Positions 1 through 64,000 of a stretch of DNA of 64,000 bases are shown piece by piece (position 1 is the first letter of the stretch; the number at the start of each line of letters is the position of its first letter). The notes under the pieces are model-generated. The model saw nothing but the letters and a program-made list of their open reading frames with translations. It did no database searches and had not been told where the DNA came from. The position numbers and the translations under genes were made by a program. Origin of the DNA: Streptomyces milbemycinicus (GTDB lineage Bacteria > Actinomycetota > Actinomycetes > Streptomycetales > Streptomycetaceae); contig NZ_MUNE01000127.1 of assembly GCF_002154605.1 (NCBI RefSeq), forward strand, positions 62,001 to 126,000, in the 5' to 3' direction.

Positions 1-747
1 CGCGCGGGCGGGATCGGTGCGGAGCTTGGTGAGGATCCGCCAGTTCTTGAGATGGGCGAAGCCGTGCTCGACCGGGGCGCGTGCGGCGGCGAGCGCCCGG
101 TTCGCTTCCTTTTCGCTGGTGGTGAGCTTGCGGGCGCGGGTGGCCTTGAGGCCGGTGACGACTACGGGGTCATCCGGGTCGTCGTCCAGGCCGAGGAAGC
201 CGAGATCGACCAGGGCGCCGAGGCCGGCGGCGCGTAGGTGGGACAGGATGCGGTCACGGCGGGCGGCGGTGATGTCGTGAGTGCGGCCGGGCCGAGCCGC
301 GGAGATCCAGATCATCCGGCCCCGTTCGTCGGTCAGGCGAGGATGTGCAGGCCGTGGCGGTGGTGTTTGCCGGAGTAGTTCGGCCGGTTCGCCGTCCCGG
401 TGCGGCGGCTGGGTGGGGATCAGGGTGCCGTCGATCAGGACGACCTCGCCGCCCCGCCGGGCGATCTTCTTCAGGGCGCGGTCCAGCCGTGGGGCCTTGG
501 CGGCCAGCAAGGTGATCAGCTCGTCGCGCCAGCGCCGGATGGTGGTGGCGGAGACGTCGTTGCCGCCGGCCATGTCGGCCAGGCGCTGATCGTGCCGCAG
601 CACGGCCAGCACGATGGTCGCGATCCTCCCGGCCGGCAGTGCCCGCCACCTGGACCGTATCGACTTCAGGTGGCCGCGCAGCAGATCGGCGAGGTAGTTC
701 ACGGTGCGCGTGGACAGCGGCAGGCGGCACTGGTAGACCAGGGACAC
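1..747 (-). pseudogene. IS5-family DDE transposase, cut by window start
   Basis: Reading leftward from a GTG at 747, an open frame runs off the left edge. It encodes an IS5-type transposase: an N-terminal helical region, then a DDE start with VLIDGTLIPTQPP, then DERGRMIWISAARPG and ARAPVEHGFAHLKNWR near the edge. Around 330-385 the expected NYSGKHHRHGLH stretch is present only in the +1 frame. The main frame reads AELLRQTPPRPAHPRL instead, and a second indel restores the frame. The protein is therefore full-length in frame but has a scrambled block of about 17 residues before the second catalytic Asp region, which probably inactivates it. Family assignment is by recognition; the scramble is seen directly. 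Confidence 0.8.
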
Positions 748-838
748 GGTGTCCCCGGCATGTTTATTGGTTTTCGTCGCACAATTCCAACAGCCGCCGG
801 GGGCACCTTGGTTACGCCCTGCCGTCCGTGCGGGCCGG

Positions 839-1293
839 TCACGGGCGGACGGTGAACTTCCCGTCGGGCCGTTTGTGCAGCCAGCCGCGGTCGGCCAGCT
901 TCGTCAGCTTCCCGCGCAGCGGCTCCAGCTTGCCCCGCACCCCGGTGTCCACGCCCAGCGCCTCGCCGATCTGCCGGGTAGCGACCGGACTGCCGGCCGC
1001 CCGCACGGCAGCCAGGATGCGCTGATACTCCGCCGGCAACGCGGACTCCAAAACTCCCGGCCCACGCCCGGGACCACCCTCACTGCCCGACCCGCCACCT
1101 GAACCACCGGCGATCCGGCCTGGGCCCGCTCGTCGGCGAGCTGCTCACTCATCCGCTGCCACACCCGCTCGGCCACGGCAAGCTCATCCCGCTCGGCCCG
1201 CACCGCCGCCAGCTGCTTGACCAGCTGTTCTTCGAGTCCGTCCAGCTCCGCACGACGCGCGGCGATCCGTTCCTGTATCTCGGGGTCCATCAT
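839..1293 (-). pseudogene. Frameshifted IS-associated coiled-coil/winged-helix protein
   Basis: The N-terminal half (ATG at 1293, or the next codon) is a charged helix beginning MMDPEIQERIAARRAELDGL and continuing into a Gln/Glu/Arg coiled coil. The C-terminal half, in another frame from about 1051, is a winged-helix-like segment (EYQRILAAVRAAGSPVATRQ, later GKLTKLADRGWLHKRPDGKF). The two parts belong to one protein type often found beside Streptomyces transposase genes. A single indel near 1050-1080 separates them, so the intact product is not made. Its role is unknown; DNA binding is inferred from the winged-helix shape. It lies 92 bases upstream of the IS5-type transposase on the same strand. 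Confidence 0.6.
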
Positions 1294-1456
1294 GCGCCGG
1301 AGCGTACGAGCGGCGCCGATCCCGACGGACGAGAACCCGCAAAACCAACCCTGCCAGACGATCTACACCTCGACTGCCGCCCACCACCAGCACGAGCACC
1401 CCGAACGACCCTCACGCCACCACCCTGATCAGCTACTTCAAGATGGCGCAGCTTCT

Positions 1457-1780
1457 ATGATGTTCAGCGAGGACCGTACGCCGCCCGGTCCGCTCCCGTC
1501 GTTCAGTGACCGGTCCATCGACTTCGTGGTGGAGCACGGCCGAGCCGTGGATCTGGCGAGGACAAAGCCTCTCGCCAGCCGGGTGGTCCGGCCGATCCTG
1601 GAGATTGATCTCCCCTTCATCAACGGGCTCAGCCTCAGCGACTTCGTACAAGTCACCAGCGAGGAGTTCGACTCCTACAGGCAGTACCGCGACTTCATGC
1701 GCTCCCGGCTCCTCGAACTCGACGACGCACTCGAAGCGGTCGACTCCCAAGTAGCTCTGGTCCAGTGGGGCAGCCGTTAA
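1457..1780 (+). CDS. Hypothetical protein, probably a gene remnant
   Basis: A 107-residue reading frame from a double ATG, with codon use typical of the rest of the window (third positions mostly G/C). The C-terminal half is rich in acidic and hydrophobic residues (EIDLPFINGLSLSDFVQVTS, then RSRLLELDDALEAVD). No family is recognised. No good ribosome-binding site precedes the ATG and the frame opens upstream without a better start. It may be the tail of a longer gene broken by the transposon debris to its left. Confidence 0.4.
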   Translation: MMFSEDRTPPGPLPSFSDRSIDFVVEHGRAVDLARTKPLASRVVRPILEIDLPFINGLSLSDFVQVTSEEFDSYRQYRDFMRSRLLELDDALEAVDSQVALVQWGSR

Positions 1781-2255
1781 CGGCTGGACCCCACGGCCGG
1801 TAAGCACGGACTGGGCGATCAATGCGGCGGAAACCAAGGCACAACCGCCCCGCGAAGTCCATGTCAACCTGTTGCAAGAGTCGGCCACAGCCCGATACGG
1901 CATGACCAGCAGAACTGCGCTCCCACCGAGAAGCACAAACAACAGGTAAAACATGCGCGAGAACCTTGGGCACCGGTCCTCGTCTCGGTGAGCCGGAGTC
2001 GTCGCCGACTGGGGATGACCGTGAGCGCGCCCATACGGTTGCGGAGCGCGCCGCTGTCGAGCCTCCTGTCCCGTTCCTCGAGGACCAGATGGAGACGCGG
2101 CCGCCGGGCCGCCGTCGGCTGGGCACCGGCGGTCCCCCTCAACAAGGGAGCCGGGGCCCGCGGTGCTGTGCTGCTGCACCGCCGTGACCCTCAAAGTGAG
2201 GGTTCTTTCTGCTGGTCATGACGGGCCGCCTCGAGGTCTCCGCGGCGGCCTTGGG
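1781..2255. other. Gap with a possible membrane-protein scrap
   Basis: No convincing complete gene. On the minus strand from an ATG at 1953 there is a hydrophobic stretch beginning MFYLLFVLLGGSAVLLVMPY that could be one transmembrane segment. Its frame then runs antisense through the preceding plus-strand frame, so at most a fragment is real. A hairpin lies at 2187-2203. Confidence 0.3.
2187..2208 (+). terminator. Hairpin with T-rich tail
   Basis: ACCCTCA-AAG-TGAGGGT forms a perfect 7-bp stem with a 3-base loop, followed by TCTTT. The T-rich side faces rightward, so it would end plus-strand transcripts entering from the left. It also lies just beyond the 3' end of the leftward membrane gene at 2256-2450. 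Confidence 0.5.
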
Positions 2256-2450
2256 TCACCTTCGGGCAGCGGCCAGGATTTGGGCGAGTCGGATGAAGAA
2301 CATGATGGCCGCCATGACGAGTCCCGCGAGTATGCAGGCGCCTGGCTGGAGGCCGCCGCCTGCGATCCAGGCGCCAAGGGCGCCAACGGCGCCGAAGACG
2401 ATCCCGAACAGAGCGGCCCTGCCGACACTGGATGTGGTGCTTTGGGACAC
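2256..2450 (-). CDS. Small two-helix membrane protein
   Basis: A 64-residue protein read from GTG at 2450, chosen because GGAGGAG lies five bases upstream; longer in-frame starts lack such a site and add a Pro/Arg-rich non-protein-like stretch. It has a short polar N-terminus, one transmembrane helix (AALFGIVFGAVGALGAWIA), a glycine-rich turn, and a second helix (CILAGLVMAAIMFFIRL), ending in basic residues. Function unknown. Similar tiny membrane proteins are common and uncharacterised in Streptomyces. Confidence 0.6.
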   Translation of the reverse strand: MSQSTTSSVGRAALFGIVFGAVGALGAWIAGGGLQPGACILAGLVMAAIMFFIRLAQILAAARR

Positions 2451-2967
2451 CTGGACTCCTCCCCGGCCCCGGCGCACCGCCCGGGGCTTCTTCACTCCAA
2501 CTGGGCCCGCCCATTGTGGCGGCGCGGCCGACGGGCGGGCCCATTTTGGCATGGGAGGCGCCGGCCCCTGAAAGTCCAACTCGCCCGGCACCAGGGGATA
2601 TCCGTACCATCACGATCAGGAGCGGCGTACGTCGGCCGCTGGGCCGTGGACCGCATCTTCAGCCCCCGTTGTCCAGCAGTCCGGCACGGGCCCGGTCCAC
2701 CGCGTCAGCGCGGCCGAAGCCGACGTCGAGGCGGCACCGCTGTACCGGCCTGGCGGACTGGAGCACCTGACCTTGCTCCGCGAACGCGGTGTACTCGGCT
2801 CCCCGCCCCAGTCCGCTTGAGTGAGCCAAGCGTTCCGCCAGTTCCGGTGTCCTCCTGTTCCGGCCCCTGCGGGATGCCCCAGCGGAGGCACCCCGCAGGT
2901 ACGACGTCAGCGGCCGACGCCATCGGCGACCCGCTGTATCCCGCCGCCTGCTCCTGCCTTGCGAGGC
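2451..2967. other. Gap with a possible SHOCT-like tail fragment
   Basis: No complete gene is supported. On the plus strand at about 2709-2820 one frame reads AAEADVEAAPLYRPGGLEHL followed by TLLRERGVLGSPPQSA and a stop. This resembles the start of a C-terminal SHOCT-type helix (gLexLxxLRdrGvLt) but is too short to claim a gene. The rest shows no coding signal I trust. Confidence 0.3.
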
Positions 2968-3237
2968 TCAGTCGAGGATGCTGGCGAAGAGCATGTAGGG
3001 GATGAGGGCCGAGGGCGGAGCAAGGAAGGCCAGCCACAGCCGGGCGGCCTCGCGCCGCCGCCACGTCGCGATGTAGTCGGCGAGCAGCAGGCCGACCGGC
3101 AGTGCGAGGCCGAGCCGGTAGACAGTCCAGGCGACACTGAGGCTTTCCTCGAAGCGTTTGAGCTGGGCGCCCTTCCACCCTCGGTACGTGCGTGTTTCCG
3201 GAGGCTCCTCGGTCATGTCCTCGGCCATGTCCGACAT
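2968..3237 (-). CDS. Small membrane protein, hypothetical
   Basis: An 89-residue protein from ATG 3237. It has an acidic N-terminus (MSDMAEDMTEEPPETRTYRG), an amphipathic segment, then two hydrophobic helices (about residues 41-56 around GLALPVGLLLADYIA, and 69-86 around LAFLAPPSALIPYMLFASIL) separated by the basic stretch TWRRREAARLW. The layout suggests a two-pass inner-membrane protein. Internal ATGs at residues 4 and 8 are alternative starts. No family recognised; neighbours give no functional hint. Confidence 0.55.
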   Translation of the reverse strand: MSDMAEDMTEEPPETRTYRGWKGAQLKRFEESLSVAWTVYRLGLALPVGLLLADYIATWRRREAARLWLAFLAPPSALIPYMLFASILD

Positions 3238-4039
3238 CCAAGGGCGCAGGAGTTGAGGGGCGCATGGGCGGTCCTACTCAGATGTGCGTGGTCTTCCGGA
3301 ACGCCGCCGCCACACTCGGTAGCGATCGGTCAGCCGAACTCCGCCGCTACATGGAGTGGTACGTCGGCCGACCCGGCGCCGAGCTGCCTCAGCGTCCCGA
3401 TAAGACCGAAGCTGAGACCAAGGGCTCGGGCGAGTTGCGCGAGTCCTTCCGCGCCCAGCATCGCGCCGACGACGTCCTGCTGCCGGGCCTCGGCGTCGGC
3501 ACAGAAGCCGGCACCGTTGCACGGCGATCGATCAGCGGCTGCGCCTGGCCTTCACCGCGGCCGCGAGCGCGGCTCGGCGTCGAGCAGCGGGTGCAGCTCG
3601 ACGCTCAGCGCCTCGGGCCTGCTCGCCCTCGATCTCCCTCGCGCCGGGTGGGAGCCCGAGCTTCTGCGTGCCCTGGACCGCGCAGCCCACCTCACCCCGC
3701 TGTGCAGGCCCCGGTGATCTGCGGACTACTTCCTGGCCGACGCCCCGGCGGAGTATTCGGGTGGCTGGGCGGCGAACACGTACATGCGGCAGCGCTGCCT
3801 CGATTGGCTGATCCGATCGTGATAGCGATCGGGTGCGCATGGGCTGCCATCAGCAGATTCGAGGTTTGTTCCAGGTTTCTGCAAACCCGGTCGTGCATGG
3901 TCGTTCCACCGCCGAACGGCGAGGACCACAGGGGGAACAGATGCATTTCCGTAATGCCATGGTCTCCGCGGGACCGGGCCAGGGGCCGAAGGGATCGTGC
4001 AGGCCGGTGACAGTCGCCAGGGCCAGCATCCAAGACAAC
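3238..4039. other. Decayed coding DNA, no intact gene
   Basis: Short protein-like stretches occur in different frames. On the minus strand about 3343-3520 one frame reads QDVVGAMLGAEGLAQLARAL and ends GSADVPLHVAAEFG-stop. On the plus strand about 3600-3825 one frame reads LLALDLPRAGWEPELLRALD, hits an in-frame TGA at 3715, then continues DYFLADAPAEYSGGWAANTY and ends CLDWLIRS-stop. These look like gene remains disabled by a nonsense codon. I recognise no family. Confidence 0.35.
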
Positions 4040-4459
4040 ATGGGAGCCACCGTGCGCCTACGCACCGCTGTGACAGCACTGACCGGGGCCGCAGCCCTCA
4101 CCGTTGCCCTGGCCGGATCCGCCCAGGCGGCTGACGGCTCGATCTTCGGGGGGCAGTCGACTAACAACGCTTCCTACGCGTCTGTGCGCTACCACTACGA
4201 GAAAGTCGGCAGCAGCTACACCGCCTTCCTGCAAGACATCAAGGTGGGGGACCTGAACGACGGCGACGGCTGGGGCTCCAGCCTCGTCGTGCACAGCGAC
4301 CAGGGCGTTCTCCGGGAGTACCGCGTCCACGACAGTCAGTTCTATTCGTTCGGCGACGAGCCCTTCTACCGCGTCAGCGGGGTGTGGTTCTCCATCTGCA
4401 ACTGGAACGAGGCCACCGACGCCCTGAACTCCTGCGCGCGCCTGACCAAGGGCGGCTGA
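4040..4459 (+). CDS. Small secreted protein
   Basis: A 139-residue protein from ATG 4040 (an in-frame GTG at 4052 is the alternative start). A Sec signal peptide is clear: basic MGATVRLRT, hydrophobic core LTGAAALTVALA, and an AQA-AD cleavage site near residue 27. The mature part of about 110 residues is rich in Tyr, Ser and Asp and has two Cys (in FSICNWNEA and LNSCARL) that may pair. The repeated polar/aromatic alternation suggests a small beta-sandwich. Function unknown; it is probably an extracellular protein. A strong hairpin terminator follows 17 bases after the stop. Confidence 0.75.
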   Translation: MGATVRLRTAVTALTGAAALTVALAGSAQAADGSIFGGQSTNNASYASVRYHYEKVGSSYTAFLQDIKVGDLNDGDGWGSSLVVHSDQGVLREYRVHDSQFYSFGDEPFYRVSGVWFSICNWNEATDALNSCARLTKGG

Positions 4460-4476
4460 CAGGAACGGCCATCGCG

Positions 4477-4515
4477 CCAACGGCCGCGCCCCCTTCACGC
4501 GGGCGCGGCCGTTGG
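4477..4515 (+). terminator. 15-bp perfect hairpin terminator
   Basis: CCAACGGCCGCGCCC at 4477-4491 and its exact reverse complement at 4501-4515 form a 15-bp GC-rich stem with a 9-base loop, directly after the secreted-protein gene. There is no long T tract, as is usual for Streptomyces terminators. Confidence 0.75.
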
Positions 4516-4650
4516 CATGTCCGGCGCCTGGACTCGCCACTCTGCAGGACTCTGTCGCCCGATTCTTGAGTATCGGCTGACCTGCGGGTTCTCGGGGGTG
4601 GGATGGTGTTGGGGATCGGTCTGTTCGCGGGGAAGTGAGGAGGATCGGCG

Positions 4651-5322
4651 GTGTCGCTGCGTCCTGTCCCCGTTCCCGAGACCCCTGAGACGACCGCTCG
4701 GGTGGCCAGGGCGGCGTTCCCCAAAGGCTGTCTGGCGATGCGGGTCCGCAACGAGCTGGGTGTGCTGTTCCAGGACGCGGACTTCGCGGCAGCGTTCCCG
4801 GCCCGGGGCGGGCCGGGTCTTGCACCGGGGATGCCGGCCATGGTGTCGGTCATGCAGTTCGCTGAGCAGCTGACGGACCGCCAGGCTGCTGATGCCGTCC
4901 GCTCCAGGATCGACTGGAAATATCTCCTCGGGCTGGAGCTGGAGGATCCAGGGTTTCCACTTCTCCGTCCTCTCCGGCTTCCGGACACGCCTGGTTGAGC
5001 ACAGCCACGAGCAGGTGCTCCTGGACCGGCTGCTGTCCCAGCTGTCCGGGCTGGGTTTCCTGCGCGCGGGCGGACGTGTGCGCACGGACGCCACCCATGT
5101 CCTGGCTCTGGTGAGGGACGTGAACCGGCTGGAGTTCTGCGCAGAGACCCTGCGGTGCGCGCTCGAGGCCCTGGCGGTCGCCGCCGTGACTGGCTGCGTG
5201 CGGCCCGGATCGCGGATGTGTCCTGGCAGGAGCGTTACGGACAGCGTGCGGACTCCTACCGGCTGCCGATGGGCGATGTGGAGCGCGGGGCGTTCGCGGT
5301 GCAGGTCGGAGTGGACGGCTGA
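4651..5322 (+). pseudogene. IS1182-family transposase, broken and truncated
   Basis: The N-terminal 100 residues from GTG 4651 match the IS1182 pattern (AFPKGCLAMRVRNELGVLF, FAEQLTDRQAADAVRSRIDW, KYLLGLELEDPGF). The protein then moves to a second frame for about 4957-5195 (FSVLSGFRTRLVEHSHEQVL, THVLALVRDVNRLEFCAETL), and to a third for about 5190-5322 (WQERYGQRADSYRLPMGDVE) before a stop in VQVGVDG. Two indels and loss of the C-terminal DDE half leave it inactive. Its right end abuts a headless MFS transporter, so the junction probably marks an insertion-deletion event. Confidence 0.85.
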
Positions 5323-5351
5323 AGCCCTCGACCACATCCTGATCACGAACG

Positions 5352-5939
5352 AGGCACACGCTGCTGGTCTACGGCGTCGCCACCTGGCTGCCGACCCTGA
5401 TGCGCGGCGAGGGCTACGAGCTGGGCTCCACGCTGACCTTCGTCGTCCTGTTCAACCTCGGCGGCATCGTGGGGATGCTGGTCGCGGGCCGAGCCTCCGA
5501 CCGCTTCGGCGCGCCGTGCATCTCGGCGATCTGGTTCGCGCTGACCGCCGCCGGTGTCTTCCTGCTCAGCATCCACATGCCACTGGCGCTGACGTTCACG
5601 GTCGTCTTTCTCACCGGCGTGTTCCTCAACAGCGCCCAGACCATGGTCTACGCGACGGTCTCGATCCGCTCCACCTCGGAGAACCGCGCCACCGCCGTCG
5701 GCTGGACCTCCGGCACGGGCCGCCTCGGCGCCGTCTTCGGGCCGTGGCTCGGCGGCCGGCTGCTCGCGGCGGGCAATGGCGACTGGGGCTTCACCGCCTT
5801 CGCACTGGCAGGTGTGTCGTCCATGATCTTCATCGGCCTCGCCGCGGTGCGCGGCTCGAAGCAGGCGGCGCGCGGCAGCACCGATTATTCGGTCAGCGTG
5901 CCGTCCAGCCGCCGTCCACGTACAACTCGGAGCCCGTGA
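5352..5939 (+). pseudogene. MFS transporter, C-terminal half only
   Basis: The frame starts abruptly at the IS1182 junction with LLVYGVATWLPTLMRGEGYE and carries what look like the last five or six helices of a major facilitator protein, including the central loop motif GRASDRFGAP. Sequence style is close to the aromatic-acid:H+ symporter branch. About half of a ~430-residue family is missing, including the whole N-terminal bundle, so it cannot transport. Its 3' end overlaps the convergent SDR gene by 47 bases, and the last ~20 residues (GSTDYSVSVPSSRRPRTTRS) may be read-through. It may once have been the uptake gene of the neighbouring island. Confidence 0.8.
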
Positions 5940-6684
5940 CGAAGCTCGCGTCCTGGGAGGCGAGGAACGCGACCGCCCCCGCGACCTCTTCCGGCCTGCC
6001 GAGCCGCCTCATGGGGGTGCCCTCGACCATCGCGGTGTGGCGGGGCGTGCCCCGCCACAGTTCGCGGGAGAGGGGCGTTTCGATGAAACCGGGGTGGATC
6101 GAGTTGACCCGGACGCCGCGCGTGGCCCAGTGCAGGGCGGCGTTCTTCGTCATCAGCCGGACCGCGCCCTTCGCCGCGTGGTAGGAGAACTGGCTTCCGA
6201 AGCCGCCGACCGTGCCGAATATCGACGCGATGTTGACGATCGAGCCGCCACCGGAGCGTTCGATCGCGGGTCCACCGTGCTTCATGCCGAGCCAGACACC
6301 GCCTTGGGTCACCGCGATGACCTTGTCCCACGACTCCTGGGTCTCCGTCTCCACAGTGCGCATCTCGGCGATACCCGCGTTGTTGACGAGCACCGACAGG
6401 CCACCCCATGCGGAGACCACGCGCTCGACCGCGCCGCGCCACGCCTCCTCGTCACTCACGTCCAGCGCGAGGCCCAGTGCCCGCGCTCCATCGGCCGTCA
6501 GCTCTGCCGCCAGTCGGTCGCAGCGCCCGGCGTCCACGTCGGTCACCACGACCGTGGCGCCCTCGGTGGCCAGTCGGCGCGAGACGGCGGCGCCTATGCC
6601 GCCGGTCGCTCCGGTGACCAGGGCGATCTGTCCGGACAGTCGGTCTCGCACGGGCTTTCCTTCGTTCGGTGTGTCAGTGGTCAT
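5893..6684 (-). CDS. SDR-family NAD(P)-dependent oxidoreductase
   Basis: A 263-residue classical short-chain dehydrogenase from ATG 6684. It has the cofactor motif TGATGGIGAAVS near residue 22, an Asp after beta-2 (VVVTDVDAGR, favouring NAD+), NNAG, catalytic Ser (IVNIASIFG), YHAAK for Tyr-x3-Lys, and a C-terminal SELYVDGGWTAR. It likely oxidises or reduces a secondary hydroxyl/ketone on a CoA-linked or free intermediate. It is the last gene of a three-gene leftward operon; its ATG overlaps the stop of the upstream kinase gene (ATGA). In the comparable levulinate pathway an SDR makes the 4-hydroxyacyl-CoA that the kinase uses; that role is inferred here. Confidence 0.88.
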   Translation of the reverse strand: MTTDTPNEGKPVRDRLSGQIALVTGATGGIGAAVSRRLATEGATVVVTDVDAGRCDRLAAELTADGARALGLALDVSDEEAWRGAVERVVSAWGGLSVLVNNAGIAEMRTVETETQESWDKVIAVTQGGVWLGMKHGGPAIERSGGGSIVNIASIFGTVGGFGSQFSYHAAKGAVRLMTKNAALHWATRGVRVNSIHPGFIETPLSRELWRGTPRHTAMVEGTPMRRLGRPEEVAGAVAFLASQDASFVTGSELYVDGGWTAR

Positions 6685-7706
6685 GGCAGCAACTCCAACC
6701 CCGAGCCCAGCAGCGCGGGCACCGCGGAGCCGACCCGTTCGAATCCGGTTCCGACCGTCTGTCCCGCGCGGTAGCGGGCGTGGATGCCCTCCGCGATGAC
6801 GGCGAGCTTGAAACAGGCCATCGCCTGGTAGTAAGGCAGGAGGCCGATGTCCCGGCCGGACTTCTCGGCGTATCGCTCGGCCAGCTCGGGGCCCGAGGGA
6901 AATCCGGGGTTGGCCGTCGGGACGTGGCGCGCCCCGAGGACCGGTTCGCAGGTCCGATCCCAGTACATGAGCAGCATCCCGAGGTCGGCCAGAGGATCGC
7001 CGAGCGTGGCCATCTCCCAGTCGACGACCGCGGCGATCCGCCCGAAGTCGGGCGCCAGGATGGTGTTGTCCAGGCGGTAGTCGCCGTGCACGATGGCCGG
7101 GGTGCCGCTCTCGGGCAGGGCGCGGGCCAGTCTGCCGTGCAGTTCGTCGAGGTCGGGCAGGGGCCGCGTGGCGACGTTGTCCCACTGTCCGCGCCATCGC
7201 CGCACCTGGCGCTCCAGATAGCCGTCGGGACGGCCGAACTTGCCGAGCCCGACGGCGGCGGCGTCCACGGAGTGCAGCGTGACCAGGGCGTCCACCAGCG
7301 CGTCGGTGGCGCGCCGTGCGTCGTCGGGCGGCAGTGCGGCTGCCTTGTCGCCGTCGCGCAGCACCGTGCCCTCCACGAAGCCGACGACGCAGAACGGGGC
7401 TCCGATCACCTCCGGGTCCGTGCACGACAGCACGGCCCGGGCGACCGGCACCCCGGTGCCGCCGAGCGCCGCGACGACGCGGTGTTCGCGGTCCATGTCG
7501 TGCGCGGTCGGTGTCAGCACCCCCAACGGCGGTCGGCGCAGCACCCACCGGCGTGTCCCGTCGGTCACCTCGTAGGTGAGATTGGAGCGACCGCCGTGCA
7601 GGGGCGTCACCTTCAACGGGCCCGCGCACTCGGGTACGTGGCGTTCGAAATAACGCCGCAGCGCGGCCACGTCGACTCCGGCCACCGGCGTCTCGGAGGT
7701 GGTCAC
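6681..7706 (-). CDS. APH-fold acyl-CoA kinase candidate (ACAD10/11-type)
   Basis: A 341-residue protein from GTG 7706, overlapping the upstream dehydrogenase stop by four bases. The fold is aminoglycoside-phosphotransferase-like: an N-terminal lobe with the Lys-bearing strand WVLRRPPLG (residues 54-62), the catalytic loop HGDYRLDN (207-214), and the metal-binding Asp in VVDWEMATLGDPLADLG (from 227). This loop form is typical of the kinase domain of animal ACAD10/ACAD11 and of LvaA-like kinases that phosphorylate the hydroxyl of 4-hydroxyacyl-CoA; it is not an antibiotic-resistance signature. Being co-translated with an acyl-CoA dehydrogenase of the same family supports that role. The substrate is inferred. 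Confidence 0.82.
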   Translation of the reverse strand: MTTSETPVAGVDVAALRRYFERHVPECAGPLKVTPLHGGRSNLTYEVTDGTRRWVLRRPPLGVLTPTAHDMDREHRVVAALGGTGVPVARAVLSCTDPEVIGAPFCVVGFVEGTVLRDGDKAAALPPDDARRATDALVDALVTLHSVDAAAVGLGKFGRPDGYLERQVRRWRGQWDNVATRPLPDLDELHGRLARALPESGTPAIVHGDYRLDNTILAPDFGRIAAVVDWEMATLGDPLADLGMLLMYWDRTCEPVLGARHVPTANPGFPSGPELAERYAEKSGRDIGLLPYYQAMACFKLAVIAEGIHARYRAGQTVGTGFERVGSAVPALLGSGLELLP

Positions 7707-8911
7707 CGAATGGCCCTCCGCTCCCGCGCTGCCCGCACCGCGCGCTTGGCGATGGCCCAGCGGTGGGTCTCCGAGGGACCGTCGTAGATACGGAACGGAC
7801 GCACCTCCCGGTACAGCCGCGACAGCGGGGTGTCCCCCGAGATGCCGAGCGCACCGCAGATCTGCACGGCCCGGTCGACCACCCGGTTCACCGCCTCGGA
7901 GACATAGGTCTTGGCGATCGAGGTGTGCTGGGCGGCCGGGCGGCCCTGGTCCAGTTCCCAGCAGGCCCGCCACAGCACTGCCCGGCCGGTCTCGATGTCG
8001 ATCTCGGAGTCGGCCAACAGCTGCTGCACCATGCCCAGTTCGGCCAGCGGCTTGCCGAAGGCCGAACGGTCCGCCGCGCGCTCCAGGGCGATGTCCTGCG
8101 CTCGCCGAGCCACTCCGAGCCAGCGCATGCAGTGGGTCATGCGCGCGGGCCCCAGGCGCACCTGGGCATACGCGAATCCCTGGTCCACCTCGCCCAGCAC
8201 GGCGGTGTCCTCGACCTCGCAGCCCTCGAAGACGATCTCGCTGTGCCCGCCGAAGAGCCCCTGGTCCAGAGTGTCGATATTCCGGACGATCTTCATGCCG
8301 GGGTTGTCGGCGTCGACGAGGAACATCGTCGCGCCGCCCGCGTCGCCGGGGCCGCCGCAGGTGCGGGCCATGCAGATGGCGAAGGCCGCCCCGTCGGCGC
8401 CGCTGATGAACCACTTGCGGCCGTCGATCCGCCAGCCGCCGTCGGTCTTCGTCGCGGTCGTGGTGAGCGCACGCGGGTCGGAGCCGGCGCCCGGCGCCGG
8501 CTCGGTCATCGCGAAGCACGAGCGCACCTCACCGGCAGCCAGCGGGCGCAGGTACCGCTCCTGCTGCTGCTCCGTGGCCACTACCTCGAGCAGATGCGCA
8601 TTGCCCTCGTCGGGCGCCGCGCAGTTGAGCGCGAGAGGTCCCAGAAGCGAGTACCCGGCCGCTTCGAACACCACTGCCTGCCCGCACAGGTCCAGCCCGA
8701 GTCCGCCCCACTTGGCGCCGACATGCGGCGCGAACACCCTCGCCTCGCGGGCCGCGCCCTGAAGGCGGCGGCGCAGCGGCTCGGGTCCGGCATGGACATT
8801 GCCGTCGCACGCCTGCTCCTCGGATATCACCACATCCCGTACGAACTCGGTGGTGCGCCGCGCGATCTCCGCGACCCTCTCGTCGATCTCGAACCCGATG
8901 GACACCTTCAC
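7703..8911 (-). CDS. Acyl-CoA dehydrogenase, ACAD10/11-like (Asp variant)
   Basis: A 402-residue flavoprotein. It shows the acyl-CoA dehydrogenase signature CFAMTEPAPGAGSDP (FAD/substrate loop), WFISGADGA, GPARMTHCMRW, RSAFGKPLAELGMVQ and a C-terminal IYDGPSETHR loop. In medium-chain enzymes that loop carries the catalytic Glu (YEGT); here it is Asp377, as in ACAD10/11. This family abstracts the alpha proton and, with the partner kinase, can expel a 4-phosphate. It is the first gene of the leftward operon with the kinase and SDR, and starts 127 bases from the divergent TetR gene. A GGCTA-N8-TAGCC inverted repeat lies 11 bases upstream of its ATG and probably controls it. Confidence 0.87.
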   Translation of the reverse strand: MKVSIGFEIDERVAEIARRTTEFVRDVVISEEQACDGNVHAGPEPLRRRLQGAAREARVFAPHVGAKWGGLGLDLCGQAVVFEAAGYSLLGPLALNCAAPDEGNAHLLEVVATEQQQERYLRPLAAGEVRSCFAMTEPAPGAGSDPRALTTTATKTDGGWRIDGRKWFISGADGAAFAICMARTCGGPGDAGGATMFLVDADNPGMKIVRNIDTLDQGLFGGHSEIVFEGCEVEDTAVLGEVDQGFAYAQVRLGPARMTHCMRWLGVARRAQDIALERAADRSAFGKPLAELGMVQQLLADSEIDIETGRAVLWRACWELDQGRPAAQHTSIAKTYVSEAVNRVVDRAVQICGALGISGDTPLSRLYREVRPFRIYDGPSETHRWAIAKRAVRAARERRAIR

Positions 8912-8921
8912 TCCCGAGCTT

Positions 8922-8939
8922 GGCTACTGGGCATTAGCC
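8922..8939. promoter_or_regulatory. Inverted repeat GGCTA-N8-TAGCC, operator 1
   Basis: A perfect 5-bp dyad with an 8-base spacer, just upstream of the leftward dehydrogenase operon. A near copy (GGCTA-N8-TAGCA) lies at 9009-9026 just before the divergent TetR gene. The same arm and spacer lengths suggest one dimeric repressor, most likely that TetR protein. Inferred from position and symmetry. Confidence 0.5.
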
Positions 8940-9008
8940 ATCTCATGGGCAGAAGGGCGGGCGTGTCAAGGGAGCGGGCTAGGGTGAACAGCTCGGCAAA
9001 GTGGAATA

Positions 9009-9026
9009 GGCTAACCATCGATAGCA
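9009..9026. promoter_or_regulatory. Inverted repeat GGCTA-N8-TAGCA, operator 2
   Basis: The second member of the pair, with a one-base mismatch in the outer position, 12 bases before the TetR ATG. Its placement fits autorepression of the regulator gene. Confidence 0.48.
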
Positions 9027-9038
9027 TCAGGAGTCCGT

Positions 9039-9707
9039 ATGAGCTCAGCCCAAGGCGGGGCATACGAGCGGCCGCATCGGCCGGCGCGGCCGGAGGCCGC
9101 GCTCGCGGCCAACCGCCGTTCGGCCATCCGGCAGGCCGCGCTGCGGCTGTTCGCCGCGCAGGGCTACCGGTCCACCACCATGGCCGATATCGGGGCCGCC
9201 ATCGGCATCCGCGGTCCGAGTCTCTACAAACACGTGGCCTCCAAGCATGAGTTGCTGGCCGAGATCATGATCGGCACGATGGAGCAGCTCATCGCCGGCA
9301 ACATCGCGGCCGTCGCCGGCGCGGACGACGTGCGGGAGCAGCTTCGCCGCTCCGTGGAGGCGCATATCCGTTACCACGCCCGCCACCGCCTGGAGGCATT
9401 CGTCGGCAACCGCGAGATCGGCAGCCTGGAGCAGCCCGCCCAGGATCGGGTCCTCGGCCGCCGCAGCGACTACGAGCGCCGCTTCCGTGAACTCATCGAG
9501 CGGGGTGCCGCCGAGGGGGCCTTCCGTGTGCAGTCGGCCAGGATCGCCTCGTACTCGATCCTCGACATGGGGATCGGCGTCTCCAGCTGGTTTCACGAGG
9601 GTGGCGAGTTCACCGTCGATCAACTCGCCTACCAGTACGGCGACATCGCGCTCCGCGTCGTGGGCGCGCGACCGCTCGGCGGCTCGCCCGATCCCCTGTG
9701 TGAGTAA
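9039..9707 (+). CDS. TetR-family transcriptional regulator (first)
   Basis: A 222-residue repressor. The N-terminal HTH (about residues 25-72) reads RRSAIRQAALRLFAAQGYRS, TTMADIGAAIGIRGPSLYKH, VASKHELLAEIM, a classic TetR domain. The C-terminal ligand domain is helical and contains AHIRYHARHRLEAFVGNREI, a form often seen in regulators of acyl-CoA or steroid catabolism. It is transcribed divergently from the dehydrogenase-kinase-SDR operon. Paired GGCTA-N8-TAGC sites in the shared promoter are its likely operators, so it probably represses itself and that operon until an acyl-CoA intermediate binds. The ligand is not deducible. Confidence 0.88.
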   Translation: MSSAQGGAYERPHRPARPEAALAANRRSAIRQAALRLFAAQGYRSTTMADIGAAIGIRGPSLYKHVASKHELLAEIMIGTMEQLIAGNIAAVAGADDVREQLRRSVEAHIRYHARHRLEAFVGNREIGSLEQPAQDRVLGRRSDYERRFRELIERGAAEGAFRVQSARIASYSILDMGIGVSSWFHEGGEFTVDQLAYQYGDIALRVVGARPLGGSPDPLCE

Positions 9708-9710
9708 ACC

Positions 9711-9726
9711 GAATCCAATTCAAATC
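9711..9726. promoter_or_regulatory. Cluster operator, degenerate copy
   Basis: GAATCCAATTCAAATC matches 12 of 16 positions of the best copy at 13269. It sits directly after the TetR stop and upstream of the transporter gene. Confidence 0.35.
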
Positions 9727-9819
9727 CTCAAGGGGTAGGCGCCGCTTTCGGCCGCGCGCACGTCATTCCACCGGGTATCCGTCGCGCACTCCGAGGAAAC
9801 CCTTGCTCAAAGGCTAGCT

Positions 9820-9835
9820 GTACTGAGTTCAGTTC
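9820..9835. promoter_or_regulatory. Cluster operator upstream of MHS transporter
   Basis: GTACTGAGTTCAGTTC has the dyad core ACTGA-GT-TCAGT and lies 60 bases before the transporter start. It belongs to the repeated 16-bp motif found in the promoters of this island (also at 13269, 15588, 24948 and 25798). Confidence 0.6.
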
Positions 9836-9895
9836 TGTACCGTCCCGGGCGTCGGCAGGGTTACGGGACCGTGCCGTCGGAAGGAGGGCCGGATC

Positions 9896-11206
9896 GTGAG
9901 CACCACACAGCAGCCCGCCCCGCCGGGGTCGGAGTCGGCGCCGTACGCTCCACGTACAGTGCGCCGCGCGATGCTCGCCGGAAGCATCGGCACCCTGATC
10001 GAGTACTACGACTTCAGCGTCTACGGCTATCTCGCCGTGGCGATCGCTCCGCAGTTCTTCCCCAGCGACGATCCGGCGGCCTCGACGCTGGCGGCGCTTG
10101 CCGTGTTCGCCACCGGCCTCGTGGTACGACCGGTCGGCGGTGTCTTCTTCGGGTGGATCGGCGACCGATGGGGGCGTCGCAAAGCGCTGGTCTCCTCCGT
10201 GCTGTGCATGGGAGTGGCCAGCAGCATCACGGGACTGCTGCCGACCTACAGCCAGATCGGCGTGGTCGCCGCGGTGCTCCTGTTCCTCACCCGGCTGGTG
10301 CAGGGCGTCTCCTCGGGGGGCGAGTCGGTCGGCGCCTACACCTACATCTACGAGTCGGCGCCGCCCCGGCGCAGGGCCTTCCTCGGTGCCGTCACACCCA
10401 TCGGGTCCAACCTCGGGTTCATGTTCGCGGCCGCCACGGCCGGGGCGATCTCCGCCCTCACCACCAAGGAACAGATGGCCGACTGGGGGTGGCGGCTGCC
10501 GTTCCTGATGGCCGTGCCACTCACCCTGGTCTGTCTGTGGGCCCGGCTGCGGATCGAGGACACTCCGGAATTCGAGGAGGCCGCACGGCGTGCCGACATC
10601 CCGGCGGCTCCGATCCGGGAGGTCCTGTCCACCCACCGCGTCGCGCTGCTGCAGTCCATCGGCCTGGCCATGGCGCAGGGCGGCGCCATCTTCCTGGGGC
10701 TGACGTACATCGGTATCTACCTGTCCACCAAACTGGGTTACGACCCCACGCTGGTGTTCTGGCTGAGCGCCGGTGTCGTGCTCGTCACCGTGCTGCTCAT
10801 GGTGCCGGCCGGCTGGCTCGCCGCCCGGTTCGGGTGCCGTCGTGTCCTGATGGGCGGGCTGCTGGGCTTCCTGGTGACCGCCTACCCCGCGATGATGCTC
10901 ATGGGCCGGCACAGCCTGGCCCTGGCCGGCCTGGCCTATCTGCTCTTCATGCTGAGCAGCGCGTTCGTACAGGTCCCGGCGGCCAGTCTGTGGCCGCATC
11001 TGTTCGAACGCCGGGTCCGCTACACCGGCATGGCGATCGGGTACAACATCGGCACCGTCCTCGCGGGCGGTACGGCTCCGTACATCGCGGCCTTCCTGGT
11101 CGAGCGGACCGGGAACCTGCTCTCCCCGGCGTTCTTCGTCATGGTGGTCTGCCTGATCGGGATCGGTGTCCTGTTCACCGTCCGCACGGATGTGACGGAT
11201 GTGTAG
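9896..11206 (+). CDS. MHS-family metabolite:H+ symporter (MFS)
   Basis: A 436-residue, 12-helix transporter from GTG 9896 with GGAAGGAGG shortly upstream. Signatures of the metabolite:H+ symporter group: IGTLIEYYDFSVYGYLA in helix 1, GWIGDRWGRRKAL in loop 2-3, RLVQGVSSGGESVGAYTYIYE in helix 4 and ESAPPRRRAFLG after it. Relatives carry small carboxylates such as alpha-ketoglutarate, shikimate or aromatic acids. Placed within the degradation island with its own copy of the shared operator, it most likely imports the acid that the ligase at 27065 activates. The exact substrate is not visible. It may have replaced the broken MFS gene at 5352. Confidence 0.87.
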   Translation: MSTTQQPAPPGSESAPYAPRTVRRAMLAGSIGTLIEYYDFSVYGYLAVAIAPQFFPSDDPAASTLAALAVFATGLVVRPVGGVFFGWIGDRWGRRKALVSSVLCMGVASSITGLLPTYSQIGVVAAVLLFLTRLVQGVSSGGESVGAYTYIYESAPPRRRAFLGAVTPIGSNLGFMFAAATAGAISALTTKEQMADWGWRLPFLMAVPLTLVCLWARLRIEDTPEFEEAARRADIPAAPIREVLSTHRVALLQSIGLAMAQGGAIFLGLTYIGIYLSTKLGYDPTLVFWLSAGVVLVTVLLMVPAGWLAARFGCRRVLMGGLLGFLVTAYPAMMLMGRHSLALAGLAYLLFMLSSAFVQVPAASLWPHLFERRVRYTGMAIGYNIGTVLAGGTAPYIAAFLVERTGNLLSPAFFVMVVCLIGIGVLFTVRTDVTDV

Positions 11207-11243
11207 GGCGTCGGTTGCGGTGACCCCCGGTCACCGCATCGCG

Positions 11244-11993
11244 CTAATCCCCTGTCGTAGGGGAGTGGCTGCTGTGGCCGATGGTCTGGCCGCCGTCGAC
11301 GAGGAACTCTCCGCCTGTGGTGTAGGAGGCGTCATCACTGGCGAGAAAGAGCACCATGCGGGTGACCTCCTCGGGCTCCCCGATGCGGGGCACCGGCTGA
11401 TGGGCGAAGAGTCCGGGTGAGGCGTCCTCACCCATGGGCGTGCGGATGACGCCCGGGTGTACGGAGTTGATGCGTACCCCAGTGCCTGCCATGTCCAGTG
11501 CGGCGGCCTTGGTCATCCCTCGCACCCCCCACTTGCTCGCCACATAGCCGATGCCGCCGGCGAAACCCACGAGGCCGGCGGCCGAGGAGACGTTGACGAC
11601 CGCCCCGTGGCCGCGGTCGCGCATGCCGGGGAGGACGGTGTGCATGCCGATGAAGGCGCCCACCAGGTTGACGTCGAGGATCCGGCGGAAGTGTTCGGGC
11701 GACTGCTCCACCACGCCGCCGAAGTGAATGATCCCGGCGTTGTTCACCAGGACGTCCACGGGGCCGAAGGTGTCCTCGACTGTGCGGACGACGGATTGCC
11801 ACTGCGCTTCGTCGGTGACGTCGAGGTGGCAGTACCGCGTGTGGGGGAGCTCATCGGCCAGGGCCTCTCCCTCGTCGTCCAGCAGATCGCAGACGGCGAC
11901 CCGGGCGCCTTCGGCGGCCAGGCCGCGTACGTGCGAGGCACCCATGCCCCGGGCCCCGCCGGTGACGATCGCGACCTTTTTGTCGAAGCGCAT
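11244..11993 (-). CDS. SDR, 3alpha/20beta-hydroxysteroid dehydrogenase-like
   Basis: A 249-residue short-chain dehydrogenase. Start ATG 11993 is preferred because GGAAGGG lies upstream at a workable distance; ATG 12017 adds eight residues without such a site. Motifs: VTGGARGMGASH, CDLLDDEG (Asp after beta-2, NAD+ preference), HLDVTDEAQW, NNAG, VNVSSAAGLVG, YVASK, and NSVHPGVIRTPM. The overall style is close to the Streptomyces 20beta-hydroxysteroid dehydrogenase family, but such resemblance is common and does not prove a steroid substrate. It follows the zinc alcohol dehydrogenase gene on the same strand by about 57 bases and is probably co-transcribed with it. Confidence 0.86.
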   Translation of the reverse strand: MRFDKKVAIVTGGARGMGASHVRGLAAEGARVAVCDLLDDEGEALADELPHTRYCHLDVTDEAQWQSVVRTVEDTFGPVDVLVNNAGIIHFGGVVEQSPEHFRRILDVNLVGAFIGMHTVLPGMRDRGHGAVVNVSSAAGLVGFAGGIGYVASKWGVRGMTKAAALDMAGTGVRINSVHPGVIRTPMGEDASPGLFAHQPVPRIGEPEEVTRMVLFLASDDASYTTGGEFLVDGGQTIGHSSHSPTTGD

Positions 11994-12050
11994 CTGGGGT
12001 TTCCCTTCCGTGTCCATGAGTCAAAGTCGCCAAGCCGTCTGTGCGTGTGG

Positions 12051-13091
12051 TCAGTCGGGGACGAGCACGGTCCGGCCCCGCACCTGGCCCCGCCGAAGCC
12101 GGCCGATCGCTTCCGGTGCCGCGGACAGCGGGAACCGTTCCGATTCGACGTGGAGGGCTCCCGAGCGTGCCAGCGTGACGACCTCGGCGAGCTCGGGGCG
12201 GGTTCCCCAGAAGGGCAGCGAGAGCCGGAAGCCGGGTGGGAGAACGCCCGGTTTGGAGACCGTCAGGCAGCCGCCTCCGCTTCCGACGAAGGCGAGTTCA
12301 CCGCCGGGGCGCAGGACGCCGGTCGCGAGTTCCAGGGTCTTTGCGGTGCCGACGAAGTCGAGCACGGCGTCGGCTCCCGCGTCACCGGTCCGTGCCCTCA
12401 GCACGCGGGCGGTGTCCGGCCGCATCAGGGTGCCGAAGTCCGCGCCGGAGCGGTCCGCGAGAGCCAGGGCATCCTCCCGGACATCGACCGCCAGTACGCG
12501 GCTCGTGGTGGTCGCGCGGAGGATCTGGACAGCCAGGTGACCGAGCCCGCCGACACCGATGACGACAGTGGAGGTGCCCTCACGGAGTGCGTGCCGGAGC
12601 CCGGCCACGGCGTGGTAGGACGTCAGACCCGCGTCGGAGAGCGGGGCCGCCTGATCGGCCGGCAGGTCGCCGATCGGCACCAGATGGCGGGCGGACGGGA
12701 CGAGGAGGTACTCGGCCATTCCGCCGTCCCGGCCGAGTCCGGCCCCATGCCATGTGAGGGTGTCACGCCGGTCGCAGTAGTTGTCCCGGCCCGTGGCGCA
12801 ACGGTCGCAGGCGCCGCAGCCCCACGGTCCGTAGAGCACCACGCGTTCACCGACCGCCACCCCGTCGGCGTCGGGACCCAGGGCCGCGGCCCGCCCGGCG
12901 ACCTCGTGGCCGAGGGTGAACGGCAGACGGTAGGGGAGCGACCCAGGGGCCCCGTCGATGACGTGCAGGTCGGAACGGCACAGCCCGGCGGCTTCCACCT
13001 GCACCAGTACCTCGGTGCCACGGGGCGTGGGCCGCTCGACTTCGGCCGGTGCCGGGGGCTCGCCCCACGCCGTCAGCCTCAGTGCCCTCAT
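12051..13091 (-). CDS. Zinc-dependent alcohol dehydrogenase (MDR family)
   Basis: A 346-residue medium-chain dehydrogenase from ATG 13091 (a GTG 13 codons upstream lacks a binding site). It has the catalytic zinc ligands Cys in GLCRSDLHVIDG and His-Glu in LGHEVAGRA, and structural zinc cysteines in CGACDRCATGRDNYC. A Rossmann motif VIGVGGLGHLAVQ is followed by an Asp (LAVDVRED), indicating NAD+. It likely oxidises an alcohol to an aldehyde/ketone. It is the first gene of a leftward pair with the SDR at 11244. The divergent promoter shared with the acyl-CoA dehydrogenase at 13324 contains the cluster operator at 13269. Confidence 0.88.
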   Translation of the reverse strand: MRALRLTAWGEPPAPAEVERPTPRGTEVLVQVEAAGLCRSDLHVIDGAPGSLPYRLPFTLGHEVAGRAAALGPDADGVAVGERVVLYGPWGCGACDRCATGRDNYCDRRDTLTWHGAGLGRDGGMAEYLLVPSARHLVPIGDLPADQAAPLSDAGLTSYHAVAGLRHALREGTSTVVIGVGGLGHLAVQILRATTTSRVLAVDVREDALALADRSGADFGTLMRPDTARVLRARTGDAGADAVLDFVGTAKTLELATGVLRPGGELAFVGSGGGCLTVSKPGVLPPGFRLSLPFWGTRPELAEVVTLARSGALHVESERFPLSAAPEAIGRLRRGQVRGRTVLVPD

Positions 13092-13142
13092 CTTCACCGT
13101 CCCAGGTCTCGTCAGTCCCGAGGCCGCCACGTTAACAGAGGT

Positions 13143-13158
13143 GAAATTGGTTCAGTAG
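13143..13158. promoter_or_regulatory. Cluster operator, half-site
   Basis: GAAATTGGTTCAGTAG keeps the right half GTTCAGT of the shared motif, while its left half lacks one base. It lies 51 bases upstream of the alcohol dehydrogenase start. Low-confidence member of the set. Confidence 0.3.
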
Positions 13159-13236
13159 ATGGGGAGGGCGATCGGCGTGACGCGTGGAGGCGTCCGGACG
13201 GGGTCGGAGATGCACGAATCGGCCCGTGTGGAGGTC

Positions 13237-13284
13237 TTGCCCGCGCGGGGCTCGGTGTCTACGGTCATGAATTGAGTTCAATTC
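13237..13284 (+). promoter_or_regulatory. Promoter with perfect-dyad cluster operator
   Basis: TTGCCC (13237-13242), a 17-base spacer and TACGGT (13260-13265) form a plausible sigma-70-type promoter for the dehydrogenase at 13324. The operator GAATTGAGTTCAATTC (13269-13284) begins three bases after the -10 box and has perfect 7-bp arms (GAATTGA/TCAATTC). A repressor here would block initiation. This is the most symmetrical copy of the island's motif. Confidence 0.6.
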
Positions 13285-13323
13285 TCAGATGCCACCCCGT
13301 CGTACGAGCACGATGGAGACCCC

Positions 13324-14469
13324 ATGCACCGTCGCCACCCCGAGATCGACCCTCAGCTGCTGTCCGAATCGGACGAACAGCGGCAACTGCGTACCGTCCT
13401 GCGGGACCTCTTCACCGAGGCCAGTGGCGCCGAGGACGTACGCAAGCATCTGGCCACCGCGCGCGGATACGACGAAGCGCTCTGGGTGCGGCTCGCGGGC
13501 GAGATCGGGGTCCATGGGCTGGCCGTTCCGGAGGAGTACGGCGGGTCGGGTTTCACCTTCGCCGAACTGGCCGTGGCCCTGGAGGAATCCGGGCGCGCCC
13601 TGTACTGCGCGCCGCTGCTGCCCACGGTGGTCCTGGCCGCACACGCCCTGCTGTACAGCGCTGACCGTACGGCATGCGAGCGCTATCTGCCCCGGATCGC
13701 GGACGGCACGCTCACCGCGACCGTGGCCGGGTTCGGAGCCGACGAGCCCGGTGTCACCGCGGAACAGGAAGGCAAGGGCTGGGTGCTGCGTGGGCGGGCG
13801 GATTTCGTGCTCGACGGCGCCGGCGCGGATCTCATCGTGGTGCGGGCCGGAACACCCGCCGGACCTCGGCTGTTCGCCTGCGAGCCCGCCTCCGGCGCCT
13901 GTCGGCGAACTCCGCGCCGTGTCCTGGACGAGACGCGGCGCCAGGCGCTGGTGGAGTTCCGAGGCGCCCCGGCCACCGCCGTGGGCATGGCGGAGGGCGC
14001 CGAGGACACGGTCTCGGCGACTCTGGACGCCGGGCGGGCCGCACTGGCGGCCGAACAGGTCGGCGGCAGCGGGCACGCGCTGGACGCCACGGTCGAATTC
14101 GCCGCACAGCGCCACCAGTTCGGGCGCCCCATCGGCTCCTTCCAGGCCGTCAAGCACCGGCTGGCCGACGTGCTGGTCGCGCTGGAAGCGGCGCGCTCGG
14201 CGTCCGCGTACGCGACTGCCTGCGCCGCCGTCGCCTCGCCCCAGTTGCCGGTGGCCGCCTGCGCCGCCGCCGTGGTCTGCTCCGAGACCTTCCGTCTGGC
14301 GACAGCCGAGTACGTCCAACTGCACGGCGGTATCGGCTTCACCTGGGAGCACCCGGCCCATCTGTACATGCGTCGCGCACGCGGCGGCGAAGTGCTGTTC
14401 GGCACGGCGGACCGGCACCGGGTCCGCCTCGCCGGACTCATCGGTCTCGCCACCCGGGCCGCCGCCTGA
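13324..14469 (+). CDS. Acyl-CoA dehydrogenase, beta-type subunit candidate
   Basis: A 381-residue protein with the acyl-CoA dehydrogenase fold: an N-terminal helical domain (HGLAVPEEYGGSGFTFAELA), a shortened middle beta-domain, and a C-terminal four-helix bundle with RHQFGRPIGSFQAVKHRLAD and VQLHGGIGFTWEHPAHLYMR. The C-terminal loop has no Glu/Asp at the usual YEGT position, and the middle domain lacks the typical substrate-loop signature. Such short partners pair with a second subunit in the alpha2-beta2 enzymes of steroid side-chain catabolism. The likely partner is the protein at 17964. It stands alone, with the operator at 13269 in its promoter. Confidence 0.82.
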   Translation: MHRRHPEIDPQLLSESDEQRQLRTVLRDLFTEASGAEDVRKHLATARGYDEALWVRLAGEIGVHGLAVPEEYGGSGFTFAELAVALEESGRALYCAPLLPTVVLAAHALLYSADRTACERYLPRIADGTLTATVAGFGADEPGVTAEQEGKGWVLRGRADFVLDGAGADLIVVRAGTPAGPRLFACEPASGACRRTPRRVLDETRRQALVEFRGAPATAVGMAEGAEDTVSATLDAGRAALAAEQVGGSGHALDATVEFAAQRHQFGRPIGSFQAVKHRLADVLVALEAARSASAYATACAAVASPQLPVAACAAAVVCSETFRLATAEYVQLHGGIGFTWEHPAHLYMRRARGGEVLFGTADRHRVRLAGLIGLATRAAA

Positions 14470-14484
14470 ACGGCGGCGGCCCGG
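14454..14484. terminator. Hairpin between convergent genes
   Basis: A perfect 13-bp stem (CCGGGCCGCCGCC / GGCGGCGGCCCGG) with a 5-base loop overlaps the dehydrogenase stop codon. It lies between that gene and the convergent 3-hydroxyacyl-CoA dehydrogenase, so it can serve both directions. Confidence 0.65.
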
Positions 14485-14562
14485 CACCGGTTTCGCGATG
14501 AGTCCGTCTCCGGAGAAACGACGTCATTCCGGCCGCCCGCCGGACCGTCGGTGCGGAGGGTG

Positions 14563-15426
14563 TCATCCGTCGTACACGTAGAACCCCCGGCCGCTCTTGC
14601 GGCCCAGATGTCCCGCGGCGACCATGCGCCGCAGCAGCGGGGGAGCGGCGTACAGCGGTTCCTTGAATTCCTCGTACATCGACTCGGCGACGGCCTGGGC
14701 CGTGTCCAGGCCGATCAGGTCGAGCAGCCGCAGCGGACCCATCGGGTGGGCGCAGCCGAGTTCCATGCCGCTGTCGATGTCGTCCGCGCGCGCCATTCCG
14801 GACTCGACCATGCGGATCGCGGAGAGCAGGTACGGCACCAGCAGCGCGTTGACCACGAAGCCGGATCGGTCGGGCGCCTGGATGACCGTCCTGCCCAGCC
14901 GTTCGGCGGCGAAGTCGCGGGTGCGGGCCAGGGTTTCGGCGCCGGTGGTGAGGGCGGGGATCACCTCGACCAGCTTCTGCACCGGTACGGGGGTGAAGAA
15001 GTGCAGCCCCACGACATGGGAGGCCCGGCCGGTGGCCACGGCGAGGTCGACGACGGGTATCGAGGACGTGTTGGTGGCGAGGACGGCCTCCGGGTCGGTG
15101 ACCACCTTGTCCAGTCGGCGGAAGACTTCCAGCTTCACCTCCCGGTTCTCGGCGACGGCCTCGACGACGAACTGCCGGTCGGCCAGTTCGCCCAGGTCGT
15201 GGGTGAAGGAGAGCCGGGCCAGGGCCTGATCCCGGTCGGACTCGGTGAGCTTGCCGCGCCGCAGGCCGCGGTGGAGGGAGGCGGTGATGCGTGCGCGGCC
15301 GGCGGCGGCCAGCTCCGGGGTCGATTCGGCGACGGTCACATCGAGACCGCGCAGGGCGGCGACCTCGGCGATGCCGGAGCCCATGAGGCCGCAGCCGACG
15401 ATGCCGAGACGGGAAATGCGGGGCAT
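14563..15426 (-). CDS. 3-hydroxyacyl-CoA dehydrogenase (PaaH/FadB2 type)
   Basis: A 287-residue NAD-dependent dehydrogenase. The N-terminal Rossmann motif LGIVGCGLMGSGIAEVAAL is followed by the family's VVEAVAENREVK region, the HFFTPVPVQKLVEVI catalytic-His strand, and a C-terminal dimerisation domain (RSGFVVNALLVPYLLSAIRM; ELGCAHPMGPLRLLDLIGLD). The length fits stand-alone 3-hydroxybutyryl/3-hydroxyacyl-CoA dehydrogenases. It carries out the second oxidation of beta-oxidation and complements the hydratases and thiolase of the adjacent operon, from which it is divergently transcribed. A half-site of the cluster operator (15484) lies in its promoter region. Confidence 0.9.
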   Translation of the reverse strand: MPRISRLGIVGCGLMGSGIAEVAALRGLDVTVAESTPELAAAGRARITASLHRGLRRGKLTESDRDQALARLSFTHDLGELADRQFVVEAVAENREVKLEVFRRLDKVVTDPEAVLATNTSSIPVVDLAVATGRASHVVGLHFFTPVPVQKLVEVIPALTTGAETLARTRDFAAERLGRTVIQAPDRSGFVVNALLVPYLLSAIRMVESGMARADDIDSGMELGCAHPMGPLRLLDLIGLDTAQAVAESMYEEFKEPLYAAPPLLRRMVAAGHLGRKSGRGFYVYDG

Positions 15427-15483
15427 GGAGGTCCTTCCTCAGCGATCTGGACGGCAGGGGGTGCCGGCGCGAGGCGCTCCGTC

Positions 15484-15499
15484 ATATTGAACTGAAGTA
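15484..15499. promoter_or_regulatory. Cluster operator, half-conserved copy
   Basis: ATATTGAACTGAAGTA keeps the ATTGAACT half of the reversed motif. It is positioned 58 bases upstream of the leftward hydroxyacyl-CoA dehydrogenase. Confidence 0.4.
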
Positions 15500-15552
15500 G
15501 GTGATCTCATCAAGAGCGAGTCTGAATCCATAAACCTGCCTTGGTGAAGGGG

Positions 15553-15603
15553 TTGACAGGGTCTCTTCGTGGTTCCAGTGTTGTAGTGAATTCAGTTCAG
15601 TTT
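15553..15603 (+). promoter_or_regulatory. Promoter and operator of the ten-gene operon
   Basis: A consensus -35 TTGACA (15553-15558), a 17-base gap and a weak -10 CAGTGT (15576-15581) are followed six bases later by the operator GAATTCAGTTCAGTTT (15588-15603), matching 13 of 16 positions of the best copy. The operator ends 12 bases before the first gene's ATG, overlapping the predicted transcript start. Confidence 0.5.
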
Positions 15604-15615
15604 GAGGGGTGAGAG

Positions 15616-16404
15616 ATGACAGTGGAAGACGAGATCCAGTTCGAGCGTGACGGCCACGTCGCCCGTGTGTGGCTCAACCGCCCATGGAAGAAGAACTGCG
15701 TTACCGTGCCGATCCTGGACCGGCTCGACGAGATCATCACGGAGGTGGACGAGGACCCCGGGCTGCGGGTCCTGGTGGTCCGCGGCCGCGGCGGCACCTT
15801 CTGCTCGGGCTTCGACCTCGACAGCCTGAAGGCCGACTACGTCGGCAAGTCGAACGCGATCGACGTCGCGGTGAAGTCCGCGAAGGTGTGCGACCGCCTG
15901 TACTCGATGAAGACCCCCTCGGTCGCGGTCCTGGAAGGCCACGTCACCGCCGGCGGCTTCGAGATCATGATCTCCTGCGACTTCGCCATCTCCGCGGACG
16001 ACGCCAAGATCGGGGACTTCCACATCCGCCGCGCGCTGTTCGGCGGGGCCGGCCCGATCTACCGGGTGCCGCGCATGATCGGCATACGCAAGACCAAGGA
16101 GCTGATGCTCACCGGCAAGCTCCTCTCCGGCGTCGAGGCCGCCGAGTTCGGGCTCATCAACAAGTCGGCCCCGGCCGACAAGCTGGACGAGACGGTCGAG
16201 GACTTCATCGGCGACCTCGCTGACAAGAGCCCCTTCACGATGTGGCTCACGAAGATGACGATCGACCGCAGCCTGGATGCCGACACCCAGTCGTTGATGG
16301 TGATGGAGCACCTCGCCGTGGGCGTGGCGCTCAACTCCGAGGACGCGAACGAGGGCGTGTCGGCGTTCCTGGAGAAGCGCGAACCCAAGTGGCAGGGGCG
16401 CTGA
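15616..16404 (+). CDS. Enoyl-CoA hydratase/isomerase (crotonase)
   Basis: A 262-residue crotonase-fold protein, first gene of the long operon. The oxyanion-hole elements are GGTFCSGFDLDSL (about residue 56) and EGHVTAGGFEIMISCDF (about 108). The second carries AGGFE where typical hydratases have GGGxE, so the second Gly and the acid vary and the reaction may be hydration or isomerisation. It ends WQGR, as many of this family do. The next gene starts five bases after its stop, so the two are tightly coupled. In steroid side-chain degradation a hydratase acts between an acyl-CoA dehydrogenase and an OB-fold/thiolase-like aldolase, and that same order is seen here. Confidence 0.87.
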   Translation: MTVEDEIQFERDGHVARVWLNRPWKKNCVTVPILDRLDEIITEVDEDPGLRVLVVRGRGGTFCSGFDLDSLKADYVGKSNAIDVAVKSAKVCDRLYSMKTPSVAVLEGHVTAGGFEIMISCDFAISADDAKIGDFHIRRALFGGAGPIYRVPRMIGIRKTKELMLTGKLLSGVEAAEFGLINKSAPADKLDETVEDFIGDLADKSPFTMWLTKMTIDRSLDADTQSLMVMEHLAVGVALNSEDANEGVSAFLEKREPKWQGR

Positions 16405-16409
16405 TCCGG

Positions 16410-16790
16410 ATGGCCACGGATCCGCGGAGTCCGGCCGCCGGGCTCCAGGGCTCACGCTGCTCCGGCTGCTCGGTGGCGGTCTACCCCGCGGACGACGCGT
16501 GCCCGCGCTGCGGGGGGCCCGCCCGGCCGGCGGCCCTCCAGGGCACGGGCACGCTGTGGACCTGGACGGTGCAGCGGTACGCCCCCAAGTCGCCGCCCTA
16601 CCGGGCCCCGGCCGGAGGCTTCGTGCCGTTCGCGCTCGGCTACGTCGAGCTGGCCGAGGGCGTGCGGGTGGCCGCCGTCCTCGACGTCGACGACTTCGAA
16701 GACCTCCGCATCGGCATGCCCCTCACCGTGACCGCGGGTGCCGGTGTCCCGAGGGCCAGGCCCACGACCCCGGGCGAGGAGGGTTCATGA
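16410..16790 (+). CDS. DUF35 zinc-ribbon/OB-fold protein (aldolase partner)
   Basis: A 126-residue protein with an N-terminal zinc ribbon (Cys17-x2-Cys20 and Cys31-x2-Cys34) and a C-terminal OB fold (GTLWTWTVQRYAPKSPPYRA; VPFALGYVELAEGVRVAAVL). This DUF35 architecture accompanies thiolase-like proteins, forming heteromers such as the ChsH2-Ltp2 retro-aldolase or acting as substrate scaffolds. Its stop overlaps the start of the thiolase-like gene (ATGA), so the pair is co-translated. It probably docks the CoA substrate for its partner; that role is inferred from family behaviour. Confidence 0.85.
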   Translation: MATDPRSPAAGLQGSRCSGCSVAVYPADDACPRCGGPARPAALQGTGTLWTWTVQRYAPKSPPYRAPAGGFVPFALGYVELAEGVRVAAVLDVDDFEDLRIGMPLTVTAGAGVPRARPTTPGEEGS

Positions 16791-17932
16791 GCACCGACGT
16801 CCTGATCTGCGGCGCCGGGCGAACCCCGTTCGGCCGGTCCGAGGCGACCGGCCGGCAGCTGGCCGTCGGCGCGGTGAACGCGGCCCTGGCGGACGCCGGG
16901 ATCGAGTGGTCGCGGGTGCGGGCCGCGTTCGGCGGCAGCGACAGCGCGGGCCTCGCCGACACCCTGGTGGCCCAACTCGGCCTGACCGGACTGCCGTTCG
17001 TCAACGTCAAGAACGGCTGCGCAACCGGCGGCAGCGCGCTGGTCTGTGCCGTGAACGCGATCCGCTCCGGCATGGCGGACGTCGTCCTGGCCGTCGGCTT
17101 CGACAAGCACCCGCGCGGCGCCTTCGACCCGAGGCCGGAGGACTGGGGCCTGGGATCGGAGTACGGCAGCGACGGGCTGATGGTGACCACCCAGTTCTTC
17201 GGCATGAAGATCCAGCGCTATATGCACGACCACGGGATCACCCCGCGGACCCTCGCCCTGGTCGCCGAGAAGGCGTACCGCAACGGCGCCCTGACCCCCG
17301 AGGCGTGGCGCCGCACACCGCTGTCCGCCGAGGAGATCCTCGACTCCGGCATGGTGAGCGATCCGCTGACCCGGTACATGTTCTGCTCCCCGGGAGCGGG
17401 TGCCGCCGCGCTGGTGCTCTGCTCGCCCGAGGCCGCCCGCACCATGGACGGCCCGCCGGTCACCCTGCGCTCGGCGGCCGTTCGCACCCGGCGCTTCGGC
17501 TCCTTCGAAGTGTTCAGTCCCTGGATTCCCGGGGGCGAGCCGACCAGTGTCAGCCGGGATGCCTCGGCCGCCGCCTTCGAAGAGGCGGGGATCGGCCCCG
17601 GTGACGTCGACATCTGCCAGTTGCAGGACACCGAGAGCGGCGCCGAGGTCATGCACATGGCCGAGTGCGGATTCTGCCAGGACGGCGAGCAGGAGCGGCT
17701 GGTCGCCTCCGGTGGCACCGGAATCGGTGGGACGCTGCCCGTCAACACCGACGGCGGCTGCATCGCCAACGGCGAACCCATCGGCGCCTCGGGACTGCGC
17801 CAGGTCTACGAAGTCGTCCAGCAACTGCGCGGACGGGCGGGTGAACGCCAGGTCCCCGGCGAACCCCGGGTCGGCTTCACCCATGTGTACGGCGCCCCCG
17901 GCGTGAGCGCCTGCACGGTGCTGTCCCGCTGA
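16787..17932 (+). CDS. Thiolase-fold lipid-transfer protein, retro-aldolase candidate
   Basis: A 381-residue SCP2/Ltp-type thiolase homologue. It keeps the nucleophile-region Cys78 in NVKNGCATGGSAL but replaces the usual C-terminal thiolase motifs with NTDGGCIANGEPIGASGL and VGFTHVYGAPGVSAC. It lacks the GHPLGxxG active-site His block of true thiolases. This pattern is that of Ltp proteins, which with DUF35 partners cleave beta-hydroxyacyl-CoA by retro-aldol chemistry in bile-acid and sterol side-chain degradation. Coupled by overlap to the DUF35 gene upstream. It may release propionyl- or acetyl-CoA from a tertiary or branched 3-hydroxyacyl-CoA; the substrate is not known. Confidence 0.84.
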   Translation: MSTDVLICGAGRTPFGRSEATGRQLAVGAVNAALADAGIEWSRVRAAFGGSDSAGLADTLVAQLGLTGLPFVNVKNGCATGGSALVCAVNAIRSGMADVVLAVGFDKHPRGAFDPRPEDWGLGSEYGSDGLMVTTQFFGMKIQRYMHDHGITPRTLALVAEKAYRNGALTPEAWRRTPLSAEEILDSGMVSDPLTRYMFCSPGAGAAALVLCSPEAARTMDGPPVTLRSAAVRTRRFGSFEVFSPWIPGGEPTSVSRDASAAAFEEAGIGPGDVDICQLQDTESGAEVMHMAECGFCQDGEQERLVASGGTGIGGTLPVNTDGGCIANGEPIGASGLRQVYEVVQQLRGRAGERQVPGEPRVGFTHVYGAPGVSACTVLSR

Positions 17933-17963
17933 AACGTCCCGCCGATCGGAGGTGGAAGAAGAG

Positions 17964-19166
17964 ATGAGCGGCATCCCGGGACCTAAGGAGTTCCGCGCCC
18001 AAGCCCGGCAGTGGCTCGCCGGCGTCGGCAGACCCCGCGCCGCCGACGGGGAGTGGGGCAGCGGCTCCGACTCCGTCGCCGTGTTCGAGAACTGGACCGA
18101 GGAGCAGGAGCGCGAGCACACCGCCCGTGTCCAGGAGTGGGAACGCACCCGCTACGACCAGGGGTGGTCCGCGCTCGACTGGGAGGAGACATACGGAGGG
18201 CGGGGTCTGCCCGCGTACTACGAGCAGCTCTACCGCGCCGAAGAGGCGGCCTTCGACGTGCCGCACCGCACCGAGATCTTCCCTGTGACGCAAGCGCTCG
18301 TCGCCCCCGCGGTCGGCATCTGGGGCACCGAGGAGCAGAAGCGGCGCTGGCTGCGGCCCATGCTGCGCACCGACGAGCTGGCCTGTCAGCTGTTCTCGGA
18401 GACCGAAGCCGGCTCCGACCTCGCCGCGGTGCGGACCAAAGCGGTGCGCGAGGGCGACGATTGGGTGCTGACCGGGCACAAGGTGTGGACCTCCGGAGCC
18501 CGCGTCGCGACCTGGGGCGTGGCGGTGTGCCGCACCGATCCGGAGGTACGCAAACACGCCGGCATCACCGTCTTCCTGGTCCGCATGGACGCGCCGGGCG
18601 TCACCGTACGGCCCATCCGGCAGATGACCGGCGGCACCAGCTTCAACGAGGTCTACCTCGACGGCGTGACGGTGCCCGACACCGACCGGCTCGGGCCGGT
18701 CGGCGAGGGCTGGCGGGTGACACTCAGCGTGCTGGCCGCCGAGCGGCTCGACTCCGGCGGCCTCGGCCTGGACAACGCCGACCGGGCGCTGGAACTGGCC
18801 GGGCACCTGCCGCGCCCCCTCACCGGCAGCGAACAGCAGCGGGCCGCCGACCTTCACATCCGCACCCTCGTCCAGCGGCTCATCGGACTGCGGGTGACCG
18901 CGGCCCTCGTCGCCGGGCGCGAGCCCGGCGCGGAAGCCTCGGTCGGCAAGCTGTACGCCACCGAGACCATGCGGCGCACCAGCGACCTGGTGTCCGAGCT
19001 GCTGGGCCCGAGCCTCGTGGCGGACACGGGGGCATGGGGCAGCTTCGCCTGGACGGAGCACCTGCTCGGCGCCCCCGGCTACAGCATCGCGGGCGGCACC
19101 GACGAGATCCAGCGCAACATCCTCGCCGAACGCGTACTCGGCCTGCCCAAGGAGCCCGTCCGATGA
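17964..19166 (+). CDS. Acyl-CoA dehydrogenase, alpha-type subunit
   Basis: A 400-residue dehydrogenase. ATG 17964 is chosen because the upstream in-frame GTG at 17952 overlaps its own GGAGG. Motifs: CQLFSETEAGSDLAAV (substrate/FAD loop), KVWTSGARVATWGVAV, FNEVYLDGVTVPDTDRLGPV, and the C-terminal IAGGTDEIQRNILAERVLGLP. It belongs to the FadE branch whose members form hetero-oligomers with shorter partners, so it may pair with the protein at 13324. It acts before the hydratase at 15616 by introducing the alpha-beta double bond. Its stop overlaps the next gene's ATG. Confidence 0.87.
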   Translation: MSGIPGPKEFRAQARQWLAGVGRPRAADGEWGSGSDSVAVFENWTEEQEREHTARVQEWERTRYDQGWSALDWEETYGGRGLPAYYEQLYRAEEAAFDVPHRTEIFPVTQALVAPAVGIWGTEEQKRRWLRPMLRTDELACQLFSETEAGSDLAAVRTKAVREGDDWVLTGHKVWTSGARVATWGVAVCRTDPEVRKHAGITVFLVRMDAPGVTVRPIRQMTGGTSFNEVYLDGVTVPDTDRLGPVGEGWRVTLSVLAAERLDSGGLGLDNADRALELAGHLPRPLTGSEQQRAADLHIRTLVQRLIGLRVTAALVAGREPGAEASVGKLYATETMRRTSDLVSELLGPSLVADTGAWGSFAWTEHLLGAPGYSIAGGTDEIQRNILAERVLGLPKEPVR

Positions 19167-20137
19167 ACACGGCCACCCAGGCGCCGGAGCCGGCCGCCCG
19201 GGTCCGCGACCGGCTCGCGCGCCGCCACCCGGGGGCGCTGATCGGCGAGTTGACGGTGTTGCCAGGCGGCCACTCGGGGCTGACGTACTCGGTCGCGGCG
19301 GGGGGCGCCCGGTATGTCGTCAAGGCGGTGCCCCCGGGGCAACGGCCCGTAGGACGCAATGACGTACTGCGCCAGGCACGGGTGCTGCGAGCGCTGGCCG
19401 GGTCCGCGGTGCCGGTTCCGGGCGTCGTGGCCGTCGACGAGAGGCCACCCGCCTGGTTCGCCATGGACTTCGTCGCCGGGGAGGCCGTCGAGCCGGTACT
19501 CGACGAGAACGAGGTGCCCGCCGCGACGGCTCGGGCCCGGATGCTGGAGATCGCATCCGTCCTGCGGCGGCTGCACGACACCGATGCCGACACGCCCGGG
19601 CTCGACGCGCCCGAACCGCTCGACCCCGTCGGCGAGCTGGAGCGCTGGAGCCGCACCCTGCACGCCGTCCCCGCCGAACTGCGCCCCGGTGGCCAGGAGC
19701 TGCTGGCACGCCTCGCCGACGACGTGCCCCGCGGCCTCCCGCCGGCGCTGCTGCACGGGGACTTCCGGCTCGGCAACGTGCTGTGTGCGGGCGAGCGCGC
19801 GGTGGCCGTCATCGACTGGGAGATCTGGAGCGTCGGCGACCCGCGCATCGACCTCGGCTGGTTCCTGCTCTTCGCCGACCACCACAACTTCCCCGAGCTG
19901 GGACACGCCGTGCCCGGCCTGCCCGGCGAGGCCGAACTGCTGGACGCCTACCGTGACGACCGGCCCGCGCCGCCCGCGATGGACTGGTTCCGGGCGCTCG
20001 GCCGCATGAAGATGGCCGCGATCATGGGCCACAACCTGCGCCGGCACCGCGAGGGCAAGCACCACGACCCGGACCAGGAGCGTCTGCCGCCCACCATCGC
20101 CGCCATGATCCGCACGGCACGCGACATCCTCGGCTGA
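19163..20137 (+). CDS. APH-fold acyl-CoA kinase candidate (second)
   Basis: A 324-residue protein of the same kinase family as 6681-7706. It has a nucleotide-lobe Lys in ARYVVKAVPPG, a catalytic loop LLHGDFRLGNVLC, and a metal-binding Asp in VAVIDWEIWSVGDPRIDLGW. The C-terminal helices contain FRALGRMKMAAIMGHNLRRH, like ACAD10/11 kinase domains. It is translationally coupled to the upstream dehydrogenase (ATGA) and 26 bases from the downstream Asp-type dehydrogenase. This repeats the kinase-dehydrogenase pairing seen in the leftward operon. Predicted to phosphorylate a hydroxyl on an acyl-CoA. Confidence 0.82.
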   Translation: MNTATQAPEPAARVRDRLARRHPGALIGELTVLPGGHSGLTYSVAAGGARYVVKAVPPGQRPVGRNDVLRQARVLRALAGSAVPVPGVVAVDERPPAWFAMDFVAGEAVEPVLDENEVPAATARARMLEIASVLRRLHDTDADTPGLDAPEPLDPVGELERWSRTLHAVPAELRPGGQELLARLADDVPRGLPPALLHGDFRLGNVLCAGERAVAVIDWEIWSVGDPRIDLGWFLLFADHHNFPELGHAVPGLPGEAELLDAYRDDRPAPPAMDWFRALGRMKMAAIMGHNLRRHREGKHHDPDQERLPPTIAAMIRTARDILG

Positions 20138-20163
20138 TCCGGCCCCACCGAACAGGAGCAATC

Positions 20164-21401
<1,238 letters not shown>

Positions 21402-21405
<4 letters not shown>

Positions 21406-22178
21406 GCGCCAACAGCCTCGACGGCAAGGTCGCCGTCATCACCGGCGGATCCCGCGGCATCGGCCTGGGCATCGCCACCGCCTACCGGGCGGCCGGCGCG
21501 CATGTGGTGCTCGCGGCCCGTAAGCCGGCCGGACTCGCCGAGGCGTGCGAGGAGTTGCTGCGCGTCAAGGGCGACGGCGACGTTCACACGGTGGTGGCGA
21601 ACGCTGGTGAACCGGAGCAGGCCGAGGCCTGCGTCGACGAGACCATGTCCCGCTTCGGCCGGGTCGACGTGCTCGTCAACAACGCGGCGACCAACCCGTA
21701 CCACGGCGATCTGCTCGACCTGGACCTGCCGCGCGCGGAGAAGACCGTCCGCGTCAACCAGTACGGCATGATCTCCTGGACCCGGTACGCCTGGCGGGCC
21801 TGGATGGCCGAGCACGGGGGAGCGGTGGTCAACATCGCCTCCGTCGGCGGGCTCATCGTCGATCCGCATATCGGCTACTACAACGCCACCAAGGCCGCCA
21901 TGCTGCACATGACCCGGCAGCTCGCCTACGAACTCGGGCCACGCGCCCGCGTCAACGCCATCGCCCCCGGACTGATCAAGACCGAACTGGCGCGGGCGGT
22001 GTGGGAGGTCCGCGAGCCGATCCTCACCGCCAAGCTGCCGTTGCGGCGCCTCGGCACGGTGGAGGACGTGGCACAGGCGGCGCTGTTCCTGGCCTCCGAC
22101 GCCTCCTCATGGATGACCGGCCAGACCCTGGTGCTCGACGGCGGTGCGACCGCTCTGCCGATCGGGGTGGATGGATGA
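21402..22178 (+). CDS. SDR-family oxidoreductase
   Basis: A 258-residue short-chain dehydrogenase starting at GTG 21402, overlapping the upstream stop. It has TGGSRGIGLGIATAY, an AARKP after beta-2 (no Asp, so NADP+ is likely), NNAA (a variant of NNAG), VVNIASVGGLIV, YYNATK for the Tyr-Lys pair, and a C-terminal GQTLVLDGG. It is one of two adjacent SDR genes with different cofactor signatures. It may reduce a keto group before the kinase acts or oxidise a hydroxyl later in the pathway; the order cannot be read from sequence. Confidence 0.86.
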
Positions 22179-22954
22179 CCGCGCCACGACCCGCCGCGGA
22201 GCTGTTCTCGCTCCAGGGCAGGACGGCCCTGGTCACCGGCGCCTCCGCCGGGCTCGGCGCACGCTTCGCCGCCGTCCTCGCGCGGGCCGGCGCCACCGTG
22301 TTCGCCGCCGCCCGGCGTGTCGACCGGCTGAAGGAACTCGCCGACGGAGGCGAGCGCATCCACCCCGTCGCCTGCGACGTCTCGCTTTCCGCCGACCGTA
22401 CGCGGCTGGCCCGGACCGCGCGGGCCGCCACCGGCCGCATCGACATCCTGGTCAACAACGCGGCCACCTCCGGCGAGACCCGCGCCGAAGACGAATCCCC
22501 GGGCGCCTTCGCGGATGTCCTCGGCGTCAACCTCACCGCGCCCTTCCACCTGGCACGTCTCGTGGCGGAGGCACCCGCCGGGGACCACGCGCCGAGCAGG
22601 AGCGTCATCAATGTCTCCTCCATCCTCGGCCTGGTCACCGCCGCCCCGCTCGGCGGCGCGAGCTACGCGGCGTCCAAGGCCGGACTGATCGGGCTGACCC
22701 GGGAGCTGGCCGGACAGTGGGGCCCGGAGGGAACCCGGGTCAACGCGCTCGCCCCGGGCTGGTTCCGCACCGAGATGACCGCGGACCTCTTCGGCGACGA
22801 GCGCTCCAGCCGCTGGGTCGAGCGCAACACCCTGCTGCGGCGCGGCGGCGGGGAGCATGAACTCGACGGCGCGCTGCTGTTCCTCGCCTCGGACGCCTCC
22901 TCGTACTGCACCGGGCAGGTCCTGACCGTCGACGGCGGATGGACCGCGCGATGA
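22175..22954 (+). CDS. SDR-family oxidoreductase
   Basis: A 259-residue short-chain dehydrogenase, ATG 22175, four-base overlap with the preceding SDR. Motifs: LVTGASAGLGARFA, AARRVDRLKEL after beta-2 (Arg residues favour NADP+), NNAATSGET, INVSSILGLVT, YAASK, and YCTGQVLTVDGGWTAR. It resembles FabG-like and 3-hydroxyacyl dehydrogenases. Co-translated with its neighbours within the long operon, it probably handles a CoA-bound hydroxyl or keto intermediate. Confidence 0.86.
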   Translation: MTAPRPAAELFSLQGRTALVTGASAGLGARFAAVLARAGATVFAAARRVDRLKELADGGERIHPVACDVSLSADRTRLARTARAATGRIDILVNNAATSGETRAEDESPGAFADVLGVNLTAPFHLARLVAEAPAGDHAPSRSVINVSSILGLVTAAPLGGASYAASKAGLIGLTRELAGQWGPEGTRVNALAPGWFRTEMTADLFGDERSSRWVERNTLLRRGGGEHELDGALLFLASDASSYCTGQVLTVDGGWTAR

Positions 22955-23745
22955 GGGTCGGCATCGAGATCGACGACGGCGGCCTGGCCCGCGTCACCCT
23001 GCGCCGAGGTGAGGCGGGCAACGCCATCGACCTGGACATGGCGCGCGGACTGCTGGACGCGGCACGGACCTGCGCCGCCGAGGCCGTACGGGCCGTGCTG
23101 CTGACCGGGGAGGGGAAGTCCTTCTGCGTCGGCGGCGACCTCAGGGAGTTCTCCCGGCTCTCCGGCGAGGCACTGCACCAGCACCTCACCACGGTGACCG
23201 CCGCGCTCCACGACGCCCTGCGTACGTTCGCCGCGAGCGACGCGCCCGTGGTGGCCGCCGTGCAGGGAGCCATCGCGGGTGCGGGCATCGGCCTGGCCGC
23301 GTCCGCCGATGTGACGCTCGCCGCCGCCGACGCCTCGTTCACCGCCGCCTACACCGGCATCGGTTACTCACCGGACGCCGGGGTCAGCTGGTTTCTGCCC
23401 CGTCTCATCGGCCCCAAGCGAGCACTGGACCTGCTGCTGACCAACCGCCGCATCCCGGCGGCGGAGGCCGCGGACATCGGACTGGTGAGCCGGGTCGTCG
23501 CCGCCGACCGGCTGGCCGCCGAGGCCGCGCGCACGGCCGAGGCCCTGCGGCGCGGACCCACTGCCGCCTTCGGTGCCACCCGCCGGCTCGTCGCCGCCGG
23601 GCTGACCGCGGACCTCGGTCCGCACCTGGACCGCGAGGCCCGTGCGATCGCCGCCGCGGCCGCCTCCGACGCGGGCCGTGAGGGTGTCGCCGCCTTCCTG
23701 GGCAAGCGGACGCCCGACTTCACGCGCGTCGCGCTCAAGCCCTGA
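22951..23745 (+). CDS. Enoyl-CoA hydratase/isomerase (second crotonase)
   Basis: A 264-residue crotonase from ATG 22951, overlapping the SDR stop (ATGA). Oxyanion-hole segments are GKSFCVGGDLREFSR and VQGAIAGAGIGLAASADV. The acidic catalytic pair usually found in hydratases is largely absent (AGIG in place of GGGxE), and YTGIGYSPDAGVSWFLPRLI resembles 1,2-epoxyphenylacetyl-CoA isomerase (PaaG)-like proteins. Isomerase or hydratase cannot be told apart. It works with the thiolase 28 bases downstream. Confidence 0.85.
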   Translation: MRVGIEIDDGGLARVTLRRGEAGNAIDLDMARGLLDAARTCAAEAVRAVLLTGEGKSFCVGGDLREFSRLSGEALHQHLTTVTAALHDALRTFAASDAPVVAAVQGAIAGAGIGLAASADVTLAAADASFTAAYTGIGYSPDAGVSWFLPRLIGPKRALDLLLTNRRIPAAEAADIGLVSRVVAADRLAAEAARTAEALRRGPTAAFGATRRLVAAGLTADLGPHLDREARAIAAAAASDAGREGVAAFLGKRTPDFTRVALKP

Positions 23746-23773
23746 ACTCCTTCCCGAAACCCATGGAGCCACC

Positions 23774-24922
23774 ATGTCCGAAGCGTTCATCGTCGGAGCC
23801 GTCCGTACCCCCGTCGGCCGCCGCAAGGGCGCGCTCAGCGGCGTGCACCCCGCCGACCTCGGCGCCCATGTGCTGCGCGCCCTGCTGGAGCGCACCGGCG
23901 CCGACCCGGGCGCCGTGGACGATGTGTACTTCGGGTGCGTCAGCCAGATCGGCGCGCAGACCGGCAACATCGCACGCACCGCCTGGCTGTCGGCGGGCCT
24001 GCCGCAGCACGTCCCCGGCACCACCATCGACCGCCAGTGCGGTTCCTCCCAGCAGGCCGTGCACTTCGCCGCCCAGGCGGTCGGCTCCGGAACCGCCGAC
24101 CTGGTGGTCGCCGGCGGGGTGGAGACGATGAGCCTGGTGCCCATCGCCGCCCCCATGACCGTCGGCGAACAGGCCGGCATGGGCAGCCCGTACGCGGGGA
24201 GCGGCTGGCGCGAACGCTACGGGGACCAGGAGGTCTCGCAGTTCCGTGGAGCCGAACTGATCGCCGAGAAATGGGGCATCTCCCGCGCGGACATGGAGGA
24301 GTTCGCGCTCACCAGCCACCAGCGGGCCCTAGCCGCCCAGGCCGACGGCGCCTTCGACGACGAGATCACCCCGGCCTTCGGGCTCACCGCCGACGAGGGC
24401 CCGCGCGCCGACACCACCCTGGAGAAGATGGCCGGCCTGAAGACCCTCACCGAGGACGGCCGGCTGACCGCCGCCGTCTCCAGCCAGATCTCCGACGGCG
24501 CCGCCGCCCTGTTGATCGCCTCCGAGGAGGCGGTGCGTCGGCACGGTCTGACCCCGCTGGCGCGCGTGCACACCATGGCCGTCGTCGGCTCCGACCCGAT
24601 CCACATGCTGACCGGTCCGATCCCCGCCACCGAGAGGGTCCTGGAGAAGGCCGGGCTGTCGATCGACGACATCGACCTGATCGAGATCAACGAGGCCTTC
24701 GCCTCGGTCGTCCTGGCCTGGCAGAAGGAGATCGGCGCTCCCCTGGACCGCGTCAACGCCTTCGGCGGCGCCATCGCGCTCGGGCATCCGCTCGGCGCCA
24801 CCGGGGCCCGGCTCATGACCACGCTCGTCCACCAACTGCGCAGCACCGGCGGACGCCATGGCCTGCAGACGATGTGCGAGGGCGGCGGCATGGCGAACGC
24901 GATCGTCTTGGAGCGCCTTTGA
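23774..24922 (+). CDS. Acetyl-CoA C-acyltransferase (thiolase, FadA5-like)
   Basis: A 382-residue degradative thiolase with full catalytic set: nucleophile Cys89 in DRQCGSSQQA, His338 in GHPLGATGAR, Cys368 in MCEGGGMA, and the NEAFASVVL motif. The N-terminal section (FGCVSQIGAQTGNIARTAWL) is strikingly like FadA5, the mycobacterial thiolase for cholesterol side chains, as remembered from that family. It performs the last step of a beta-oxidation round, releasing acetyl-CoA. It is the last gene of the ten-gene operon; the second TetR gene follows after a 91-base gap with its own operator. Confidence 0.9.
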   Translation: MSEAFIVGAVRTPVGRRKGALSGVHPADLGAHVLRALLERTGADPGAVDDVYFGCVSQIGAQTGNIARTAWLSAGLPQHVPGTTIDRQCGSSQQAVHFAAQAVGSGTADLVVAGGVETMSLVPIAAPMTVGEQAGMGSPYAGSGWRERYGDQEVSQFRGAELIAEKWGISRADMEEFALTSHQRALAAQADGAFDDEITPAFGLTADEGPRADTTLEKMAGLKTLTEDGRLTAAVSSQISDGAAALLIASEEAVRRHGLTPLARVHTMAVVGSDPIHMLTGPIPATERVLEKAGLSIDDIDLIEINEAFASVVLAWQKEIGAPLDRVNAFGGAIALGHPLGATGARLMTTLVHQLRSTGGRHGLQTMCEGGGMANAIVLERL

Positions 24923-24947
24923 CCCGAGCCACCCCCGAGCCGATTGG

Positions 24948-24963
24948 CAACCGAGTTCAGCTT
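24948..24963. promoter_or_regulatory. Cluster operator upstream of second TetR gene
   Basis: CAACCGAGTTCAGCTT carries the CGAGTTCAG core of the shared motif, 51 bases before the TetR ATG. It fits autoregulation by that protein. Confidence 0.5.
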
Positions 24964-25013
24964 GGGTCTACTCTCGGGTATCGACGAGGCGGGCGGCGGC
25001 CAGGAGACAGGAC

Positions 25014-25637
25014 ATGGCGACGAGGATCGTTGAACCGGAAGCGGGACCGAGGTCCAAGCGTGCCGCCATCCTGGCGGCCGCCGTCGACTGCTTCGGCGAG
25101 ACGGGCTTCGAGGCCACCAAGTGGTCCATCGTGGCGGAGCGGGTCGGCATCGGACAGACGGCGCTGTATCACTACTTCGAGTCCAAGACCCACTGCCTGC
25201 TCACCATCATGCGGCTGGAGCTCAAGCGGTCCCACGACAAGTTCACGGAGACGACCGCGGACGTCACGGACCCGGTCGAGGCACTCCGGGCGGCCGTACG
25301 CGCGGCGTATGACGTCTCCGACCACGAGGTCCTGCAGATGCGCATCCTGCACAACCACATGGACCTGCTCGCCGGCCCGCGCAAGTCCAAGCGGGAGGAG
25401 GCCGAGCGCGTCGAGGCCCGCCGGCTGGTCCAGCTCGTCGAGCGGGACTGGACGAACCTGCTGGTGCGGGGCATGTCCATGGGCGTGTTCCCGCTTCGGG
25501 ACGCACAACTGCTGGGCGCGGGCGTGCTCGGTCTGATCGTCAGCGTCTGGCGGTGGTACCGGCCGTCGGGGCCGACGCCGCTGTCGGAGATCAGCGAGCT
25601 GATCGAGGGTGCCTGTGTGCGGATGGTCGCCACGTGA
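25014..25637 (+). CDS. TetR-family regulator (second, KstR2-like)
   Basis: A 207-residue repressor with an N-terminal HTH (RAAILAAAVDCFGETGFEAT, KWSIVAERVGIGQTALYHYF, ESKTHCLLTIM) and a helical ligand domain ending SVWRWYRPSGPTPLSEISEL. That C-terminal signature (WYRPxGPL) recurs in KstR2 and related regulators that bind CoA thioesters of ring-degradation products. The gene carries the shared operator in its own promoter and sits between the two operons with the best other copies. It is the best candidate for the island-wide repressor. The ligand is probably an acyl-CoA of the pathway. Confidence 0.87.
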   Translation: MATRIVEPEAGPRSKRAAILAAAVDCFGETGFEATKWSIVAERVGIGQTALYHYFESKTHCLLTIMRLELKRSHDKFTETTADVTDPVEALRAAVRAAYDVSDHEVLQMRILHNHMDLLAGPRKSKREEAERVEARRLVQLVERDWTNLLVRGMSMGVFPLRDAQLLGAGVLGLIVSVWRWYRPSGPTPLSEISELIEGACVRMVAT

Positions 25638-25676
25638 CGCCGTGAGCCCTGATCCCTGAGCCACTCTGCCGTTTCC

Positions 25677-25701
25677 AGCCCCCGGACCTCCGCCGGGGGC
25701 T
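25677..25701 (+). terminator. Hairpin terminator after TetR gene
   Basis: AGCCCCCGG and CCGGGGGCT form a perfect 9-bp stem with a 7-base loop, followed by TTG. It separates the TetR gene from the next operon. Confidence 0.7.
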
Positions 25702-25760
25702 TTGTGCTGCCCGGGTTCGAGGCACCGCCGATGGCATGGACGGTTGCGGTGCACGGACTC

Positions 25761-25813
25761 TTGTCAGCCGTGTTTCTCCGGGATTACCATCCAAACTGAA
25801 TTGAACTTGACTC
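25761..25813 (+). promoter_or_regulatory. Promoter and operator of the NTF2/ligase operon
   Basis: TTGTCA (25761-25766), an 18-base spacer and TACCAT (25785-25790) form a promoter. The operator GAATTGAACTTGACTC (25798-25813), 13 of 16 matches to the reversed best copy, starts seven bases after the -10 box. The same geometry is seen at 13237 and 15553. Confidence 0.55.
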
Positions 25814-25863
25814 AGGTTGATCTGAGGTCCTGGCGAAAGGCCGCCAACTGAAAGGGCGCACTC

Positions 25864-26238
25864 ATGGCGTTGCGCGCATATATGGCCGGTATGGACAGCC
25901 GGTATCCGGAACGGACGCTGGACCTGCTCGAACCCGACTTCCGGTTCCTCATCGCCCTGCCGGGCCGTGAGGTCACCGGCAAGTCCAGGGAGGACTTCGC
26001 CGCGTACATCGCCGGCCGCAATCCCGTGGACCGGGCGCACGAGATCCTGCGCCACAGCCGGGACGGCGACGTCGAGACCGTGTACGGAGTGGTGACGGAG
26101 GGCGGGCGGTACACCGGCTCCTTCCTCTCGGCCGCGGTGATCTCGCCCGGCGGGCTCCTGGCGCGCTACCAGTCCTTCTTCACCACGTCGTTCGAGCTGG
26201 TCGACTGGGCCCGGCCGGATGACAGGAGCCGGGTATGA
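25864..26238 (+). CDS. NTF2/SnoaL-like protein (first of tandem pair)
   Basis: A 124-residue alpha+beta-cone protein: an N-terminal helix YMAGMDSRYPERTLDLLEPD, then strands FRFLIALPGREVTG and a four-strand sheet ending YQSFFTTSFELVDW. This fold covers ketosteroid isomerases, polyketide cyclases, dehydratases and small-molecule binding proteins. The pocket residues cannot be assigned from sequence. It overlaps the next gene by four bases (ATGA), and the two may form a heterodimer. First gene of a five-gene operon controlled by the island operator. Confidence 0.78.
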   Translation: MALRAYMAGMDSRYPERTLDLLEPDFRFLIALPGREVTGKSREDFAAYIAGRNPVDRAHEILRHSRDGDVETVYGVVTEGGRYTGSFLSAAVISPGGLLARYQSFFTTSFELVDWARPDDRSRV

Positions 26239-26612
26239 CGGGCACCCCGACCGCGGCCCCCTTCCTCACCGCGTGGTTCGAGATCCTCGACGGCGATGAG
26301 CCGTCCCGGATCCTCGACCTGATCAGCGACGACTTCTCGCTGTCCATCCTGTTCTCCACCGGCGACGGCAACGCCACCGACTTCGCCGGGGACCGCGCCG
26401 CCCTGGTGGGCTACCTCGAACAGCGCGAAAGGGGCACCCGCACCCACCATCTGCTGTCGGCGACCACGCTCGGCCAGGACGAGCTCTTCCTGGGCGAGGT
26501 ACGGCGCGCCGGTGTCCCCGAGGCCAGCTTCGTCGCCGCCGGGCGGGTGAACGGCGAAGGACGGCTGCAGCGCCTGCTGATCGGGCGCTCGTCCGAGATC
26601 CGCTTCACCTGA
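26235..26612 (+). CDS. NTF2/SnoaL-like protein (second of tandem pair)
   Basis: A 125-residue protein with the same fold: helix AWFEILDGDEPSRILDLISD, strands FSLSILFSTGDGNATDFAGD, LSATTLGQDELFLGEVR and ASFVAAGRVNGEGRLQRLLI. It is clearly diverged from its neighbour, so this is not a recent duplication. Tandem unequal NTF2-like proteins can make hetero-oligomers (as in the MaoC or Scytalone-dehydratase-like style), but this is inference. Probably an isomerase, hydratase or binding protein for a CoA intermediate. Confidence 0.76.
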   Translation: MTGTPTAAPFLTAWFEILDGDEPSRILDLISDDFSLSILFSTGDGNATDFAGDRAALVGYLEQRERGTRTHHLLSATTLGQDELFLGEVRRAGVPEASFVAAGRVNGEGRLQRLLIGRSSEIRFT

Positions 26613-26669
26613 CCGAAGGTCCGTCCGACCGATCGCCCACATTCCATCGACCCCGTGCGGAGCACTGTC

Positions 26670-26990
26670 ATGTACAACCTTGTCCTGCTGGCGGCCCGGC
26701 CCCCGGAGTGGACGCACGAGCGGTTCATCGCGTGGTGGCGCGGCGACCACGCGGAGCTGACCTGCCGCCTGCCTGGGCTGCGTGCCTGGCGGCACACCGA
26801 GATCGATGCCGCTCTGGAGCCGCGCTCCGAAGGCTGGGACGGGATCTCCGTGCTCGGCTTCGACTCCCCTGAGGACCTGAAGAAGGCCCTCGCGAGCCCC
26901 GAGTGGGCCGATGCCGTCGCCCAGGTCGGCGACATGAAGGGCCGCCGCGTCGCGGTCATGGGGCACGAGGCGGAGATGTTCACCGCCTGA
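26670..26990 (+). CDS. EthD-domain protein
   Basis: A 106-residue dimeric alpha/beta-barrel (ferredoxin-like) protein of the EthD family. ATG 26670 is used because GGAG lies eight bases upstream; a GTG five codons earlier overlaps that site. Signature residues: MYNLVLLAARPPEWTHERFI, WWRGDHAELTCRLPGLRAW and a C-terminal VAVMGHEAEMF. EthD proteins are needed for ether degradation in Rhodococcus, and relatives catalyse decarboxylation or cyclisation, so no single reaction can be assigned. It lies between the NTF2-like pair and the acyl-CoA ligase. Confidence 0.8.
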   Translation: MYNLVLLAARPPEWTHERFIAWWRGDHAELTCRLPGLRAWRHTEIDAALEPRSEGWDGISVLGFDSPEDLKKALASPEWADAVAQVGDMKGRRVAVMGHEAEMFTA

Positions 26991-27064
26991 GAACTGAGAC
27001 CCCGGCACGGTAAGCACCGCAGCGTTCAGTACACGGAGTTCGGCACAGCGCAGCGAGGGGCAGG

Positions 27065-28582
27065 ATGCGACAGGTAGTGCGGGAGTTCCAGCAGAGGGCG
27101 GACGAAGCCGACTTCGTCGCCGTGATCGACGACTTCGGCAGCCATACGGCCCGGCAGCTGCTCGACGAGGCCACGCGGCTGGCCGGAGCGCTCTCCGCCG
27201 GCACGGCCGACGGAGCGGTCGGCACCGTTCTGGTCCAGGCGGACAACTCATGGCGTACCGTGGCCGCCACCCTTGCCGTGGGCCTGGCAGGCGGGGACGG
27301 CGGCGTCATCGCGCTGATCAACCGGCACACCACAGCTGCCGAGTTCACCGCCGCCTGGGAGGACATCCGCCCGGACGCCGTCGTCGCCGAGGCCTCGGCG
27401 ATGGACGAGTGGGCGGTGCGGACACGGCTGCCCGGCCCGGCGCGGACGGTGCTCGACGGCTGGACGTGCCTGTCCACACCCCACAGGCGTGAGGTGTCGC
27501 GGTGGTCGGGTGGCGTCCTGATCGGCCTGACCTCCGGGTCGACCGGGCGGGCCAAAGGCGTCGTACAGTCCGAGCGGGCCCTGCGCTATGCCGCCACGAG
27601 CACCATCACCGTCAACGGCCTGTCGCCGGGCGACGCCGTTGCCGCGATCGTGCCCCTGTCGTCGACGGCGGCGTACTGCTTCGGGGTCTACCTCTCCCTC
27701 CTGCTGCGCGGGCCGCTCGTCATGACAGGGAAGTGGGACAGGGCGGTCGCACTGCGGCGGATGGCCGACACCGGCGTCAGATGGACCATGTGCGTACCGA
27801 CCATGGCGCTCCAGATGGGCGCGGAGGCGGCCGGCTCCGGCATCCTCCGGGGCGTCCGGTCGATCACCGTCGGCGGCGGGCCCATGGACCGCGGAGCCCT
27901 GGCCCGCGCCGAGCGGTCCCTGGGCACGAAGATCCTCCGCGTCTTCGGCATGTCCGAGTGTCTGGGCCACACCTCGCCGAGCCCCGACGACGCCGAGGAA
28001 ATCCGGCTCGGCAGAGACGGCCGCCCCTTCCCGGGGACGGACCTGCACGCGCTCACCCCCGACGGTCAGGTGGCCGGCACCGGTCTGACCGGCCGGGCAC
28101 ATGTGCGCGGCCCTTCCCTCTTCCTCGGCTATGCCCGTGACGGGAAGGCCGATCCGCCGACGCTGACCGAGGACGGCTATCTGTCCACCGGCGACCTGCT
28201 GATGGCCCACGAGGACGGCACCGTCACCATCATGGGCCGCGAGAAGGACATCATCATCCGAGGTGGCCGCAACATCGACATCACCGAGATAGAGCGCGCG
28301 GTCGCCGGCCACCCGCGGGTGGCCAGGGTCTGTGTCACGCCGGTCCCCGACGATGTCCTCGGCGAACGCGTGGCGCTGCTCGTCGTCACCGAAGACGGCG
28401 GCGGTATCGACCTGGCCGAGGTGACCGGCCACCTGGAGAGCGCCGGTCTGTCCAAGACCAAGTGGCCGGAGTACGTGTACGGCATCGAGGAGCTGCCCCA
28501 GACGAAGGTCGGCAAGCTCGACCGGGGCGGGGCCCGGGACCTCGCCGTCAGGCTGCATGCCCGTGGGACCGACCGGCCCTGA
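27065..28582 (+). CDS. Acyl-CoA synthetase (AMP-dependent ligase)
   Basis: A 505-residue ANL-superfamily enzyme. It has the P-loop LTSGSTGRAKGVVQSE (TSGSTG at 156-161), the A5 region RVFGMSECLGHTSPS, DGYLSTGDLL, the hinge GREKDIIIRGGRNIDITEIE, and the C-terminal catalytic Lys in QTKVGKLDRGG (about residue 484). It activates a carboxylate to its CoA thioester via an acyl-adenylate, the entry step for the whole island. It is shorter than fatty-acid ligases (~550) and closer to small or aromatic acid ligases. Downstream of the EthD gene and 79 bases before the metallohydrolase start. Confidence 0.9.
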   Translation: MRQVVREFQQRADEADFVAVIDDFGSHTARQLLDEATRLAGALSAGTADGAVGTVLVQADNSWRTVAATLAVGLAGGDGGVIALINRHTTAAEFTAAWEDIRPDAVVAEASAMDEWAVRTRLPGPARTVLDGWTCLSTPHRREVSRWSGGVLIGLTSGSTGRAKGVVQSERALRYAATSTITVNGLSPGDAVAAIVPLSSTAAYCFGVYLSLLLRGPLVMTGKWDRAVALRRMADTGVRWTMCVPTMALQMGAEAAGSGILRGVRSITVGGGPMDRGALARAERSLGTKILRVFGMSECLGHTSPSPDDAEEIRLGRDGRPFPGTDLHALTPDGQVAGTGLTGRAHVRGPSLFLGYARDGKADPPTLTEDGYLSTGDLLMAHEDGTVTIMGREKDIIIRGGRNIDITEIERAVAGHPRVARVCVTPVPDDVLGERVALLVVTEDGGGIDLAEVTGHLESAGLSKTKWPEYVYGIEELPQTKVGKLDRGGARDLAVRLHARGTDRP

Positions 28583-28661
28583 CGAGTCAGCGCATGCGCG
28601 GGCGGTGCCGCCGGGCATGTCACCCGGCGTGATCCAGGCCGGTACACCAACAAGGAGGATC

Positions 28662-29702
28662 ATGACAACGCGGTTCGGCCAAGGCCCGTGGGCGGCTTCC
28701 GGAATCCAGACGGTACAGCCCGGGGTGCACCGCGTGCCCCTGCCGCTTCCGGGTGACGGCCTGCACGCCGTCAACGTCTACCTCCTGGAGGACCTGGCCG
28801 ACGACGGCGGCATCGTCATGATCGACGGCGGCTGGGCGATCCCCGAGGCGCGCAAGGCGCTCGAGGAGGCCCTGGGCGCCATCGACCGTGACCCCCTCGA
28901 CATCAGCCACATCCTGGTCACCCACATCCACCGCGACCACTACACGCATGCGGTGGAACTGCGCCGGTCGCTGGGCTCGCGCGTCTACCTCGGCGCGGGG
29001 GAACGCCCGGGCCTGGAGATGCTCGACCGACTGCGCAGCGACCAGCCCGTCGGCTCACTGCGGACCCTGCGTGCGGCGGGAGCCGGGGAGCTCGCCGACC
29101 GTATCGAGGCGATGGACCACGGCGGCTACGACCCAAGGGTGTGGGAGGCCCCCGATCGCTGGCTCGACGCCGGGACCCTCCGCTTCGGCGACCGCGAGCT
29201 GCGTGTCGTACCCACTCCCGGACACACCAAGGGCCATGTGGTCTTCCTGGACGAGCAGCGGGGGCTGCTGTTCTCCGGGGATCACGTCCTGCCGCACATC
29301 ACCCCGTCCATCGGCTTCGAACTGGCCGAGCCCGGTGGCCGTCCGCTCGCCGACTACCTGAACTCGCTGCGGCTGATGACCCGCTACGCCGACGCCCGCC
29401 TTCTGCCCGCGCACGGACCGGTGGCCGACAGCGCCCACACCCGGGTCGCCGAGCTGCTTGTGCACCACGACGAACGGCTGGCCAGGAGTCTGGCGGCGCT
29501 GGGCGAGGACACGCTCGACGCCCACGAGGTGGCGCACAAGCTCGCATGGACGCGCCGGGCAGTGCCGTTCGGCGAGCTGAGCGCCTTCAACCAGATGCTC
29601 GCCGTCAATGAGACGGCCGCGCACCTGGATGTTCTGGTGCTGCGGGGGCGGGCGACGGTGGCGTTCGCCGGCGGTGTGAACCAGTACACGCGCGTACGGT
29701 GA
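28662..29702 (+). CDS. MBL-fold metallohydrolase
   Basis: A 346-residue metallo-beta-lactamase-fold enzyme from ATG 28662, preceded by AAGGAGG. The metal motif is THIHRDHY (His88, His90, Asp92, His93), with later ligands in PGHTKGHVVFLDE and SGDHVLPH. A C-terminal helical domain (about 250-346) follows, as in LACTB2-like proteins. Likely reactions are hydrolysis of a CoA thioester or a lactone; a gamma-lactone of a 4-hydroxy acid would fit the kinase hypothesis. It is the last gene of the operon; a short dyad (CGTACGG-TGA-CCGTACG, 29693-29709) spans its stop. Confidence 0.85.
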   Translation: MTTRFGQGPWAASGIQTVQPGVHRVPLPLPGDGLHAVNVYLLEDLADDGGIVMIDGGWAIPEARKALEEALGAIDRDPLDISHILVTHIHRDHYTHAVELRRSLGSRVYLGAGERPGLEMLDRLRSDQPVGSLRTLRAAGAGELADRIEAMDHGGYDPRVWEAPDRWLDAGTLRFGDRELRVVPTPGHTKGHVVFLDEQRGLLFSGDHVLPHITPSIGFELAEPGGRPLADYLNSLRLMTRYADARLLPAHGPVADSAHTRVAELLVHHDERLARSLAALGEDTLDAHEVAHKLAWTRRAVPFGELSAFNQMLAVNETAAHLDVLVLRGRATVAFAGGVNQYTRVR

Positions 29703-29875
29703 CCGTACGGGCGCAGCGAAGCGCGGGTGGTGCCGCTGGCACGAACCCTCCCGCTCACTGGAACACGTGGTCAATGCCCTGGGGGCGAACCGGTGTACTG
29801 GCGGGGTGCCGCCGTCGAGCCGGGGGTCCGGGTCGGGCGACTGCTCCGGGACGGACCGCTCCAGTGGAGGGAACA

Positions 29876-30034
29876 TGGCTGTTGAAGGCCAGGGCTTCGT
29901 ATTCGCCAAGATCGTGGTGCGCGACCTCGATGCGCAACTGGCGTTCTACTCCGAGGTGCTCGGCCAGGTGGTGAAGCACCGGGTCTCCGGGTGTGCGGGC
30001 GAACACGCCTTCGAGGAGGTCGTCATGGGGTCGA
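29876..30034 (+). pseudogene. VOC/glyoxalase-fold protein, N-terminal fragment
   Basis: From ATG 29876 (GGAGGG seven bases upstream) the frame reads MAVEGQGFVFAKIVVRDLDA, QLAFYSEVLGQVVKHRVSG, EHAFEEVVMG: the first beta-alpha-beta-beta unit of a vicinal-oxygen-chelate protein with its first metal-ligand position. After about 53 residues the sequence switches to antisense transposase DNA, so the gene is truncated. Confidence 0.65.
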
Positions 30035-30041
30035 CCGACGG

Positions 30042-30165
30042 TGATGGTCCCGTCGATCACCTGCGGGTGATCCCGCCACCTGCCACAACGCCTGCTGCTG
30101 ACCGGCAGGAACGGCCGCAGCCGTTCCCACTCGGCGTCCGTCAGATCACTCCGCCCCATGTCCAC
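30042..30165 (-). pseudogene. IS4/IS5-type transposase N-terminal scrap
   Basis: From ATG 30165 the minus strand reads MDMGRSDLTDAEWERLRPFL, PVSSRRCGRWRDHPQVIDGT, a standard N-terminus of IS5-group transposases. The match ends after about 41 residues where the antisense VOC gene begins. It marks the insertion/deletion point that cut the VOC gene. Confidence 0.75.
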
Positions 30166-30301
30166 ATCAACAACCCGAAGGCGCAGTAGTCACATGATCG
30201 GCCGGACAAGTCCTAGTTGGCCAGTGAGCATTGCACTCGGCCGTTGAGCGCGGAACTGTCCAGCGCAACTGGTGCTGCGTACCGGACGTGGCTGACTCGG
30301 C

Positions 30302-30472
30302 ACGCTCGATGTCGCGATTGGCGTCGTCTACTGGCTGGCGCTCGTGCACGTCGCCGCCCGGCTGCGCGCGGTGCTCGGCCGACCGGCCTGGCGCCGGCGC
30401 TGGGAGCGGATCGGCGGCTGGATGTTCATCGCCCTCGGGGTTGGGGTGGCCGCCACCGAGTGCCGCCCGCTA
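30302..30472 (+). pseudogene. LysE-family exporter, C-terminal fragment
   Basis: The plus strand reads LDVAIGVVYWLALVHVAARL, RAVLGRPAWRRRWERIGGWM, FIALGVGVAATE, the last two helices of a LysE/RhtB amino-acid exporter, ending close to where the convergent gene stops. The upstream four helices are missing. Remnant only. Confidence 0.6.
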
Positions 30473-31564
30473 GGACCGTGTCGCCCTCCTGCACTCGTCC
30501 CCAGAGGACTTGCCCTGCCCGACCGGCGTGCTGCGGTCGTACGGGTCGACCTCCGTGCCGGCCTCGTCCGCCGGGCGGTCCGTGCCGAAGGGCGGGATGA
30601 AGTAGCCCGTGGGGGCGCCGCAGCCGCCGTTGGTCATGTCGTACTTGTACGAGACGATCGAGAACGTGCCCGGCTCGGTGATCACCTTGTCGGGGTCGTC
30701 CCAGCTCAGGACCAGCTCGCGCCGGACGATCGTGCGCACGATCTCGTCGCCGCCCGCGTCCGCGCGGGTGACCGGGTAGACGAAGGTGACGTCGGCGGTC
30801 ACCTGGAGCGCGCCGCGCTCGCCCTCCCGGTAGGTGAGCCGGCCCCGGGTCTTCACGACGTCGCCGACCAGGTGGGTGCGGGAGGGCTGGAAGCGGCTGA
30901 AGAGGAGGAGGGGGTCGTTCTTCTCGCTCGGGGTTCGGAAAGCGGTTTTCAGAAGGTCTTGGACGTCCTTCTGGTGCGGGTTGATCAGTGCAATCGCCTT
31001 CTCGGGGCGCTCGCCCCGCAGCACCCCGCGGTCCAGGCCGGACGCGACGAGGAAGTCTCGGCTGCGGGCGAGGGCCCGCTTGACCTCGGCCGCGCTCATC
31101 CAGCCGACCGCCCCGGCCTTCGGCACGGTGATCCCCGCCGCTCCGCTCGCCCAGCTCGCCGCCGGCGAGCCGCGGAACGGCTCCTCCACGGTGGGCTGTT
31201 GGGCTGCCTCCGCCGGGGGTGCCTGGGTCGGGCGGGCGGTCTCGGCCGCCTGCGGCGGGGAGTCAGTGGTGCCGGCGAACAGGTCCACTATCGGCCCCGG
31301 CGCGAGCGCCACCACCAGCAGCACCAGCGAGGCCAGCAGCCCGACCACGTACCAGCCCGTGCGCCGCTTGGGCCGCGCGGGCGTGTAGCTGCGCCAGCCC
31401 TCCGGGTCGCGGCCGGGCTCCGCGCGCAGCCGCTTTGCCACGTCGCGGGCCCGCGCCGACGGCTCCTTGGGCGCGTCGGCGGCACCCGCCACCGACTCGC
31501 GCAGAAACCGCTCCCACTCCTCGTCGGACCTGGACGAGCCGTCCGGCTCCGTACCCGCGCCCAT
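30470..31564 (-). CDS. Single-pass membrane protein, conserved Streptomyces hypothetical
   Basis: A 364-residue protein; ATG 31564 (MGAGTEPDGSSRSDEEWERF) is preferred to the 123-base longer frame, which starts with a non-protein-like stretch. It has a cytoplasmic acidic/basic N-terminus, one transmembrane helix near residues 71-95 (GWYVVGLLASLVLLVVALAP), a Pro/Ala/Thr-rich linker, and a C-terminal extracytoplasmic domain of about 220 residues (FQPSRTHLVGDVVKTRGRLT, VTADVTFVYPVTRA, REL VLSWDDPDKV). The sheet-like outer domain may bind a ligand or partner; function is unknown. Upstream lies IS21 debris. Confidence 0.75.
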   Translation of the reverse strand: MGAGTEPDGSSRSDEEWERFLRESVAGAADAPKEPSARARDVAKRLRAEPGRDPEGWRSYTPARPKRRTGWYVVGLLASLVLLVVALAPGPIVDLFAGTTDSPPQAAETARPTQAPPAEAAQQPTVEEPFRGSPAASWASGAAGITVPKAGAVGWMSAAEVKRALARSRDFLVASGLDRGVLRGERPEKAIALINPHQKDVQDLLKTAFRTPSEKNDPLLLFSRFQPSRTHLVGDVVKTRGRLTYREGERGALQVTADVTFVYPVTRADAGGDEIVRTIVRRELVLSWDDPDKVITEPGTFSIVSYKYDMTNGGCGAPTGYFIPPFGTDRPADEAGTEVDPYDRSTPVGQGKSSGDECRRATRS

Positions 31565-31789
31565 CCCCAACCCCCTGGCAGTCAGTAGACCGCGGCCCAT
31601 TCCCCTGGGACGCGTCCGCATAATGACACAGAGCGCTGACAGCGAGGCCGGCTGGGTGGACGGTGTGGGCGCGCCACCCTTTCTCAACTGGCCAACTGAA
31701 GCACTCAGTCACAGCATTCCAGCTGCCGGGGGCGAGGAATTTCGCATCCTACGAGGGTCGGGCCCTGCTGCCCTGGCTCAGGGAGGATT

Positions 31790-31978
31790 TTGAGCCCGGT
31801 GAGCCTGTCCATCACCGACCCCACCCATGCGGCCGCGGCGGCAGCCGGCCGGGCGGCAGCCCGACAGCGGCCGGTGCCCGCGGACCAGCTGGAGGTCGAG
31901 CAACGGCCCCTGGAGACCTACGACCGGATCTTCGGCGTCATCGACGGCGGACTGACCACAGGCGAAGGAGTCGCGTGA
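31790..31978 (+). pseudogene. IS21 IstA-type transposase, C-terminal tail
   Basis: About 60 residues ending RPLETYDRIFGVIDGGLTTG-EGVA before a TGA that overlaps the istB ATG (ATGA). The position and coupling match the istA/istB arrangement of IS21 elements, but the integrase-core portion is absent. Upstream (31690-31790) no clear IstA frame is seen, so the element is 5'-deleted. Confidence 0.6.
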
Positions 31979-32637
31979 TGTCCCCGACCAGCAGCAACAG
32001 CACGAAGTCCGCGAAGAGGGGCCGCGACGTCACCTCCGAACTGATCTATCTCACCAAGGCGCTGAAAGCCCCGGCTCTGCGGGATGCTGCCGGCCGGCTG
32101 GCCGAACGGGCCCGGTCGGAGGAATGGAGCCACGAGGAATACCTCGCCGCGTGTCTGCAGCGGGAGGTTGCCGCCCGTGACAGTCACGGGGCCGAGGGCC
32201 GTATCCGGGCTGCCCGTTTCCCCTCCCGCAAGTCGATCGAGGACTTCGACTTCGACCATCAGCGGTCGATCAAGCGGGAGACGATCGCCCACCTGGGCAC
32301 CCTCGACTTCGTGGTGGGCAAAGAGAACGTGATCTTCCTGGGGCCGCCGGGGACCGGGAAGACGCACCTGGCCACCGGTCTGGGGATCCGGGCCTGTCAG
32401 GCCGGTCACCGGGTCGCGTTCGCCACCGCCGCCCAGTGGGTCACTCGCCTCGCCGAGGCCCACCTGGCAGGCAAGCTCAGCGACGAGCTCACCCGGCTCA
32501 GCCGGATCCCGCTGATCGTGGTGGACGAGGTCGGCTACATCCCCTTCGAACCCGAGGCCGCGAACCTGTTCTTCCAGTTCATCTCCGGCCGCTACGAACA
32601 CGCCTCCGTGATCGTCACGAGCAACAAGCCCTTCGGC
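31978..32637 (+). pseudogene. istB: IS21 helper ATPase IstB, 5' part (split gene)
   Basis: About 220 residues from ATG 31978: an N-terminal helical domain, Walker A GPPGTGKTHLATGLG (near residue 122), Walker B LIVVDEVGYIPFEPEA, and VIVTSNKPFG. The coding sequence breaks at 32637 right after Phe-Gly. The missing C-terminus (RWGEVFGDDTVAAAVIDRLV) is found at 36279-36431 in the same orientation. A 3.6-kb element therefore interrupts the gene. Joining the two pieces gives a continuous ORF of normal length. Confidence 0.9.
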
Positions 32638-32691
32638 AAAGCGCACATGTTCCGGCGAACCCGTGCGAGGCGGTGCCTGAACAGCAAAGGT

Positions 32692-33066
32692 TCAAGCGGA
32701 GGGCGAGACCGTTGTGGCCACCGCATCGGGGATCAACGCGATCAGCTGTTGAGACCAGCAGTCCGACTGCTGGGTGGCGACGTCGGCTCCGCAGGCATCG
32801 CAGACGAGGTTGGGGCCGTCCAGGCCATCGAGGCCGCAGCATCCGTTGAGGCGCCCACGGTCAGGGTGTCTGGTCACTCCCGAGACGTCGTCGGGATTGA
32901 GGATGAACACGCCAGTGTGAGGGCTGATCGCATACGACCCATGCGGCATCAGCGGTGGCAGGAACCTGTGTCCCGGGGCTTCCTCTGTCACCGGCGGCGG
33001 CATCGGTACTTCCCGGAGGTGGGGGCTGATTCGTTGCTGACAGGCGATGCAGGAGAAGACGGCCAT
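32692..33066 (-). CDS. Cys-rich conserved hypothetical, element cargo
   Basis: A 124-residue protein with paired Cys motifs: MAVFSCIACQQRI at the N-terminus and GCCGLDGLDGPNLVCDACGADVATQQSDC in the C-terminal half. It also has RFLPPLMPHGSYAISPH and VFILNPDDVSGV segments. The same small protein type occurs widely in Streptomyces without a known role; the cysteines suggest a zinc-binding fold. It is transcribed in the same direction as the recombinases but sits at the far end of the element, which fits a passenger gene. Confidence 0.72.
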   Translation of the reverse strand: MAVFSCIACQQRISPHLREVPMPPPVTEEAPGHRFLPPLMPHGSYAISPHTGVFILNPDDVSGVTRHPDRGRLNGCCGLDGLDGPNLVCDACGADVATQQSDCWSQQLIALIPDAVATTVSPSA

Positions 33067-33101
33067 GGCCGCAATTCTGCGTGATTCCCTGATGCTGTCT
33101 C

Positions 33102-34742
33102 CTATCTTTTCCGGCTCGGCTCCGAGGCCGGGAGACGTCCCTCGTCGACGCGGTCGGCGAGGTAGATCAGAGTGGCCTGCGGGTCCATGCCGAAGGCGGC
33201 GGCGACGAGCTTGGGGTCCAGGGTGTTGACCAGGCCGAGGAGGCGGGTGCTGCGGATAGTCCGTGGCGGGTGTCCGCAGTCGTCAAGGACGTGGGAGAGA
33301 TAGGCAGTTGAGGCTGGGTTCCGCCCGGCCTTGGTCCCTTTGGTGACCATCACGTGGGGGTTGGTCGTTGGCCAGGCCTCGCGGTGGGCTAGGCAGCGTT
33401 GCAGGACCGTCCAGGAGGCGGGATCCAGCGGGACGGGATGGGGCCGCTTGCCGAGCCGGACCGTCTGGGCCGCCGCGTCGATGTCGGCGATCTGCAACTG
33501 CCGCACCTCCGTGCTGGAGGCGCCGTGCAGCAGAGCGAGCATGCCGAGCAGAGCCTCGTGCGGATGGACGCGTTTGTCGGTCGTCCAGCGGCGGAAGAGC
33601 TCGCGCTGCTGGTCGAGGGTGAGAGTGCGGCCGCGGAAGCCGTTCGGCTCCTTCACGATCAGAGTGCGGGTCGGGTCGACCAGCACGAGGTGATTGGAAC
33701 GGGCGAAGCGGAAGAACTGCCGGAGTACCACGAGCCGGCGTTTGCGGGCCTTGGGCACGGTGGCGAGGAAGGTTTCGACGTCGTGCACGTCGGCCAGGGC
33801 CCAGTCGTCCTTGCCGCGCTGCTCGACGAGGAAGCAGGCCAGGTCGCGCAGGATGCTCAGGGCGGTTTCCAGGGTGTGGTCGCTGCGGGGGCGAGTGCCG
33901 GCCCGGCGGGCCCGGTCCTGGGCCCGCATCCGGGAGGCGTCGAACGCCGTGACGGCCAGCCGCAGGGGCACGGGAACGGCGTCGATGCGGCGCTGGCGCC
34001 GCCCGGCGGCGAGCCGTTCGGCCTGGTCGGTGGGCAGGGCCAGGCCGCGGAGGGTGAAGAAGTCCTCCAGTGCGCGGGCGAAAGAACCCATCGACCGTCC
34101 GGGCCTGCGGGATCGCTCCAGCAGGGCCTGGGGCGAGTTGGAGTGCTCGTCGTTCAGGAGCCGGCCCAGGTCGGTGACGAGGCCGCAGGCCCGGGCGACG
34201 CAGAAGCGGGCCGCGACATGCGCGACGTAATCGGCGAGCCACACGGGCGGATCGGCGAGCACTTCGCGGAGGTTGTCGCCGCGGATGAAGGGCCGGCCGG
34301 GATGCCTTTGCCAGCAGGCCGAGCACAGACCCAGCCCGGCATGCCGCCGCAGTCGGCCGCACTCGCGGCAGACCTGCGGTGGCTGCTTCGGCGGACCCGG
34401 ACGCGAGCACGAACCGCACCACCCGGTGTCCTCCCGCACATAGCCAAGCTTGCCGCAGCGCGGGCAGGGCTGTTGGGCGGCGAGCCGCTCGGCCTTGCGG
34501 CGGCAGTCTCGGCACAGCCGGTTGACAGCCGCGCGCACCGGATGGCCGCACTGGTCGCACACGCGTGAGCAGGTGATGCACCGGCCGGTGTCCGCCTGGA
34601 GCACCCGGTCCTTGCCGCAGGAAGGACAACTCGCCTTCGTGGTCTGCTCTTTCAGCTGACGCCAGCACCGGCAGCAGTACAGGCGGTCGCGATAACCGAC
34701 CGGCCCGCCGCAGCTGACGCAGTCCCGTTGTCTCTTGCCCAC
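33102..34742 (-). CDS. Tyrosine-recombinase-like protein with zinc-ribbon array (TnpB-like)
   Basis: A 546-residue protein. The first ~150 residues hold about ten Cys-x2-Cys knuckles (CVSCGG, CPSCGK, CITCS, CDQCG, CPRCG, CGSCS, CRECG, CSACW). Then comes a core-binding helical domain and a recombinase catalytic domain (LLGMLALLHGASSTEVRQLQ, ADIDAAAQTVRLGKRPHPVP, LIYLADRVDEGR). The usual box-I Arg (GLR) reads ASS and the box-II HxxR is not apparent, though a C-terminal Tyr remains. It may therefore be a non-catalytic partner that recognises DNA, as in multi-recombinase elements. Downstream of the XRE gene by 15 bases. Confidence 0.8.
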   Translation of the reverse strand: MGKRQRDCVSCGGPVGYRDRLYCCRCWRQLKEQTTKASCPSCGKDRVLQADTGRCITCSRVCDQCGHPVRAAVNRLCRDCRRKAERLAAQQPCPRCGKLGYVREDTGWCGSCSRPGPPKQPPQVCRECGRLRRHAGLGLCSACWQRHPGRPFIRGDNLREVLADPPVWLADYVAHVAARFCVARACGLVTDLGRLLNDEHSNSPQALLERSRRPGRSMGSFARALEDFFTLRGLALPTDQAERLAAGRRQRRIDAVPVPLRLAVTAFDASRMRAQDRARRAGTRPRSDHTLETALSILRDLACFLVEQRGKDDWALADVHDVETFLATVPKARKRRLVVLRQFFRFARSNHLVLVDPTRTLIVKEPNGFRGRTLTLDQQRELFRRWTTDKRVHPHEALLGMLALLHGASSTEVRQLQIADIDAAAQTVRLGKRPHPVPLDPASWTVLQRCLAHREAWPTTNPHVMVTKGTKAGRNPASTAYLSHVLDDCGHPPRTIRSTRLLGLVNTLDPKLVAAAFGMDPQATLIYLADRVDEGRLPASEPSRKR

Positions 34743-34757
34743 CGCAGTCTCCGCCGG

Positions 34758-35072
34758 TCACAGGGGCGGCATCGACCGGCCCCGAGCAGAGACGGCCTGC
34801 GGGAGATCGGCGATGGGCCGGGGCGGTGCGGCGGGCCGCTCGACGGGGGTGGTGTCGACCTCGATCAGGTCGCTCGGGGTGCACTCCAGCGCGGTGCACA
34901 ACGCGGCCAGGGTGGTCATTTTCACCTGCGAGGGCTCCTTGGTGAACAGCGCGGACACCGACGCGGAGGACAGTTCAAGGCCGGCCTTCTCAGCCAGTAG
35001 TCGGCGCAGCTCGGTGCCGGTCCACACCTCGCGCTGGGCAGCGGCCATCCGCAGCCGCCATCGGATCTTCAT
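34758..35072 (-). CDS. XRE-type HTH protein of the element
   Basis: A 104-residue protein from ATG 35072, overlapping the recombinase stop by four bases. It has a helix-turn-helix of Cro/C1 type (GTELRRLLAEKAGLELSSAS, VSALFTKEPSQVKMTTLAAL, CTALECTPSDLIEVD) and a Pro-rich tail. Translational coupling to the recombinase genes implies a role in their control or in forming the synaptic complex. Confidence 0.85.
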   Translation of the reverse strand: MKIRWRLRMAAAQREVWTGTELRRLLAEKAGLELSSASVSALFTKEPSQVKMTTLAALCTALECTPSDLIEVDTTPVERPAAPPRPIADLPQAVSARGRSMPPL

Positions 35073-36139
35073 GCCGTGGTGTCCTTCTCGGTCAGCTCGG
35101 CCAGGGTGCCGGCGACGGCCCGCTGATAGGCGTCCTCGATGAACGTCGCGGAGGGCCGGACATAACGCATGGTCGAGCTGACCGTCCAGTGCCCGAGCAT
35201 CTGCTGGATGGCCACCAGGTCGACGCCGCGTTCGTAGTTGTGGGTCGCGCATGCCCTCCGCAGGGCATGCGGGCTGAACCGCTCGGCAGTCGGGCGCCCT
35301 TCGAGCTCCATCAGATAGCGCAGCCGGTTACGGATCGTTCCACGATGCAGGCTGCCGCCGGACTCGTCGGCGAACAGTACCGGCGAGTCTGGGAACTTGG
35401 GCCGCACGTCCTCCAGGAACCACCGCAGCACCAAGTCCAGGCCGTCGAGCATGGGCACCCAGCGCGGCCGCGGCCCAGAGGTGTGGGCTCCCTTACCGAA
35501 GCGGACGTGCAGCTTGCCGAACGGGCCGCGGCTGAAGTGCGCGTCCGGCTTCTCCAACAGCGATGCCTCCTCCGACCGAAGCCCGGCGTGATACAGCGTC
35601 CGGAACAGCGCATAGTCCCGGGCTGCGGGTCCGTACTTTCTCGCGGTGGCAATCCGCTGCTTCATGAAGTCGAAGAACTCCGTCACCCGCTCCGGTGTCG
35701 GCGGCGGCACCAGGGCCGGCGAGTCGTCGCCGACATGCCGGGAGGCGTTGAACTCGTCAACCGGGCAGACCAGCCGGGCACCGAACGCGGCCTCGATCTC
35801 GGCTGCCTTGCGGGCCTGCAGGAACCGGTGGAACCCCTTGAAGATCTGGACGTACTCGCGCCGGGTGGAGGTCGCCCGGCCCTTCACCGCCAGGTCACCG
35901 ACCACGCGGTCGATGTCCTCCGGCGTCACCTCCCACGCGGGCCGACCCAGCGCGGCCAGTGCCCGTTCGAGCAGGCCGATGTCGTTGTCGATGGTCACAG
36001 GGCTGAACCCGCGGGCCCGCCACGAGGCGACGAACGCATCGACACACGCGGCCTGGAACTGCCACGGATCCGTCGTCAGCGGCTCCTGCGGGACGACCCC
36101 ACCCGCGATGACCTGGAGTCTCGCCTCGGCCACCGGCAC
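35069..36139 (-). CDS. Tyrosine recombinase/integrase (TnpA-like)
   Basis: A 356-residue site-specific recombinase with complete catalytic residues: Arg in YHAGLRSEEASLLE, a Lys turn in FGKGAHTSGPRPRWVPM, His291-x2-Arg294 in SPHALRRACATH, His317 in QQMLGHWTV, and nucleophile Tyr326 in TMRYVRP. The N-terminal SAM-like core-binding domain spans about residues 25-115. First gene of the element's leftward operon. It should be able to cut and rejoin the element ends. Confidence 0.92.
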   Translation of the reverse strand: MPVAEARLQVIAGGVVPQEPLTTDPWQFQAACVDAFVASWRARGFSPVTIDNDIGLLERALAALGRPAWEVTPEDIDRVVGDLAVKGRATSTRREYVQIFKGFHRFLQARKAAEIEAAFGARLVCPVDEFNASRHVGDDSPALVPPPTPERVTEFFDFMKQRIATARKYGPAARDYALFRTLYHAGLRSEEASLLEKPDAHFSRGPFGKLHVRFGKGAHTSGPRPRWVPMLDGLDLVLRWFLEDVRPKFPDSPVLFADESGGSLHRGTIRNRLRYLMELEGRPTAERFSPHALRRACATHNYERGVDLVAIQQMLGHWTVSSTMRYVRPSATFIEDAYQRAVAGTLAELTEKDTTA

Positions 36140-36278
36140 ACCTTCCTCGCACCTGAACGGTCAAGGCAGCACCTTGAAAACCGGGCCGCTGCCACGAGAA
36201 CCAACGAGGACCGTAGGAACGGGATACGGCCAGGTGGCAGCGGCAACTCTTCTGAGGGAACAAGTGCCAGCCCCAGAT

Positions 36279-36431
36279 CGCTGGGGAGAGGTCTTCGGCG
36301 ACGACACCGTCGCCGCCGCCGTGATCGACCGCCTCGTCCACCACGCCGAAGTGATCTCACTCAAGGGCGACAGCTACCGCATGCGCGGACCCGACCTCGG
36401 ACGGACTCCACCCGCCAACACAGGGGAATGA
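36279..36431 (+). pseudogene. istB: IS21 helper ATPase IstB, 3' part (split gene)
   Basis: About 50 residues, RWGEVFGDDTVAAAVIDRLV, HHAEVISLKGDSYRMRGPDL, ending at a TGA: the C-terminal helices of IstB. It continues the frame broken at 32637. Residues before Arg in this frame do not match IstB, which fixes the right boundary of the inserted element. Confidence 0.9.
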
Positions 36432-37503
36432 ACAACATCAACCAACGGACCGGGGGCCCGACTTCGGAGACCAGCACCGGGTCACCTTTGAGAAACCACC
36501 GACAGTGACGATGGTAGACATGGCACGCCGGTATGCCGCCGAAGGCGACCTCCAGCAGGCCACGGTCCCCCTCGGCTACGCCGAGGCCCTCGCCCTCCGG
36601 CTGTGATGACCGCCCGGCAGGGCGCTCGCGGCCTGCGGCCCAGCTGAACGCGCCGCTCCCCTCGACACCGGAGCAATGCGCCAGTGATGCCGAGACGGGT
36701 GGATTCGACCGGTTGGCCATGGACGACTGGACGGTCAAGCCCAAGAGCGGATTTTGCCTGATCACTGATCAGGGCAACGTGGTGCGGCCTGAGATCACGC
36801 GGTTCGTGGGCGGAGGCCCGGACCTCATCTGGGATCCGCCGGAGCGCATCGAGTTCGCCGCGACCATGTGGCAGGCCTCGTAACCACTCGACAACGGCAC
36901 CGGCCGGCCGGGCCCGGCTGGCCTGGTCGTCCCTGCGAGGCGGTGGGCCTTCGTCGCGGTGGTCGCCACCACGGCGGTGACGGCGGTGACGGCGGCCACG
37001 TGGATGGTCCACGCGATGTCAGGCATGGGAAGGGTGCTCTCGTACCGTGCGGGCCGGGATGGGTGCTCTCAGGACGACGGGCCCTCGACTTCGCCCCGTG
37101 CGGTCCAGATCTTGTGCACGCGCCGACGGCCGTCGGTCTCCTCGATGAGCTGGATCACGACGGCCGGGTTGGTTCCGCATTCACTGAACTCAGCAAAAGA
37201 AAAAGAAGGCGAACAGGGCGGCCCTGTGCCCGGAGGGGGCGTGGACACCCTTGGAGCGGGGACGGTGCTGCCGGTCGGTGGTGGCCATGGGGCAGGTGAG
37301 ACTGTTGGGGGCCGCGTGCGGCGCCGGATCCGCGGTGAGGAACTCCAGGCCGCCCGCGGCTGGGCCTCACCCGTTCGCGCGCGGTGTGTTTTCGGGACGT
37401 GAGTGAGACGTTTCCAGAACGTCAGTGGCCCCGGGAAAAGTGGTGTCCACACCGCGGGAACCGCCAAAGAAGACTCCCGCACGAAACGCAGAGGAACCTG
37501 ATC
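36432..37503. other. Gap with unrecognised coding scraps
   Basis: No complete gene. Protein-like pieces: plus strand 36521-36607 (MARRYAAEGDLQQATVPLGY, then a stop); plus strand about 36717-36883 (MDDWTVKPKSGFCLITDQGN, ending FAATMWQAS); and minus strand about 37180-37069 (NPAVVIQLIEETDGRRRVHK, then a stop). None is identifiable. An A-rich run (AAAAGAAAAAGAAGG) near 37195 is unusual in this GC-rich context. Confidence 0.3.
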
Positions 37504-38196
37504 ATGCGTACTTCCCGGATTCGTACCGCCACCCTGGCCGCCGTCACCGCCGCGCTGGCGCTGGGCCTGACCGCCTGCGGAGGCGCCGACGGCGGCTCGA
37601 AGGCGGCGGGCGCCGACAACGCCGCCGGTACCGCGCAGAGCCGGCCCGCGTCCAACGGGGACGGCAAGGGCGGCGCGGAGCAGGCCAACAGCGGCGGTGA
37701 CACCAAGGCGGGCGCGCGCTCGGCGACCGCCTCGGGCGGGTCGGACGAGGTCGCGAGCAAGGGCACAGCGGTCGCCGCCCGGCAGTGCCGCGGCGACGAG
37801 ATGCTGGTCACCGCGGTGCACCGGTTCGCCGGGCAGCAGGGCGACCACCTGCTGGTCACCGCGTCGAACGAGGGCACCAAGCCATGCTGGGTCATCTCGT
37901 ACCCGGCCGTGAGGCTCGGCGACGACGGCGCCGCACTGCCGCACTCGAAGAAGGACAACCCGGGCGGCGACAAGCGCATCACGCTCCAGCCCGGCGGCAG
38001 GGCATACAGCGCGGTGAACCTCTTCGACTACGGCTCGCAGAACCAGACGGCGCAGTCGTTCGCCATCGCGCTGCGCGGCGCGGACGGTCACGACGGCCCC
38101 TTCTACTCCGTCGACGCCAAGGGCGAGAAGCCGCAGTTCAGCTGGAACGAGGCCGACGTGTTGAACTGGAGCACCGAGAAGCCGTACGACTTCTGA
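37504..38196 (+). CDS. DUF4232 lipoprotein
   Basis: A 230-residue secreted lipoprotein from ATG 37504 with GAGGAA upstream. The signal peptide ends in the lipobox LGLTACGG, so Cys near residue 23 is lipidated and the protein is anchored outside the membrane. A Gly/Ala/Ser-rich low-complexity spacer (about 25-85) leads to a DUF4232 beta-sandwich domain (VTASNEGTKPCWVISYPAVR, ITLQPGGRAYSAVNLFDYGS). The two Cys in AARQCRGDEM and TKPCWVI probably pair. Function unknown; such proteins are abundant in Streptomyces. Confidence 0.85.
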   Translation: MRTSRIRTATLAAVTAALALGLTACGGADGGSKAAGADNAAGTAQSRPASNGDGKGGAEQANSGGDTKAGARSATASGGSDEVASKGTAVAARQCRGDEMLVTAVHRFAGQQGDHLLVTASNEGTKPCWVISYPAVRLGDDGAALPHSKKDNPGGDKRITLQPGGRAYSAVNLFDYGSQNQTAQSFAIALRGADGHDGPFYSVDAKGEKPQFSWNEADVLNWSTEKPYDF

Positions 38197-38376
38197 CGGC
38201 CCGTCGGCCAGTGAGGCGTCATCCCGGACGTGCCGCACCGCGCGTCCCGCACTCCGCCGGCACGGCGTCGGTGTGCTGGCGATCATGTCCGGCTGGTCGT
38301 GGGAGGGGACGCCGAGCCTCCCGACCGTGGGCGTCATACGCGTCGGCCGTGACAGCGGAATGGAAGGGAAGCGTCG

Positions 38377-38607
38377 TCACAGGGCGATCGGCCGATATGC
38401 CAGGGAGTGATCGACTACCTCGTCGGCGGAGAGCTCCCGCTCCGGTGGCCAGAAGATCAGGCCGCTGACGTGTCCGGCCGGACATGCCAGGGCCCTGTCG
38501 AGCGTGTCCAGCCAGCTGTCCGCCTCCTCTTCGGAGGCGTAGTCCGCATCCATGATCCTCTGCACGAGGGCAACTGCCTCGGCTCGGCTCATCCCCGCTG
38601 CACTCAT
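38377..38607 (-). CDS. Colicin/pyocin-immunity-like small protein
   Basis: A 76-residue acidic protein from ATG 38607 (an internal ATG gives 71 residues from MSRAEAVALV). Pattern AVALVQRIMDADYASEEEAD, then CPAGHVSGLIFWPPERELSA, DEVVDHSLAYR follows the four-helix E-group colicin immunity fold: FLxLVxxI, an acidic helix, HPxGSDLIFYP and a C-terminal helix. In that family the acidic helix and the Tyr/Trp-Pro loop block a nuclease toxin. No toxin gene is visible next to it, so it may be an orphan immunity or a relative with another role. Confidence 0.6.
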   Translation of the reverse strand: MSAAGMSRAEAVALVQRIMDADYASEEEADSWLDTLDRALACPAGHVSGLIFWPPERELSADEVVDHSLAYRPIAL

Positions 38608-38725
38608 CGGGCCCTCTCCACGAGGTCACCTTAGCGAGACGCATGATCGGCGGGGTAAGTCTGCGCCACGCTCCTGCCAGACTGGCGTGGACATGATATC
38701 GGGCCGTAACAGGTGGGGTGATGGG

Positions 38726-39758
38726 ATGTGGTTGCGGCAGGACAAGAAGCGTGGCGTGGTCACCTTCTCGGTTGCGGTGGTGGTGCTGGGCACAGCTGCC
38801 GCTGTTCTGGTCCCGACACTGGCTGACGATCGTCCTGACTGCCGTTCCGCGCCCCCCGCCACCGTCGCTCTGGCCGACGATCCCCAGGCGGCCACGCGTG
38901 CCCCGGATCCGGGCGAGGACCTGTCCCGGATCGGGCGGGTGAAGGATGTCCTCGGATTGCGCGGAAAGGAGCTGTGTGCGGGGAAGGATGGCGTAGAGGT
39001 AGCGGGGCGTGCGCTGGTCGCGGCCACGGCTGATGGGTGGCGGTCGCGCAGCCTGGCGATGGCCCGTGTCGCTCACGCAGCAGTTCTGGCGCTCGGTGAG
39101 GAGTTCGATCGCCGGATTCCTGACGGCCTGGAACCGTACCTCGCTCGCATGCTCGCCGCGTACATCGTCGACGCCAACCGGGACCTTTCCAGCGGCAGGG
39201 GCTCTGATGCCGGCGGCCGCCCTGCCATGCTCACCGAGGAGGCGTCTTACTCGGACGGCGGTAGCTGGCTGGCCGCCTACGCGCGTCCATGAGAAGCCCA
39301 CGCCATCTTCTACTATGAGGAGAGCGGCCCGGGTCCGCTCAGGCGTGGCATGTACCACCTGGCCGCTGACCCGGAATCCTTCGCCGTCCTCTACGACGCC
39401 GAGCGCGCCTATCTGGCCTATTACCTCGAACGGCTCGGTAGAGACGGGGTCAAACGCCGAGGCCATTGAGGAAGGCGACATCCCCGACGCCGATGCTTTC
39501 GACCGCTCCGTCCACCACCACAGCAAGGGCACCTACCGGACCGCGGCGCACCGCGTGACCAGCCACCCGGCCCAGGAAACCATCGCCCGGCGCAAGGCGA
39601 TCCCAGCGCGTGAGGACGGCTTCCTCGACGGCTCCGAACAGCTGCTGCTGATCTACAACCGGTGGGTATGCGAGCGAGGCATCAAGGCGGTCCCCGCTTC
39701 GCTGCTGCGCTCCAAGATGGAGGAGGCGTACCGCATACGCCTGCGCCTGAACTCGTAG
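38726..39758 (+). pseudogene. Membrane-anchored hypothetical, nonsense and frameshift
   Basis: From ATG 38726 (or 38693) the frame encodes a basic start, one transmembrane/signal helix (GVVTFSVAVVVLGTAAAVLV), then a helical domain to SWLAAYARP. An in-frame TGA at 39290 interrupts it. The same frame then continues in good coding style (AHAIFYYEESGPGPLRRGMY, HLAADPESFAVLYDAERAYL), and near 39440 shifts by one base to NAEAIEEGDIPDADAFDRSV and ends SKMEEAYRIRLRLNS. The intact ancestor was about 340 residues. I do not recognise the family. A functional C-terminally truncated form ending at 39292 cannot be excluded. Confidence 0.6.
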
Positions 39759-39997
39759 TACCCCGGGCCACCGACGGAATTCGCTGACCTGGTGGAACGC
39801 GGCTCTTGTCGTGTGGGGATGCCGCGTTGATGTGCGAAGAGTCCCGATAACCCCAGCCCGCTGGCGTCGCTGGTGCGGGTGGTTCCGGCGGGTTCCTGAA
39901 TTGGGAACCCGCCGTCCCGTCTGACAGGAAATTGATCAGTCTCATCAAGGCTTGAGCGAGACGGCATCCGGCTGAAGCGAATAATCCTGCCTCCACC

Positions 39998-40355
39998 CCC
40001 AGGGTCTTCGACCGGGAACGCAGCGAATTCGTCGACGAGGAACCGCTGTTCCTACGCTGCTCACCGTGGTGACAGGCCGGCGAAAATTCCGCACAGTCCC
40101 TCTCCAGAGGCATGCGGGTCATCGTCACCGGACGGCTCAAGCAGCGCACCATCGACGACAAAGAAAGCCAGCGCCGCACCACCGTCGAGATCGACGCCGA
40201 GGAGATCGCCGCGTCCCTGACGTACGCGAGAGCGACCGTCACCAAGACCTGCCGCCCCGGCCCCGCAGCCAGGACCGGCCCCCGTGGCGAGCCCGGCCTC
40301 CGCCTCCACGGGGCAGGCCCAGGGCCCGGCGCCTGCCGAGCCCCACCCGTTCTGA
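39998..40355 (+). pseudogene. ssb: Single-stranded DNA-binding protein remnant
   Basis: The frame reads PRVFDRERSEFVDEEPLFLR, CSPW, an in-frame TGA (40068), then [59 protein letters not shown]: strands 3 to 5 of a bacterial SSB OB fold. After a frameshift near 40255 the tail [20 protein letters not shown] ends in EPHPF, echoing the SSB acidic tip ending in Pro-Phe. The N-terminal 40 or so residues are missing. Three lesions make it clearly dead. Confidence 0.8.
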
Positions 40356-40556
40356 TCGCCACGGCACAGCTCCGGCACACTCCAGCATTGCCCTCGATGG
40401 GGATCGGCCCCCGGATCTCGAAAAGGCCATGGCCGCTCGGGTGTGCTGCAAGGATGAGCAGACCGCGGTCGAGGAGCCCCTCGGCGGCGCGTCGATTTGT
40501 CGTGCCCGTAGCTTGGTCACCCGCGGGCGTGCTGATCCGTCAGAGAGCAGGCGACG

Positions 40557-41054
40557 ATGGATAACGGCTTCGAACTCCGGAGAACTGACGGAAAAGGGGA
40601 AGGCGTTTTCGCCACCCGGCCCTTCCTGATCGGTGAGACGGTGATGGTTGGTGTCATCGACTGTGAACTGGACCGCAACCACTCCCACGCCTCCCAGGTC
40701 GGTGCGGAACGTTTCGTGTTGCACGGCGGGCTTGTCCCGAAGGTGAACCACTCGTGTGAACCGAATTGCGGGATCCGCCTCAATTCCAGCGGCGCTCACG
40801 ACTTCGTCGGCCGCGCACCCATCGCCGCCGGTGAAGAGATCACCTTCGACTATGCGATGCGGAACTACTCGGTTGACCACTTCGCCGCCCGCTGCCGGTG
40901 CGGCTCGCGCCACTGCCGCGGCCGCATCACCGGTTGGCAGGATCTACCGACCCAACGCAAAGCGGACTACTACGGCTTTGTTGCCCCCTACCTCATCGAG
41001 ATCGACGACCAGGCCCACACAGACCTGTCCGCCCGCCGAGACCACCGCAGCTAA
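40557..41054 (+). CDS. SET-domain protein (lysine methyltransferase candidate)
   Basis: A 165-residue SET protein. It has the N-terminal [18 protein letters not shown] strand, the SAM-pocket motif NHSCEPN (64-70), the pseudoknot GEEITFDYA (92-100) with the catalytic Tyr99, and a post-SET zinc site C-x-C-x4-C (Cys113, 115, 120). All elements for SAM-dependent protein lysine methylation are visible. It is compact, like other bacterial and viral SET proteins. It is followed by a strong terminator and then by an rpoA paralogue on the same strand. Substrate unknown; any link to RNA polymerase is inference. Confidence 0.85.
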
Positions 41055-41128
41055 CCCGCCCGGCACCTCGCTGACCAGGCACTCCTGCTCACCGTTCAAT
41101 CCTGCGTAAATCTACGCCCCCCCGAGCC

Positions 41129-41162
41129 GGGTGGTGCGGCCTCTTGTGAGGCCGCACCACCC
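41129..41162 (+). terminator. 15-bp perfect hairpin between SET gene and rpoA
   Basis: GGGTGGTGCGGCCTC, loop TTGT, then the exact complement GAGGCCGCACCACCC. It should end SET transcription 75 bases after its stop. rpoA then needs its own promoter in the short 41163-41218 region, or relies on read-through. Confidence 0.75.
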
Positions 41163-41218
41163 CTATCCTTGCCGTGCCGCATCAAAGAGCGGGCACCGAA
41201 CATCGGAGGCACCACCTC

Positions 41219-42232
41219 ATGCTGATCGCTCAGCGCCCGTCTCTCACCGAAGAGGTCGTCGACGCATACCGCTCCCGGTTCGTCATCGAGCCGCTGGAGC
41301 CGGGCTTCGGCTACACCCTCGGCAACTCCCTGCGCCGCACCCTCCTGTCCTCGATCCCCGCCGCTGCCGTCACCAGCATCCGGATCGATGGCGTGCTGCA
41401 CGAGTTCACCACCGTGCCCGGCGTCAGGGAGGACATCACCGACCTCATCCTCAACATCAAGCAGCTGGTCGTCTCCTCCGAGCACGACGAGCCGGTCGTG
41501 ATGTACCTGCGCAAGCAGGGCCCCGGCCTGGCCACCGCCGCCGACATCGCCCCGCCGGCCGGTGTTGAGGTCCACAACCCCGACCTGGTCCTGGCCACCC
41601 TCAACGCCAAGGGCAAGCTGGAGATCGAGCTGACCGTCGAACGCGGTCGCGGCTACGTCTCCGCCGTGCAGAACACACAGCAGGGCCAGGAGATCGGCCG
41701 GATCCCGGTCGACTCGATCTACAGCCCGGTGCTCAAGGTCACCTACAAGGTCGAGGCGACCCGTGTCGAGCAGCGCACCGACTTTGACAAATTGATCGTC
41801 GACGTCGAGACCAAGCCGGCCATGCACCCGCGCGACGCCATCGCGTCGGCCGGCAAGACCCTGGTCGAGCTGTTCGGTCTGGCCCGCGGGCTCAACATCG
41901 ACGCCGAGGGCATCGACATCGGCCCGTCCCCCACGGACACCGCCCTCGCCTCCGACCTCGCGCTGCCGATCGAGGAGCTCGAGCTCACCGTCCGCTCGTA
42001 CAACTGCCTCAAGCGTGAGGGCGTCCACTCGGTGGGTGAGCTCGTGGCTCGATCGGAGGCGGATCTGCTCGACATCCGCAACTTCGGTGCGAAGTCGATC
42101 GACGAGGTCAAGGCGAAGCTGGCCGGCATGGGCCTGGCTTTCAAGGACAGCCCGCCCGGATTCGACCCCATTGCTGCCGCCGACGCCTTTGGCGCCGGCG
42201 ACGCCGGGTTCGTCGAGACCGAGCAGTACTGA
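41219..42232 (+). CDS. rpoA: RNA polymerase alpha subunit, orphan paralogue
   Basis: A 337-residue full-length alpha subunit with GGAGG 9 bases upstream of ATG. The N-terminal dimerisation domain begins [20 protein letters not shown] and contains [20 protein letters not shown]. The C-terminal domain has the DNA-contacting [17 protein letters not shown] and [20 protein letters not shown]. All conserved elements are present and no lesion is seen. The housekeeping gene sits between rpsD and rplQ; here neither flank is a ribosomal gene, so this is a second copy. From memory it is very similar to the normal Streptomyces protein with scattered changes (for example [10 protein letters not shown] and [12 protein letters not shown]). 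It should compete for assembly into polymerase. Confidence 0.95.
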
Positions 42233-42375
42233 CAAGGTGGTTCGCGAGGTTCGGCGCTGGCGGGGCACGAGCCGCCAGGGACCGGCGTTCGGCACCGCAG
42301 CCACGGCAGCAGGCGGTGAACAGCACGGCCACCGGTGGCCGCCGGGCGAGCCGGTAACGGGGTGCCGTCGACGAC

Positions 42376-42681
42376 GTGGTCCATGACGGAGACCAGGTCC
42401 TCCTACGGCTCGGCGAACCGCCATCCCCGGTCCCCGCCCCGGTCGCCGATCTCCTGCTCAACCGGATCGGCAACCGGGACAACATGAACACCGCGACGAA
42501 TGGCGATTCGCGCTGGCTTTTCCCCGGGCGCCGGGCCGGACAGCCGATGCACCCCGACGCGCTCGCGGCGCTGGTCAACAGCCTCGGCATCCCCACCGTC
42601 GCAGGCCGGGCCTCCGCCATCGGCCAGCACGTCCCCTCCGCGGACTGCAGGTGCACGGCATGGATGCCAGCCACCGCCTGA
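42376..42681 (+). pseudogene. Integrase/recombinase C-terminal fragment
   Basis: Reads VLLRLGEPPSPVPAPVADLL, NRDNMNTATNGDSRWLFPGR, RAGQPMHPDALAALVNSLGI, a stretch typical of a Streptomyces transposon-linked tyrosine recombinase just ahead of its catalytic HxxR block. The rest is lost or frame-shifted after about 42610. Remnant of another recombinase-based element. Confidence 0.65.
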
Positions 42682-42850
42682 TGACCGACCACGGCGTTCG
42701 GTGACGACGGCGCTGAGCTCATCGAGCTGTGCCCGCTGCGGCACTCCCGTTCGCAGATGGCCCGGGTGATCGCAGGTGAGCAGCCGGATCAAGTCGACGT
42801 TGGCGACTCCCGGACCGTTCAGGAACCTCGACGGCGCATAATGGCCCCAT

Positions 42851-43072
42851 ATGACGAAACGACCCGCGCTCCGGCGCCACCTGTCCACGAGCCCCTTCAA
42901 GGCCCCGGTTGCTCCGCTGGCCAAGCACTTTGCCCTAGGGGAACGGGTCTCACACGACCGGTACGGCCTGGGCAAGGTCATCGGTGTCGAGGACAAGACC
43001 GCGATGCTCGTCGACTTCGGCTCGCACGAAGTCCGCATCGTCAGCCCGTACACGGGACTACACAAGCTATGA
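42851..43072 (+). CDS. Small conserved protein, KOW/CarD-like beta fold
   Basis: A 73-residue protein: a basic N-terminus (MTKRPALRRHLSTSPFKAPV) and a C-terminal HFALGERVSHDRYGLGKVIG, VEDKTAMLVDFGSHEVRIVS pattern, typical of a small beta-barrel like those in CarD/KOW domains (G-x-x-V-x-H-x-x-x-G-x-G). Short proteins of this kind are conserved in Streptomyces. It lies downstream of the orphan rpoA on the same strand, about 620 bases away and separated by the integrase scrap. Interaction with polymerase or nucleic acid is a guess from the fold. Confidence 0.6.
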   Translation: MTKRPALRRHLSTSPFKAPVAPLAKHFALGERVSHDRYGLGKVIGVEDKTAMLVDFGSHEVRIVSPYTGLHKL

Positions 43073-43179
43073 CCTCGTGAGCTGGCCTGTCACCGATCAA
43101 GATTCGATGCGTGAAGGGTGTCTTTATTGCCGTACGGTGGTTGACCTGGGGCTTTTCGATTGCCCAAGTTTGGGCATGA

Positions 43180-44612
<1,433 letters not shown>

Positions 44613-44880
44613 CTACCTGGATTCCGCGTGCAGTTCCAGCTCGGCGACAAGACCCCGATGGCCCGAGCCCGGCAGCGAGGCGAAGTGCCACTGGGCCGTC
44701 TCCAACTCAGCCGCCCGCAGCAGGATGAGGCCGATGGCGTCGGTGATGGCCCGGCGGTGGTGCGGGGTGTCCGGGCAGCGCATGGCCGCGTGGGCGACGT
44801 CCAGGGGCCGCAGGCGGCGGCCGATCGTGTGCCACTCGGGGGCGTCGCGGTCGTAGGAGCGGCGGCGCCGCAGGTTCATG
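44613..44880 (-). pseudogene. Hypothetical protein fragment
   Basis: The minus strand reads MNLRRRRSYDRDAPEWHTIG, RRLRPLDVAHAAMRCPDTPH, HRRAITDAIGLILLRAAELE and ends ELELHAESR at a stop. The style is protein-like, but the upstream end runs antisense into the truncated quinone-oxidoreductase gene, so the 5' part was lost. Family unknown. Confidence 0.45.
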
Positions 44881-44934
44881 CCGAGGTGGCGAAGCGCCGT
44901 GAACTTCTTCGACACCGCCATCCGCAGCCAGGCC

Positions 44935-45741
44935 GTGGCCGAGGTACCCGGCGCGGAAGGCGTCGGCGTGGTGGCACAGACGGGCGAGGGCGTGCACGAT
45001 TTCGCCCCGGGTGACCGTGTTGCATGGCTGACCATCAACACCCACGGCAGCTACGCCGAGCAGATCGTGCTCCCGGCGAATGGTGCCGTCCCGGTGCCCG
45101 ACGCCATCGACGACGAGACGGCCGCGGCCCTGCTCCTGCAGGGCCTGACCGCGGACCACTTCGCCACCGCGTCCCACCCGGTACGGCCGGGGGCCGTCGC
45201 GCTCGTGCACGCGGCCGCCGGCGGGGTCGGGATGATGCTCACCCAGATCGTCAAGGCCCGCGGAGGCACGGTGATCGGCCTGGTGTCACGACCGGAGAAG
45301 GTCAAGTGGGCCACCGACGCCGGTGCCGACCACGTCCTGGTCTCCACCGGTGACGCGTTCGTCGGGCCGGTGCGCGAGCTGACCGGCGGCGAGGGGGTGC
45401 ACGTGGTGTTCGACGGTGCGGGCGCGAGCACCTTCGCCGCATCACTGCAAGTACTGCGCACGCACGGCACGATGGTCTTCTACGGACCGCTGATCGGTGA
45501 CGTGCCGACCATCGCGATGAACGACATCCCCCGCAGCACCCGCCTCACCTACGGCGTGACCGAGGACCACATCCGCACACCCGAGGAACTCAGGGCGCGC
45601 ACGGCCGAGCTGTTCACCCTTGCAGAGAAGGGCGAGCTGGTCGTCCGGATCGGCGGCCGCTATCCGCTGGCCGAGGCCGCGAAGGCGCACGCGGACATCG
45701 AGTCGCGCACAACCACGGGAAAACTCCTGCTGATCCCGTGA
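44935..45741 (+). pseudogene. Quinone oxidoreductase/zinc-type MDR, 5'-truncated
   Basis: About 268 residues from AEVPGAEGVGVVAQTGEGVH, including GDRVAWLTINTHGSYAEQIV, the cofactor motif VHAAAGGVGMMLTQIVKARG and the QOR-typical GADHVLVSTGDAFVGPV. The first ~55 residues of the GroES-like domain are missing; the frame upstream continues into unrelated antisense DNA. The C-terminus (TTGKLLLIP) is complete. Function would have been NADPH-dependent quinone or enone reduction. Confidence 0.75.
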
Positions 45742-46205
45742 CCGCCGACCGGTGCGTGGCGCCGTTGGCCCCGTTCGTCAGCGCGAGCTCCTTGGGGGAG
45801 AGCACCGGCGGGCGTGCGGCCTGGTAGTCGGCAACGCCGGGGTGAGCCGAGAGGGGCTGGAGCCGTCGTCCTTGATGCCGTGGTCGCCTGGCGTAGAGCC
45901 GGGTGACCACGGCCTTTCAGGTAACGGGTGTTCCACAGCACCACCTTGAGGACGACGACGTTACGCTTTCGGTAGCTGTCGTAATCGGACTGCGGCGGCT
46001 GCGGTGGCGTTTCTGATCCCGCCTCTCCAGGACGGTGGGCCGGGAGCCGTTGAACTCAGTGCAGGAGTAGGGTCCTGCCTGCGACCTGCGGCGTCGACTG
46101 GACTGCGGACTTCCAGGGCCTGCTTGCCCTGCTGGCCGAGCACAGGGAGCCCCTGACCAACCGGCTGCGGTGGCGCTGGAGGTCACGTCACAAGGAAGAA
46201 GAGGC
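45742..46205. other. Gap with Tn3-family transposase scrap
   Basis: On the minus strand at about 45897-45965 one frame reads RNVVVLKVVLWNTRYLKGRG, resembling the C-terminal end of Tn3-family transposases (VLWNTRYL). The rest holds no gene I can support. Confidence 0.45.
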
Positions 46206-46920
46206 GGCAGGGGTGCCGCATACCGGGACACCGAGTCTGGCCACGTTCTGCACGGCCCAGGCGCCGGTGCCCTTGGCTCCGGCCTCGTCCAGGATGACGT
46301 CGACGAGCGCCTTGTACGTCTCCACGTCCTGCTGCTTCAGCACTTCAGAGGTGATCTCGATGAGGTACGACTCCAGATCACCCTCGTTCCACTTCGTGAA
46401 CACCTCGGCAAGATCGTCGGTGTCGTATCCGTCCAGCCGACGGAGCAAGTCGTATGACTCGGAGATGAGCTGCATGTCGGCGTACTCGATGCTGTTGTGC
46501 ACCATCTTTGCGAAGTGTCCTGCGCCGTCGTGCCCGACGTGTGTGACGCACGGCTCGCCCTCGGCGACGGCGGCGATGGACTCCACGATCGGTTTCAGCG
46601 TCTTCCAGGCTTCGTCCGAGCCGCCCGGCATGATCGAAGGGCCGTTGAGAGCGCCTTCCTCACCGCCAGAGATAACGCCGTGCTCACGACGGATCGTGTC
46701 CTGGAAGTTCGCATTGCCGCCGTCGACGATGATGATGTCTCCCGGCTCGAACCGTTCGGCGAGCTACTCGATCACCGTGTCGGTGCCCTTGCCAGCCTGG
46801 ACCATGATGATGGCGACCCTGGGCTTCGCCAGCGAGTCCACGAACTCATCGATCGTCTGTGCCGCGATGAAGCCCATGTCACCGTGCTCCCTGGTGAGCT
46901 CTTCGGTGCGGGCATAGGTG
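46206..46920 (-). pseudogene. gnd: 6-phosphogluconate dehydrogenase remnant
   Basis: Reading leftward: TYARTEELTREHGDMGFIAA, QTIDEFVDSLAKPRVAIIMV, then an in-frame TAG at 46764, then [60 protein letters not shown] (with the catalytic Lys and the HN pair), and [20 protein letters not shown], after which the match ends. About ten residues around the expected KGxxFVGxGV are deleted before SGGEEG. Both ends are truncated. Dead copy of a decarboxylating pentose-phosphate enzyme. Confidence 0.85.
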
Positions 46921-47116
46921 CGGCATGTAAGTCTGTGCGGTACAGGCTGCCCACGGTTTGACGCGCCAAGAGCTTCTGCGGATCGTCGACCTGGCCCTCG
47001 TGGCGCCACCGCGGGAACAGCCCATAGCGTGTGCTTCCGGCCCCTCTGCTTGACAGCAGGCATGCGCTGCCGTGCCACACCCAGCACGCCGCCCAGCTCA
47101 CGCTCTGGGCGAGCAG

Positions 47117-47148
47117 ACAGGGCTCGTCAGCAAGCTGACGAGCCCTGT
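47117..47148. terminator. 14-bp perfect hairpin terminator
   Basis: ACAGGGCTCGTCAG, loop CAAG, CTGACGAGCCCTGT. It lies 46 bases beyond the last gene of the leftward 50303-47194 operon and is likely its terminator. Confidence 0.75.
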
Positions 47149-47193
47149 ACAGATGGAGGCGGGAGGCCCGGTTCGCCTAGGGAACCATGAAGG

Positions 47194-47619
47194 TCAGCCG
47201 CGGTGGAGCTGCCGAACCTTCTCCTGGTGGCTGCTGGTGAAGTCCGGGTCTGTGTAGACGTGGAGCTTGCTGATCAGGTGGCCCTGGAACGTGAACACGT
47301 TGCAGAACAGACCTCTGGAGATTTCGCCGTCGGGCCACGCGTGGCCGTCGCGGGTGGTGCCCCACTCGCGGCCTTCGACGATCACGCGATCTCCGCTCGT
47401 CATGATGTCCAGGCCTTCGATGTCATGTTCGAGGTGTTCGAGATCGAGCCGTCGAGCCAACTCTGCGATGGCGTCCTGGCCGTGCCCGAACCCGAACTTG
47501 GGAAAGTAGAACTCGATGTCATCGGTGCAGATGTCGGCGAAGCCCGGGTCTCCCCGGTCCACTCGCCTGAAGTACTCTCGGACGGTCTCATGTCGCTGAG
47601 CGAGCGTTTCATCGTTCAT
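47194..47619 (-). CDS. SnoaL/NTF2-like protein
   Basis: A 141-residue alpha+beta-cone protein from ATG 47619: helix RHETVREYFRRVDRGDPGFA, DICTDDIEFYFPKFGFGHGQ, strands VIVEGREWGTTRDGHAW and FCNVFTFQGHLISKLHVYTD. This is the SnoaL-like family, often cyclases, hydratases or binding proteins. It follows the SDR by eight bases and is the last gene of a five-gene leftward operon with redox enzymes. Substrate unknown. Confidence 0.8.
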   Translation of the reverse strand: MNDETLAQRHETVREYFRRVDRGDPGFADICTDDIEFYFPKFGFGHGQDAIAELARRLDLEHLEHDIEGLDIMTSGDRVIVEGREWGTTRDGHAWPDGEISRGLFCNVFTFQGHLISKLHVYTDPDFTSSHQEKVRQLHRG

Positions 47620-47626
47620 GGGTGTG

Positions 47627-48313
47627 CTACCAGGGCACTTCGCCGTTCTCATCCTGGAACGTTCCTGTGGGGCCGTCCGCGTCGAGAGTTGCGAGACGCA
47701 CGACGACCCTGGCGCTCTCCTCCGGCGTTCTTCCGATTCCGAATGCCGCGGTCAGGTCGGTCGCGGTGGTGCCGGGCTCGACCGCGTTGAACCTGATGCC
47801 CGGCTGGGACTTGGCGTACTGGACCGTGAGCATGGTGGCCGCGGACTTGGAGGCGGAGTAGAGCGCCAGCGGCAGGTTGAACTCCGGCCGGTCCGGGTTG
47901 GTCACGGCCCAGAACGACCCGGCGCTGCTCGAAACGGTGACCACGGTCGGGGCGGAGGACTTGCGCAGCAAGGGAAGCGCCGCCTCTGTGACGCGCACGA
48001 TTCCGACCGCGTTGGTGTCGAAGGCCCGGAGTGCCGTGGGGCCGTCAAGGACTCCGTCTGCCAGGATGCCGGCGTTGTTCACCAGGATGTCGAGCCGGCC
48101 CTCGGCCGAGTCGATCGTCGCCAGCGCGCTCTTCACCGATGCGTCGTCGGTGACGTCGAGCTGTACGAATCGTGCGCCGAGCGCTGCCGCGGCCTTCTCG
48201 CCTCGCTCGGCGTCACGCGCGCCGATGTAGACGACGTGGCCCAGCTCAAGGAGCTGTTTGGCTGTCTCGAAGCCGATCCCCTTGTTGGCCCCGGTGATCA
48301 GTGTGACGGTCAT
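47627..48313 (-). CDS. SDR-family oxidoreductase (carbonyl-reductase-like)
   Basis: A 228-residue short-chain dehydrogenase: LITGANKGIGFETAKQLLEL (the NKGIG form of carbonyl reductases), GARDAERGEKAA after beta-2, QLDVTDDASV, NNAGIL, VVTVSSSAGSFW, LYSASKSAA with the Tyr-Lys pair, and VEPGTTATDLT. An NADPH preference is likely from the Arg after beta-2. It sits 66 bases after the ester-cyclase-like gene within the operon repressed by the TetR at 50397 (inferred). Confidence 0.86.
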   Translation of the reverse strand: MTVTLITGANKGIGFETAKQLLELGHVVYIGARDAERGEKAAAALGARFVQLDVTDDASVKSALATIDSAEGRLDILVNNAGILADGVLDGPTALRAFDTNAVGIVRVTEAALPLLRKSSAPTVVTVSSSAGSFWAVTNPDRPEFNLPLALYSASKSAATMLTVQYAKSQPGIRFNAVEPGTTATDLTAAFGIGRTPEESARVVVRLATLDADGPTGTFQDENGEVPW

Positions 48314-48379
48314 TGCCTGTCCTCTCGAATGATGTGGCCCGAGTGGGCCGTTGACGGCGTCCGGACTGTTTCTTCCGAA

Positions 48380-48772
48380 TCAGCCGGTCAGCTGCCGGTG
48401 AAGTTCGCCGGCGTCGCGCAGGGCGGTCATGTGCACGAACCGCCCGTCGCGGAGCTGGTAGATGGCGTACTCGACGATCTCGAAGGAGGCGCCGGTGGGA
48501 GCCACGCCGAGCCATTCCTTGACCGGGGTACCCGTGTTGATCAGACGCGCAGCTAGACGGTCACTGTCGAAGAGCAGTTCCTTGAGCTCCCAGTGGAGGT
48601 CCGGGACCGCGTCCACGTCTTGCTTCTGCACCGCGATGAGGTCGTCCCGGGTGGCCGGCTCGCCGTTCAGGGTCGTCCGGTCGTTGATGAACTTGCCCAT
48701 GCCGTCGAACTTGTGGGCGTTGAGTTCCTCGATATAGCGAAGGTAGAACGCGCGCAGATCACCGTCGGACAT
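48380..48772 (-). CDS. SnoaL-like polyketide cyclase family protein
   Basis: A 130-residue protein; ATG 48772 is used because the extra upstream 31 codons are low in coding character. Motifs of the ester-cyclase/SnoaL group: [60 protein letters not shown] and [20 protein letters not shown]. It is the second NTF2-fold gene of this operon. The partner redox genes suggest detoxification or modification of a small cyclic compound. Confidence 0.8.
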
Positions 48773-48887
48773 GAGGTGGCCTTTCTGTGCGGCAGTTCCA
48801 AATCGGAGCTGCACTTGGATGTTGATGGGACGCGACGCACTTTGCGGCCTCGCCGTGCCGGCCATCGCTGAAGCGGGTATCCGCCGG

Positions 48888-49547
48888 TCAGGAGGGCGCC
48901 TGACTGATACGCCGTGCTCTCGTCAGATTGACGGTCAGCTTGTCGCGGGTCTGGTGCGCGAGCTCGGTCCAGGCCGGCTGGCCGGGAGCAGTGCGCCAGG
49001 ATTCGCTCAGCGGACTGTTGTCCACGGTGTCGAAACCGAACTGGTCGTACAGCCGCGTCACGAGTGCAACGGCTTCCGGGAAATTGCTCGAGGTCGGCAG
49101 CGCCAGTCGGTCGGGAGTGCCAGAGGGACGGCCGGCGGTGGTGATGCGGGGGGCCTGAATATGAGTGAATGCCTGAACGACTTTGGACGTCGGGAGGTGC
49201 TCCTGGCGCAGTTCGAGCACGGTCTTCTCGCCCGAGTCGATGACGTCGAAGTGGCCGTCGCGCCAGATCATGTAGTTGTTCGTATCCAGCACGATCTTGC
49301 CTGCCAGCCCTTCCACCGGCATGTCGTTGACAAGTTTGAGCGGGACGGCCACGACGGCGAAGTCGCCGGCTGCCGCGGCATCCGTAGCGCGTGCGGCGCG
49401 CGCTGACGGGCCGAGTTCAGCGACAAGGTTCTCCAGGGTCTCGGGGCCCCGCGAGTTGGCGATGACGACTTCGTATCCGTTTGCCAGTGCCGCACGGGCG
49501 ATCTGGCTGCCGACCTCGCCTGCGCCGATGATCCCAATTGTTGTCAT
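48888..49547 (-). CDS. NAD(P)-binding oxidoreductase, F420-reductase-like
   Basis: A 219-residue protein starting [20 protein letters not shown], a Rossmann motif at the extreme N-terminus, followed by [20 protein letters not shown] (Ser-Arg after beta-2, NADPH-type) and [32 protein letters not shown]. The arrangement is that of NADPH:F420 reductases and related dinucleotide-binding proteins, and those found in such operons mostly act as NADPH-dependent reductases of unknown substrate. 15 bases after the SDR stop on the same strand. Confidence 0.8.
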
Positions 49548-49562
49548 GGGTGGTTACGCCTC

Positions 49563-50303
49563 TCAGATCTGGTTCAGGCCGCCGTCGACGTACAGGCTCG
49601 AACCGGTGATGAAGCTGCTCTGCTCGGAGGCGAGGAAGGTCACGGCAGCGGCGATCTCTGCCGGGCGCCCGAGCCGGCCCAGCGGCACACGCGTCGCCAG
49701 TTGCTGCTTGAACCGCTCCGGGGCGGGGGTGAGCCCCGACAGTGCAGGGGTATCGGTCGGGCCGGGCGTGATGGTGTTGACCCGGATGCCGCGTCCCTTG
49801 AGTTCGTTGGCCCAGGTCCGGGAGAACGATCGGGTGGCGGCCTTGGTCGCTGCGTACACGCCGAGCGCCTGATCGCCGACGTCCACGTTGGTAGAGCCGT
49901 TCAGGATGACCGAAGCGCCGTCGTTGAGCAGTGGCAGAGCCTTCTGCACGGTGAACAGCGTGCCCCGGACGTTGATGCCGAAGAGGGTGTCGAAGTGCTC
50001 CTCGGTGACCTGCGCGAGCGGCACGAGCGAGGCGACGGAGGCATTGGCGAACAGGATGTCCAGGCCCCGTTCCTGGCTGCGGATCGTCTCGTAGAGCCGG
50101 TCCAGGTCGGCCAGGTTCGAGATGTCACCGGTCACCGCGGTAGCCGCTGAACCGATCACTTCGACGGCCGCGTCGAGTTCAGTCTTGCGTCGGCCGGTGA
50201 TGAACACGTGTGCGCCCTCGGCCGCCAGCCGCACGGCACTGGCCAGGCCGATTCCGGTGCTGCCCCCGGTGACGAGAGCGGTCTTTCCCTCAAGTAGTCC
50301 CAT
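49563..50303 (-). CDS. SDR-family oxidoreductase
   Basis: A 246-residue short-chain dehydrogenase, first gene of the leftward operon. VTGGSTGIGLASAVRLAAEG, ITGRRKTELDAA (Arg-Arg, NADP+ preference), GDISNLADLDRLYE, FANASVASL in place of NNAG, ILNGSTNVD, and YAATKAATRS for Tyr-Lys. The C-terminus SGSSLYVDGGLNQI type is standard. It shares its promoter with the divergent TetR gene; a strong inverted repeat at 50358 lies 55 bases upstream. Confidence 0.88.
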   Translation of the reverse strand: MGLLEGKTALVTGGSTGIGLASAVRLAAEGAHVFITGRRKTELDAAVEVIGSAATAVTGDISNLADLDRLYETIRSQERGLDILFANASVASLVPLAQVTEEHFDTLFGINVRGTLFTVQKALPLLNDGASVILNGSTNVDVGDQALGVYAATKAATRSFSRTWANELKGRGIRVNTITPGPTDTPALSGLTPAPERFKQQLATRVPLGRLGRPAEIAAAVTFLASEQSSFITGSSLYVDGGLNQI

Positions 50304-50357
50304 GTGAGCAGCCCCTTCGATTTCCGTAGCGATCGCTGCGGAAGTCGAACGTTAGCA

Positions 50358-50381
50358 CTTCTGCAGCGATCCCTGCAGAAG
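50358..50381. promoter_or_regulatory. TetR operator, CTTCTGCAG-N6-CTGCAGAAG
   Basis: A perfect 9-bp inverted repeat with a 6-base spacer in the intergenic region between the SDR operon and the divergent TetR gene, 16 bases before the TetR GTG. A related half (CGATCGCTGCGGAAGT) lies about 20 bases to the left. Very likely the operator of the adjacent regulator. Confidence 0.75.
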
Positions 50382-50396
50382 CGGTAGGCTGCGGGG

Positions 50397-51005
50397 GTGG
50401 AGACGAAACAGACCGGCCCGATCGGCCGACCGCGAGGATTCGACGCCGACGAAGCTCTCGAGCGCGCCATGCTGGTCTTCTGGAAGCATGGCTACGAGGG
50501 GGCCAGCACGGCCTGCCTGACGAACGCGATGGGCATCTCCACCACGAGCATGTACGCAGCCTTCGGCAACAAGGAGAAGCTGTTCCGCAAAGCCCTGGAG
50601 CGCTACACCGAAGGCCCGAGCGCATACCTGGCCCGAGCCATGGAGGAGCCGACCGCCCTCGGCGTCGCCACCGCGATCCTGGCCGGCACCGTTCGAACCA
50701 CCACCCGCCCGGCCCATCCCCACGGATGCCTGGGCGTCCAGAGCGCCCTGACCACCAGCGACTCCGGGCAGGAAGTCCGTGACCTCCTCGTCGCCTGGCG
50801 CCAAAACGGCCACTCCTGCATCCGGGAGCGGTTCCAGCGTGCCGTCGACGACGGCGACCTGCCTCCGCAGACCGATCCGGGGCTACTGGCCCGCTACCTC
50901 ACCACCTTCGCCTACGGCATCGCCGTACAAGCCGCGAGCGGTGTCGGCCGCGACGAACTCCAGGAGATGGCCGACGCCGCCCTGCGCAACTGGCCACTCT
51001 TCTGA
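50397..51005 (+). CDS. TetR/AcrR-family regulator
   Basis: A 202-residue repressor from GTG 50397: GRPRGFDADEALERAMLVFW, KHGYEGASTACLTNAMGIST, TSMYAAFGNKEKLFRKALE form the HTH of the branch that controls SDR/oxidoreductase genes in response to electrophiles or quinones. The C-terminal domain (HPHGCLGVQSALTTSDSGQE) has a Cys in the position seen in many of these regulators. Divergent from the operon, with a perfect operator between them. Confidence 0.88.
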   Translation: METKQTGPIGRPRGFDADEALERAMLVFWKHGYEGASTACLTNAMGISTTSMYAAFGNKEKLFRKALERYTEGPSAYLARAMEEPTALGVATAILAGTVRTTTRPAHPHGCLGVQSALTTSDSGQEVRDLLVAWRQNGHSCIRERFQRAVDDGDLPPQTDPGLLARYLTTFAYGIAVQAASGVGRDELQEMADAALRNWPLF

Positions 51006-51039
51006 GACCCGCCGACGTGCGTCTTTCGGCCACCCTCGG

Positions 51040-51180
51040 AGGGCGACCGCCACTCGCGCCGTCAACCGCTTGCGAGCCCAGCTCACGGGCATTTTCCCCG
51101 GGCTGGAACGGTCGCTGGACCTGACCAACACCGGACCGCTCACCCTGCTGACCGGCTACTGTGCGACATCCCGTGAGTTC
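51040..51180 (+). pseudogene. IS110-family transposase internal fragment
   Basis: One frame reads TRAVNRLRAQLTGIFPGLER, SLDLTNTGPLTLLTGYC before the match ends, a segment found just before the C-terminal domain of IS110 transposases. It follows the TetR gene by about 35 bases. No other part of the element is nearby. Confidence 0.65.
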
Positions 51181-51199
51181 TCCTGAGCCCCGCTGAGTT

Positions 51200-51217
51200 C
51201 CTGGCCCCGTGGCCAGG
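51200..51217 (+). terminator. Short hairpin with T-containing tail
   Basis: CCTGGCC-CCGT-GGCCAGG followed by GGGTTCTTCC. A 7-bp stem. Plausible terminator for rightward transcripts from the TetR gene region. Confidence 0.4.
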
Positions 51218-51949
51218 GGGTTCTTCCTCCTTCGTGTCCTCTGCCGGCTTTTGACGTAACTTCGGGATTCCTGAACCGTTCTCACGTCATCCGACCGATC
51301 CGCAGTCGGGCTGAAGGTGAGGGGGCTTGGGTTGGCGCCGGCGGTCGTACGGGACCTGCCGCACGCACCGGCTGCCGCCGCATCCAGCCGCTGAAGTGGA
51401 ACTACTGCCGCCTGTACTGGTGCCAGGCCCGCCTCAGTGCGAAGAACGTCGCCGGCCATCCCGCGGACGAGACGGACGTGCGGGACCGGCTCGCCGCCAT
51501 CCGGCATCACCAACTGTTCCTCGTCGGGATGCACTACCGCAGAAGACCGACCCCGTCGGCGCGGAGGCGCGGAGGACGGCGGAGAGCCCCGCGCAAGCCG
51601 CCTCCTGCACCGGCCTGGCGCCCGGGTCCCGGCTGGCGGCAGCTACCGCTGTTCGCACAGATCCCCGTGACTACAGCGGAGCGCCGATCACAAAGCCGCG
51701 GTCGTATCTGCCGTAACCGGACTGGTCCGGCCTCGAACTCAACCCCAAGGACACCAGGGCTGATGCGTTCCCAGCCTGCGAGATGGGCTGGTCGCCGGTG
51801 TACATGCCTGTGCGTGTGGTTCGCCCGGTTCGGCAACGAGAGACGCGACCCCTGATGATCAAGGTTGCCGAAGCCTTTGATCATGGGCAGGGGTCGCGTT
51901 CGCATGCCGTCCTTCCTGACCGGGTGTCCTGCAGCGCCACTGCGGAGAC
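51218..51949. other. Gap with coding scraps of unknown origin
   Basis: At about 51370-51540 on the plus strand one frame reads RIQPLKWNYCRLYWCQARLS, AKNVAGHPADETDVRDRLAA, IRHHQLFLVGMHYRR, which looks like protein but matches no family I know. Nothing else is supported. A partly symmetric stretch around 51850-51895 (TGATCAAGGTTGCCGAAGCC then TTTGATCATGG) may be an IS end. Confidence 0.35.
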
Positions 51950-52390
51950 ACCGACTCCATCTGCCCGGATCCGGAACCGCCGCAGCTCGCCTGCCTGGCC
52001 GAGGTGTTGGGCCGGATACCCGATCCCCACCAGGTCCGAGGCCGCCGCTACCGCCTGGGCTCCCTGCTCGCGCTGTGCCTGCTCGCCGTCCTCGGTGGAG
52101 CCAAGCCGTTGGCCGCCATCGCCCGCTTCGCCGCCGCCACCGACTCCGAACTGCGAGAACGGCTCGGGCCGGCCTCCACCACGCCGGACGCCTTCACACT
52201 GGGACGGCTCCCGGCCCGCCTGGACGGCGACGCGCTGCACCCCTGCCAGACCGTGATCGCTCAGCGCCAGGTCGCCGCGAAGAGCAACGAAATCCCCGCC
52301 TTCGCCCCACTGCCGGAACGGATCGACCTGCACGGCGTCGTCGTCACCGCCGACGCGACAGCACCAGCTGCCCGGTGTTCGTTAGCTCCA
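51950..52390 (+). pseudogene. ISAs1-family transposase, internally deleted
   Basis: Reads LAEVLGRIPDPHQVRGRRYR, LGSLLALCLLAVLGGAKPLA, AIARFAAATDSELRERLGPA, TLGRLPARLDGDALH, then jumps to QTVIAQRQVAAKSNEIPAFA, PLPERIDLHGVVVTADA. In intact ISAs1 transposases about 45 residues with the first catalytic Asp lie between those two blocks, so this copy has an internal in-frame deletion, and it also lacks the C-terminal third. Inactive. Confidence 0.82.
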
Positions 52391-52935
52391 GCGCGTCTGC
52401 GCGATCAGGCCGACCACCAGACCGGTGAACGTCCGGTACGTCGGAGCGGTGAAACACCTGCGGAACACCATCAGCACAGCGGCAAGTGACGGTAGTGTCT
52501 CGTCCGGAAGCATCGGCGGATCACTCTCAACTCAGGGTGAATCAGACACCGTCGATGCTTCTGCATTCACCCCATCCTCAATCCGGGACCGAACCCGCTC
52601 ACCACAACGAGCCACACACCTCACACCAGTTCACACACGACTCGATCGCGAAAAGTGCGAAACACGAGGCGTGTGTCATGCATGTGATAGTGCCCGGTCG
52701 ACGGCGGCGATAGGTGAGGACTTCGTGTGGCGGCATGAGCAAGCCGCCGCAGAGCAGGCCCGGCGGGCTGTGCCCGCGCGGCTGCTCAGGAACGGGCGGC
52801 GTCGGCCTTCTTCGGAGCCGAGACCGCCGTCACTCAGAGGTGCCCGGAGGCCCGGTCCAGGGCACCTCCCCGTCCACCCCGCCCGGATCGATCAACAATC
52901 ACGCAGAAGATCAACCGGCCGACGCACAGGTGGCT
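52391..52935. other. Gap, no gene seen
   Basis: No frame carries convincing coding character on either strand. Composition falls to a lower GC content around 52500-52700 than in the flanks, with several AC-rich runs (CACACACC-like). Possibly old non-coding or plasmid-derived DNA. Confidence 0.35.
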
Positions 52936-53829
52936 TCAGGCTCGGGCCCAGCGCTTCAGGAACTCGATCGCTGCGGAGCCGACCTCCGCGGGATGCGAGG
53001 CGCTCAGGAAGTGCTGCCCGCCCTCAATGATCTCCAGGCGCGCCTCGGGGGAGCTGGTGAACATCTGGATCTCCTCCTGGGCGTTCGGCACGGAGTACAC
53101 CTGGTCCGCGGTACCGTGCAGCCACAGGACGGGGCAGCGGACCTCGTCGAGTCTGCCGTGGAGCCCGTCGCGGTCCCGCAGGTTCACCGTGCTGAGGCGC
53201 AGACGGTGGCGTCCGGCGTCACCGCTGTAGTTTGCACGGTAGGCGGTGAGCCAGAACTCGCGTTCCTCGGCTGAGACGCCGCCCAGGGCCGCGGCGAAGA
53301 CGGCGTCTACGACCTCGTCCGGCACGACCCAGTCCTCGCCGACCGGGTCGGCGAGGGCGTCGACGAGCGGTGTGTTGGACCCTATCCCGTCCCAGCACCC
53401 CAGGTCGCGGCTGCGCGGGCTCTCGAAGTCCATCGACGTGCCGAGCGGGATGAGGCCCTTCACGACGTCCGGGGCGAGCAGCGCCATGCGGACCGCCACC
53501 CAGCCGCCCTGCGAGGTTCCCAGTACGAAGGCCTCGTCGATCCCGAGGGCCTCGAGGGCCTGCAGGTTCGCGACCGCGCTGTCCCAGTAGGTGAAGTGCT
53601 GGTACGCGGCCCTCGTGCGGCCGTGCCCGTAGGGTTCGAGGGCCAGCAGGTTGGCCGCGGACCCGAGCTCCGGGTCGGCGAACTGCGGCCGGTACAACTC
53701 GGCCGAGGTGGTGTACGAGTTGATCAGGACCAGCGTTGGGAGTGCGGGGTCGTACGGCTTGCCGAAGGTGTACCCGACGGTCGATCCCCCGAGGTGAGGG
53801 ATCTCGACGGTCTGTCCGGGCTTGCTCAC
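52936..53829 (-). CDS. Alpha/beta hydrolase
   Basis: A 297-residue hydrolase from GTG 53829, with GAGGAG seven bases upstream. Strand and oxyanion region LPTLVLINSYTTSAELYRPQ, nucleophile elbow VLGTSQGGWVAV (Ser at the centre), an acidic residue in WLHGTADQVYSVPNAQEEIQ and a catalytic His in EGGQHFLSASHP. Cap domain around 150-205. It resembles esterases/lactonases of the EstX or 3-oxoadipate-enol-lactonase group. It stands alone amid IS debris; substrate unknown. Confidence 0.85.
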   Translation of the reverse strand: MSKPGQTVEIPHLGGSTVGYTFGKPYDPALPTLVLINSYTTSAELYRPQFADPELGSAANLLALEPYGHGRTRAAYQHFTYWDSAVANLQALEALGIDEAFVLGTSQGGWVAVRMALLAPDVVKGLIPLGTSMDFESPRSRDLGCWDGIGSNTPLVDALADPVGEDWVVPDEVVDAVFAAALGGVSAEEREFWLTAYRANYSGDAGRHRLRLSTVNLRDRDGLHGRLDEVRCPVLWLHGTADQVYSVPNAQEEIQMFTSSPEARLEIIEGGQHFLSASHPAEVGSAAIEFLKRWARA

Positions 53830-54915
53830 GGTGTACTCCTCGATTCGTATGCGGGGGTCTCTGAGAACGAGGCGTCGGAGCGGAGGACGGGAGTCCGGAG
53901 ACGTCCGGCAGTCTCCGGTCCGCTCCACGCTTGCCAGCGGGTGGCGATGCAGGCGGTTCCAAGGCGCTAGTCGATGCCCTCGAAGCCCACTCGACGGAAG
54001 TCCCCACGAAAGAGCCGAGCACGGCTCGACGCGCCTTGCGCTCGGCGCTGCACCTGGGCCTGTCATGGTCACGCAAATATGCCCCTTCGGAGGACGGCTC
54101 CGGTCGAGTCCACTGCCATGATGGGCAGATGATCCACATGATGTCGAATAATGGTTCGGCCTCGCCCTGTTCGCATCTTTCGTAGCCGTGGCCCAAGAGG
54201 GCTCGATCTCGGCGGGCGCCCGCCGACAGGGAGTCACACAGCCAGCGATGACACCTGGTGCGCGGCACCGGACCGTTGCGGACGACACCCACGGGCGTCA
54301 GGTTCCACGACCGCCAATCGAGCCGCCAACGGTCAGCGGCCACTGCGCGATCTCCGGCGGCGTGTGGCACTCGTACTACGACGCCACCGATGTCTCAAAC
54401 GCCCGCGTCCTGGGCATTGACCACCTCGTGAACGCCAGAACTACGCCAATGACCTGAGGGATGCGAGGTCCCTGGCGACAGTGAGTGCTCGGGAGAATCG
54501 CAGCAAGGCTGACCAGGACCCCGCGAGTAGCTTCCCACCGATTACCGATCGGGGAGCGCGCTTCCGGTGGAAGCTTCAGTCAATCAGTTCACCCATGGGA
54601 CACACGATGCCAGGAGTTGCTCGCGGCAGAGCCCGCTTAGAGGATCAGGCCCGGCAACTCCACGCCATGCGGCAGATGAGTACTGCAGACGCCGTCCAGT
54701 CGCCCGCGATTCGAGTGCACGCTGAGGTCTCTCGAGGCCCTTGATTCGGTCTACTTACCCATTGCGCGGTGCCTGCGTCGATTAACCCTAAGCCTCGATC
54801 CACCGGGTGTCGGTTCGTCCAGTGTCCGGACATGAAAGCGGAGATGCACTCTGACCTGGGAAAATAGGAGTTCTCTAGGCTTCTACTCGACCAGTTCGGA
54901 GGTGCATCTCCGGGA
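53830..54915. other. Gap with a LysR-type scrap
   Basis: On the plus strand at about 54158-54255 one frame reads LFASFVAVAQEGSISAGARR, QGVTQPAMT, the N-terminal HTH of a LysR-type regulator, which breaks off after helix 3. At about 54345-54455 another piece reads SGGVWHSYYDATDVSNARVL, GIDHLVNARTT. Both are remnants. The remainder shows no reliable gene. Confidence 0.45.
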
Positions 54916-55375
54916 TGCATTCTTCCATGCCGCCACGTGCGGTGTCCGCAGCGTTCGATGATCCCAACCTGGTCGCGTGTGCGCACGGCGTGGCTGAGTG
55001 CGCTGGAGAAGGTGGCGCCGATCCGGTAGACGGCGGTGCGCCCGCGTCCGCGGGCGAGTTCGGCCTCACTCCAGGCGGTGATGTTCCGGGCCCGCAGATC
55101 GGTCAGGGGCAGTCGGCCGAAGGAGGGGATGAGGTCTGTGTGCACGTGGTCGCGGTAGTGGGCGAACGTCGTGGGCTTGAGCGTCTTCTCCCAGAGACGG
55201 AGCCACTCGGCGTGATACGTGGCAAGGGCGAGATCCTCGCTGCAGTCCAGGCCGGTCCGCTCGGACTCCATGGCACGCTCGAGCGCTGTCCCGGCGGCCT
55301 TCCGCGTGGCAAATCCGCCACGGCACAGGGGATGGCGCTTGCCGTCGGCCGAGGGCAGGTCGACGGCAAAAGCTC
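54916..55375 (-). pseudogene. Phage/ICE-type tyrosine integrase, N-terminal fragment
   Basis: Reading leftward: FAVDLPSADGKRHPLCRGGF, ATRKAAGTALERAMESERTG, TYHAEWLRLWEKTLKPTTFA, HYRDHVHTDLIPSFGRLPLT, DLRARNITAWSEAELARGRG, VYRIGATFSSALSHAVRTRD. This is the arm-binding and SAM-like core-binding part of actinobacterial integrases. The whole catalytic domain is absent. No att site could be defined. Confidence 0.75.
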
Positions 55376-55529
55376 AGGACCCGTGCCTCGAACCATCCTG
55401 GAGTCGGGGGCAGCCGGCACCGAACTGCCGGCCGTCCGGGCGACGGCAACCGCAACGCCGGAACACCCGGCCGCGTTCAGGAGACTGAGAGGTCACTGCG
55501 TTCACCTCCGGTGGGGGAGTGCGTGACTC

Positions 55530-56070
55530 CACCATGGAGGCACCGGTGCCCGGCGAAAATGGTGGCTGATCACGTCCAGAGGCGATGTTGTTGTCGATCT
55601 CGATCCGACCATTACCGGAGCCGACCCACTTGGTGACGATCTGGCCGAAGGCCCAGTTTTCCGGCATCGCGTAGCCGAGGTTGCCGGAGAAGCCGGACGA
55701 CATGTCGGACACGAAACGGGTGTCCGCATAGCCTTCCTCGGAGATCCGGGAGCACGCGTTGCGAGGGCCGTAGACCCCGATCTTATAAGGGCTGCCCAAC
55801 CGGCCCATCTGCTCCTTGATACTCCGGAAGTACGGCAGGATGTACGAGGTGACCTTGTCGTTCACCGCGTCGTAGTCAACCGCGAAATAGATGCGTGAGC
55901 CCGGTTTGTACCCGTGCTCCTCCGCCTTGGCCGCGGCGTGCAAACAGTCCGCGGCGCCCTGCTCCACGCTGTAGTACAGGTGGCGGCCGATGTACTTGTA
56001 GCCGGCGTCCTTCAGGGCCTGCGCGCGGGCGGGGGTGATCTTCGTGACGCCATCGCACGCCTCACCCTGC
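55530..56070 (-). pseudogene. DUF1906 (Rv2525c-like) glycoside-hydrolase-like domain, fragment
   Basis: The frame reads ITPARAQALKDAGYKYIGRH, LYYSVEQGAADCLHAAAKAE, EHGYKPGSRIYFAVDYDAVN, KIGVYGPRNACSRISEEGYA, FVSDMSSGFSGNLGYAMPEN, WAFGQIVTKWVGSGNGRIEI, DNNIASGRD: the later three quarters of a DUF1906 TIM-barrel-like domain found in cell-wall-active enzymes. The N-terminal catalytic start is missing and the C-terminus runs into unrelated sequence. Probably the remains of a peptidoglycan hydrolase. Confidence 0.75.
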
Positions 56071-56342
56071 CGGGCCTGGCCGCCACCCTGGCCGCCTCTT
56101 CGTTCTCGTGGGAGTGGCACAGTTCCGGTGTGCGGCGGGAACAGCCGGTCCGGCCGCCACTGTTGCACTGCCAAGAGAGCGGCGCCGCGCGGGCGGGGAA
56201 CACAGAGACCAACAGCCGACGTGATCCGGGGCCCTCGGGTCCGCGGTACGCCCGGTCATCCGACATCCGATATTGAAGGGAGACCGCTCATACGCCCGCC
56301 ACGGACTCGGACCAATGCTTTTTCACACAGGAGGACCGTTTC

Positions 56343-57176
56343 ATGAATGACTTGCCCTTGACGCTTATGGCGGTACACGCCCACCCCGACGATGAGGCCA
56401 CTGGAACAGGAGGTGTCCTCGCGCGGTACGCGGCGGAGGGCATTCGCACGGTCCTCGTGACGTGCACCGACGGTGGTTGCGGTGACGGACCGGGGGGTGT
56501 CAAGCCGGGCGATCCCGGACACGATGGGGCGGCCGTCGCCTTGATGCGGCGTCAAGAACTCGAGGCAAGCTGTGAAGTCCTGAAGATCAGTCATCTGGAG
56601 ATGCTGGACTACGCCGACTCCGGGATGATGGGGTGGCCGACCAATGACGCCCCAGGCTCCTTCTGGCAGACACCCGTGGAGGAGGGCGCTGCCCGACTCG
56701 CGGAACTCTTGCGGCGCTACCAGCCCGATGTGGTCGTCACGTACGACGAGAACGGCTTCTATGGCCACCCGGACCACATCCAGGCCAACCGCATCACGAT
56801 GGCGGCGCTGGCGATGACCGCGCTGACACCGAAGGTGTACTGGACGACGGCGCCCCGCTCGATGATGCAGCGGTTCGGGGAGGTCATACGCGAGTTCGGT
56901 GCGGACGGGCAGGAGCCGGATCCCGCTGAGGCCGCCGCGATGGCCGAGATCGGACTGCCCGACGAGGAGATCACCACCTGGGTGGATACCACCGCGTTCG
57001 GCGGCCAGAAGTTCGATGCGCTGGCCGCGCACGCCAGCCAGGGCGAGAACATCTTCTTCCTCAGGATGGGCCAGGAGAGGTTCACCGAGTTGATGGGCGT
57101 CGAGACCTTCGTACGTGTCCAGGACACCACCGGCGCGGCCGTGCCCGAGAACGACCTCTTCGCCGGACTGCGCTGA
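56343..57176 (+). CDS. PIG-L deacetylase / mycothiol-conjugate-amidase-like
   Basis: A 277-residue zinc hydrolase from ATG 56343 with AGGAGGA upstream. The metal motif AHPDDE (14-19) pairs with the distal His in YGHPDHIQ (about 139-144), as in MshB and Mca; TYDENGFYGHPDH is very close to the Mca form. It ends ENDLFAGLR, as in Mca-type proteins. The likely reaction is removal of an N-acyl group from GlcN-Ins conjugates or a related amide. Housekeeping mca usually has other neighbours, so this may be an extra copy for detoxification or secondary metabolism. Confidence 0.87.
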   Translation: MNDLPLTLMAVHAHPDDEATGTGGVLARYAAEGIRTVLVTCTDGGCGDGPGGVKPGDPGHDGAAVALMRRQELEASCEVLKISHLEMLDYADSGMMGWPTNDAPGSFWQTPVEEGAARLAELLRRYQPDVVVTYDENGFYGHPDHIQANRITMAALAMTALTPKVYWTTAPRSMMQRFGEVIREFGADGQEPDPAEAAAMAEIGLPDEEITTWVDTTAFGGQKFDALAAHASQGENIFFLRMGQERFTELMGVETFVRVQDTTGAAVPENDLFAGLR

Positions 57177-57418
57177 TCCGCCCGCCCACCGGGGTCAGAG
57201 AGCTCATGGTCCGTACGGCTCGATCGGGCGTGTTCGCACACCCGGAGCCTTGTTCACGTGGGTTCCGCTCCGGTGGCCCTTGATCATCAGGGTGGCCCTG
57301 CTCGGTCGCGTGGCGGTTACGAAGACGCCAGTCCCCCCCACTCACCCGGGCAGGGCGGTTGAGCGGGAACGTTCGGCACTACGCTTGCCGAATACCTCGT
57401 CCGTGCAGGTCACGCGGC

Positions 57419-57760
57419 ATGTCTGTATTCGGGGAGGATGCCGCCAAGGCGGTCGTGGCGTCGTGTGTTGAGGTGGCTTAGCTTGTTCGGATCGTCGATT
57501 GGTGTGGGCAGTGGGTGTAGCGGTCGGGCGTTCGCGATGCCCTGGTGCGGTCGATGGGAGTTGTAGAACTCCTCGAATTGCCGGTAAGGACGACCTCGAT
57601 CCCCGTGCCCTTGAGGACAGCGTCGAACAGGGCGGGGAACTTCCCCGTCTCTGTCTCTGATGATGAATCGTGCCCGGCAGCCGACGTCCTCAAGGTCCAT
57701 GACCAGATTCTTCGCATCCTGGGTGGCGCAAGCGGCAAAGAACCTGGTCATGGCCCCCGA
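57419..57760 (-). pseudogene. Integrase-core IS fragment, leftward copy
   Basis: Reads QDAKNLVMDLEDVGCRARFI, IRDRDGE, a gap, then EEFYNSHRPHQGIANARPLH, PLPTPIDDPNKLSHLNTRRH, DRLGGILPEYRHAA: the second and third catalytic regions and the C-terminal end of an rve-type transposase. The part with the N-terminal half is lost and frame changes occur near 57600. It is placed head-to-head with a second copy at 57725-58077. Confidence 0.75.
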
Positions 57761-58077
57761 GGACGCAGGCAGCTGCCGGTTGCGGTTCATGATTGGGGAC
57801 AGCGATGAGAAGTTCCCTACATTGTTCGATGATACAGACCTGCAGACGCGAGTTCCTGGACCGAACCTTGATCGGGAACCAGCGCCACCTCCTCCACGCC
57901 TTACAAGAGTTCGAGCCGTTCTACAACGAACACCGCCCGCACCAAGGCATCGCGAACACCCGACCGCTACACCCACTGCCCGCACCAATCCACGATCCGG
58001 ACAAGTCAACCCACCTCGACATACGACGACGAGACCGCCTCAGCGGACTCCTCCATGAATATCACCATGCTGCCTGA
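57725..58077 (+). pseudogene. Integrase-core IS fragment, rightward copy
   Basis: Reads QAAKNLVMAPEDAGSCRLRF, MIGDSDEKFPTLFDDT, then after a shift EFEPFYNEHRPHQGIANTRP, LHPLPAPIHDPDKSTHLDIR, RRDRLSGLLHEYHHAA. Same family as the leftward copy with about the same segment kept. The catalytic RDRD is GDSD here, so it is inactive. Confidence 0.75.
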
Positions 58078-58161
58078 TCTGCATGGATGACGTTCTCGGC
58101 AAGGGCAGGGCTGCCGCATGGCCCTCAATCAAGATCGAGAACAAGTTCAAAGAAGCGTGCA

Positions 58162-59058
58162 TCAAACGCCCTTCAGAACACGATCAAGTGCCGCCCGGCC
58201 TGCAGGTCCCCAGTGCGGCTTGCCGCCGGGAAGGCCCCGATCTCCGTTCTGCCCCATGAGCATCAGGAAGAGGCTCTTCATAGCGGCCAGCCCGCGGGCG
58301 CGCCGGATCGCCGCCTCGTCTGCATGCGCGTACATGTCGAAGAACCGTGAGGCCGTGCCTGCGGGTAGCAGTACCCATGCGGCGGCGAGGTCCCACGCCG
58401 GATCGCCGGCGAACATGGCACCGAAGTCGACGATGCCCGAGAGCGTTCCGTCCGAGACGACGACGTTCGCGGGATGGAGGTCGCCGTGCACCCACACGGG
58501 CGGGCCCTCCCACGCGTGGGCCGCAACGGCATCGTCCCACACGGCCCGGACGTCGGCAGCGATGTCGTCGGGGGCAACGGCCTGGAAGAAGTTCTCGAAG
58601 CCGTCCGTGCAGTTCCGGGGATGGGCACCGCGGTCCGTAGCGATCGGCGCCTCGGCGGGCGCCTCCACATGGAGCGCCTGGAGGAAGCCCGCCAGCGTGT
58701 CGGCCGCGTGGGCGCCGCGGCTGATCGAGCCGTGGTCCAGCGGCTCGCCGGGAACCCACGTCATCACGGTCCAGTGCTTGGGGAAGCGCTCGGACGGTTC
58801 GCCGAACCGCACCGGGGTCGGCACCGGCAGCGGCAGGCGCGGGGCCAGCACGGGTAGCCACCGCCGCTCCTTGAGCTGGAGCTCCGGGGTGGGGTCCATG
58901 CGCTGCATGCGCACGGCCAACTCGTCCCCGAGACGCCACATTTGGTTGCCCCAGCCGCCCGCCACCTCGCGGATGGCCAGCCCTGCAAGGTCTGGATGTT
59001 GCTCCTGCAGCAGGTCGCGGACCAGGTCTGCGGTGATCTCGATCTCGGTGTCGGTCAT
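58162..59058 (-). CDS. Aminoglycoside-phosphotransferase-fold kinase
   Basis: A 298-residue APH-like kinase: ELAVRMQRMDP (nucleotide-lobe strand), WTVMTWVPGEPLDHGSISRG (hinge), catalytic loop PPVWVHGDLHPANVVVSDGT, and metal site SGIVDFGAMFAGDPAWDLAA. This is the general APH family (loop HGDLHPAN), distinct from the ACAD-linked pair. Members phosphorylate antibiotics, sugars or other small alcohols; the target cannot be told. Stand-alone, flanked by IS pieces. Confidence 0.85.
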   Translation of the reverse strand: MTDTEIEITADLVRDLLQEQHPDLAGLAIREVAGGWGNQMWRLGDELAVRMQRMDPTPELQLKERRWLPVLAPRLPLPVPTPVRFGEPSERFPKHWTVMTWVPGEPLDHGSISRGAHAADTLAGFLQALHVEAPAEAPIATDRGAHPRNCTDGFENFFQAVAPDDIAADVRAVWDDAVAAHAWEGPPVWVHGDLHPANVVVSDGTLSGIVDFGAMFAGDPAWDLAAAWVLLPAGTASRFFDMYAHADEAAIRRARGLAAMKSLFLMLMGQNGDRGLPGGKPHWGPAGRAALDRVLKGV

Positions 59059-59189
59059 ACGAAGTCACAGTACTGAGGCGGCACGTGGAGCGGCTCTCGC
59101 TCTCCGGAACTTCTCGCTGTGATTCCTCTGGCATCACCAATTCGGATTCAGAGAGCTGCAGATCAGAGGCTTCGGGACGGAACGGCCCC

Positions 59190-59424
59190 AAAGTCCAGAG
59201 AAGCCTGTTCGACCTGCCCGATGTGCGTGACCACTCCCGAGTTCCTGCCCCAGCACTGGCAGCAGCGCGAACAGCTCCTGCAGATCGTCTCGGCGGCCGA
59301 GGCCTGCGGTCAGCTCCGCGTCGTCGAGATGAACCAGCAGGTCCTCGGCAACCTCGACCGGATCATCACCGCCCTGGAGGACGACGAGACTCCCGGCGGC
59401 ACGGAGGTGGCCGATGCGGGCTGA
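59190..59424 (+). pseudogene. Recombinase (TnpB-type) C-terminal fragment
   Basis: Reads CPMCVTTPEFLPQHWQQREQ, LLQIVSAAEACGQLRVVEMN, QQVLGNLDRIITALEDDETP, the tail of the recombinase whose gene precedes a DUF6262 gene in Tn554-like elements of Streptomyces. Its stop is 10 bases inside the next gene's frame. Everything upstream is gone. Confidence 0.65.
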
Positions 59425-59535
59425 CAACTCGCGTCACATCGTCGCTGCCGCCCGCAGCCGCCACGAGTGCACCCGGGCCAAGTCGATCCGGGCCCTGCGC
59501 GAGATCGACGCCGCGGGCACGTGTCGGCGTACTCC
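59414..59535 (+). pseudogene. DUF6262 (TnpC-type) N-terminal fragment
   Basis: From ATG 59414: MRADNSRHIVAAARSRHECT, RAKSIRALREIDAAGT, the standard start of the small DUF6262 protein of recombinase-trio elements, coupled to the fragment before it. After about 36 residues the frame diverges. It indicates a second Tn554-like element that has been destroyed. Confidence 0.6.
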
Positions 59536-59591
59536 TTTGAGCGCTTCAGCAAGTACACAGGTATGTACACCAGGTCTGGCACCAGCCAGTG

Positions 59592-59912
59592 TCATCCCGT
59601 AGGCATGGTGGCGGTGGCGATCTCTTCCGGGACCAGGAGAGAAGCCGATTCGAGCAGTTCGGGGACATCCACGCGCGTATTGTCGACCACGCTGTCAGGC
59701 GGCGTCGTCCCGCCCACGTTCGATGGCGGCCAGAGGGTTCTTGAGACGGTAGCTGGGCCCGTTGCTGGAGATGACTTCGCAGTGGTGGAGGTCGCCCCTT
59801 GTGGTTCGCGTCGTAGCACGGCGTTTTCATGGCGCATGACGAGAAGTTCGGCCTCCTTCGAGGTGTCCCGCCGCAGAAGCACCGCCGGGACGGAGAGAAG
59901 ACGTCGAGTCAC
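59592..59912 (-). pseudogene. Integrase-core IS, N-terminal fragment fused to other DNA
   Basis: The N-terminus reads TRRLLSVPAVLLRRDTSKEA, ELLVMRHENAVLRREPQG, matching the start of the rve-type transposases seen at 43183. From about 59800 the frame changes to unrelated sequence ending VDVPELLESASLLVPEEIA. It is a chimera created by deletion. Confidence 0.55.
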
Positions 59913-60081
59913 CTGGTACCGCCGCCAATGCCTCGCGTGTCGGCCCCTGCTCGGCGGACCGGGCGCGCAGCACGGTGAGCGCAGGGTCCCGACCGGAGAG
60001 CCACGGCAGCAGCCCGACGCCGGCGGTGACGGCGGCCAGTGCCGCCACCCGGGTCAGCCCGGCCCTCAGGGCGGCGGTCAC
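59909..60081 (-). pseudogene. ABC transporter permease, N-terminal fragment
   Basis: From GTG 60081, overlapping the stop of the substrate-binding-protein gene: TAALRAGLTRVAALAAVTAG, VGLLPWLSGRDPALTVLRAR, SAEQGPTREALAAV. One transmembrane helix and the start of the periplasmic loop, as in the DppB-like permeases of peptide/nickel transporters. Cut after about 55 residues. Confidence 0.6.
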
Positions 60082-60425
60082 TTGACGTACGTATCGACGG
60101 TGACCAGCTCACGTTCGCGTGGATCCTTGGCGGAGCCCACGACGTCCACCGCATCCCCCGGCGTCGGTGTTGAGGATCGCGGTCTCGGCCTTGAGGACCG
60201 CCGCGCGCCGGGCGTCGCCGGCCACGGTGGCCTCGGCTTTCCGTCCCGCCCCGTCGACCGTTTCGTCGCTGAGCTGGGCGATGTTGAAGGAACCGTCGCC
60301 GGCGAAGTCGCTGTGCAGATACGCGGCCGGGTCACCGGTGTCCAGCACCGTCGCACGGGAGAGGACGAAGGCGTCGAACTTCCCCGCCAGGGCGTCGGAT
60401 TCGATAAACGAGACACTCCACCAGA
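60078..60425 (-). pseudogene. ABC substrate-binding protein (family 5), C-terminal fragment
   Basis: Reads VSFIESDALAGKFDAFVLSR, ATVLDTGDPAAYLHSDFAGD, GSFNIAQLSDETVDGAGRKA, KAETAILNTDA, then after a one-base shift VVGSAKDPRERELVTVDTYV-K and a stop. This is the C-terminal lobe of a peptide/nickel-type binding protein. It is coupled to the permease start, so a whole transporter operon once stood here. Confidence 0.65.
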
Positions 60426-60488
60426 CCGTGCGTGTGCCTAGGCGAATTGCTCTGCGGCGGCCGCACCTCCTGACCTAAGGTCGCGGGC

Positions 60489-61505
60489 ATGACAGCCAGC
60501 ACGGATGGCGCCCGTTCCGCCCGCGCCTTCGCACACGACTTTCCCTTCGACCCCTCCTACGGCCGTGGCCTGGGCGAGCTGTTGCGCATCCCCGCGCCCG
60601 AGGGCCCCGCCGACTTCGACGCGTTCTGGCAGGGCCGGTACGAGGAGGCCCGTGCGGTGGCGCCGCAACCCGAGGTCGGGCAGCTCGTCGAGGAGCGGGA
60701 CGGGGTGCGGATCCACGAGGTGTCGTACGTGTCGGTGGGTGGTGTCCGGCTCGGCGGCTGGCTTGTGCTCCCCGCCGAGGGGGAGGCTGAGCACGGCTTC
60801 GTCATCGGGCACGGCTACGGAGGCCGCGATCAGGTGGGCCCCGACGTACCGCTGCCGCTGCCAAGGTCGGCGGCGATCCTGCCGTGCGTACGGGGCATGG
60901 CGGGTCGCAGCTTGATGCCCTCCGTGCCATGCGTCTCCGCCGAGCACGTGTTGCACGGGATCGCCTCGCGGGAGGCGTACGTCATCGGGGAGTGTGTCGC
61001 CGACCTGTGGTGCGCGGCGTCGGCGCTGCTGGAACTCGTCCCGGTACTGGGCGAGCCGGAGCCGCGGATCGGGTACCGCGGGGTGAGCCTCGGTGGCGGG
61101 CTCGGTGCCCTGGCGCTGCCCTGGGACGACCGATTCGCGACCGGGCAACTCACGGTGCCGACGTTCGGAAACCATCCGCTGCGCCTGACCCTGGACTGCG
61201 TCGGCAGCGGAGCGGCGGTGCGCCGACACCACGCGGACCACCCCGAAGTCGTTGATGTATTGGGCTACTTCGATGCGGCGACGGCGGCGGGCCGGCTGCA
61301 CAAACCGGTACTGGTGGCTGCAGCGCTGTTTGACCCGTCGGTGCCACCACCGGGCCAGTTCGCCGTGTACAACGCGCTGGCCGAGGCGGGCGAGCTGCAG
61401 GTGCTGGAAGCCGGGCACTTTGAGTACGAGGGGACGCAGGCGGAGCAGGCCGAACTGGATGCGGTTACTGCTGAGTTCTTCGGCCGCATGCTCAGTGCTC
61501 CGTGA
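60489..61505 (+). CDS. Acetylxylan-esterase-like hydrolase (AXE1/CE7 family)
   Basis: A 338-residue protein. AXE1-type features: DFDAFWQGRYEEARAVAPQP, GVRLGGWLVLPAEGE, GHGYGGRDQ, the nucleophile elbow RIGYRGVSLGGGLGALALPW (Gly-x-Ser-x-Gly, with Leu where most have Gln), acidic LVAAALFDPSVPPPGQFAVY, and His in LEAGHFEYEG. The family removes acetyl groups from sugars or cephalosporins. No signal peptide is seen, so it is cytoplasmic. Its carbohydrate-related neighbours (ABC transporter, LacI, GH42) fit sugar deacetylation. Confidence 0.85.
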   Translation: MTASTDGARSARAFAHDFPFDPSYGRGLGELLRIPAPEGPADFDAFWQGRYEEARAVAPQPEVGQLVEERDGVRIHEVSYVSVGGVRLGGWLVLPAEGEAEHGFVIGHGYGGRDQVGPDVPLPLPRSAAILPCVRGMAGRSLMPSVPCVSAEHVLHGIASREAYVIGECVADLWCAASALLELVPVLGEPEPRIGYRGVSLGGGLGALALPWDDRFATGQLTVPTFGNHPLRLTLDCVGSGAAVRRHHADHPEVVDVLGYFDAATAAGRLHKPVLVAAALFDPSVPPPGQFAVYNALAEAGELQVLEAGHFEYEGTQAEQAELDAVTAEFFGRMLSAP

Positions 61506-61668
61506 GCCGTCCGCGGCCCGGGAACCTCAGCCGTCCCGGGTGCTCCGCGGCGTGAAGCGGGCTGTGTCGACGGTGAATGTGCCGTCAACGGGCCCGCTGC
61601 CGCCGTTCAGCGATTACGCCGACTCCCCGCCACGGAACGTCGCCGCCTCGTGCCCCGTTGGTCGGCGG

Positions 61669-62030
61669 CTATGTCCCGTGGCCTGCGCATCCGCAACTGC
61701 CCCGGCGAGTGATGGACACCGGCAGCACGGCGCGCGCACCCTCGGCCTGCGTCATCATGCCGACGCGCAGATCGGGTTCTTCGGGCACGAAGACTCCGGC
61801 AGCGCGGCAGGCTTTGACGTACCCGCGGAAACGGGCCTCCACGTCCGGCGACTCCTCCGCGAACCCGACGTAGGCGAGGCGGCGCAGCCCGTGGTCCTCG
61901 AAGAGGTGGCGGGTGAGTAGCGGGACTGCGATGGCGTCGTGGTCTTCGACTGGTGGGCGGCCCGTACCACCGGGGCGATCGATGCCGCAGCCGCCGGCTT
62001 CGTCCTCGTCCGTAATGAGGGTCGACTCCC
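61669..62030 (-). pseudogene. LacI-type regulator, effector-domain fragment
   Basis: The frame includes STLITDEDEAGG, VPLLTRHLFEDHGLRRLAYV, GFAEESPDVEARFRGYVKAC, RAAGVFVPEEPDLRVGMMTQ, AEGARAVLPVS: the second subdomain of a LacI/GalR ligand-binding domain. The HTH is not found and the C-terminus is cut. It is the probable former regulator of the adjacent sugar genes. Confidence 0.65.
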
Positions 62031-62259
62031 TTGACCAAGCCTGAGTTGGCGCTTGTCGCGGTGATCGGGCACAACACCTCCCTCGCCTGGACCCAGGGCG
62101 GCGGCAGCGCGAGTGTGGAACCCGGTGCGGATCGGGGTCGCGACGGCCGGCGAGCTGTGGCTGGGGCGGACGGCCGTGAGGTGCTGTATGAGGAACTGCT
62201 AGCACACGGGGCAGGTCTTTGTTCGGCGGGGGCCACGCTCTGTAGACGGCCGCTCCGGA

Positions 62260-63360
62260 TCAGTCAGAAGGTATCGAATCCCTGCTGGTCACAGTGAAGG
62301 AGTACGACACTGCGAATGGCCCATGGCCGTACGTCACGGTAATGGCATCGAGAGGTTTGGCACCCAGCGTCGCCAGGTTGAGGGAGGCGCTGAACGTCTT
62401 CGAGTTCTTTTCTGTCTGTGTGACGGTCACATGCTTGGTGACGCGGTCGCCCACTCGTACATCGACTGTGCCTTGACCGAGGGTGTCGGCGTCCAGGTTC
62501 AGGGGTGCTGCCAGGTCGATTCGCACCTGCGTATCGACCTGTACGACACGCGCAGGGACACGGCCTCGCGTGCTGACCTTGAGCTCTGTCTGGTCGGCTG
62601 CCCGCCAGGCCAGTGATTCGTTCCATGCGGTGTTGAAGGCGACCCAGCCCTCAGTGTGGCCGATATTGCCCTGCTCGGGATTGAAGGGATAGTGCCCGTT
62701 CTTGGGACTCCCGTCGAGCACACCGGGAACATCTTCCAACAGCCCGGCGCCGCCGTAATATTCGGAGAACCATCCGTGCTCCACGCCCTCGAATCCCACC
62801 TTCTTGCTGGGCGCATCGTACGAAGCGTGCCGCCCAGTGGGGTTGCGGCCGAAGATGTTGTCCACCTGTGCTGTGGCGATCTCACGGAGTCGGCCGGCCA
62901 GTGGATCGTTCCCCAACAGTCGCGCCGCAGCGAGTGCCGGCGCGGAGAAGCCGGCTACGTTTCCGACCTCGTTGGGGTCGTCAGCGCCGCCCCCGCTGAA
63001 GGCTGGAATGGTCCAACGGTCGTCGGAGTACCGGCGGAAGTCCCAGAGATTGTCCGAGCGGTCGACTGTTATGCGAGCCCAGTCCCTGACGAACTGCTTC
63101 GTGCCATGGGGAACCTTGTCCGGATACATTTCGGCGAATTGCACCAGGCCGGTGATCAGTACGTATTCGCTCTGTCGCTGTCCCTTGGTGACGCGCGGGT
63201 CCTTGAGGTCCAAGTTGTTGATCAGCCAGGCGGCCTGGTTCTGAGCGGCCTGTGGATAGCGGCTGGCATCATCGCGCCCTTCGCGCTTCGCCACCTCGTA
63301 CATCATCAGACCTTCATGGGTCACCTCACTGTTGGATGTGATGGTTGAGATGCGGCGACT
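62260..63360 (-). pseudogene. Glycosidase-like protein, 5'-truncated
   Basis: From GTG 63324 there is a 354-residue frame: VTHEGLMMYEVAKREGRDDA, SEYVLITGLVQFAEMYPDKV, GGADDPNEVGNVAGFSAPAL, ATAQVDNIFGRNPTGRHASY, GWFSEYYGGAGLLEDVPGVL, NIGHTEGWVAFNTAWNESLA, then a beta-sandwich tail. It resembles the C-terminal half of an (alpha/alpha)6-barrel glycosidase plus a C-terminal domain. Good coding style (RRISTITSNSE) extends upstream of the GTG to about 63360, where it meets the beta-galactosidase stop codon in the same frame. The gene therefore lost its 5' half. A shortened product could still be made. Confidence 0.6.
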
Positions 63361-63372
63361 CGACTGGCGAGG

Positions 63373-64000
63373 TTACTGATGACCCTCTGCCAATACTGCG
63401 ACCTCGCCCGCCGGAATGGTGATCACGCCCGGTGAAAGGGCGCCTGATATGACCTCGACACCGGTCGTGGCCACCTGTGCGGGGTTACTGGTGTGGTTCA
63501 CGGCGAAGAGCCAGGTCTTGCCGTCGGGGGTGCTTCGGCGCATGACCTCCACTCCATGGCCGGCCCCCTGCAGCGGAGTTGCACAGTCGGCCTGTGCGGC
63601 CCACTGGGGAAGGAGCCGCAGGAGGGAGGAGATGTCCGGGCGAGTGGCCAGGTACCGGATGTTGCCGCGACGGAGGACAGCTGGGCCTCCTTGCGCAGGC
63701 CCGTCGACGAATCGGCTCTCCACCTCGGTTCCCGGGTCGGGCAGCACACGCTCGGCCCACAGGTGGCCGGTCGAGTCGTCGTCCAAGCCAACCGATTCAC
63801 CGGCAGCGAGCGGAAGGTACTCGTCCACCCGCAGGCCGAGCAGGTCACGCAGCGCGCCGGGATACGGGCCGGGGTGGATGCGGTCGTGCGGGTCGACCAA
63901 TCCGCTGAACGGGCCGACGACCAGATGGCCGCCGCGTGCCGCATAGTCCTCCAGTGCCCGGGCCGTGTCGGTGGACAGGGCGTAGAGCGAGGGCACCAGC
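63373..64000 (-). CDS. GH42 beta-galactosidase, C-terminal part (continues off window)
   Basis: 208 residues to a TAA at 63373, cut at the right edge. LVPSLYALSTDTARALEDYA, ARGGHLVVGPFSGLVDPHDR, IHPGPYPGALRDLLGLRVDE form the trimerisation domain typical of GH42 enzymes, followed by the small C-terminal beta domain (GKTWLFAVNHTSNPAQVATT, ITIPAGEVAVLAEG). The catalytic barrel would lie beyond the window. It hydrolyses beta-galactosides or arabinogalactan/galactan oligomers. Confidence 0.85.
   Translation of the reverse strand, partial: LVPSLYALSTDTARALEDYAARGGHLVVGPFSGLVDPHDRIHPGPYPGALRDLLGLRVDEYLPLAAGESVGLDDDSTGHLWAERVLPDPGTEVESRFVDGPAQGGPAVLRRGNIRYLATRPDISSLLRLLPQWAAQADCATPLQGAGHGVEVMRRSTPDGKTWLFAVNHTSNPAQVATTGVEVISGALSPGVITIPAGEVAVLAEGHQ

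Follow-up and report, generated by a model that had tools for sequence, protein, structure and literature searches.

The occurrence of a complete rpoA gene away from the ribosomal protein genes of Streptomyces milbemycinicus raises the question of whether this is the housekeeping gene in a new position or a second gene for the alpha subunit of RNA polymerase and, in the latter case, where it came from and what keeps it intact. The gene lies in a 64,000-nucleotide stretch of contig NZ_MUNE01000127.1, hereafter called the window. Alpha starts polymerase assembly, represents a main contact for activators and is usually taken as single-copy. According to the available text of a pan-proteome study, rpoA belongs to the conserved core genes of Streptomyces (PMC13118837).

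The window gene was described in the first-pass annotation as an intact, full-length orphan rpoA with its own ribosome-binding site, and this description holds. Translation gave 337 codons with zero internal stops, preceded at 9 nt by GGAGG (Table 1), and the protein matched the Pfam families RNA_pol_L, RNA_pol_A_bac, and RNA_pol_A_CTD, each above the curated cut-off; that is, the dimerisation, insert, and C-terminal domains of the RpoA class are all present. Probing the 21-kb stretch around the gene did not retrieve any match to rplQ or rpsD within 10 kb on either side. The missing rpsD is not diagnostic of a non-operon rpoA, because rpsD lies beside only five of the 90 operon rpoA loci (L001, L004-L032, and L102-L161, L010 and L102 being one locus); rplQ accompanies all 90 (the operon loci were picked by rplQ or rpsD beside rpoA), and 84 of the 90 have an rpsK-like end motif just upstream.

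Table 1. Features in and around the rpoA gene of the window.
Feature	Coordinates	Strand	Remarks
SET-domain gene (lysine methyltransferase-like)	40557..41054	+	Pfam SET; directly upstream neighbour of the extra rpoA
Unit of leader, gene and about 30 bp	41080..42262	+	~88.7% nucleotide identity to plasmid rpoA of Streptomyces sp. NBC_01243 and others
Perfect inverted repeat	41129..41162	.	Arms of 15 bp and a loop of 4 nt; directly precedes the -10 element
TATCCT, probable -10 element	41164..41169	+	Assigned from its letters
Leader	41170..41204	+	Includes the counterpart of the leader hairpin of operon copies
GGAGG ribosome-binding site	41205..41209	+	9 nt before the ATG; read from sequence
Extra rpoA (alpha subunit)	41219..42232	+	337 aa, ATG start, TGA stop; from the open frame, Pfam domains and alignment with the operon copy

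The genome (11.6 Mb in 1328 contigs) yielded two matches to the alpha dimerisation domain. The second rpoA lies on contig C435 in the order rpsK-rpsD-rpoA-rplQ (genes named from translations), and the rpsD and rplQ of this operon locus were the queries for the neighbour searches. Thus, the search for another rpoA, on which the earlier proposal of a probable paralogue depended, returned a second copy and the proposal stands; the alternative of a relocated housekeeping gene was rejected, since the operon copy exists in the same genome. The two proteins share 310 of 340 residues with three gaps (91%). One rpoB and one rpoC domain match were found; a second rpoB or rpoC partner was rejected on this result, and any second polymerase would share its large subunits with the first and be distinguished by alpha.

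Among solved structures, the window protein comes closest to chain 7vpd_A, which aligns with its residues 1-337 and whose sequence is identical in 7x75 and others; 7x75 represents the S. coelicolor RNA polymerase, according to the available part of PMC10936776. This operon RpoA of Streptomyces has the same domains as the window copy, which, unlike it, has a separate promoter-leader and no rplQ. With domain boundaries that we set ourselves (N-terminal domain, NTD, 1-229; tail, residues 311-340), the 24 residues differing or missing between window and operon alpha fall in the NTD (14), the linker (3), the C-terminal domain, CTD (2), and the tail (5). Linker and tail are the fastest parts of the window copy (17% of positions changed in both), followed by the NTD (6.1%) and the CTD (3.2%).

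A second rpoA was then looked for across the genus. At least two rpoA matches, together with a full-length best match, were present in 64 of 392 Streptomyces genomes, this one included (with a cut-off of E<=1e-20, 390 of the 392 gave any rpoA match); scoring was limited to five candidates per genome, and the single-copy counts may be slightly too high. The second matches in the 64 are near full length, and the one in G242 carries a stop; G279, with four partial pieces, is within the 64 and has its loci outside the fetched set, and G047 has no fetched operon copy. In 19 genomes the best match was weak, and by our own count the same gene part was doubled in 16 of them, the other three (G075, G198, and G375) having no doubled part. 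In G317 and G333 the pieces of both copies end at the same codons with runs of N between them; the fetched stretches of G295, G339, and G350 are free of N. The broken genes of these weak genomes likely result from the collapse of identical middles during assembly. A second rpoA is therefore carried by 64 and, with the fragmentary cases, by up to 80 of the 392 genomes. The statement that alpha is single-copy in Streptomyces is correct for the majority of genomes and fails for the 64, and a rare single event does not fit this distribution, nor the presence of the gene on plasmids. In practice, rpoA is unsafe as a single-copy marker in Streptomyces, and a second copy may explain the assembly breaks inside rpoA in some genomes. 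The record of G350 consists of a single contig (C1, loci L260-L263), in which the 5' and 3' parts of two rpoA genes are scattered over four sites far from one another; both genes are broken at identical codons with no N in the fetched stretches, which suggests either a joined draft or a real rearrangement between the copies.

Outside Streptomyces, two of 177 genomes from a class-wide draw (G431 and G451) had a second match at E<=1e-40. A pattern scan of species genomes for the leader found 82 stretches, and the 80 listed all belong to Streptomyces, Streptomycetaceae, or 'Actinobacteria bacterium OV320' records; the scan is evidence of spread inside the genus and not of absence elsewhere, because the pattern was built from Streptomyces copies. 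A phage origin was rejected: among the matches listed (10 of 23 phage records), none exceeded 80% identity.

Altogether, 69 extra-copy loci were fetched from 62 genomes, which with the window copy makes 70. Among these, rpsD accompanies none and rplQ one, L037 (contig C73 of G142). This copy has an extra-type leader and, less than 200 bp downstream, an rplQ 85% identical to the operon rplQ; on another contig of G142, an rpoA start follows an rpsK-like end. On chromosomes, using contigs longer than 6 Mb, 20 of 38 extra copies and six of 38 operon copies lie in the outer 15% of the contig (two genomes are counted twice, and some records may not start at the chromosome end). G254 has two identical extra copies, mirrored, about 609 kb from either end. 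Moreover, 21 Streptomyces plasmid records carry an rpoA with 86-94% protein identity; the 12 places examined in 12 of these records are all open frames of 335-341 codons, with leaders that we judged by eye to be of the extra type. In two plasmid loci (L244, NBC_00724, and L247, NBC_01240), rpoA is preceded by the same series of genes, namely MerR, HTH, single-strand-binding protein, and a small gene, and the NBC_01240 plasmid has a terminal-protein gene about 1.2 kb downstream of rpoA. Plasmids from other genera gave hits as well.

Apart from rpoA itself, no gene family recurred in more than eight of 69 extra loci (L037 excluded; flanks of about 7 kb, open frames filtered crudely). A shared neighbour or an antibiotic cluster was rejected on this count, and the antibiotic response suggested earlier for the window gene finds no support in it. 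The same lack of widely shared neighbours is in keeping with a passenger, i.e., a gene hitch-hiking on plasmids and chromosome arms with little benefit and remaining intact through recent transfer and repair by conversion from the operon gene. We consider this unlikely on the whole, for reasons that emerge from the comparison of extra and operon copies.

For this comparison the set comprised 70 extra and 89 operon copies, giving 66 pairs of an extra copy and its own operon copy from 61 genomes; L037 was placed among the extra copies and the G142 pairs were left out. In the dN/dS, residue, contig-position, hairpin, inverted-repeat, TACCCT, leader-tree, window-segment, window-run, and window-ranking figures, L037 still stands among the operon copies. 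When full genes were compared, the nearest of the 89 was that of the same host in 42 of the 66 pairs (with shuffled labels, a mean of 0.70 and a maximum of 5 in 1000 shuffles). Taken alone, this would agree with each species having recently duplicated its operon rpoA on its own, the leaders being alike since an operon promoter was copied each time. This explanation is, however, very improbable, because the two ends of the gene behave otherwise: in 64 of 66 pairs the leader resembles a foreign extra copy more than it does the operon copy of its own genome, the last codons (311-345) are nearer to a foreign extra copy in 62 of 65, GTG is the start codon in 56 of 70 extra copies and in none of 90 operon copies, and the leader tree requires only five changes between extra and operon labels. 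A promoter-leader that is similar across species and does not track the operon copy also argues against the passenger, as does the length of the extra copies, 68 of 70 having 337-348 codons; in its favour are L101 (G242), with an in-frame stop, and L100, which is short.

Segment by segment, the own operon copy was best or tied among operon copies in 28, 26, and 35 of the 66 pairs for codons 1-40, 41-80, and 81-120, in 37, 38, and 38 for codons 121-160, 161-200, and 201-240, and in 17 and 16 for codons 241-280 and 281-310, falling to four of 65 for codons 311-345. Against the best foreign extra copy, the own operon copy was about even in the middle (23 wins and 26 losses for codons 121-160, 25 and 24 for both 161-200 and 201-240) and lost at the ends (seven wins and 51 losses for codons 1-40, three and 62 for 311-345). 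The signal in the middle is thus not one-sided, and for many pairs (24 of 66 when the entire gene is taken) some other operon copy is nearer than the own one. Label changes on the trees were 25 for codons 1-100, 55 for 101-200, 30 for 201-280, and 12 for 281 to the end; part of the 55 may reflect a lack of signal, since the middle codons are strongly conserved. Long identical runs reached p<0.05/66 (4000 permutations) in 22 of 66 pairs, versus two of 89 controls at p<0.0012 (each operon copy and its nearest foreign operon copy, 1000 permutations). At p<0.05 the test was passed by 52 of 66 pairs and 29 of 89 controls, which implies that it is inflated. The simplest reading of these sequences would be an old family with ends of its own, whose middle has been replaced from the operon gene in many genomes. 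The leaders of L057, L061, and L084 are operon-like or mixed, as if conversion tracts had crossed the start codon. Such conversion from the operon gene would also suit the passenger.

The window copy, which shares its ATG start with 13 others of the 70 extra copies, appears to be one of the less converted. Its identity with its own operon copy is 0.915 (rank 18 of 90), and in nine segments its own operon copy beats all others in codons 81-120 only; a possible conversion tract at codons 74-115 consists of a single run (p=0.003, uncorrected). The best matches of its leader are plasmid leaders (76-78% over about 100 nt); with plasmids left out, the best extra leader stands at 0.64, the best operon leader at 0.62, and its own operon leader at 0.52. 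In the leader tree it falls, on a long branch, within a supported set of 63 extra and two operon-labelled rows. We thus assign it an extra-type leader with moderate confidence. By score, the nearest coding sequences are operon copies of other species (91.2%), its own operon copy being 17th and the best plasmid copy 22nd after itself, both at 90.7%. In the coding tree the supported sister of the window copy is L099, an extra copy of G191 (98*); ranked by path length, four plasmid copies come first, followed by L099. As the coding score favours no plasmid, the link of the window copy with plasmids rests on the leader, the tree path, and the neighbours.

Selection on the gene was claimed at the outset, and the dN/dS of 0.132 between window and operon copy, indicating purifying selection, bears this out. 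Extra copies versus their own operon copies gave a median of 0.138 (range 0.046-0.535), extra copies of different genomes a median of 0.111, and operon copies among themselves a median of 0.026. The constraint on extra rpoA is thus relaxed but purifying. The relaxation (medians of 0.111-0.138 against 0.026) would suit the passenger; the window copy, little converted and still at 0.132, would not. It has substitutions at otherwise almost invariant residues (e.g., E16A, G48A, V105A, R203H, and E224G), which could represent decay.

Around the window gene, the region 40416-41064, which includes the SET-domain gene, has a counterpart with 90% identity on a plasmid of Streptomyces sp. NBC_00057. We regard this gene as a neighbour and at most as a candidate member of the unit; as a partner of the extra rpoA it was rejected, a SET-domain gene being near the extra rpoA in two of 70 copies, window included. 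L059 has a 75% identical relative in the vicinity of its extra rpoA, on the opposite strand. Farther upstream, the stretches 33102-36139 and 31663-33084 contain two tyrosine-recombinase-like genes on the minus strand, one of them with a weak match below the cut-off, plus an IstB-like gene; the stretch of this integrase pair, 33.1-36.4 kb, is 84% identical to a third plasmid, a Streptomyces plasmid carrying two integrases. The portion from 6 to 25 kb has many frames resembling acyl-CoA dehydrogenase, short-chain dehydrogenase, enoyl-CoA hydratase, and thiolase (named by eye), similar to a catabolic cluster. A repeat search did not return convincing repeats marking insertion of the unit at 41080-42262, and no Rfam element was found in 40900-42400 at E<=1.

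Regarding the promoter-leader itself, the GGAGGCA context of the ribosome-binding site is present in many other extra copies and in plasmid copies, and TACCCT occurs within the last 110 nt before the start in 84 of 91 members of the operon set (which still includes L037) and in 49 of 69 extra copies. Visual inspection showed a GGGCGGTNCGG..CCGNACCGCCC repeat similar to that at 41129-41162 ahead of many rpoA genes of both the operon and the extra type; perfect arms of at least 9, however, were limited to 22 of the 91 operon leaders and 12 of the 69 extra ones.

As for the protein, the extra alpha might be a specialised one of the Francisella type, which shifts the choice of promoters by preferring a heterodimer or by forming a polymerase of its own. 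Recurrent C-terminal changes in the extra copies (I269V in 55, V276L in 31, and A307G in 32 of 69) point in this direction; the window copy has V269, the CTD signature of the family, where operon copies have I269 at a frequency of 0.99. In the tail of the extra copies, moreover, 19% of positions depart from the operon consensus, against 0.5% among operon copies. The NTD, on the other hand, is the slowest part of the extra copies, with only 1.8% of positions differing (6.1% in the window copy), and a slow NTD with a fast tail fits a subunit that must still assemble. Furthermore, E252, R259, K265, R266, R287, and K292, described in the available part of PMC10936776 as the AfsR interface of the S. 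coelicolor alphaCTD, are unchanged in the window copy and in all 69 extra copies, so that the altered activator contacts imagined for this gene are not borne out at these residues. The patchy presence implies, in addition, that the extra alpha is not obligatory. On balance, a specialised alpha seems doubtful, more so than the passenger.

The intact frame, the distinct promoter-leader of the family, the relaxed purifying selection, the plasmid relatives, and the mosaic structure, all read from sequence, are the ground for the reading that we favour and regard as reasonably probable: an old, horizontally mobile accessory rpoA family in Streptomyces, providing a separately controlled extra alpha that enters the ordinary RNA polymerase. 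Promoter, leader, and coding sequence would travel as a unit on plasmids and chromosome arms, and the gene would be transcribed from its own promoter. The product, 91% identical to the operon alpha in a genome with one beta and one beta' gene, would dimerise with itself or with the operon alpha, and the dimer would enter the ordinary polymerase. The host might benefit from alpha being supplied under separate control, or from the slight difference of this alpha in its C-terminal region, and overwriting would keep the gene body matched to the host beta and beta'. For the window copy, leader and neighbours suggest plasmid descent, with overwriting limited to, at most, the short tract at codons 74-115. 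A bolder version is that of a transmissible alpha that inserts itself into the host polymerase, its body tailored by recombination and its promoter and C-terminal end its own, and adjusts the transcription of host or plasmid. This is speculative, and we would rank it only slightly above the passenger; if true, it would represent a mobile core-polymerase subunit maintained by concerted evolution.

Duplication of a polymerase subunit gene has a parallel in actinomycetes such as Nonomuraea, where rpoB is duplicated. The two cases are alike in that a second RNA polymerase subunit gene is kept in one genome; they differ in the subunit, in the single rpoB match found here, and in that no link to a drug was seen. 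The parallel with Francisella drawn at first holds for the presence of two different rpoA genes in one genome (alpha1 and alpha2) and fails in most other respects. According to the available text of PMC3294249, the duplicated rpoA occurs in all sequenced genomes of that genus, whereas here it is found in 64 to 80 of 392; the Francisella pair arose by a lineage-specific duplication with accelerated evolution, and its heterodimer is needed for efficient assembly, whereas the window alpha is 91% identical to the operon alpha. Unlike the Francisella genes of that source, the extra rpoA of Streptomyces also occurs on plasmids, and many bodies appear to have been overwritten from the operon gene. 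In the open-licence literature, no paper describing a second, duplicated, converted, or plasmid-borne Streptomyces rpoA was among the matches listed; the two-rpoA case of Francisella is thus known there, and for the mobile, converted second rpoA of Streptomyces we found no description. An alpha that is patchy, plasmid-borne, and still evolving would offer a natural test of whether the composition of the core polymerase varies within a cell, the more so as Streptomyces is noted for its antibiotics and its intricate regulation.

Finally, a small RNA hairpin was observed in the last 75 nt of the operon rpoA leaders, immediately ahead of the ribosome-binding site. Its loop motif is present in 86 of 91 operon leaders (a set including L037 and the doubled locus L010, with kinship ignored in the count); the inner six pairs are standard in all 86, and at pairs 3 and 5 both partners change together (G-C/A-U). 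The loop was found in 32 of 69 extra copies, with the six pairs in 28 of the 32; in the window leader (41170-41204), inspection by eye indicated that the operon-type hairpin does not form in the standard register. The only Rfam matches in L001 were the L17 leader, a known element, ahead of rplQ and a weak one inside rpoA. The operon hairpin possibly represents an undescribed rpoA leader element.
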